The position numbers and the translations under genes are program-made. DNA of 27,598 bases from a virus, in the IMG/VR virus record IMGVR_UViG_3300010368_000080, positions 1-27,598 of that record; one strand, written 5' to 3'. The notes beneath the pieces are model-generated. The model made no database searches. It was not told the DNA's origin and saw nothing but the letters and a program-made list of their open reading frames with translations. This document shows, one piece after another, positions 1 to 27,598 of this stretch (position 1 is its first letter; each line of letters opens with the position of its first letter).

Positions 1-123
1 CTTTGGTTGATGACAATTATATTTTTAGCATCAATCTCCGTTGGATGGTGCAGTTATGTGTTCTTGTGGGTGGTCTTGTCTATGGGTACTATAATATTAT
101 GTCTAGACTTACAACCCTTGAAA
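1..123. repeat. Direct terminal repeat, left copy
   Basis: These 123 bases recur exactly as the last 123 bases (27476-27598). Joining the copies restores an uninterrupted reading frame across the junction, so the sequence is circular or circularly permuted. The length fits an assembler overlap at least as well as a true phage terminal repeat; sequence alone cannot separate them. Confidence 0.97.
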
Positions 124-275
124 ACGAATTGGTGGAAGCAGATAGCCAGATTCGGAGTTTATTTGATAAGCACAGCTTGGAAGAAGAGCGGAAGAGATCA
201 GAATTGGAAAGTAAAATTTCATTCTATGAAAAAGAGTTCAACATCAACCCATTCGCAAAAAAGAAACGGAAATGA
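3..275 (+). CDS. Membrane-anchored coiled-coil protein, C-terminal part of a junction-spanning gene
   Basis: This is the distal part of a gene whose ATG is at 27439; joined across the circle the product is 103 aa. The full protein has a short N-terminal segment (starting MSDVQTARSYRGT), one hydrophobic segment at about residues 28-46 (MVQLCVLVGGLVYGYYN), a charged heptad-like coiled coil at about 50-85, and a basic tail ending KKKRK. Its start overlaps the stop of the lipoprotein gene at 27213-27446, and its TGA overlaps the next ATG at 272. Single-membrane-span plus coiled-coil architecture beside a lipoprotein recalls an inner-membrane spanin, but the topology is uncertain. It could also be a holin accessory or a virion membrane protein. 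Confidence 0.85.
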   Translation: MVDDNYIFSINLRWMVQLCVLVGGLVYGYYNIMSRLTTLENELVEADSQIRSLFDKHSLEEERKRSELESKISFYEKEFNINPFAKKKRK

Positions 276-640
276 ATCATAATGAATTTCAACACATTGC
301 AGAACAATTATTCGGAAAAGCTGTATGGGTTGCTTTTGCATATTTGGGCATATCTATCTTTAAAGGACTCATTCTTAATGTCTACGAAGGTCTTATGGTA
401 TTTCTTGGTAATGACCTCAATGCTGATGATGTGGTCTATCTTGGCCCAGATGAAAGACCAGCCCGGATTGTAAGAATGGGAATAAGAAAAACAGTATTTT
501 ATATGAAAGATCACGAAGGAAGGTGGAATATAAAAATGGCAGTACCAAATGAGAGTTTGAAAACGATGGTAATCAAAAAGCAGTTACCTAAAAATGGTGG
601 AAGATTCCACAGTATTACCGGGAGTGAAGATGGACAATAA
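272..640 (+). CDS. MscS-like channel-domain membrane protein
   Basis: The product is 122 aa. It starts with an amphipathic stretch, then a hydrophobic region at about residues 16-46 (one long or two short membrane segments). Residues about 50-106 follow the pattern of the MscS beta domain: an acidic 'N-D-L-N-A-D-D-V-V-Y-L-G' opening, a 'RIVRMGIRKTVFYM' strand, and the 'VPN(E)SL' signature near residues 91-96 followed by 'MVIKKQ'. MscS proteins are bacterial mechanosensitive channels; here only the last membrane helix and beta domain would remain. ATGA overlap with the upstream gene and a 10-bp overlap with the downstream XhlA-like gene place it inside the lysis cluster. The domain call rests on pattern recognition; a role in lysis or membrane tension sensing is inference. 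Confidence 0.6.
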   Translation: MNHNEFQHIAEQLFGKAVWVAFAYLGISIFKGLILNVYEGLMVFLGNDLNADDVVYLGPDERPARIVRMGIRKTVFYMKDHEGRWNIKMAVPNESLKTMVIKKQLPKNGGRFHSITGSEDGQ

Positions 641-842
641 AGAGTTATATGGCATCCTTGTAAAACATGATGAGCGTTTAAAGAATATCTATACTGGATT
701 AGGTAGGATTGAAAAGCATTTAGATAAATTGAATGGAAAAGTTGATAGGCATGAAACAGATATTGCAAAAATGCAAGTTTGGGGAGGAATTGCTTTGATT
801 ACATTTCCAATAATCGTGAATACAGTAATGAGGTTAATGTAA
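630..842 (+). CDS. XhlA-like holin-associated membrane protein
   Basis: The product is 70 aa from ATG 630. An N-terminal helical, charged coiled-coil region (residues about 5-48, with repeated L/I at heptad spacing and an E-K-H-L-D-K-L-N-G-K-V-D-R-H-E core) is followed by one C-terminal membrane span (about 49-66, GGIALITFPIIVNTVM). This is the arrangement of the haemolysin XhlA family found in phage lysis cassettes. An in-frame ATG at 594 would lengthen the overlap with the upstream gene to 47 bp, so 630 is preferred. The stop shares bases with the next ATG (TAATG). Confidence 0.7.
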   Translation: MDNKELYGILVKHDERLKNIYTGLGRIEKHLDKLNGKVDRHETDIAKMQVWGGIALITFPIIVNTVMRLM

Positions 843-1018
843 TGTTAATGAAAATGATAGCTGATGAATTATTATCAGATAAAACAAAAGATGAGATTAT
901 AGCTGAATTAAATTCTGCAATAGATATACCTATTATCTCGGAGAAAACGGAGAAAGCCATTCTAGAGGCTTTGTGGAAAATAATCAAAGGTGTATTACTA
1001 AAAAGGTTAGGTTTATAA
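842..1018 (+). CDS. Small helical protein, possibly membrane-associated
   Basis: The product is 58 aa, starting at the TAATG overlap with the XhlA-like gene. It is mostly acidic helix (ADELLSDKTKDEIIAELNSAID) and ends in an amphipathic, basic helix (ILEALWKIIKGVLLKRLGL) that could lie on a membrane. I do not recognise a family. The tight coupling on both sides (TAATG at both ends) supports it as a real gene of the lysis cluster; a longer in-frame start at 779 would lie inside the upstream gene and is not preferred. Confidence 0.7.
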   Translation: MLMKMIADELLSDKTKDEIIAELNSAIDIPIISEKTEKAILEALWKIIKGVLLKRLGL

Positions 1019-1104
1019 TGCCAAAAGGAAAAGGAACATACGGATCAAAAGTTGGTAGACCAAAAAAGCGTAAAAAGATGACAAAACCAAAGAGGCGTAA
1101 GTAA
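1018..1104 (+). CDS. 28-aa highly basic peptide
   Basis: A very short gene reading MPKGKGTYGSKVGRPKKRKK and ending MTKPKRRK, with about half its residues K or R. It begins at a TAATG overlap with the previous stop, and its own stop touches the next gene's GTG start, so it fills the gap exactly. Peptides of this 'MPxGKGTYGSxxGRPxKK' style occur in other phage genomes from marine surveys (recollection, not searched). It may bind nucleic acid or the virion interior; function unknown. Confidence 0.65.
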   Translation: MPKGKGTYGSKVGRPKKRKKMTKPKRRK

Positions 1105-1413
1105 GTGCCAGTTCCTCCTAAAAGTGTCCAGAATAAGGCTCGTAGAGCGTTAGAAAGGCGTAGGGAACTGCCTCCATCAAGAAGAGGTGGTACAAGTGTT
1201 GGTGTTGCAAGGGCAAGATCATTAAGTAATGGTCAAAACTTACCTATCGCAACGATCCGAAGGATGGTATCATTCTTTGCTAGACATGATACACCAGCCG
1301 AAAGAAGGAACAGGAGGAACGATAATAATAGTAGAGCCGCCATCGCTTGGGATTTATGGGGAGGTAATCCCGGTAGAACATGGGCGGAATCTGTAATTAG
1401 GAGGCTTGGATAA
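1105..1413 (+). CDS. Phage domain protein (ARxLxNG / AWDLWGG motif)
   Basis: The product is 102 aa with a GTG start directly abutting the previous stop. It carries a recognisable phage motif order: GVARARSLSNGQNL, then IRRMVSFFARHD, then AIAWDLWGGNPGRTWAESVIRRL. As far as I know this unnamed domain is commonly fused to head maturation proteases or other structural proteins in phages and also occurs alone. The stand-alone form, beside the endolysin and far from the capsid gene, is somewhat unusual. The N-terminus is basic (VPPKSVQNKARRALERRREL). Function unknown; virion-associated is my guess. Confidence 0.75.
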   Translation: MPVPPKSVQNKARRALERRRELPPSRRGGTSVGVARARSLSNGQNLPIATIRRMVSFFARHDTPAERRNRRNDNNSRAAIAWDLWGGNPGRTWAESVIRRLG

Positions 1414-1829
1414 TGCCAAAATTCGGTAGAAGAAGTAGAGAACGATTAAAAGGTGTTGATTCTAAACTGGTTAATGTCTTGAATGAGGTGATTAAATATT
1501 ACGATATAACTGTTATTGAAGGATTGAGAACTCAAGAACGACAAGATGAACTGGTTGCCAAAGGATTAAGCAAAGCCAGGTATAGCAAACATACACAAGG
1601 TAAAGCAGTTGATATTTCGCCATATCCGATAGATTGGGATGCTAGGGATGATTTCCATTATCTAGGTGGCTTTGTTTTAGGTATTGCAACACAAATGGGA
1701 GTCAATGTACGATGGGGTGGCGATTGGTCATCTCCAAGCCTCGATAAAGATGTGATGAGTGGTAAGGAACAAAGGACAACAAAAGATAATGGATTCGATG
1801 ATCTTGTCCACTTCGAGTTGATTGATTAA
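1413..1829 (+). CDS. Endolysin, M15-family L-Ala-D-Glu-type peptidase
   Basis: The product is 138 aa and cuts the peptide stem of peptidoglycan to release progeny. It shows the VanY/T5-endolysin (peptidase M15) motifs: EGLRTQERQDELVAKG, then SKHTQGKAVDI with zinc ligands H60 and D67 (H-x6-D), RWGGDW near residue 100, and DxxH at D130/H133 (DLVHFEL) with H133 as third ligand. There is no signal peptide or separate wall-binding domain, so it needs holin-type help to cross the inner membrane, in keeping with the preceding membrane genes. It starts at a TAATG overlap. The length fits single-domain phage M15 lysins. Confidence 0.93.
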   Translation: MPKFGRRSRERLKGVDSKLVNVLNEVIKYYDITVIEGLRTQERQDELVAKGLSKARYSKHTQGKAVDISPYPIDWDARDDFHYLGGFVLGIATQMGVNVRWGGDWSSPSLDKDVMSGKEQRTTKDNGFDDLVHFELID

Positions 1830-1969
1830 TGTTTTTATATTGTCCAATCAAAGATAAGAAATGTCCTTTTTGTGGTAAGGACAAAAATGGATTGAGATGT
1901 GGTATTGCAAAGAATAATAATTTTATAGATAATATGAATAAGTGTCCACATAAACCGAGAAAGCGATGA
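1829..1969 (+). CDS. Small cysteine-rich (putative zinc-binding) protein
   Basis: The product is 46 aa, beginning at TAATG after the endolysin and ending in an ATGA overlap with the next gene. It has five cysteines plus histidine: C5, CPFCG at 12-15, C24 and CPH near 39-41, with a basic tail (KPRKR). The pattern suggests a small zinc knuckle. No family is named with confidence. Exact fit between two stop/start overlaps is the main evidence that it is expressed. Confidence 0.7.
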   Translation: MFLYCPIKDKKCPFCGKDKNGLRCGIAKNNNFIDNMNKCPHKPRKR

Positions 1970-2187
1970 AAACAAGATTAGAAAAAGCATTGAACAATGA
2001 ATACGCCAATGAGTTATCATTTGAGAACATTGACAAATCAATACAATTAGCCAAAGAGATCAAGATATATGATTTGATTGATGCGAATGGTAAAACAATT
2101 AATAAGGTTGCAGAAATAATTAACAGGCTCCAGAATGCAGAGTTTGAACTTCTGGATATAAACATCAAGGATTTTATGTATGAGTGA
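1966..2187 (+). CDS. Small acidic helical protein, unknown
   Basis: The product is 73 aa, almost entirely predicted helix (MKTRLEKALNNEY... and EIINRLQNAEFELLDINIKDF). It overlaps the upstream stop (ATGA) and the downstream adaptor start by 8 bp. Its position directly before the head-tail adaptor suggests a connector or assembly role, but no motif shows it. Confidence 0.7.
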   Translation: MKTRLEKALNNEYANELSFENIDKSIQLAKEIKIYDLIDANGKTINKVAEIINRLQNAEFELLDINIKDFMYE

Positions 2188-3139
2188 ATTTCAATATTGT
2201 GAAGCAGATGATCTACGATTTGTGGTCCCAGAGATAGATCAATACGATAGTAAAAGAATATTAAACTCAAATTGGGTTGCATCTGGAACATCGCACCTAT
2301 TTTATCTCTATGATTCTGGTACAGTAGATCAACTATATGTAGATGGCCAAGAGATGACAGTTGTTACAGATACACCGAATGCAGATAATGAATACAAATA
2401 TAATAGTGCAACCGATCTTCTAGAGTTATATAATCATGGTGGTAGCCATAATACACTTAATAGTTCTATAGTTGAAGCTGGTACAGATTTCGCTACTCAT
2501 ATCAGTAATTCAATAAAAAGAGCGAGTGATATGGTTCGATCAATGGTAGGAGTTCCGATCTATAAGCAAAAAGATTCAGCAATGGGTAATGCTTTCCCGG
2601 AGATTATTGTTCTGAATACAGCTACACTCGCTTGTTATTATCTCATTGCACCTTATGACATAAACAAGGCTAATGAATTAAAGGCTAGAGTAACTAATGA
2701 TGAAGGAACTGGAGATTTAGATAAGGTTCGCTCTGGTCAATATATATTAGAACAAGATGAAACACCTCAAAAACTTGCTGGTATCATTAGAGAGATAAGT
2801 TTAGATGCTAGTTCAACAGGAAGGATATTAGATGTAAGAGGTAGACCATTCACATGGGATCGCTTAAAAATAAAGATAACAAGCGGAGGTACACTTACCT
2901 ATGGATCACAAAGCACTATTACTTATGATGTATTCTCTGGTGATGATAGAGGCTTGAAGTTAGTAAAGGATATAGATGGTGAGTTCCTTACCGGGAATTG
3001 GGATTCTGTATCAAATGGTATGGAGATATTAGCCTCCGAAGGTGTATACTCTACAAACGATGAATTCGAATTAGAATGTAATCCAGAAGTAAGTACAAGA
3101 GTTCAGCCAGTTAAATATGGATTTGTTGGTAGATTATAA
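2180..3139 (+). CDS. Putative head-tail adaptor protein
   Basis: The product is 319 aa. The middle part (about residues 105-190) is helical, with 'SNSIKRASDMVRSMVGVPI' followed by 'NTATLACYYLIAPYDINKANELKARV', as in adaptor proteins of the gp6/gp15/DUF1320 type that sit under the portal. It is flanked by a segment that looks beta-rich (about 30-100) and a C-terminal beta-rich domain (about 210-319) not present in short adaptors. The next gene has the size and position of a tail terminator and the major tail protein follows, which supports the call. It is separated from the capsid genes by the adhesin and lysis genes, an uncommon order. Confidence 0.55.
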   Translation: MSEFQYCEADDLRFVVPEIDQYDSKRILNSNWVASGTSHLFYLYDSGTVDQLYVDGQEMTVVTDTPNADNEYKYNSATDLLELYNHGGSHNTLNSSIVEAGTDFATHISNSIKRASDMVRSMVGVPIYKQKDSAMGNAFPEIIVLNTATLACYYLIAPYDINKANELKARVTNDEGTGDLDKVRSGQYILEQDETPQKLAGIIREISLDASSTGRILDVRGRPFTWDRLKIKITSGGTLTYGSQSTITYDVFSGDDRGLKLVKDIDGEFLTGNWDSVSNGMEILASEGVYSTNDEFELECNPEVSTRVQPVKYGFVGRL

Positions 3140-3558
3140 TGCCGATTGATTACACAAATAATATTTACGATAAGGTTATAACTAACCTACGAAAGACATT
3201 AGGAAATGAATTAAAAGTTCCTGTCTATTTGGATGATCATAAAGGTGCATCTAGTATTGTCATCATCCCGGTAGAAGATACATTGGTTGAGATATTCGCA
3301 AATGGTCAGCAAAGAGATGTAAGTATATTACTCGAATATGAATTGAATGTTGGTGGTATGATGAATGCAAAACACTTTAAACAAGTATCCAACATCGCTG
3401 AACATATTAAAAGATTATTTGCACCAGATAACAATAGTAGAGATGGCACAGATTATTTCGGTGGTAGAGTAGAATCAATCACTTATGAGAAGGATGAAGA
3501 AGAGGCGAAGTTTAGAGCCAATATTAATTTAACAGTAACCATATTCGAGGCGGCATGA
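3139..3558 (+). CDS. Putative tail terminator / tail completion protein
   Basis: The product is 139 aa, starting at a TAATG overlap with the adaptor. Alternating beta strands and two helices (residues about 10-25, IYDKVITNLRKTLG, and 78-95, HFKQVSNIAEHIKRLF) plus a final beta strand 'FRANINLTVTIFEA' fit the gpU/tail-terminator type of fold, which caps the tail tube and joins it to the connector. Position between adaptor and major tail protein supports this. The assignment is by position and secondary structure only. Confidence 0.5.
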   Translation: MPIDYTNNIYDKVITNLRKTLGNELKVPVYLDDHKGASSIVIIPVEDTLVEIFANGQQRDVSILLEYELNVGGMMNAKHFKQVSNIAEHIKRLFAPDNNSRDGTDYFGGRVESITYEKDEEEAKFRANINLTVTIFEAA

Positions 3559-3737
3559 AAATAAAATTAAAAGATAAAAAAATCAAAGTTCCCATTGGTC
3601 TATGTTTTAGAAAGACCGGGTACGATCAAACTTTAATAGATGAAATCAATTCTGGTAAAAGTGTTGATGTAGATAAAATACATCCATCAGCAAAAGAATT
3701 GGTGAGTGAAGTAAAAAAACCCAAAGGAGATAAATAA
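3555..3737 (+). CDS. Small lysine-rich protein, unknown
   Basis: The product is 60 aa with an ATGA overlap upstream and its stop sharing bases with the major tail protein start (TAATG). Very lysine-rich at both ends (KIKLKDKKIKV and VKKPKGDK). I do not recognise it. Small genes in this slot occur between terminator and tube genes in other siphoviruses; function unknown. Confidence 0.7.
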   Translation: MKIKLKDKKIKVPIGLCFRKTGYDQTLIDEINSGKSVDVDKIHPSAKELVSEVKKPKGDK

Positions 3738-4747
3738 TGGCAATAGCTGGTAATGCTTTTGATCCAAAAGAGTTTCAGTTTCTTGTAGCAGAACAAGCGG
3801 CTTGGGGAACACTCAATGCAGAAGGTGGTAATCCATACATCGCTCTTGATGTTGATTCGATTGGTTCACCTACTTTGGGTGTTACTCAAGTATTAGATGT
3901 TCGCTCTGGTAGCAGAGTTCTACAAGCAACCGATTTCTTTCAAGATGTCAGAGGCTCAATCAAAGAAATAAGTGTATCTGGAACAGCAACAACTGCTGGA
4001 CTTGATTTATTACTTTCAAACCTGACTGGGACTGCGTCAGTTCCCTATGCGATGGCAAGTAATATATCAACCAGTACATTAACATCATCATCATCATCGC
4101 TAACAGATCAACAATTATTAAGCATTGTTTACAAATCACCAGCAACAAATAAAGATATGGCGTTTAAGGATTGCTTTTGTACCAATCTTACGCTTAATGG
4201 TGATGCAAATACAGAAGGTTCAAGAATCAAATTCTCTGCAACCTTTAAAACGGGATCGCTTGTTGCTGATTTAACTAATACATCAATAACAACCGATACA
4301 GCAATAGCACAGAATAACTATTTTATGAGTGGTTGGGCAACTGGTACTCATAGATCAATAGCTGGAATTGCTGAATCTGTATTATCATCATTTAGTTTGG
4401 AACTTATCAATGATGTTCAATTCGTAGGATTAACATCAACAGGATTTGAACAAGCAACTAGAGCCGGTGAGGCTAGTGCAACAGCATCATTCACAGTTCT
4501 ATATGATGACAACTTCACAGGATTGTTTGAAACATTTAACAATCAAACTACTGGAGCATCTCAAGGTGTAACCTTAATGAACCCAAGTGCAACTATCGCA
4601 GATGCTAATTTTGGATTCAAGATGGCTAGTAGCATTATTACAGATGTATCATTTAATGAGGCGAATTTGATGATGTTAGATGTATCTGTGAAGGCATTAG
4701 GTGCTGGTGAAGGATCAGGCACAGCATTGATTGAAGTAGGTTGCTAA
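3737..4747 (+). CDS. Major tail (tube) protein
   Basis: The product is 336 aa and would polymerise into the tail tube. It is rich in S, T, A and N with alternating beta strands, and lies immediately upstream of the tail chaperones and tape measure, the conserved place for the tube protein. A GTATTAGATGTT... region encodes 'SPTLGVTQVLDVRSGSR' as in tube proteins that start with a reference-subtraction motif. It is longer than minimal tube proteins (about 150-200 aa), so an extra surface domain is likely. RBS AGGAG(A) precedes the ATG. Confidence 0.7.
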   Translation: MAIAGNAFDPKEFQFLVAEQAAWGTLNAEGGNPYIALDVDSIGSPTLGVTQVLDVRSGSRVLQATDFFQDVRGSIKEISVSGTATTAGLDLLLSNLTGTASVPYAMASNISTSTLTSSSSSLTDQQLLSIVYKSPATNKDMAFKDCFCTNLTLNGDANTEGSRIKFSATFKTGSLVADLTNTSITTDTAIAQNNYFMSGWATGTHRSIAGIAESVLSSFSLELINDVQFVGLTSTGFEQATRAGEASATASFTVLYDDNFTGLFETFNNQTTGASQGVTLMNPSATIADANFGFKMASSIITDVSFNEANLMMLDVSVKALGAGEGSGTALIEVGC

Positions 4748-4765
4748 TAGAATAGGGAGCGTAGC

Positions 4766-5050
4766 ATGAAAGTAAAAGTTGATGATCTTGAGGTATTAGT
4801 TCGAGATATTAAATACAAACAGAAACTTGAATTGAAAGGTGAATTTGCAGATGTATATCGTAATGGTACAGATAATGTTAAGCAAAAGGATTTTAATTCC
4901 TTATTGGGTAGCGTAGCTGAAATAGCATTTTCTGATCCAGAATCTGACATGAAGAAATATGATTATGATATTCAACTCAAGTTATTAACTGAATGTATGA
5001 TGCAATATCTTGAACTATCTGATGAATCAAAAAAAGTAGATGGGGATTGA
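4766..5050 (+). CDS. Tail assembly chaperone, short form (gpG-like)
   Basis: The product is 94 aa, acidic and helical in its second half, with a clear RBS (GGGAG, then CGTAGC before ATG). It sits between tube and tape measure genes, the position of lambda gpG. The last codons contain A-AAA-AAA-G at 5029-5036, and the -1 frame is open from a stop at 5023-5025 through to 5451. Slippage there would fuse residues 1-90 to the next reading frame (about 228 aa total), as in gpG-T pairs. Such chaperones coat the tape measure protein during tail assembly. Confidence 0.7.
   Translation: MKVKVDDLEVLVRDIKYKQKLELKGEFADVYRNGTDNVKQKDFNSLLGSVAEIAFSDPESDMKKYDYDIQLKLLTECMMQYLELSDESKKVDGD
5029..5035 (+). promoter_or_regulatory. 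Candidate -1 ribosomal frameshift site A_AAA_AAA
   Basis: In the frame of the upstream gene this reads TC[A AAA AAA] GTA, a canonical X_XXY_YYZ heptamer. The zero frame stops 13 bases later (5048-5050), while the -1 frame is open. A 9-bp stem-loop follows at 5066-5086 (GTTGGGTAT / ATACTCAAC, loop TCG), though about 30 bases away is farther than usual for a stimulator. Confidence 0.65.
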
Positions 5051-5451
5051 GTCTAACTGTGTGGTGTTGGGTATTCGATACTCAACCTCACAACCAATAT
5101 ACGCTCCCTTATTCGGCTCAATCCCCTATCTCGAAAAAGGTTAGGGATTTTAATACAGTTAATGACATCTGGGAAGAAATACATGAGATTGCAAAATCAG
5201 ATCATAAGTATAGTATCGGTCAGCAATTATATTATCTTGTTCCCTTATTTGCTAATCCTAGTTATATCATCGATGATAAATATTATACATTAATCAATGA
5301 GTATCATTATATCACAGAATACCACATTCCTTTGGGTAAAACTTTAGATGAAACAGATGCTCACAAATTATCAATGTTTAATATTATTAAAACTGAAATG
5401 GCATCAGCCTTAAAACATAAAGCAGAGAAGAATGGCAACTCAAAAAGTTAA
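5047..5451 (+). CDS. Tail assembly chaperone extension (gpT-like), probably made by -1 frameshift
   Basis: The open frame really begins after the stop at 5023-5025 and runs to 5451. The only separate start is a TTG at 5047, overlapping the upstream TGA, with no well-spaced Shine-Dalgarno site. Its best use is therefore as the C-terminal extension of a frameshift product (138 aa after slippage at 5035). It is rich in aromatic and charged residues (NDIWEEIHEIAKSDHKYSIGQQLYYLVPLF) and helical. Its end overlaps the tape measure ATG by 20 bp, keeping chaperone and tape measure translation linked. Independent low-level initiation at TTG is not excluded. Confidence 0.65.
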   Translation: MSLTVWCWVFDTQPHNQYTLPYSAQSPISKKVRDFNTVNDIWEEIHEIAKSDHKYSIGQQLYYLVPLFANPSYIIDDKYYTLINEYHYITEYHIPLGKTLDETDAHKLSMFNIIKTEMASALKHKAEKNGNSKS

Positions 5452-6982
5452 TATAGACATTAGCACTAAAGGTGCTAAAAAAAGCAAAGAAGAATTATCT
5501 GGATTAAATGGTGCTATATCTAAAATGGGAAAGGCTGTTGGTATAGCATCAGCCGCTTATTTTGGAGCAAAAGGTTTGATCAATGCTTTTTCAGAACAAG
5601 AAATGGCAGAAAAGAAATTAGAAGTTGCTTTAGGTAGAACATCGCAAGCATTATTAGATCAAGCAAGTGCATTGCAAAAAGTATCTATGTTTGGAGATGA
5701 GCAGATAATTGTTCAACAAGCATTTTTAGCATCATTAAAATTTACAGAAGATCAAATCAAAACGATCATTCCAGCATCTATAGATTTGGCGGCGGCTACT
5801 GGAATATCTCTCGATAGTGCAGTTAGAAATTTATCTAAAACATTTAGCGGATTACAAGGCGAGTTAGGTGAGTTAGTACCTCAATTAAGGCAATTAACTA
5901 CCGAACAATTACAACAAGGTGAGGCCGTTAAAGTAGTAGCTGAATTAATGAGAGGTCAGGGAAAAGAGCAATCCGAAACAATGACCGGTAGCATTCAACA
6001 AATGAATATGGCTGTCGGAGATTTAGCCGAATCAATGGGTGAAATACTTGCTCCAACAATTATTAAAGTAACTAGAGCAATGACATCCTTTATTCAAGCC
6101 GGGCAAACAGATTTAATATCTGATCAAACATCAGAGCAATTAGAAAATTTTATTAAAACATTAGAAGATCAAAGAGAAGAAATGAGAATTCTAATGGATC
6201 AAGGAATTTCACCAGCAAGACAAGCATATCTTGAATACAATAAACAAATTGAAGAGGCGAAAAAGAAATTAGAGGAATTAAATACTGTAACTCAATCAAA
6301 TACAACGATATTTGCCACAGAAACAGATATTTTATCATTAAGAAATGAACTATTGGCAGATGGTGTTTTATCAATTCAAGATCAAATAGATATATCTGAA
6401 ACACATCTTGAAAGTATAAAAGAGCAAATTAGACAAAATCTTAATATTACTAATAACAAAAAGAAAGAAATAGAACTTGAAGGTAAACTTGTAGAATTAA
6501 GACATAAACTAGCAGATGCAACTGATAAAAGTACAGGAAGAATGTTAAGTGCTTTTTCTAAATTAAATGAAGAGGCTAAAGGTAGTACAAAAGTAAGTGC
6601 AAGACTTGCTCAAGCGGCGGCGACAATAGATATGTTTGCTGGTATGAATAAAGCATTTGCTCAAGGTGGTTTGTTTGGATTTGCAACAAGTGCCGCCATA
6701 TTTGCGGCTGGCATGGCAAACATAATTGAAATAGAAAACACAATGGCAAAAATGGAAAAATTTGCAACTGGTGGAGACTTTATTACTTCTGGGCCACAAA
6801 TGATCATGGTAGGTGATAATCCGGGAGGAAGAGAAAGAGTGCAAGTTACACCATTATCATCGCCAAATATCAATGGCCCTCAAGGAGTTACGATCAATCT
6901 TCGAGGTAATATATTAGGTACTAGGGAATTTGTACGAGATACATTAATTCCAGAAATTCAAAAAGCTGTGAGGTATTCTTGA
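5432..6982 (+). CDS. Tail tape measure protein
   Basis: The product is 516 aa and sets tail length while filling the tube. The N-terminus has the usual tape measure features: a short beta/helical start (INIDISTKGAKKSKEELSGL), a small apolar helix (ISKMGKAVGIASAAYFGAKG), then long Q/L/A-rich helices with T-G-I-S-L-D-S-A-V and 'LVPQLRQLTTEQLQQGEA' motifs seen in this family. Residues about 225-370 are coiled coil, and about 410-435 are hydrophobic (FGFATSAAIFAAGMANI), which may serve in membrane passage. The C-terminus returns to mixed structure. At about 1.5 angstrom per residue the tail would be roughly 75 nm, short for a siphovirus. Confidence 0.88.
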   Translation: MATQKVNIDISTKGAKKSKEELSGLNGAISKMGKAVGIASAAYFGAKGLINAFSEQEMAEKKLEVALGRTSQALLDQASALQKVSMFGDEQIIVQQAFLASLKFTEDQIKTIIPASIDLAAATGISLDSAVRNLSKTFSGLQGELGELVPQLRQLTTEQLQQGEAVKVVAELMRGQGKEQSETMTGSIQQMNMAVGDLAESMGEILAPTIIKVTRAMTSFIQAGQTDLISDQTSEQLENFIKTLEDQREEMRILMDQGISPARQAYLEYNKQIEEAKKKLEELNTVTQSNTTIFATETDILSLRNELLADGVLSIQDQIDISETHLESIKEQIRQNLNITNNKKKEIELEGKLVELRHKLADATDKSTGRMLSAFSKLNEEAKGSTKVSARLAQAAATIDMFAGMNKAFAQGGLFGFATSAAIFAAGMANIIEIENTMAKMEKFATGGDFITSGPQMIMVGDNPGGRERVQVTPLSSPNINGPQGVTINLRGNILGTREFVRDTLIPEIQKAVRYS

Positions 6983-9510
6983 GCCTAACATTCCCAAGCG
7001 GATATAGTGGATTCGTAAGATCATCAACCAATGAGAATTGGATATTTTGTCTAGGGTATGATGATGGATTTGATATGGTTGGTACAGCCAATCAATTAGA
7101 TGAGGATGTAAATACTACTGAAACAGAAATAGATGTACAGGATGGAACATTGTTTACTGTTGGTAATTATTATCGTATGAATACTATTGGTACTTCAGTT
7201 TTTACAACTGGAGAACTAATCAAAGTAACAAACATTGTATCTGATGTATTAACAGTACAAAGATCATTAAATGGTATCGCTAATTCACCAGCACAATCAT
7301 CAACAACAGAAAGATTTTTCAATAATAGTTTTACACCTATATCATTTTCAGATACAACCATAGATGATAGATTTTCGCATGGTGCAATCTTATCTCAACC
7401 AAGTATAAGGGAATCAATAGATTTAAAAAATTCAACAAGTAAAACATCTAATATATCATTAGAGATAGCCAACTTTGATTATAATGGTACTCCATTTAGT
7501 GAAGAAATATTTGGAGGTACTAGAAAGTATATTAACAGAGTTTGCAAAGTATTTGTTCAGCTTAATGATAATCCATATCTCCATAATTGTTTACAGATAT
7601 ATTCTGGTAGGTTAGTCAACTTTGGACATAATCAAGATACTATTACTTTGGAAATAGTTGCACATGATCCCTTTGAAGGTATAGAAGTGCCTCAAGTTAA
7701 AACAGATAAAAACAACTATTTCCCAATCGCTTATGGTGATTATAGAGCCAATGCTAGTGCTAATGATTCTCAAAGTGTAGCATTGTCTTTTGGAAGTACA
7801 GCCAATATAGATGAGTTTAGGAAGAGGAAAACATTATATCCGATCCCAGTGGAACAAAGAAGAGGTGATACAGTATTTTCATTAACAGGATTGAAATCAA
7901 TAAGCCAAAATGCTTATCCTCATTTCTACGAGAAATCAGTTGATTCATTTATACCTATTGCAAATCATCCAACAAATAGTTCAACTGTTGATGCTGACAA
8001 TGAACCTTTCCCTACTTCCAGTAGCACAGAATATGCAGTAAAGAATAATCAATCATTATTAAAAGGCCAATTTGTAAAGCCATTAGAAAGAACTGAATCT
8101 CAAACTTCTACAAATTTCTTATGGTCATCTAATGATAATGCTTTTGACCAAGATTATATAGATACCTCAACTTATACACAATGTGCATTACAAGGAAATT
8201 TTACAGATAACGATTCAGCATCTATAAAATTTAAGATGCCACAATTAACAGGAGTTGCAGATGCTATTAGTATCCATCTAGTATTTTCTGGATCAGTAAA
8301 GATTACACCAACTTTTGGAACAACTGGCGAGATTAGAATACAATTAATTGATGAGTCTTTTGGAGCATCGGATATATTAGGATATTACTCAATTACTGAT
8401 TCATCAACAGTAAGCGATTTTAATGTTACTCTTGGTGGTACTTTGGATACTTCATCATTTGCTTATTTTAGCAATGGGAATAATAGTGCAAGTGAATTTC
8501 TTGCTAGTAGCAATGGTTGGGGTGAAGAAATAATTTTAACTATGAAAGCTGTAAAACCAAATCCTTCTGATACTCTTGATGGAAATCTTGGTGGATTTTT
8601 GCGATTAGCTGATGTTGTAATTGAAGTAAGATCAAAACTAGATTATTCAGATCAAGATAAAAAATCAAATAGTTATAAGATATTAGATGATATTGATGAA
8701 TTATACTGTGGTGCTGATGGATTAAATGATATTGATTCTTGGGGAGGTAATGCACTAATTACAAATATTGTTTATGCTCACAGAGACTTAATGCAAAGAT
8801 TTGGAAATTTTACAGATGGAAACAATGTACCATACAATTCTGCTTATGATCCGATCAACTGGGATACTGGTACAGATATATCTACTGTGAAAGATTGGGA
8901 ATTAAGATACTGGATAACCGAACCAAAGCAGTTAAATGATTGCCTAGTTGAATTACAACAAAATGGTGGATTCATTGGAAGATTTAATGGGCAAGGTAAT
9001 TTCACTTATGTATATATCCCGGATAGCATTACTACCGATCATACATTTACAAAAGATGATATTATTGATTTAGATATACAACTAACACCATTTGATGATG
9101 TGGTAACTTCAATGGATATTGAATATGAAAAGCATCCAGTAAAGAATAAGGGATATATAAGTAAGGTAGAGGCTACCAATTCAAGCAATATATCTGATTA
9201 TAATATAGGGACCAATGAAAAGAAAAGAACTGTACGATTAAATGCTTTGGTATCTGCTCCAGCCGCCACGCCATCAAGTAATGTCAATGATGATTACTAT
9301 ACCTATTTTGATAATATATTTTCTCAAAAGTTGATTGTATCATTTTCAATAGTGAATCAAGATTTCTACAATATAGATGTTGGTGATTTTGTAGCATTTG
9401 GAGATGTTGGAACAAATCCTTTCGGCAGTTCTTTTAGTGGTAAAGATTTTATTGTAACACAAATTAATAGAAAACTAGGCTCCATTGGAGTGATAGTGAA
9501 CGAGGTATAG
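6979..9510 (+). CDS. Tail hub / baseplate-type structural protein
   Basis: The product is 843 aa, initiated at TTG 6979 (TTGA overlap with the tape measure stop, GAGG six bases upstream). It is beta-rich: an early repeat-like strand domain (ETEIDVQDGTLFTVGNYYRMN), then a segment 'LQIYSGRLVNFGHNQDTITLEIVAHDPF' and 'VPQVKTDKNNYFPIAYGDYR', which resembles hub proteins that carry a ring domain after the distal tail protein. The C-terminal part (about 640-843) has 'GGFIGRFNGQGNFTYVYIPD' and 'VNQDFYNIDVGDFVAFGD', consistent with a tail-tip hub fold. Placement directly after the tape measure supports the role. Confidence 0.65.
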   Translation: MSLTFPSGYSGFVRSSTNENWIFCLGYDDGFDMVGTANQLDEDVNTTETEIDVQDGTLFTVGNYYRMNTIGTSVFTTGELIKVTNIVSDVLTVQRSLNGIANSPAQSSTTERFFNNSFTPISFSDTTIDDRFSHGAILSQPSIRESIDLKNSTSKTSNISLEIANFDYNGTPFSEEIFGGTRKYINRVCKVFVQLNDNPYLHNCLQIYSGRLVNFGHNQDTITLEIVAHDPFEGIEVPQVKTDKNNYFPIAYGDYRANASANDSQSVALSFGSTANIDEFRKRKTLYPIPVEQRRGDTVFSLTGLKSISQNAYPHFYEKSVDSFIPIANHPTNSSTVDADNEPFPTSSSTEYAVKNNQSLLKGQFVKPLERTESQTSTNFLWSSNDNAFDQDYIDTSTYTQCALQGNFTDNDSASIKFKMPQLTGVADAISIHLVFSGSVKITPTFGTTGEIRIQLIDESFGASDILGYYSITDSSTVSDFNVTLGGTLDTSSFAYFSNGNNSASEFLASSNGWGEEIILTMKAVKPNPSDTLDGNLGGFLRLADVVIEVRSKLDYSDQDKKSNSYKILDDIDELYCGADGLNDIDSWGGNALITNIVYAHRDLMQRFGNFTDGNNVPYNSAYDPINWDTGTDISTVKDWELRYWITEPKQLNDCLVELQQNGGFIGRFNGQGNFTYVYIPDSITTDHTFTKDDIIDLDIQLTPFDDVVTSMDIEYEKHPVKNKGYISKVEATNSSNISDYNIGTNEKKRTVRLNALVSAPAATPSSNVNDDYYTYFDNIFSQKLIVSFSIVNQDFYNIDVGDFVAFGDVGTNPFGSSFSGKDFIVTQINRKLGSIGVIVNEV

Positions 9511-10263
9511 ATGGCTAAAACATTTTATTATGATTCGGTTGGATTATTAGAGGCAACAATAAATGATGGTACATTCTCTGGATCATCATGGAGTGATTCC
9601 GCAAGTATGACAAATGAAGGTAGATTAGTGGATCAATCTATTGCAACAGCAGTATCTGATTTCAATAATGCTGATGCTTTAAAAATTACATTCCCATCTC
9701 CTAAAACTGTTGATTTCCTAGCTGTTTATTTTTCTGCAACAGAAACAGATGACCTGTCATTATATAAAGAAGATACACCAAATAACTATGTTGCTGTGAA
9801 AGGCTTAACAAGTACATTCTCTGCTGGTTGGACTGTTGGAGAGTTTGCCTCTGGTTCTGCTACAAATTATCATTTAGCATCTACGAGTGGTGATATTGCA
9901 AATCTCACAGAGTTTATAATAGGGAGTAAATTAGCCTTTGAAGTACAACCAGACGTAGGGATCGGTGAGCAAGAAATATTTGGTGCGGATGTTCAAACTT
10001 CCATAGGTGGTGTTGAGTACGCTACAAAGAAACATGAACCCAAATCTACATTCTCTTTTAACTTTAGTAATATATCACAAACCTTCAAAGACAACCTACA
10101 AACCTTTGAGCAATCTGTTCAGAACTATAAAAAATTCATCTATTCGGAGGATGGTACTACTGGGCCATTTCACTATGTGAGATTGGATTCCCCAATTCAA
10201 TTTGCTGAAGTAGCATTTGAACGATATTCTGCATCCTTCACCTTGAGAGAACAACTCTCCTAA
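9511..10263 (+). CDS. Distal tail / receptor-binding candidate
   Basis: The product is 250 aa, starting one base after the hub stop (TAGATG). It looks all-beta, with an N-terminal part resembling a sugar-binding or discoidin-like jelly roll (DNSVGLLEAT-type strand pattern, KITFPSPKTVDFLAVYFSATETDDLSLYKED) and a C-terminal part (about 145-250) with 'IGGVEYATKKHEPKSTFSFNFSNISQTFKDNLQTFEQSVQ', typical of tail-tip attachment. It is the last gene before the terminator. Host recognition is inferred from position and fold impression only. Confidence 0.5.
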   Translation: MAKTFYYDSVGLLEATINDGTFSGSSWSDSASMTNEGRLVDQSIATAVSDFNNADALKITFPSPKTVDFLAVYFSATETDDLSLYKEDTPNNYVAVKGLTSTFSAGWTVGEFASGSATNYHLASTSGDIANLTEFIIGSKLAFEVQPDVGIGEQEIFGADVQTSIGGVEYATKKHEPKSTFSFNFSNISQTFKDNLQTFEQSVQNYKKFIYSEDGTTGPFHYVRLDSPIQFAEVAFERYSASFTLREQLS

Positions 10264-10274
10264 TTCCTGTCTAC

Positions 10275-10304
10275 AAAGCCGGTATTTATTTATCGGCTTT
10301 TTTT
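10275..10304 (+). terminator. Rho-independent terminator ending the structural operon
   Basis: A 7-bp stem AAAGCCG (10275-10281) / CGGCTTT (10294-10300) with a 12-base AT-rich loop is followed directly by a T run to 10304. It lies 12 bp after the last tail gene and just before the early promoter, so it separates the late and early units. Confidence 0.9.
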
Positions 10305-10306
10305 CT

Positions 10307-10334
10307 TTGACATATCAAAATAATTGCTTATACT
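10307..10334 (+). promoter_or_regulatory. Sigma70-type early promoter
   Basis: TTGACA at 10307-10312 (a perfect -35) and TATACT at 10329-10334 (one mismatch to TATAAT) are separated by 16 bp. Transcription should begin about 10340-10342. It sits directly after the terminator and ahead of the replication genes, so host RNA polymerase probably uses it first. Confidence 0.85.
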
Positions 10335-10340
10335 TACAAC

Positions 10341-10438
10341 GATGAGACAATTAAATAACAAACATTTAGACACAATAGAGGGAGCATCAGCCCATCAGGG
10401 CGAAATTGTCTCATCCCAATTTGCTCCCTCGTGTCAAA
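10341..10438 (+). ncRNA. Structured 5' leader with interleaved inverted repeats (pseudoknot or switch)
   Basis: Two long complementary pairs cross each other. Helix 1 is GATGAGACAATT (10341-10352) with AATTGTCTCATC (10404-10415), 12 bp perfect. Helix 2 is GAGGGAGCA (10378-10386) with TGCTCCCTC (10422-10430), 9 bp perfect, extended past a 4-base bulge by GACAC (10369-10373) with GTGTC (10431-10435). Between them lies a small hairpin GCCC-atca-GGGC (10390-10401). The left arm of helix 1 starts at the predicted transcription start, and helix 2 ends next to the AAAAGGA that serves the first gene at 10453. The order L1-L2-R1-R2 means either a pseudoknot or two mutually exclusive folds. I match it to no known riboswitch or ribozyme. 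The region is also open in frame with the downstream gene from ATG 10342. Confidence 0.7.
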
Positions 10439-10452
10439 AGGATGAGAATCAA

Positions 10453-10668
10453 ATGAATGAACTTATTTTAAAAGGACTAGGAAAAAGAAAGGTAAGGTCT
10501 ATTTTAAACAAATGGATCAAAGATCAAATTAATGTTTGTCTAGAGTTTAGAAATGGTCGTTTCTCTTTTGATAGTACTATACACTTGGATCAATATGGTG
10601 TAGATGGTTTTGATGAAGATGGTATGCTTGTTGATGAATTATTTAAATTTATTGGCAACAGGATATAG
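10453..10668 (+). CDS. Small early protein, unknown
   Basis: The product from ATG 10453 is 71 aa: a basic N-terminus (LILKGLGKRKVRSILNKWIKDQI) and an acidic C-terminus (YGVDGFDEDGMLVDELFKFIG). AAAAGGA precedes it by about ten bases. The frame extends upstream to ATG 10342, giving a 108-aa alternative that would have to be read from a nearly leaderless transcript. I prefer 10453 because the upstream stretch forms the interleaved repeats and has no Shine-Dalgarno site. As the first gene of the early operon it may act on the host, but nothing shows how. Confidence 0.65.
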   Translation: MNELILKGLGKRKVRSILNKWIKDQINVCLEFRNGRFSFDSTIHLDQYGVDGFDEDGMLVDELFKFIGNRI

Positions 10669-10680
10669 GAGGTAAGTAAG

Positions 10681-10866
10681 ATGAAAATAGTTACCAAAAA
10701 TATGGAGAGAGAACTAATAAAAGCGGTGAATATTATTTCTGACGTTAGAAGTGAAATAACAAAGAGAGAAAAAGCTAATGGTCTTAAAAGACCTATGGGA
10801 AATGTTCTAGGATTCAAATTAGATGCAATATTAGAAGATTTAGACTTTTTGAAGGGAGGTAAGTAA
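10681..10866 (+). CDS. Small early protein, unknown
   Basis: The product is 61 aa, mostly charged helix (ERELIKAVNIISDVRSEITKREKANGLK), ending DAILEDLDFLKGGK. A strong AGGAGG lies eight bases before the ATG, within a leader (AGGTAAGTAAG-ATGAAA) that is repeated almost exactly before the next gene. No family recognised. Confidence 0.7.
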   Translation: MKIVTKNMERELIKAVNIISDVRSEITKREKANGLKRPMGNVLGFKLDAILEDLDFLKGGK

Positions 10867-10867
10867 G

Positions 10868-11110
10868 ATGAAAGAAACAATTATAATAAGCACAAGTGAT
10901 TTATATAATAGTTCAATGGATAGCCTTGTCACTTGCTTGTTGATGGATAAGCATAAAAAAGAAAATTCATATTCTTTTAGTTGGAACATTGAAGGTGGGG
11001 TTGAGGTGGTAGAGCATAGCCTAACAAACATATCAAGGCATAGTGATAATGTAGAACGTGAGCAAGAGTGTTTAAAGTTCAAAATTGATTATAAAGTGAA
11101 TAGGGGATAA
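10868..11110 (+). CDS. Small early protein, unknown
   Basis: The product is 80 aa. Segment 'SDLYNSSMDSLVTCLLMDKHKKENSYSFSWNIEGGVEVVEHS' suggests a mixed alpha/beta fold with two short strands at the end (ECLKFKIDYKV). GGGAGG precedes the ATG at good spacing in the same repeated leader as the gene before. No motif identified. Confidence 0.65.
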   Translation: MKETIIISTSDLYNSSMDSLVTCLLMDKHKKENSYSFSWNIEGGVEVVEHSLTNISRHSDNVEREQECLKFKIDYKVNRG

Positions 11111-11113
11111 GCA

Positions 11114-11452
11114 ATGCAAGACTTGAAAACTAGAATGTTAATTAGTGGTATGAGTTGGGAGTCACAGGAAACTGTGGCTCTCAAAAACATATACGTTCAA
11201 ATTCAATCGTTTTATCAGCACACTGAACTTAACCTCGATGATCTAGGAAAAGCGGAGATTCTTGGCGAATTAAAGGCTTTATCAAGCAAGATAGAGGATT
11301 TAATTGGCTATACTTATAATGAGATGAATAGACTAATCGAAAGAGATTCAAAAATAGATAAAATTTGTATAAGTTGTGAAAGTGATAAAACATATTATTG
11401 CAATACCTGTATGGAGGACATGAATGAACAATATTCGCATAACAGTCAATAA
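11114..11452 (+). CDS. Small early protein with C-terminal zinc ribbon
   Basis: The product is 112 aa. The N-terminal 80 residues are helical, and the C-terminus has C-x2-C (CISC) and C-x2-C (CNTC) pairs ten residues apart, a likely zinc-binding ribbon. It has a GGGGATAAGC leader before the ATG. The message contains a strong GAAA-capped hairpin at 11157-11182, within codons 15-23. Its 3' end overlaps the next gene by 29 bp. Family not recognised; nucleic acid or protein binding is plausible. Confidence 0.65.
   Translation: MQDLKTRMLISGMSWESQETVALKNIYVQIQSFYQHTELNLDDLGKAEILGELKALSSKIEDLIGYTYNEMNRLIERDSKIDKICISCESDKTYYCNTCMEDMNEQYSHNSQ
11157..11182 (+). other. GAAA-tetraloop hairpin inside a coding region
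   Basis: GGGAGTCACAG (11157-11167), loop GAAA, CTGTGGCTCTC (11172-11182) pair over 11 bp, with two G-U pairs (G11158-U11181 and U11162-G11177). A stem this regular with a GNRA loop is unusual inside an AT-rich reading frame and could shape mRNA processing or translation of the gene at 11114. Confidence 0.6.
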
Positions 11453-11612
11453 AGAAGAGTACAATCTTTTAATTGAGGCCATTGATGTCTTTGGAAAGAT
11501 ATGTGCTAATGAACAAAAGAAAGAAGATACTAAAGAATTATTAAAGGATTTAAAAGATGTCAAAAAACAATATGCCATCACAGAAACAAGCGAACCTGGA
11601 ATCTGTGACTAA
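11424..11612 (+). CDS. Small acidic/basic helical protein, unknown
   Basis: The product is 62 aa: a beta strand (NIRITVNKEEYNLLIEAI) and a charged helix (EQKKEDTKELLKDLKDVKKQY). It has an ATGGAGGACATGA context (GGAGG six bases before ATG). It overlaps the upstream gene by 29 bp and the downstream gene by 56 bp; the downstream gene may therefore start later. No family recognised. Confidence 0.6.
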   Translation: MNNIRITVNKEEYNLLIEAIDVFGKICANEQKKEDTKELLKDLKDVKKQYAITETSEPGICD

Positions 11613-11850
11613 TTATGTACCTCACGATATGAGGTATCATGCTGAAATTCAATATGAGGGAGAGGTATCCTTTAGGATGCTCTGTTGTGCTGGTGATTCT
11701 CCATTGTCACTAGCGGCAGATATTCGTAATGAACTCCGCAGAGTCAAAGAACGTCTCCCTCAAATCATTCATGTGGAGGATGTATATAATGAGGAAGATA
11801 TTACAGAAGTTTTTATTGAAGATTTTAACAATGGAGTTTATGATGATTGA
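11557..11850 (+). CDS. Unknown protein
   Basis: The product is 97 aa from ATG 11557. Residues 24-60 (MRYHAEIQYEGEVSFRMLCCAGDSPLSLAADIRNELRRVKERLP) look like strand-strand-helix, and the C-terminus is acidic (EEDITEVFIEDFNNGVYDD). The long 56-bp overlap with the upstream gene raises the chance that translation begins at the ATG at 11572 or 11629 instead. No known motif. Confidence 0.55.
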   Translation: MSKNNMPSQKQANLESVTNYVPHDMRYHAEIQYEGEVSFRMLCCAGDSPLSLAADIRNELRRVKERLPQIIHVEDVYNEEDITEVFIEDFNNGVYDD

Positions 11851-11962
11851 CAAGTTAGAGTTATGGCTTGGAACAATGTTTTTCTATATTGAAAAATATG
11901 GAATGATATTGATTTGGGCATTATGTTTAAATGTTATTTTTCAACTAATAAGGAGCGTATAA
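11843..11962 (+). CDS. 39-aa single-span membrane protein
   Basis: The product reads MIDKLELWLGTMFFYIEKYG followed by the membrane span MILIWALCLNVIFQLI and RSV. It starts at 11843 or one codon earlier (11840), overlapping the upstream stop, and its own stop shares bases with the SSB-like start (TAATG). One membrane segment is clear. Such mini-proteins in early operons often target host membrane functions, but nothing here shows a target. Confidence 0.6.
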   Translation: MIDKLELWLGTMFFYIEKYGMILIWALCLNVIFQLIRSV

Positions 11963-12396
11963 TGGATAATAAGCTAGTTATACCAAAAGGTCAAAGTGTT
12001 GTAGTTACTTTATCTTTTGATCAACCAAAAACAGGAACCAATGCAAATGGTGAATGGTATCTTTATGGTGTTAATCATAATGGTACAGAGAAAGCATTTT
12101 TTGCATCTAAAGTAGCCAACGATAAATTGGTTAATTATAGTAAAGGTGCAAAAGTGAAAATTTCTCATGTAGATATGGGTGAGAAGTCTATGTACAATGT
12201 TGAGCCTGTAAATGGTGCAGTATCTACACCAACATCAGATAAGCCAGATTGGGATGCCATAGCCGCCGGGAAGGTTAGACATGGATTCGCAGTAGAGGCG
12301 TTTAAGATGGGTAAGGAACTCAACAAACAAACGATGGATGAAATTGGTGTATGGGTTGATTATGTCATCAATGGCGATGCCGATCTACCATTCTGA
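11962..12396 (+). CDS. Single-stranded DNA-binding-like protein
   Basis: The product is 144 aa from ATG 11962 (AAGGAG seven bases upstream). Residues about 5-85 alternate beta strands as an OB fold would (LVIPKGQSVVVTLSF, GEWYLYGVNHNG, EKAFFASKV, GAKVKISHVDMG). The protein ends D-A-D-L-P-F, very like the D-D-D-I-P-F tip by which bacterial SSB recruits replication and repair enzymes. It lies at the head of the replication genes. A helical insert at about 92-135 (KPDWDAIAAGKVRHGFAVEAFKMGKEL) is unusual for a plain SSB. A role in coating single strands is inferred from the fold and tail, not proven. Confidence 0.6.
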   Translation: MDNKLVIPKGQSVVVTLSFDQPKTGTNANGEWYLYGVNHNGTEKAFFASKVANDKLVNYSKGAKVKISHVDMGEKSMYNVEPVNGAVSTPTSDKPDWDAIAAGKVRHGFAVEAFKMGKELNKQTMDEIGVWVDYVINGDADLPF

Positions 12397-12779
12397 TGGC
12401 TATTAAGCGTACTAAATACGATAAGATATTCTCTGAATATATAAGAACAAGGGATAAGTGGACTTGTCAGAGATGCAAGAAATATTACAACCCGGATGAG
12501 CCTAATAAGCGAATGGGATTGCATTGTTCACATTACTATGGGAGAGGTAGATATTCAGTACGTTTTGATCCAGATAATGCGGTGGCTCTATGTTATGGAT
12601 GCCATCGCTTTCTGGGTAGTAATCCAGCAGATCATTTGGATTTTATTCGTGAAAGATTAGGCTCTAAAAAATTTAGAGAATTAACACAAAGAAGAAATAT
12701 AATTGTAAAGCGATCTCGAATGTTAAATGATGATTTTTATAATGAATTAAAGTTGATGTTAGAAAATGAAAATACTTAA
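12396..12779 (+). CDS. HNH/NinG-type recombination nuclease
   Basis: The product is 127 aa. It has C24-x2-C27, then H43-C44-x-H46 (LHCSHYYGRGR), then N61 and C66-x2-C69-H70 (NAVALCYGCH), which matches the zinc-stabilised HNH-like core of lambda NinG, followed by a helical end. NinG-like proteins help phage recombination by acting on DNA junctions. It begins on the stop of the SSB-like gene (TGATGG) and overlaps the methyltransferase gene by 14 bp. Confidence 0.8.
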   Translation: MAIKRTKYDKIFSEYIRTRDKWTCQRCKKYYNPDEPNKRMGLHCSHYYGRGRYSVRFDPDNAVALCYGCHRFLGSNPADHLDFIRERLGSKKFRELTQRRNIIVKRSRMLNDDFYNELKLMLENENT

Positions 12780-13401
12780 TCTATATGCTTGTTTAGGTGG
12801 TAATCGTTATAAATGGGGAGATGAACATGATATTACCGCTGTTGAATGGGATGAAGAAGCTGCTAAACTTTATCAAGAAAGATTCCCAAATGATAAAGTA
12901 ATTGTAGAAGATGCTCACCAGTATCTATTAGACCATTACAAAGAATTCGATTTTATATGGTCATCTCCGCCATGTCCAACTCATAGCACTATTCAATTTT
13001 CAATGAAAAATTCAAGGAAAATGAAATATCCAGATATGGCATTATATCAAGAGATCATATTTTTGGATACTTTTTTTAATGGAAAGTATTGTGTTGAAAA
13101 TGTTATTAGTTATTATGAACCATTAATAAGACCTCAAAAAAGAGGAAGACATTATTATTGGACTAATTTTTTACTCCCTACTGTTTTAACAAAAAGAAAA
13201 AATCCAGATTTATCTAGAACTCCAAATATAGTTGATGCTCTTTCGGTTTTCCATGATTATGATTTTAATAAATATAAAGGTAAGCAAAGTAAACAAAAAA
13301 TGGCTAGAAATTTAGTTGATTATGAGGCAGGAAAGGTTATTTTAGATATTGCTATGGGTATAATAAGAAAAAAAGATGAACAGCAAATATCACTATTATG
13401 A
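12766..13401 (+). CDS. DNA cytosine-5 methyltransferase
   Basis: The product is 211 aa, small for the family. Motifs in order: I, LNLYACLGGNRYKWG (residues 4-18); IV, SSPPCPTHS with catalytic C70; VI, ENV at 111-113; VIII, PQKRGR at 123-128; and a final motif-X-like segment ARNLVDYEAGKVILDIA. The target-recognition region between VIII and X is only about 60 residues, so specificity may be short or relaxed. The enzyme methylates cytosine at C5 and could protect phage DNA from restriction. No partner endonuclease with this specificity is evident, so a complete restriction system is not indicated. Confidence 0.88.
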   Translation: MKILNLYACLGGNRYKWGDEHDITAVEWDEEAAKLYQERFPNDKVIVEDAHQYLLDHYKEFDFIWSSPPCPTHSTIQFSMKNSRKMKYPDMALYQEIIFLDTFFNGKYCVENVISYYEPLIRPQKRGRHYYWTNFLLPTVLTKRKNPDLSRTPNIVDALSVFHDYDFNKYKGKQSKQKMARNLVDYEAGKVILDIAMGIIRKKDEQQISLL

Positions 13402-14225
13402 GCAACGGATACATTAAGCTACATCGTAAAATACTAGATAATCCTGTAGTGATGAAATCTAATGATCATCTAGCTGTTTGGATGTATTTATTGCTAAATG
13501 CTACTCATCAGGACTATCAAGTGTTAGTAGGATCAAAGAAAGTTACATTGACATCTGGTCAGTTGATTACTGGTAGAAAGAAGATTTCAAAGGAATTGAA
13601 AATCAATGAAAGCAAGGTTCAAAGGATATTAAAACTGTTTGAAAATGACTCACAAATCGAACAACAAATGAACAGCGTATGTCGCATAATATCAATAGTT
13701 AATTGGGGCGACTATCAAAAAGTGAACAACGAGCGAACACTAAACAATAACAAAAGAAATACAATAAATATATATATAGATCAATTTGAAGAATTTTGGA
13801 ACCTATATGATAAGAAGGTAGGTCGTTCAAAAGCAGAAAGTTCTTATAGGTCAGCAATGAAGAAAACAGATCATACTACCATCATGTCAGCATTGACCAA
13901 ACAGAAGAAGTTGTGGGAGGGGCGAGATAAAGCATATATCAAACATCCTACTACTTGGTTAAATCAAGAATGTTGGAATGATGAGATTGACGATTTGCAA
14001 CCAGCAAAACCAAAGCCATCAAAGAAAGTATTTCAAAAGACACCATCTGGATTGTACAAGGCTTGGTGTATGAAGTGTGGTGGTAAATTACTACCTAGTG
14101 AATTTCAGTTAAGACAATCAAGTGATTGTTGTGGAGTTGAATTACTCCCAGATGATCCAAAGATTGATAAGAGTAAGGAAATTAAAAACATGGAGGAGAT
14201 TTATGGACGTTTGGGAATGGGGTAA
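13398..14225 (+). CDS. Replication initiation protein (replisome organiser-like)
   Basis: The product is 275 aa, overlapping the methyltransferase stop (ATGA). The N-terminal 110 residues (GYIKLHRKILDNPVVMKSNDHLAVWMYLL, TSGQLITGRKKISKELKINESKVQRILK) form the winged-helix pattern of phage replication organiser proteins; the middle (FEEFWNLYDKKVGRSKAESSYRSAMKK, and YIKHPTTWLNQECWNDE) is the DnaD/DnaT-like segment that loads host helicase. The C-terminus adds a likely zinc site (CMKCGG and DCCG). With no phage polymerase or helicase nearby, it probably recruits the host replisome. The origin may lie within or near this gene; I could not identify iterons. Confidence 0.8.
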   Translation: MSNGYIKLHRKILDNPVVMKSNDHLAVWMYLLLNATHQDYQVLVGSKKVTLTSGQLITGRKKISKELKINESKVQRILKLFENDSQIEQQMNSVCRIISIVNWGDYQKVNNERTLNNNKRNTINIYIDQFEEFWNLYDKKVGRSKAESSYRSAMKKTDHTTIMSALTKQKKLWEGRDKAYIKHPTTWLNQECWNDEIDDLQPAKPKPSKKVFQKTPSGLYKAWCMKCGGKLLPSEFQLRQSSDCCGVELLPDDPKIDKSKEIKNMEEIYGRLGMG

Positions 14226-14454
14226 TATTAGAGAAGATAAATACAAGAAGAGAGTTGAATCTAACTGCGATTCTAAACAGGCTGATAGAAATATTAAATA
14301 TTGCTGTGATTGCAATAGATGCTGGGAGATGGATCGAACAAAAAGTCATCAAAGCCATAAGGCCAGAGGAACCTTTAGTACCTATCTGTATTATGAAGAT
14401 TTCCCTTCTTATGGTAAGCAAGTAAAACAATGTCCAAGTTGCGGAGGTAGATAA
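14203..14454 (+). CDS. Zinc-ribbon protein, unknown
   Basis: The product is 83 aa from ATG 14203, with GGAGGAG upstream. Six or so cysteines cluster as YCCDCNRCW and CPSCGGR, separated by a histidine-containing, aromatic region (SHQSHKARGTFSTYLYYEDF). The C-terminal CPSC is directly before the next gene, whose own N-terminus starts with CPHC. Function unknown; nucleic acid binding is likely. Confidence 0.65.
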   Translation: MDVWEWGNIREDKYKKRVESNCDSKQADRNIKYCCDCNRCWEMDRTKSHQSHKARGTFSTYLYYEDFPSYGKQVKQCPSCGGR

Positions 14455-15356
14455 TGGAATGCCCACATTGCGGAAGTGGAGTAGTAGCCAAAAAAGGATT
14501 CTCATATACTAAACACAAACCAGTTGCACAAAGATATGTATGTAGGCAATGCGACAGACAATTCAAGGCTAGATTTGAAGAAGAGTACAGCGATTTCCCA
14601 AAGATATTACTAATGGATATAGAGACTAGCTTTTATCATTTTGTAGGCTGGGGAACCTATAAACAATATATAGGGCATCATCAAATTACCAAACATCAAT
14701 ACTGTTTAAGCTGGGCGGCTAAATGGCTCTATGATAAAAATACTCAAGGCGATATAGTAACACCACAAGAATCATTAGATCGAGATGATACCAGGATATT
14801 GAAATCAATCTGGAATCTATTAGACCAAGCAGAAATTGTAATTGGTCATAATGTAGAAAGGTTTGATTTAAGAAAATTAAACTGGAGATTCAAATCTCAA
14901 GGACTAGCACCTCCAACACCATTCAAAGTGATTGATACATTGAAGGTAAGTAGAAAAGCATTTTTCGCACCATCATACAAACAAGATTTCTTAACTAAAT
15001 ACTTTAAACTGCAAAACAAACTAGAAACAAATCATAAGCTATGGGAAGATTGCGAGGCTGGAATCCCGGATGCACTAGATAAGATGATGAGTTACAATAA
15101 GCATGATGTAATTGGATTAGAGCAGTTATATTTAGAAATAAGACCATTTATTAGAAATCATCCAAATCTCGGAATATTGTTAGATGATAATGTATGTCCT
15201 GTATGTACATCAACTGATTTAGAAACAACATCATCAGTTCACATGACAACAGCATATAAATATCCGATATTAAGATGTGGTAATTGTAAAACAGCTAGTA
15301 TCCGGGATCGTAAAAACTCGAATAGATTGCAAAACAATTACAGGATGGTTCCATAA
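14454..15356 (+). CDS. DEDDy 3'-5' exonuclease with terminal zinc ribbons
   Basis: The product is 300 aa, starting at TAATG. The nuclease core has all DnaQ-superfamily motifs: ExoI D55-x-E57 (LLMDIETS), ExoII with D138 (GHNVERFDLRK) and ExoIII Y214-x3-D218 (YNKHDVIGLEQLY). Before it is a zinc ribbon (C3, C6, C30, C33) resembling transposase or polymerase subunit ribbons, and after it a second one (C248, C251, C275, C278). It is probably a DNA-processing exonuclease of phage replication or recombination. With no phage polymerase present, it is not simply a proofreading domain. The double ribbon is noteworthy. Confidence 0.85.
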   Translation: MECPHCGSGVVAKKGFSYTKHKPVAQRYVCRQCDRQFKARFEEEYSDFPKILLMDIETSFYHFVGWGTYKQYIGHHQITKHQYCLSWAAKWLYDKNTQGDIVTPQESLDRDDTRILKSIWNLLDQAEIVIGHNVERFDLRKLNWRFKSQGLAPPTPFKVIDTLKVSRKAFFAPSYKQDFLTKYFKLQNKLETNHKLWEDCEAGIPDALDKMMSYNKHDVIGLEQLYLEIRPFIRNHPNLGILLDDNVCPVCTSTDLETTSSVHMTTAYKYPILRCGNCKTASIRDRKNSNRLQNNYRMVP

Positions 15357-15544
15357 TTGCCTCACAACCTTTTTCATAGAATTTATATCGAAAGAGGATG
15401 AAAGCAATGCTCGATAATCCGCAAGGTAGAGATTGTAATGAAATGGTTGGCTACCAAGTGAGGCAAATAATTAATGCAGAGAGCAGTATCTCGGTGAAAG
15501 TCCGTGAAGTCAGAGCTATTATTCTAGAAAGCGACTACTGCTCT
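15357..15544 (+). ncRNA. Candidate structured RNA between early genes
   Basis: Two stem domains are evident. Domain A: TTGCCTCAC (15357-15365) pairs with GTGAGGCAA (15458-15466), continued inward by AACC (15366-15369) with GGTT (15445-15448), enclosing a TATCG/CGATA stem and a C-C-GCAA-G-G loop. Domain B: AGAGCAGTA (15480-15488) pairs with TACTGCTCT (15536-15544) and encloses a CGG-TGAAAGT-CCG hairpin and an AGTC/GACT arm, a three-way junction. These perfect 9-bp stems and locally higher GC content stand out. No Rfam-type family is matched. The same stretch encodes a 48-aa frame with a ribosome site, so the stems may instead control or accompany that gene. Confidence 0.5.
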
Positions 15545-15553
15545 TTGTGTTAA
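15407..15553 (+). CDS. Possible 48-aa protein within the structured segment
   Basis: ATG 15407 has AGAGGA eight bases upstream and opens a 48-codon frame reading MLDNPQGRDCNEMVGYQVRQ to a C-terminal SDYCSLC. It would fill most of the 230-bp gap in an otherwise tightly packed operon. Against it: codon third positions look richer in G and C than in neighbouring genes, and the frame is threaded through perfect stems. About one random frame in thirty of this length would stay open at this base composition, so the length alone is not decisive. Confidence 0.45.
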   Translation: MLDNPQGRDCNEMVGYQVRQIINAESSISVKVREVRAIILESDYCSLC

Positions 15554-15586
15554 GAATTGGTAAGACTTAAAATAAGGGAGTGAAAC

Positions 15587-15808
15587 ATGAAAAAAGAAAA
15601 AACCTATCAACTTAAAAACGTATCTGGAGGACATATAAATCTTCCAGCTGAAGTTTGGAAACATGAAGGGTGGGATCTAAATGATGAAGTAGTATTGACA
15701 TCTGGAGATATTTATAACGATAAAGATAAAAGCTGGAAAGCAATAACTATCGAAAGAGTTAAGGATTTAGAGAAATATAGTGATGAATATGATGGACGTA
15801 TAAAATGA
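15587..15808 (+). CDS. Small protein, AbrB/MazE-like start
   Basis: The product is 73 aa with GGGAG seven bases before the ATG. The N-terminal 45 residues (TYQLKNVSGGHINLPAEVWKHEGWDLNDEVVLTSGD) follow the swapped-hairpin pattern of AbrB/MazE DNA-binding proteins (K-x-x-I/L-N-L-P-A-E-V-x-x-x-x-G-W-x-x-N-D-E-V). The C-terminus is charged and helical. It could be a transcription regulator; no toxin partner gene is seen. ATGA overlap with the next gene. Confidence 0.55.
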   Translation: MKKEKTYQLKNVSGGHINLPAEVWKHEGWDLNDEVVLTSGDIYNDKDKSWKAITIERVKDLEKYSDEYDGRIK

Positions 15809-16017
15809 AAAAAAAGGGATTTATATTACCATTATATTGTGTAGAAATACCTGGAACAAAATTTAGATGGTTTCCAAGCAAAGAAAAGGCTATATATTTT
15901 ACAGAATTATTATATAATGAAAAAATACCTCGTATAGAAGATGGTCCTATTTATGAACATGAAATAGAATTTTCAGAAAAAGGTATATGTGATTTTTTAA
16001 ATGAAAGGGAGATGTAG
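15805..16017 (+). CDS. Small protein, unknown
   Basis: The product is 70 aa, starting by ATGA overlap. 'FILPLYCVEIPGTKFRWFPSKEKAIYFTELLYNEKIPRIED' suggests two strands and an aromatic-rich helix. No family recognised. It forms a tight pair with the gene before, but nothing identifies it as an antidote or partner. Confidence 0.6.
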   Translation: MKKKGFILPLYCVEIPGTKFRWFPSKEKAIYFTELLYNEKIPRIEDGPIYEHEIEFSEKGICDFLNEREM

Positions 16018-16018
16018 T

Positions 16019-16150
16019 ATGATAATGTTCGACATAGCTGAATGGGTAGCAAATGTACTTATACTGGGTATCGGAGTATTCTTTTGGGTACTTGCTATCG
16101 GAATGAGTTTTTTAATAATCACAGAACTAATCGAGAAGGTTAAAGAATGA
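16019..16150 (+). CDS. 43-aa membrane protein
   Basis: The product starts MIMFDIAEWVANVLILGIGV and spans the membrane once or twice (about residues 9-35), with a charged C-terminal end TELIEKVKE. AGGGAGATG lies six bases before its ATG, and its stop overlaps the next start (ATGA). Function unknown. Confidence 0.7.
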   Translation: MIMFDIAEWVANVLILGIGVFFWVLAIGMSFLIITELIEKVKE

Positions 16151-16338
16151 AAGGCTTATTTAGAGCAGTTTTTGATAAAGAGGCTTATTTCCCTAAAGAT
16201 CAATTCTTTATTAAATATTTTAAAGACTTTGAAAAATTAGAACCTGATGAAAAATGTGCAATTATTGAAGAGATACAATTTCATCTACAAAAAGAATATG
16301 ATAGAAATGCAAAAATATATAATCAACAAATAGGATAA
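16147..16338 (+). CDS. Small charged helical protein, unknown
   Basis: The product is 63 aa, rich in F, K, E and D (KGLFRAVFDKEAYFPKDQFFIKYFKDFEKLEPDEK), probably two or three helices. It overlaps the membrane mini-protein upstream (ATGA). No known motif. Confidence 0.65.
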   Translation: MKGLFRAVFDKEAYFPKDQFFIKYFKDFEKLEPDEKCAIIEEIQFHLQKEYDRNAKIYNQQIG

Positions 16339-16341
16339 AGT

Positions 16342-16632
16342 ATGAGGCCACATATCAAACCTTGCGAAATGTGCGGAAAGCAAGAAAACGAATACGAAAG
16401 AATGAAATCAGAAAGAGAAATAAAAAAACGAGAAATGATCGCATTCCTTGTAGGTAGAAGATCAGTACATAATTTCAGCAAAAGAGAGAATGAAGTATTC
16501 GATGCTTACTATGATCTGGGCATAAGAGACTTTCAACAAATAGCGGACAATTTTGGAATCAAAGCATATTCAGTAGAAACATACTATGATCGTGCTATGG
16601 ATAAACTTCTACAAATGGAATTTGAATTATGA
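16342..16632 (+). CDS. Sigma-region-4-like transcription regulator
   Basis: The product is 96 aa. Residues 46-90 (FSKRENEVFDAYYDLGIRDFQQIADNFGIKAYSVETYYDRAMDKLL) fit the helix-turn-helix of sigma-70 region 4 or LuxR-type proteins, with 'FQQIADNFGIKAYSVETYYDRA' as the recognition unit. The first residues contain a CEMCG motif (C8, C11), perhaps a zinc site, and a basic linker. Its place two genes before the head-packaging leader makes it a candidate activator of late transcription. ArpU-type late regulators have similar size. Binding site unknown. Confidence 0.6.
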   Translation: MRPHIKPCEMCGKQENEYERMKSEREIKKREMIAFLVGRRSVHNFSKRENEVFDAYYDLGIRDFQQIADNFGIKAYSVETYYDRAMDKLLQMEFEL

Positions 16633-17141
16633 TAGATATTCCAATCAAGCATTGGATAAAAATCAAATCATGGAATGAAGTTAAAAAATACAACTTTGGC
16701 AAAAGAGGATATGCAGATGGAAATCAAGAGGAACAATATACTGGAATACTTGGTCAAAATGTTATCTGTGATTATTATGATCAACCTATGGCTAGTGGAG
16801 AAGATGGCTTTGATGGCGGAGTTGATCTTTGCCTCAAAGGAAAACGAATAGATGTTAAGACAATGGGAAGGAAAGGGCCAGTAAGAACTGGATACACCAA
16901 CAACTTCCTAGCCGCTCAAGATGGATACAATACAGATATTTATCTATTCTGCTCGATAAACAAGACTGATTCAATACTCACTATCTGTGGATGGGTAACA
17001 CAAGAGCAATTCAAGAATCGCAGAGTATTCCACAAACAAGGATCAATACGAATCAGAAGAGATGGAACAGCAATCAAAGTCAAATCAGATTTGTATGAAA
17101 TAGATAATGATATGCTGAATCCAATGTCCAAACATTTGTAG
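16629..17141 (+). CDS. PD-(D/E)XK nuclease-like protein
   Basis: The product is 170 aa, overlapping the regulator's stop (ATGA). The core pattern is visible: E34/E35 in a helix (NQEEQYTGILGQNVICDYY), D66 (GGVDLCLKG) and D75-V-K77 (RIDVKTMG), followed by further beta strands and a basic C-terminal part (FHKQGSIRIRRDGTAIKVKSD). It may resolve recombination or packaging intermediates or act as a restriction-type nuclease. It ends the early operon. The methyltransferase at 12766 is far upstream, so a restriction-modification pair is not indicated. Confidence 0.7.
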   Translation: MIDIPIKHWIKIKSWNEVKKYNFGKRGYADGNQEEQYTGILGQNVICDYYDQPMASGEDGFDGGVDLCLKGKRIDVKTMGRKGPVRTGYTNNFLAAQDGYNTDIYLFCSINKTDSILTICGWVTQEQFKNRRVFHKQGSIRIRRDGTAIKVKSDLYEIDNDMLNPMSKHL

Positions 17142-17318
17142 TATATACATATTCAATATAAATAATCACTTATAAAACAATAAACTAGGATTTTGTAGTG
17201 GAATCCTTGTATTTATAGAGGCACGTTCAAGCCTCACTCGCAGAGAAAACGACAGATTATAGATTGAAATTGAAGGCGATAGACAGGAATTGAACTTGTT
17301 GTCCGGGCAACTAAACTT
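17142..17318 (+). promoter_or_regulatory. Non-coding leader of the head-packaging operon
   Basis: This 177-bp stretch has no credible gene. It starts with an AT-rich segment, where TTGTAG (17136-17141) and TATAAA (17157-17162) could make a weak promoter with 15-bp spacing. Two hairpins follow: AGGATT (17187-17192) / AATCCT (17202-17207), and GAGGC (17218-17222) / GCCTC (17231-17235). Further on, a GTTG-tccggg-CAAC hairpin lies close to the next gene. It most likely initiates late transcription, but the start site and factor are unknown. Confidence 0.5.
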
Positions 17319-17492
17319 ATGAAAACAGAAGGTACTACATTAAATGTTGAACTTGTTGGTATTAAGAACCTCAAGACCACTCACAACTGGCGTTTGGAAT
17401 TCGATGTTTTTGAGATTGACTCCAATAAGGTCAAAGAACTGCTTGATAAACTTAATAAAGCATTGGTAATGGCATTAGTTGATTATGAGTAA
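17319..17492 (+). CDS. Small protein, unknown
   Basis: The product is 57 aa: two beta strands (LNVELVGIKNL and NWRLEFDVFEID) and a helix (NKVKELLDKLNKALVMALV), a compact sequence that looks genuinely coding. There is no obvious Shine-Dalgarno site before ATG 17319, though structured leader bases may expose one. Its end overlaps the next gene start by 8 bp. No family named. Confidence 0.65.
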   Translation: MKTEGTTLNVELVGIKNLKTTHNWRLEFDVFEIDSNKVKELLDKLNKALVMALVDYE

Positions 17493-17808
17493 ACAGAAGG
17501 AAAACAGAAGGCTCAATGGTCAATTCAAGAAAGGCCACAAACCAGATACCATGTGGAAGAAAGGACAATCTGGAAATCCTAATGGTAGACGTGGAGCATT
17601 AGCAGATATTATCAAGAAGGTTTGGGATGAGGAAGATGAAACAGGACTTACAAAGAAAGAGAAGATGGTTCGCAGAGTATTAAGCATGGCGATGAATGGT
17701 TCAATGAGTGCAGTATCGTATCTATCAGATAGAGCAGAAGGTAAGGCGAAAGAAACAAGAGAAATATCACATAAGACCGAACCTATTAAAATTTTAAGCA
17801 TTGATTAA
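17485..17808 (+). CDS. DUF5681-type protein, possible small terminase subunit
   Basis: The product is 107 aa from ATG 17485. It carries the 'FKKGHKPDTMWKKGQSGNPNGRRG' motif typical of the DUF5681 group (residues 14-37), then a helical tail (ADIIKKVWDEEDETGLTKKEKMVRRVLSMAMNGSMSAVSYLSDRAEGKAKE). Proteins of this kind sit directly ahead of the large terminase gene in many phages and have been proposed to be DNA-binding small terminase subunits. An in-frame upstream codon at 17479 (TTG) is a weaker start. Confidence 0.75.
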   Translation: MSKQKENRRLNGQFKKGHKPDTMWKKGQSGNPNGRRGALADIIKKVWDEEDETGLTKKEKMVRRVLSMAMNGSMSAVSYLSDRAEGKAKETREISHKTEPIKILSID

Positions 17809-18065
17809 TGGCAAAGATAACAGTAGCAACTAGGAAGAGACTCGGAGCATTAGCAAGAAAGAACAAGATACTACCATCATCACTTGTAAAGGTTTACAGA
17901 AGAGGATTGGGAGCCGCTGTCAGTAGTGGTACAAGACCGGGAATGACTCCATCTAGCTGGGCAAGTGCAAGAGTTAATTCATTTATTAAGATTGCCAAAG
18001 GTAGAAAAAGAATTAAACATGATGCTGATTTAGCAAGAATGGAAAGAAAGCGTAGAAGGCGATGA
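17808..18065 (+). CDS. DUF5824-like basic protein
   Basis: The product is 85 aa, starting at a TAATG overlap. The central motif 'VYRRGLGAAVSSGTRPGMTPSSWASARVNSFI' matches the DUF5824 pattern (RGL-A-x-x-SG-x-RPGxTPxxWAxARVxSF) found in many phages and large DNA viruses. Strongly basic ends (ATRKRLGALARKNK, and ERKRRRR) suggest DNA contact, perhaps packaged in the head. ATGA overlap with the next gene. Confidence 0.75.
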   Translation: MAKITVATRKRLGALARKNKILPSSLVKVYRRGLGAAVSSGTRPGMTPSSWASARVNSFIKIAKGRKRIKHDADLARMERKRRRR

Positions 18066-18238
18066 AGGTTCGTAGAACTGCAAAAGATAAAAGATTTAAG
18101 AGTGTACCAAAGAAATACCTCTCTGGCGTTAAAGGGAGCAAACGATCACAAAGAGGTAGGGATTTGGCAAGGATGCAAAGGTTATACAAAGCTGGTAAGA
18201 AGGTTCCCAAAAGTTTGATGAAGAGAGTATTTGGATAA
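18062..18238 (+). CDS. 58-aa basic protein, packaged or DNA-binding
   Basis: The product starts MKVRRTAKDKRFKSVPKKYL and ends KKVPKSLMKRVFG; about a third of residues are K or R. It overlaps the upstream gene (ATGA) and the terminase start by 8 bp. It vaguely resembles the 'VPKKYL...SKR...A..L..LY..GK' phage/giant-virus small domains (DUF5771-like), a weak match. Function unknown. Confidence 0.65.
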   Translation: MKVRRTAKDKRFKSVPKKYLSGVKGSKRSQRGRDLARMQRLYKAGKKVPKSLMKRVFG

Positions 18239-19433
18239 TTGGAATATAGATTCAAAACGAAGAGAGATTATCAATCATCCAGCCAAGCGAAAGGTTTTGG
18301 TAGCTGGAAGAAGATTTGGGAAATCTCATCTATCTTTGATTTGGTTGTTAACAAAAGAAATCAAATCTGGAGAAAGGCGATGGATAATTACACCAACCTA
18401 CAGGCAAGGAAAGGCAACCACTTGGAAGTTAATGAGGCAACTGTTTAGAGAATATGACTGCCAGATCAATGAATCAGAACTTACTATCAAACTACCAAAT
18501 GAATCAGAGATTGCAATTAGAGGTGCAGAACAAGAAAACAATCTTCGAGGTGCTGGTCTAGATATGGTTGTTATGGAAGAGTATAGTTACATCAAACCTC
18601 ATGTATGGGATGAAATCATCTATCCTATGTTAACAACTACGAATGGTGAGGCTTTCTTTATTGGTACACCAAATGGATATGATCATTTATATGATGCTTT
18701 TTTAAGAGGACAAGGTAAGGACAAAGACTGGATGAGTTGGCAATATACAACAGTAGATGGTGGCTATGTACCACAAGAAGAGATAGAGAAAGCCAAGAGC
18801 ATGATGGATGAGAGGGCATTTAAAACAGAGTTCCTTGCATCCTTTGAGACAACAGGAAACAGAGCCGCCTATAACTTTGATCGCAATATCCATGTGAAGA
18901 AAGCAGAACAACTATCGAACAATCTATTCTGGGGAATGGACATGAATGTTGATTGGATGAGTTCGGTATTAGCTTGTGAATATACAGATGGAACAATACA
19001 CTATTTTGATGAAATAAGATTAACAAACAGTAATACAGAAGAGATGGCTAGAGAGATGAAGAAGATAGCACCGAATGCTCCTGTATATCCAGATAGTGCT
19101 GGATCAGCCAGGTCAACTACATCAAATCGTTCAGATCACATGATTCTAAAAGATCATGGTTTTCATGTTATAGCCAAGAAAGCAAATCCTCCTGTGATTG
19201 ATAGATTGAATGCTTTAAATAGAATGCTGAAAGATGCAAAGGGTAGAGTTAGGATGACAGTTGATCCAAAGTGTGTTCACTTAATAAAAGATTTAGAACA
19301 AGTACAAAGAAGTAGAGATGGTAAGATAGATAAGAGCGATATAGCATTAACTCATATGTTTGATGCTTGTAGTTATTATATCGCTTATAGACATCCTATT
19401 ATTAGCAGAATCCCAACATCGGTGGAGTGGTAA
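18231..19433 (+). CDS. terL: Terminase large subunit
   Basis: The product is 400 aa, the ATPase/nuclease that packages DNA into the procapsid. Walker A-like AGRRFGKS with K31/S32, Walker B LDMVVMEEY at 110-118, coupling motif FFIGTPNG at 142-149, and the nuclease acids D237 (WGMDMN), D288 (YPDSAG) and D378 (HMFDAC) are present. It starts at TTG 18231, the only start after an in-frame stop at 18219-18221, with an AGAGAG site nearby. Its stop overlaps the portal start (TAATG). The terminal strategy (headful or cohesive) cannot be told here. Confidence 0.95.
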   Translation: MDNWNIDSKRREIINHPAKRKVLVAGRRFGKSHLSLIWLLTKEIKSGERRWIITPTYRQGKATTWKLMRQLFREYDCQINESELTIKLPNESEIAIRGAEQENNLRGAGLDMVVMEEYSYIKPHVWDEIIYPMLTTTNGEAFFIGTPNGYDHLYDAFLRGQGKDKDWMSWQYTTVDGGYVPQEEIEKAKSMMDERAFKTEFLASFETTGNRAAYNFDRNIHVKKAEQLSNNLFWGMDMNVDWMSSVLACEYTDGTIHYFDEIRLTNSNTEEMAREMKKIAPNAPVYPDSAGSARSTTSNRSDHMILKDHGFHVIAKKANPPVIDRLNALNRMLKDAKGRVRMTVDPKCVHLIKDLEQVQRSRDGKIDKSDIALTHMFDACSYYIAYRHPIISRIPTSVEW

Positions 19434-20767
19434 TGAAATATTATGACATGGTAACGATACCAGACTTGGGGAGCAAAGCAGTATTTGAGAGCATTAAGAA
19501 TGCTGAAGATATTGTACTAAAAGAAGAATACAAGCGTAGGCAAATGGGATTAGATTTTTATTATAATCGTGATATTGAAGATTATGTGAAAGACTACTTC
19601 CCCGGTACATCATTGAGCCAGATACCGCCATTACCATTAGGTAAGATTGTATCAAGGTTTTCAAGAGCAAGGATGATGTTGTACAAGGCTCCAGCCAAAA
19701 GATTCGTAGGTGGTGAGTTAGCAGAGGAATATCTAACCTATACTCATCATCTAAACTCATCATCTCGCATCGCAAGTGAGTTGGCTTGGCTATTAGGTAC
19801 GATCCATATCAAGTCAGTATGGAACGAAAGAAAGCAAAAGATCGAATACCACATCCTCCCTAATGTTAGAGAGTATTATTACGAAGGTGAGATGGAGCCT
19901 TATGGGTACTCGTATGAGCGTGGTAAGAATGCCAAAGGTGATAGGGAGTTTGTATTCTGGAGTGAGGCTAGAGATGGCGAACCGGGAATGCACTTCTTAT
20001 ATGATATTAATGGTCGCATATATCCGATACAAGGTAATTCTGAAATGGTGAATCCATATCAACTTAACCCTATCTCTCGTATCATGTTTCCTTATGATGC
20101 TATGGATGTTACTATGGCGGCTCTTCATTCTTCTATCGCATTTACTGAAGTGATGTTGGCTACAAGGTATCAAATGGGATCACCAGTAATTACCGGGATT
20201 GATCAAGAAGTACCCAACCTCAAATGGGGAGTAGATAGATTAATATCATTACCAGAGGGCAGTAATATGTCATTCGTAGCACCTCCCTCGAACATCAATC
20301 AAATGATAGCTGGTATAAAAGAATTATTGAATGTTACTGGTCAAAATCATGCTCTATCAATACGATGGGGTGAGCAAGGTCAAATACCAAGTGGACAAGC
20401 ATTAAAGATTCTAAATATGGAGAACCTAGAATCAAGAGAATCAGATATACCTATGTTCCAAGACTTTGAAGAAGAACGATATATGATTGATCGCAGATTG
20501 ATTGAGGTTCATACAGGAAAGGTATTAGATGAATCCTTTGCAGTTGATTTCTCCGAATCAGATTACCCAGAAGAATGGCCTGTACAGAAAGATAGATTGC
20601 AGTTCATGTTGGATAATGGCTTAATGAGCAAGAAAGAATTATACAGAGAGTTCAACAAAGATATAACTGATGAAGAACTAGAGCAAAGATTAGAAGAATT
20701 AGAACCGGAGGTAGAGGAGCCACAAGCACCTACATCTCCATTGATTTCGGCATTACAGCGTGGATAA
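19433..20767 (+). CDS. Portal protein
   Basis: The product is 444 aa from ATG 19433. It is the dodecameric ring at the head vertex. Typical features include a helical stem segment, 'LGKIVSRFSRARMMLYKAPAKRFVGG' near residue 70, a central beta domain (WNERKQKIEYHILPNVREYYYEGEMEPYGY), 'FPYDAMDVTMAALHSSIAFTEVMLATRYQMGSPVITG' around 225-260, and an acidic tail (EELEQRLEELEPEVEEPQ). Placement between terminase and minor head genes is as expected. It resembles the SPP1-type portals. Confidence 0.88.
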   Translation: MKYYDMVTIPDLGSKAVFESIKNAEDIVLKEEYKRRQMGLDFYYNRDIEDYVKDYFPGTSLSQIPPLPLGKIVSRFSRARMMLYKAPAKRFVGGELAEEYLTYTHHLNSSSRIASELAWLLGTIHIKSVWNERKQKIEYHILPNVREYYYEGEMEPYGYSYERGKNAKGDREFVFWSEARDGEPGMHFLYDINGRIYPIQGNSEMVNPYQLNPISRIMFPYDAMDVTMAALHSSIAFTEVMLATRYQMGSPVITGIDQEVPNLKWGVDRLISLPEGSNMSFVAPPSNINQMIAGIKELLNVTGQNHALSIRWGEQGQIPSGQALKILNMENLESRESDIPMFQDFEEERYMIDRRLIEVHTGKVLDESFAVDFSESDYPEEWPVQKDRLQFMLDNGLMSKKELYREFNKDITDEELEQRLEELEPEVEEPQAPTSPLISALQRG

Positions 20768-21536
20768 AGATCAAATAGCACAGCAATTCGCACAGGCTTT
20801 GCAGAAAGCCCAAGCACAAATGGTAGAAGATATACTTGATCTCAAGCAATCTCTCACAAGAGATGAGTTTATCTCTCTCATTTCCACGCTTGATGTTGAT
20901 GATTATATCTTTAATCAGATTGGTATGCAGAATGATCTGAATCAATACATCGCATCGTATGAAGGTGTACTACTTGGAATGGAGGCAACCGGGCAAGTAA
21001 CAGAAGAAACACTACAAGCATTGGTACGATTAGATGAGGCTACATTTAGAAATCAAATTAGTTTAATGGGTGAAAAGGTCATTGATGAGGCTGTGAAAGG
21101 TATTATAGGTGGTAAGACCGAGAGAGAGATAGCACAAAGTATGATTGATGTAGGCTTTGAAAGATATGAGGCTGAAACATTAGCCAATACAGCATTGAAT
21201 ACATTTGAACGTAACGTAACTGCACAGATGTCGGCCTTCGATCCAGAAGATGCTACTTATGTCTATCAAGGCGTAATAGATGATAGAACCAGAGATATAT
21301 GTTTAAAGATGATGGCAAGTGGAAGTATGACAAGAGATGATATTGATTCACAGTATCCCGGTGCATTTGTAGATGGTGGTGGATTTAACTGTAGACATAG
21401 ATGGGCAAGAGAAACATCAGTATCGAGGAAATTAACCGATCCAAGTAAAGCAGAAAAATTCATAGATGATAAAGGTGGATTTAAAAGAGAACCATTAACA
21501 CCTCAACAACAATTAAAACAAAAGTTAGATGGCTAA
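20760..21536 (+). CDS. Minor head (Mu gpF / SPP1 gp7-like) protein
   Basis: The product is 258 aa from a GTG start overlapping the portal stop by 8 bp. N-terminal helices are followed by a repeat-like helical core, and about residues 170-215 show the family signature: GVIDDRTRDICLKMMASG, then a Y-P-G-A-F-V-D-G-G-G-F-N-C-R-H-R-W segment. Such proteins connect the portal to the capsid interior and may travel with the DNA. It overlaps the next gene by 8 bp. Confidence 0.85.
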   Translation: MDKDQIAQQFAQALQKAQAQMVEDILDLKQSLTRDEFISLISTLDVDDYIFNQIGMQNDLNQYIASYEGVLLGMEATGQVTEETLQALVRLDEATFRNQISLMGEKVIDEAVKGIIGGKTEREIAQSMIDVGFERYEAETLANTALNTFERNVTAQMSAFDPEDATYVYQGVIDDRTRDICLKMMASGSMTRDDIDSQYPGAFVDGGGFNCRHRWARETSVSRKLTDPSKAEKFIDDKGGFKREPLTPQQQLKQKLDG

Positions 21537-21993
21537 AGAACTACAAGATATACCAACCTTTACCAAACAATTCTGGAAGTTTGTTGGTGATGAATCAGCA
21601 GACCGAATACGAGTGCATACTACGAAAGGTGGTAAAGATGTCGAAGGAAGAAAGTTCCAGCCATATTCGACAAGTTACAAGGCAAGAAAGGCATCTGGTA
21701 AGTTTAAGAGACAATCATCTACATCAACAAAGGTTGATCTACAACTAACTGGTGATATGATGAGGAATCTACAAACCAGAGGATTTACAAAAGATAAAGT
21801 GGTAATTGGTTGGTCAGGTGCAAATGCACAAAAGATTGAATGGAATGCTGATATGGGTAGAACAGTAACAAGTAATGTAAGACCAGTACCTAAAGGTGTT
21901 GAAAGATTTATATTAAACGAGGTTGATAAGCATATCAATAAGAATGCTAGGGAGGCTACTAGAAAGCCAATCAACCTTAAAATAGGTAAATAG
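21529..21993 (+). CDS. Virion morphogenesis / head-completion protein
   Basis: The product is 154 aa. Motifs 'ADRIRVHTTKGGKDVEGRKFQPYSTSYKARKASGKFKRQSSTSTKVDLQLTGDMMRNLQ' and 'IGWSGANAQKIEWNADMGRTV...VPKGVERFILNEVDKHI' are like the Mu gpG / phage virion morphogenesis family, which include head-tail joining proteins. It starts by overlap with the minor head gene. Basic overall. Its exact role (neck or completion) cannot be seen. Confidence 0.7.
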   Translation: MAKELQDIPTFTKQFWKFVGDESADRIRVHTTKGGKDVEGRKFQPYSTSYKARKASGKFKRQSSTSTKVDLQLTGDMMRNLQTRGFTKDKVVIGWSGANAQKIEWNADMGRTVTSNVRPVPKGVERFILNEVDKHINKNAREATRKPINLKIGK

Positions 21994-22005
21994 GGAGGCT
22001 CGGAC

Positions 22006-22551
22006 ATGAGCAAAGAAACAGTACAAGATAGCGTACAAGAGGTGGCTACTGAAAGCCAGAATGAATCACCATCTAGCAATCAAGATAGTGATTTACTGCG
22101 AGAAGTAATGCAGAAGAAAGAACGATTGCAAAAAGCAGAATCTCGTGTTGCAGAACTTGAGAAAAAGTTGGAAGAGGATAGACAAGCACAATTAGCTGAA
22201 AATGAAGAGTGGAAAATGTTGTACGAAGAAACGAAAGCAAAATACGATTCTATCACTCCAGAACTTCAATCCTATAAGGATAGAGAGAATGCAGAGATCG
22301 AGAAGATGTTAGCTGATTTCTCTGATGAAGAGAAGGATGCTTTTAAAGGAATGAACTACGCTCAAGTGAAGGTAGTTCATAATAAATTAATTAATAAACA
22401 AACTAATGTTCCAAGTGTTGACAACTCAACTGCCTCTGGCTATCAAGGATACAATTCTTTGACTGAAGCCGCAAGAGATGTTGCGAGTGGTAAATTGGAC
22501 AAATCAAGTTATGCCAAAATCAAAGAAGCGTTTAGCTCTAGATTCAATTAA
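22006..22551 (+). CDS. Scaffold protein
   Basis: The product is 181 aa: a disordered acidic N-terminus (SVQEVATESQNESPSSNQDSD), a long coiled coil (about 30-120, LREVMQKKERLQKAESRVAELEKKLEEDRQAQLAENEEWKML), then a small C-terminal helical domain (LTEAARDVASGKLDKSSYAKIKEAFSSRFN) that could bind the capsid protein. Located just before the capsid gene with GGGAGG upstream of ATG. Typical scaffold layout. Confidence 0.78.
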   Translation: MSKETVQDSVQEVATESQNESPSSNQDSDLLREVMQKKERLQKAESRVAELEKKLEEDRQAQLAENEEWKMLYEETKAKYDSITPELQSYKDRENAEIEKMLADFSDEEKDAFKGMNYAQVKVVHNKLINKQTNVPSVDNSTASGYQGYNSLTEAARDVASGKLDKSSYAKIKEAFSSRFN

Positions 22552-22771
22552 TCACAATCCTACTACTGGGATGGATACTGGAAGTGTAGCATCTGCCATA
22601 TCGAAAGATGGTGAGCATATCTATGTTTCAAATGGTGAAGAAATACCATACGAAGATGGATTTAGGATTTGTGTTGGACAAGAGAAAGCACCTCTTTGCA
22701 AGGACTTGAGGAGTACGTTTACTCATATCTCGCAAGATAGATGGGATGCAATATTTGGGAAAAAAGGATAA
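22511..22771 (+). CDS. Small protein between scaffold and capsid genes
   Basis: The product is 86 aa from ATG 22511, overlapping the scaffold gene by 41 bp in another frame. It starts with a basic stretch (MPKSKKRLALDSINHN) and has an acidic middle (GEEIPYEDGFRICVGQEKAPLCKD). A later ATG at 22571 (MDTGSVAS) would give a 66-aa product without long overlap. Family unknown. A decoration or head-stabilising role is possible by position. Confidence 0.55.
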   Translation: MPKSKKRLALDSINHNPTTGMDTGSVASAISKDGEHIYVSNGEEIPYEDGFRICVGQEKAPLCKDLRSTFTHISQDRWDAIFGKKG

Positions 22772-22777
22772 TATAAA

Positions 22778-23635
22778 ATGGCCGCTGGAGATAGTGGGAA
22801 CTTTGCTGGTGGATTACTTGAAGTAATCGAATCCGAGGCATTAATTAAGTTCTCTGAAGCAAACGTAGCTGTACCATTGGTAACTCTAAAAGGAGAGCCA
22901 AAGGCAGATCAAATAACTTTCATTGCATACAATAGTGGAAGTAACACCTTAACAAGTGCAGATGTTGTAGCAACAGCAGAAGGTACTGTGACACCATCAA
23001 CCCAACTAGATACAGAAAAGAAAACTGCAACTCTTGATATGTATTCTGTGATGGTTCCAATTTATGATGAAGCAATGTTATCAAATGCTGATAATGTCGC
23101 ATCTAATGTTGGTGAACTAATTGGAAATGCACTAGCAAGTAAGGCAGATGAATTGATCACAAGTCAATTCGATAATTTCTCAAATGCTGTTGGTGCTAGT
23201 GATTCCGCCTTATCAGTAGATAACTTGTTTGATGCTCTTTCAAGCCTCAAGCAAAACTCTGCAATGGGGCAACCTCATGCAGTTCTCGATCCTAGACAAA
23301 TCTGGGGAACCTATGGTGTTCATAATGACCTAGTAACAGCCACTCAATTTGCTGGTGCTGGGATACAGGATGAAGGTGCAAGAAGTGGTTTTGTATCAAG
23401 AATCGCTGGTATAGACATACATTCATCACCAGAGTTTACAGTAGCATCTAATGCTGTAAAAGGTGGAGTCTTTGTATCTGGTGCATTAGGCATGGGATAT
23501 GCTGGAGACATGATGAGAGTAGAAGTATATCGTGAAGGTTCATTCTTACGAGATAACATCATCGGTTCTGGTTTCTGGGGAGTTACAGAAATCATTGATG
23601 GTTATGGTGTAGAGGTTCATACGAAAGTATCTTAA
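22778..23635 (+). CDS. Major capsid protein (HK97 fold)
   Basis: The product is 285 aa, with AAGGA ten bases before ATG. The order of segments (N-arm, 'ALIKFSEANVAVPLVTLKGEPKADQITFIAYNSGSN', a 'TAEGTVTPSTQLDTEKKTATLDMYSVMVPIYDEAM' E-loop/spine region, helix 'NVGELIGNALASKADELITSQF', and a final 'RVEVYREGSFLRDNIIGSGFWGVTEIIDGYGVEVHTK' P-loop/A-domain) is that of HK97-fold capsid proteins. Position after scaffold supports this. No protease gene is evident, so maturation may not involve cleavage. Confidence 0.88.
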   Translation: MAAGDSGNFAGGLLEVIESEALIKFSEANVAVPLVTLKGEPKADQITFIAYNSGSNTLTSADVVATAEGTVTPSTQLDTEKKTATLDMYSVMVPIYDEAMLSNADNVASNVGELIGNALASKADELITSQFDNFSNAVGASDSALSVDNLFDALSSLKQNSAMGQPHAVLDPRQIWGTYGVHNDLVTATQFAGAGIQDEGARSGFVSRIAGIDIHSSPEFTVASNAVKGGVFVSGALGMGYAGDMMRVEVYREGSFLRDNIIGSGFWGVTEIIDGYGVEVHTKVS

Positions 23636-23644
23636 TGATAATAG

Positions 23645-23668
23645 GGGAGGGAATTTCGGTTCCCTCCC
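23645..23668 (+). other. Strong mRNA hairpin after the capsid gene
   Basis: GGGAGGGAA (23645-23653) pairs with TTCCCTCCC (23660-23668), and the 6-base loop TTTCGG can form a UUCG-type tetraloop with a U-G closing pair. There is no T run after it, so it is more likely an mRNA stabiliser or partial attenuator that sets capsid mRNA above downstream genes than a full terminator. Confidence 0.7.
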
Positions 23669-23683
23669 TAACTCTGGAGAAAT

Positions 23684-26674
23684 ATGGCAGATTCAATAAA
23701 TAGCAAAGCAAAAGAATACTACGATAATGATGATACTGGTGGTAGTCTTAATAGCAATTTAAAAGATTTTTTAGTTCAACAGGGAGCAACCGGGAAATCC
23801 ATCAACACCTTATGGAGAGACTACGCTTATGGTGAAGGTGGTACGAGTTTAAATACTAGATTGAGAAATCTATGGGGAACGAGTGGATCATTAATGAAAC
23901 GATGGAAAGAGACACTTGGACTCACATGGGATGAGTTAAAAGCATTCTTTAATTTTAGAGATATAGAACCAGGTTTCCTATTAAATGGTAGTACATCCTT
24001 TGATGGTACTAATGATTATATTGATTGTGGTGATGTAGGTATCACAAGTTATCCAGTAACATTTTCATCGTGGTTTAAAACATCAAGTTCATCAAATCAA
24101 TCAGTATTAGGTATTTACAATAGTTTAAGCAGTTTAAATTTTATATCAGTTGGCATTAGTAGTGGTTCATTACAAGCAATTATTATTAAAGGTGGTAGTG
24201 CGGATACAACTACTTATGGTTCTGGATATGCAGATGGCGACTGGCATCATGTATCTGTTGTTTTTACATCTGCTACAGAAAGAAAAATATATGCAAATGG
24301 TTCTTTATTAGGCACAGATACAGATAGTGTTGATTTTCCAAGTTTAGGTGGTTCTCCTGTATTATCAATAGGTAGGCATGGAGACTCATCACCAGATACA
24401 TATTTTAATGGCTCGATAGCAAACGTAGGTATATGGAACAGGGAGTTATCCGCAAGTGAGGTAGAATCTATCTACTGGAGAGGTAGTCATTCAGAATTAA
24501 AAGGTACAGAACTAACCAACCTTGTATCTTGGTACGATTTACAAGGCGATGTATTAGATAAACAAGGCTCAAACGATGGAACGAATAATGGTGCTACATT
24601 AAACTCTGATTCTTACTCTGGAGAATCACCATTTAAACCTCGTATTCAAGATAAGGCGGCTACTAGTTCAACTGATCCAAGTAACTTTGGCGAGGTGTAC
24701 TCTGGAAGGGCATTGTCATTTGACGGTACAAATGATTATGTAACCTTATCAAAACCAGATTTTATGAATGGTGAATCTGCTTTTACAATGAGTGCTTGGG
24801 CATTGCATGATGATACTGGAAGTGATGTAATAATTACAACCGATGCAGAATTTTTTATGGGATATAATACTGGTAAACTTACTGCATCTTACAGAGAAAC
24901 AGATAGTACGAGAAATAGAAAAATTGCAACAGATGCTCTAAATAGTGGCGAATGGTATCATTTATGTGCTACTTGGGATAAGAGTGGTGATGGTGAAATA
25001 AAATTATATGTAAATGGTTATTATGTTGCACAATCTTATAATGATGGTGGAGCAAGTACAGCAAGTGTAATTAAAAATGGAACAAGTGCAAGAGTTGGTG
25101 CTTGGGTAACTGGTTCGCAAGAAATGGATGGTAAGTTGTCATCTATAAAAGTATTCAATACTGCTCTTACAGAATCTCAAGTACGAGAACTATACACCAA
25201 ACCAGAAACAGTATTACCTACTGGAGTATCTGCATCGAATCTAAAGTTAGACCTACCAATGCAAGAAGGTTCTGGCAGTTATATCTACGATGGTAGTGGC
25301 AACCAGAATCATGGAACCATATCTGGAGCAACTTGGACAACTGGTCAGGAATATGGCTACCAAGCAAGTTTGGTACGCTCTAACACTCCGATGATATTTG
25401 ATGGAAGTAATGATACAGTAAACATACCAGATAGTAGTCAATGGAATATGCCAAAAACAGTATCAATGTGGTTTAATTGCAGTTCTATTACTGCTAATGG
25501 TATTTCTAATTTTGAAAAAGATACTTTAATTGGTTATGACACAATCTATTGGGGTATTCAATTAGATAGCACTAATAATAAAATACAGTATTATTACTTT
25601 GATGGTGCTCAAAGATATTGGTCTACTGACTCATCAATAAGTCTAAATACATGGCATCATCTTGTAGTTGTATCTACGAGTTCTGGTTCAACTATATATT
25701 TAGATGGTTCAAGTATAGGAACAAATAGCCTTACATGGCTTAATAACAATGTTCCTTCTCCACAGCAATTAAGATTTGGTTCTTATGGTGCTACTACAAA
25801 TGTATATAGACCATTTAACGGACTGATTAACGATGTGGCTATCTGGGATGTTGCCATTGATGCCGATGCTGTGACTCAACTTTATAACTCTGGTGTGCCT
25901 TTACTACCTACATCTGATTCTGGTAACTACGATAATTCTGATAGCCTTGTAGGATACTGGCGTAATGATGGAAACACTACTTGGACTGATAGAAGTACAA
26001 ACTCAAACGATGGTACTGTATCTGGTTCACCAGTAACAATACTTATCCCAGAAGGAAGTACAGAAGGCAGAGATAATCAAGGCTACTACCTATCAGATAC
26101 AACTACGATTAGTAATGGCATACGATTATTTGGAAGTGAGTATATAGAAGTACAAGATTCGGAAATATTGAGTTTCGGAGACGGTACTGATGATAGACCA
26201 TTTAGTATTGAAGCATGGATTAAGATGGACGATGCAACAGATTTTAAAATTATAAACAAAGGAATATTTAATAGTACAGGCGAATGGTGGCTTGAGATAG
26301 ATAGTAACGATAAATTAGGTCTTTATTTATTAGATGAGAGTGTTGCAAGTACCTATGAATTAGCACTATACAATACAGCATTAACATCGTATGAAGGTCA
26401 ATGGATTCATATTAGTGCTACCTATGATGGCAGAGGTGGTTCATCAGCCAATGCTGGAGTAAAACTATACCTAAATGGAAGTTCAGTAACAACCACATTA
26501 AGCGGTGGTGGAACTTATGTAGCGATGGAAAATCTTGGTGCAGATGTCCATATAGGAAAATACGATTCAACTTATGCTAAAGGATTAATTGACGAGGTTC
26601 GCATCTACTCAAAAGAATTATCAGCAGATGAAGTATCAAAGAATTACACAAACGGATTAGGCAAACATTCATAG
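23684..26674 (+). CDS. Adhesin-like protein with four LamG-type lectin modules
   Basis: The product is 996 aa. Residues 1-95 are a helical anchor (with repeated 'SL.....L..LW/F' motifs: SLNSNLKDFLVQQGATGKSI, LRNLWGT, LMKRWKETLG). Four LamG/concanavalin-like modules follow at about 100-268, 340-510, 566-740 and 812-996. Each has an F-D/G-x-x-x-Y/V strand, a 'W(H/Y/I)H(V/L)' strand and 'YxNG', and ends with 'G.I..V.IWN..L....V..LY'. Short 'LVSWYDLQGDVLDKQGSNDG' type linkers precede most modules. They would bind glycans on the host. Positioned directly after the capsid gene, away from the tail operon, so a head fibre or capsid decoration is as likely as a tail fibre. Confidence 0.78.
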   Translation: MADSINSKAKEYYDNDDTGGSLNSNLKDFLVQQGATGKSINTLWRDYAYGEGGTSLNTRLRNLWGTSGSLMKRWKETLGLTWDELKAFFNFRDIEPGFLLNGSTSFDGTNDYIDCGDVGITSYPVTFSSWFKTSSSSNQSVLGIYNSLSSLNFISVGISSGSLQAIIIKGGSADTTTYGSGYADGDWHHVSVVFTSATERKIYANGSLLGTDTDSVDFPSLGGSPVLSIGRHGDSSPDTYFNGSIANVGIWNRELSASEVESIYWRGSHSELKGTELTNLVSWYDLQGDVLDKQGSNDGTNNGATLNSDSYSGESPFKPRIQDKAATSSTDPSNFGEVYSGRALSFDGTNDYVTLSKPDFMNGESAFTMSAWALHDDTGSDVIITTDAEFFMGYNTGKLTASYRETDSTRNRKIATDALNSGEWYHLCATWDKSGDGEIKLYVNGYYVAQSYNDGGASTASVIKNGTSARVGAWVTGSQEMDGKLSSIKVFNTALTESQVRELYTKPETVLPTGVSASNLKLDLPMQEGSGSYIYDGSGNQNHGTISGATWTTGQEYGYQASLVRSNTPMIFDGSNDTVNIPDSSQWNMPKTVSMWFNCSSITANGISNFEKDTLIGYDTIYWGIQLDSTNNKIQYYYFDGAQRYWSTDSSISLNTWHHLVVVSTSSGSTIYLDGSSIGTNSLTWLNNNVPSPQQLRFGSYGATTNVYRPFNGLINDVAIWDVAIDADAVTQLYNSGVPLLPTSDSGNYDNSDSLVGYWRNDGNTTWTDRSTNSNDGTVSGSPVTILIPEGSTEGRDNQGYYLSDTTTISNGIRLFGSEYIEVQDSEILSFGDGTDDRPFSIEAWIKMDDATDFKIINKGIFNSTGEWWLEIDSNDKLGLYLLDESVASTYELALYNTALTSYEGQWIHISATYDGRGGSSANAGVKLYLNGSSVTTTLSGGGTYVAMENLGADVHIGKYDSTYAKGLIDEVRIYSKELSADEVSKNYTNGLGKHS

Positions 26675-26682
26675 GAATCAAC

Positions 26683-27216
26683 ATGAAAGGAAATTATACA
26701 CATTATCTCATATTCGCTAACAGCGATACAAACAAAGCAAAACGAATCACAAGTAGATACGATTGGCAAACATTCACCTATCGTGAGGAGGAGCGTACAG
26801 GCACAAAAACTGTAGAGGTGGTGTTACCTGTCGAAGATGATTTAAAGAGCGATATACAGGCATTTATGGACACTCACAGCATTGATTACAACAGTAGTGA
26901 TACCAAAGCAGAGTTACTTGAAAAGATAGATGCTCATGTATTAGAAAATGGTATGCCAACAGAAGAAGTAAGTTACACTTACATGGAAGAGGTAGTAGAT
27001 ACCACAACTGACCATGAAGCAACTATACAAGATTTATTAGATAGACATCCTTTGTATTTCGCACCAAGAATATCACCAGATGATAGTGAAATATGTATCA
27101 AAGGAGATTGGACAATAACTGAACTGGATGCAATGCCAAATGATTTTAGAATTTATACAAATGAAGAATGCAAAGAGTACATCGCAACCACAGAAGCATG
27201 GCAAGATGAAGAATGA
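26683..27216 (+). CDS. Acidic protein with SAP-like helix pair
   Basis: The product is 177 aa. After an N-terminal beta part (YTHYLIFANSDTNKAKRITSRYDWQTFTYREEERTGTKTVEVVLPVED), residues about 52-88 (LKSDIQAFMDTHSIDYNSSDTKAELLEKIDAH) resemble the SAP/HeH helix-extension-helix motif seen in phage virion proteins. The rest is acidic (EEVVDTTTDHEATIQDLLDRHPLYF...). It lies right after the LamG gene, so a chaperone or base for that adhesin is plausible, but not shown. ATGA overlap with the lipoprotein gene. Confidence 0.6.
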   Translation: MKGNYTHYLIFANSDTNKAKRITSRYDWQTFTYREEERTGTKTVEVVLPVEDDLKSDIQAFMDTHSIDYNSSDTKAELLEKIDAHVLENGMPTEEVSYTYMEEVVDTTTDHEATIQDLLDRHPLYFAPRISPDDSEICIKGDWTITELDAMPNDFRIYTNEECKEYIATTEAWQDEE

Positions 27217-27446
27217 GAACATTAGTACGAGTTACAACTATTCTATTGCTTACCAGTTTTCTGGGATGCGGACAAGGGTGGAGCGTAGGCGGTGTTGTAC
27301 TCACTCCACAGGATACTGTTCAAAATACAGTATTTATAGAGATAATGGATGCTGATTCAAATATGCACTACTATCATGGAAAGATTTACACAAGATCAAA
27401 TTGGTGCTGGTTACATCATCAGTTTGAAGATTTAGCACATGAGTGA
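27213..27446 (+). CDS. Lipoprotein (candidate outer-membrane spanin)
   Basis: The product is 77 aa. A signal peptide with R2, R6, a hydrophobic stretch (VTTILLLTSFL) and a lipobox-like F-L-G-C19 predict cleavage and lipidation at C19, leaving about 59 residues with a beta-rich body (VGGVVLTPQDTVQNTVFIEIMDADSN) and aromatic residues. It starts by ATGA overlap and its end overlaps the membrane/coiled-coil gene at 27439. The pair fits an o-spanin/i-spanin arrangement in which the lipoprotein precedes; usual spanins have the lipoprotein second or nested, so this is tentative. Confidence 0.65.
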   Translation: MRTLVRVTTILLLTSFLGCGQGWSVGGVVLTPQDTVQNTVFIEIMDADSNMHYYHGKIYTRSNWCWLHHQFEDLAHE

Positions 27447-27598
27447 TGTCCAAACTGCGAGAAGTTATCGTGGTACTTTGGTTGATGACAATTATATTTT
27501 TAGCATCAATCTCCGTTGGATGGTGCAGTTATGTGTTCTTGTGGGTGGTCTTGTCTATGGGTACTATAATATTATGTCTAGACTTACAACCCTTGAAA
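27439..27598 (+). CDS. Membrane-anchored coiled-coil protein, N-terminal part of a junction-spanning gene
   Basis: ATG 27439 overlaps the lipoprotein stop (ATGAGTGA). The frame runs off the window end and is completed by bases after 123 at the start of the window, ending at 275. The 13 residues encoded before the repeat copy (MSDVQTARSYRGT) are missing from the frame seen at position 3, which otherwise appears to start at TTG. Description of the full protein is given with the part at 3-275. Confidence 0.85.
   Translation, partial: MSDVQTARSYRGTLVDDNYIFSINLRWMVQLCVLVGGLVYGYYNIMSRLTTLE
27476..27598. repeat. Direct terminal repeat, right copy
   Basis: Identical to bases 1-123; see the left copy. 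It lies inside the coding region of the junction-spanning membrane protein gene, which argues against a packaging site evolved at this place and for an arbitrary assembly break point. Confidence 0.97.

What the first reader, a model, noticed from the sequence alone, without database searches (positions are those of the whole stretch)
10341..10438. Interleaved long inverted repeats exactly at the early transcript's 5' end
Two perfect complementary pairs (12 bp, and 9 bp plus 5 bp past a bulge) occur in the crossed order L1-L2-R1-R2, with a small GCCC/GGGC hairpin in the middle. L1 starts at the predicted transcription start of the TTGACA-N16-TATACT promoter, and R2 ends against the AAAAGGA ribosome site of the first early gene. 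Crossed helices of this length are very unlikely by chance in AT-rich DNA. The element could be a pseudoknot that controls translation, an alternative-helix switch, or a stable small RNA made at high level. I recognise no known family, so this is my best candidate for an undescribed regulatory RNA. The reading frame of the first gene is also open through it (ATG 10342), so a leaderless longer protein is the competing explanation.
Basis: partly seen in the sequence, partly recalled or inferred. Interest (0 to 1): 0.78.

Follow-up and report, generated by a model that had tools for sequence, protein, structure and literature searches.

The report
C4-like antisense RNA guarding phage early genes
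The crossed repeats at the start of this phage's early transcript look like a small antisense RNA built into the leader, able to pair with the transcript's own start and with the first gene's ribosome site, laid out like the immunity RNAs of phages P1 and P4 but found here in phages without detectable lysogeny genes.

Summary
B sits in a hairpin loop inside a three-way junction (P1, P2, P3).

Eight relatives keep this element in front of different first genes, with compensatory changes in P1 and P2. Four more (type B) keep the A-B-C plan with different sequence. Fourteen others (type C) have, right after the tail gene, a separate hairpin RNA whose loop and tail pair with the early leader, the promoter lying between. 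P1 there shows two-sided changes at 8 of 10 pairs.

The order promoter, upstream target, P1/P2/P3 antisense domain, target over the ribosome site, early gene is that of the phage P1 c4 and satellite P4 CI loci, which I checked with scripts. Rfam's C4 model does not match, and no integrase or HTH_3 repressor was found in 20 records.

Best reading: a divergent or convergent C4/CI-type antisense RNA that shuts early translation, for timing or superinfection exclusion. The nested in-frame leader ORF resembles P4 eta/kil. No RNA data exist.

The parts
10275..10305 (+). Terminator-like hairpin (AAAGCCG...CGGCTTTTTTT) after the tail gene
   Evidence: Sequence. Kept with changed stem sequence in other type A and B loci.
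10307..10334 (+). Sigma70-like promoter TTGACA-N16-TATACT; +1 at about 10341
   Evidence: Sequence; same spacing to GATG in 11 type A and B records. Predicted only.
10341..10352 (+). A: 5'-end target (GATGAGACAATT), holding a possible leaderless start codon at 10342
   Evidence: Perfect complement of B; identical in all 9 type A loci; different but still complementary in type B.
10369..10435 (+). Antisense domain, closed by P1: 10369-10373/10431-10435 and 10378-10386/10422-10430
   Evidence: MFE fold. GACAC/GTGTC here, GATAC/GTATC in the others.
10390..10401 (+). P2 hairpin GCCC-ATCA-GGGC
   Evidence: GCCC/GGGC, GGCT/AGCC and GCTA/TAGC in relatives: two-sided changes at 3 of 4 pairs.
10404..10421 (+). 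P3 hairpin AATTG-TCTCATCC-CAATT; loop and 5' arm are the antisense segment B (10404-10416)
   Evidence: Fold; stem and loop kept in all 9 type A loci despite indels around them.
10440..10447 (+). C: downstream target GGATGAGA, overlapping the Shine-Dalgarno site of the first gene
   Evidence: 8-nt perfect complement of B; in type B the RBS GGAGATGATA matches its own B by 10 nt.
10342..10668 (+). Nested in-frame ORF: 108 aa from ATG 10342 (possible leaderless start), 71 aa from ATG 10453
   Evidence: Frame open and in phase in 9/9 type A loci; pN about equal to pS in the leader part.

Best explanation
The element is a C4/P4-CI-type antisense RNA locus at the head of the early operon. The leader transcript starts at A, carries a 67-nt folded antisense domain (P1 enclosing P2 and P3, with B in the P3 loop), and then reaches the ribosome site C of the first gene. 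B, in cis or as a released small RNA acting on other copies of the transcript, pairs with C and blocks ribosome loading. It also pairs with A, which covers the possible leaderless start codon. Early gene expression would thus be shut down as the RNA accumulates, limiting the early phase and protecting the infected cell against sister phages of the same specificity. Pairing capacity, its conservation and the fold are shown by computation. Transcription, processing, trans action and biological purpose are inferred.
For: One segment is complementary to both the 5' end and the RBS, found by scans almost only at this locus. A stem-plus-anti-RBS scan of 1.27 Mb gives 34 hits, all at this locus, against 0-2 in shuffles. 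Type B keeps the A-B-C plan with different sequence: for A targets -15.6 to -17.0 kcal/mol cognate against -5.2 to -7.3 between types. Type C has the antisense hairpin separated from its target by the early promoter, P1 with two-sided changes at 8/10 pairs and 0/500 shuffles reaching the covariation score, and better cognate than swapped duplexes (permutation p 0.0001). The first genes downstream differ while the RNA stays. The same order is annotated in phage P1 (a1, b1, C4, a2, b2, icd) and found in P4. C4 folds as P1 enclosing a tetraloop P2 and a P3 whose 9-nt loop carries b', the topology of the window element.
Against: No RNA or infection data. Rfam C4 gives no match even at E 10. Within type A, the A, B and C segments never vary, so their covariation rests on comparing types. 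RBS pairing between types A and B is only partly specific (-7.9 to -12.2 against -13 to -18.1). Exact anti-RBS matches are short (4-6 nt) in some type C members. The open frame through the leader needs an extra explanation.
Confidence: 0.72

Rival explanations
1. A purely cis-acting translational switch: the nascent leader first pairs A with B (a pseudoknot with P1), freeing the ribosome site; without A pairing, or after a signal, B occludes C. No free small RNA is made.
For: A and C compete for the same B segment in one transcript. B:C is short range in cis.
Against: In type C the antisense hairpin lies before the early promoter, right after the tail gene stop, so it can reach its target in cis only by read-through. 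The best characterised systems with this layout, P1 C4 and P4 CI, act in trans.
Confidence: 0.18
2. The region encodes the N-terminal part of a leaderless longer protein and the repeats are incidental.
For: Frame open and in phase with the first gene in 9/9 type A loci, with net indels that are multiples of three.
Against: Helices covary while the encoded residues change (AHQG, ALPG, GCLA, ASHS). Between the diverged pairs pN is about equal to pS (0.21-0.23 against 0.24-0.33), unlike the first genes of two pairs (pN 0.14-0.18, pS 0.47-0.53). The first genes are unrelated, and in type B the leader ORF is not in phase.
Confidence: 0.06
3. DNA-level operators: three copies of GATGAGA (two direct, one inverted) bind a repressor at the early promoter.
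For: The motif is repeated at +1, in the loop and at the RBS.
Against: P1 and P2 conserve pairing rather than sequence. The third copy always falls on the Shine-Dalgarno site. Types B and C keep complementarity with other sequences. No HTH_3 repressor found.
Confidence: 0.04

Closest known systems
C4 antisense RNA of phages P1/P7 (Rfam RF01695)
   Same: Order promoter, upstream target (a1, b1), antisense RNA, downstream target over the RBS (a2, b2), gene. P1 encloses a tetraloop P2 and a P3 with an antisense loop (PMC5320573).
   Different: No match to the Rfam model. In types A and B one segment serves both targets instead of separate a' and b'. P1 is shorter, the leader far more compact, and no antirepressor or lysogeny genes were recognised.
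CI RNA with seqA/seqC of satellite phage P4
   Same: One segment (seqB) complementary to an upstream target near the promoter (seqA) and a downstream one at the kil RBS (seqC) (PMC4825925). An open frame in phase with the first gene runs over the RNA (eta/kil).
   Different: P4 CI acts by premature transcription termination and maintains lysogeny. Here no terminator follows the element and no integrase was found. Spacing A to B is about 50 nt against about 190 nt.
sas RNA of phage P22 (antisense, superinfection exclusion)
   Same: Phage RNA controlling translation of early-acting genes, linked to exclusion (PMC12197685).
   Different: sas is an asRNA encoded in cis to sieB; here the antisense segment lies on the same strand as its target.

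Membership tests
C4 antisense RNA (RF01695) | Match to the Rfam covariance model | tested here: not met
   0 of 22 records at E 10; not among the cmscan hits at E 10 in the window stretch
C4 antisense RNA (RF01695) | P1 stem enclosing P2 and P3, antisense segment in a loop | tested here: met
   Folds of window, L095, L203 and of P1 C4 itself
C4 antisense RNA (RF01695) | Target copies upstream of the RNA and downstream over the RBS, in one transcript | tested here: met
   Triad scan; P1 annotation for comparison; promoters predicted only
C4 antisense RNA (RF01695) | Two separate antisense segments a' and b' | tested here: not met
   Types A and B use one segment for both targets; type C has both
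C4 antisense RNA (RF01695) | RNase P processing at the 5' end of P1 | not testable with these tools
   Type A P1 starts GAYAC, not GG; most type C P1 stems start GG
C4 antisense RNA (RF01695) | Trans action; role in lysogeny and immunity | not testable with these tools
   No integrase, resolvase or HTH_3 repressor in 20 records, but records may be fragments
P4 CI RNA / seqA-seqB-seqC | One RNA segment complementary to seqA (promoter-proximal) and seqC (kil RBS) | tested here: met
   Same plan found in P4 and in the window by script
P4 CI RNA / seqA-seqB-seqC | Premature transcription termination in the leader | not testable with these tools
   No terminator-like hairpin with U run seen between 10341 and 10453 on reading the sequence
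P4 CI RNA / seqA-seqB-seqC | Nested in-frame genes over the RNA (eta/kil) | tested here: met
   Window and all type A loci in phase; P4 checked. Not met in type B.

The most novel reading that the evidence does not exclude
A clade of apparently virulent phages without recognisable lysogeny genes uses swappable antisense-RNA specificity cassettes at the tail/early junction. In some (type C) the antisense RNA is made as the 3' tail of the late operon and shuts early translation, a late-to-early RNA timer and exclusion system that also sorts the phages into incompatible groups.
Probability: 0.35. Interest if true: 0.78.

Novelty: new variant of a known kind. Interest (0 to 1): 0.62.

Why it matters
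C4 and CI RNAs are known as parts of temperate-phage and satellite immunity. The same logic at the early operon of phages with no detected integrase or repressor, in three versions of different sequence at one genomic position, would make antisense immunity a tool of lytic timing and superinfection exclusion as well. It also gives a sequence rule (anti-RBS segment inside a P1 hairpin) that found such loci with few hits in shuffled sequence.

Tried and rejected
Rfam at gathering and permissive thresholds: nothing convincing at the element; the better weak hits are to the upstream terminator. Homologs of the first gene (L001-L006) lack the element. Tail protein in INPHARED phages and in GTDB genomes: no match, so the host is unknown. 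The type C covariance model finds nothing in contigs brought in by the methyltransferase. MAFFT misaligned P3 of type A, so its pairs were counted from an explicit regular-expression parse. P4 was first searched in the wrong stretch, then corrected.

Full report
Observation. The arms and their crossed order are as described. The 12-bp pair is the only one of that length at short spacing in the window, and a 12 x 9 bp crossed arrangement appears in 0.7% of shuffled windows. The promoter TTGACA-N16-TATACT places +1 at about 10341.

The missing third element. The loop sequence TCTCATCC (10409-10416) is complementary to the ribosome site GGATGAGA (10440-10447) as well as to the 5' end GATGAGA. The minimum-energy fold is a three-way junction: P1 (10369-10373/10431-10435 plus 10378-10386/10422-10430) enclosing P2 (GCCC-ATCA-GGGC) and P3 (AATTG-TCTCATCC-CAATT). 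I call the segments A (5' end), B (loop) and C (RBS).

Relatives. A search with the adjacent tail protein gave contigs sharing this genomic junction. Type A (window, L089-L092, L095, and by pattern L203, L273, L274) keeps A, B and C letter for letter while the downstream first gene changes. P2 changes as GCCC/GGGC, GGCT/AGCC and GCTA/TAGC, and the outer P1 as GACAC/GTGTC to GATAC/GTATC. Type B (L099-L102) has A AGATGATAACC, B GGTTATCATCTCC and RBS GGAGATGATA: a different sequence, the same plan. Type C (14 contigs) has, about 20-45 nt after the tail stop codon, a hairpin RNA: P1 of 10 bp, a stem-loop carrying the anti-RBS segment, then a single-stranded segment matching the 5' end of the early transcript, whose promoter lies between. 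Its P1 shows two-sided changes at 8 of 10 pairs, with 0/500 shuffles reaching the covariation score. Cognate antisense-leader duplexes are stronger than swapped ones (-19.9 against -16.2 kcal/mol, permutation p 0.0001; related sequences are not independent, so this p is optimistic).

Specificity of the pattern. Scans for A-B-C triads return this locus plus a few weak hits at about the shuffled rate. The scan for P1 hairpins with an anti-RBS segment gave 34 hits, all at this locus, against 0-2 in shuffles of 1.27 Mb.

Comparison with known systems. Phage P1 is annotated promoter, a1, b1, C4, a2, b2, icd, and C4 RNA folds as P1 enclosing a tetraloop P2 and a P3 with b' in its loop, a' single-stranded. 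In P4 the script recovers TTCACAGG (8651), CCTGTGAA (8463) and TTCACAGG at the kil RBS (8384). PMC4825925 describes P4 CI pairing with seqA and seqC; PMC5320573 describes C4 structure, RNase P processing and occlusion of the RBS. The window element shares layout and fold topology but does not match the Rfam C4 model. Whether it is homologous or convergent cannot be told.

The reading frame. In 9/9 type A loci the frame from ATG 10342 is open and in phase with unrelated first genes, through indels that sum to multiples of three. Yet pN is about equal to pS in this stretch, while the first genes of two pairs show clear purifying selection, and residues encoded by P2 are not kept. P4 offers a precedent: the kil frame is open across CI as part of eta, and eta translation prevents the immunity termination (PMC10111431). 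I infer that translation through the leader, rather than the peptide, may be what is kept. In type B the leader ORF instead ends in TAATG overlapping the first gene's start.

Lifestyle. No tyrosine integrase in 25 of 26 records, no resolvase or HTH_3 repressor in 20; the records may be fragments. Early genes downstream include NinG-like nuclease, DnaD-like loader, exonuclease and methyltransferase. So lysogenic immunity is not the obvious purpose; timing of early expression or exclusion of sister phages is more likely.

What is shown and what is not. Shown: complementarity, fold, covariation of P1 and P2, conservation across different downstream genes, three versions at one locus, architectural match to P1 and P4. 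Inferred: transcription start, release of a small RNA, trans action, repression of translation, biological role. Absence of earlier description was checked only in Rfam 15 and the held open-access papers.

Noticed in passing
window 10668-10686 and 10855-10873: A 19-nt ribosome-site cassette (GGAGGTAAGTAAGATGAAA) is repeated exactly before two early genes, and early genes differ between close relatives: looks like swapping of gene cassettes between repeated leaders.
   Followed up: partly
L097 6751-7110: Two hairpins follow the tail gene. The second carries GTTGTTGTTATCCATA matching the early leader TATGGAAACAACAAC (duplex -27.8 kcal/mol); the first carries only a short anti-RBS match: a' and b' seem split over two RNAs.
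   Followed up: partly
type C loci, e.g. L109 6775-6795, L112 4595-4607: A conserved TTTCTMCCC box (TAAATTTCTCCC) just upstream of the antisense hairpin, possibly a promoter or processing signal of the RNA.
   Followed up: no
type C leaders and type A/B leaders: In nearly all loci the predicted transcript start coincides with ATG or GTG inside the antisense target, suggesting a leaderless mini-ORF at the 5' end.
   Followed up: partly
L107 record (G026) 11398-11787: One tail-protein relative carries a tyrosine integrase; no A-B-C triad was found in L107.
   Followed up: no
window 16342-16632: Small protein with a weak match to phage RNA polymerase sigma factors (phrog_1190), a candidate early/late regulator.
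   Followed up: no
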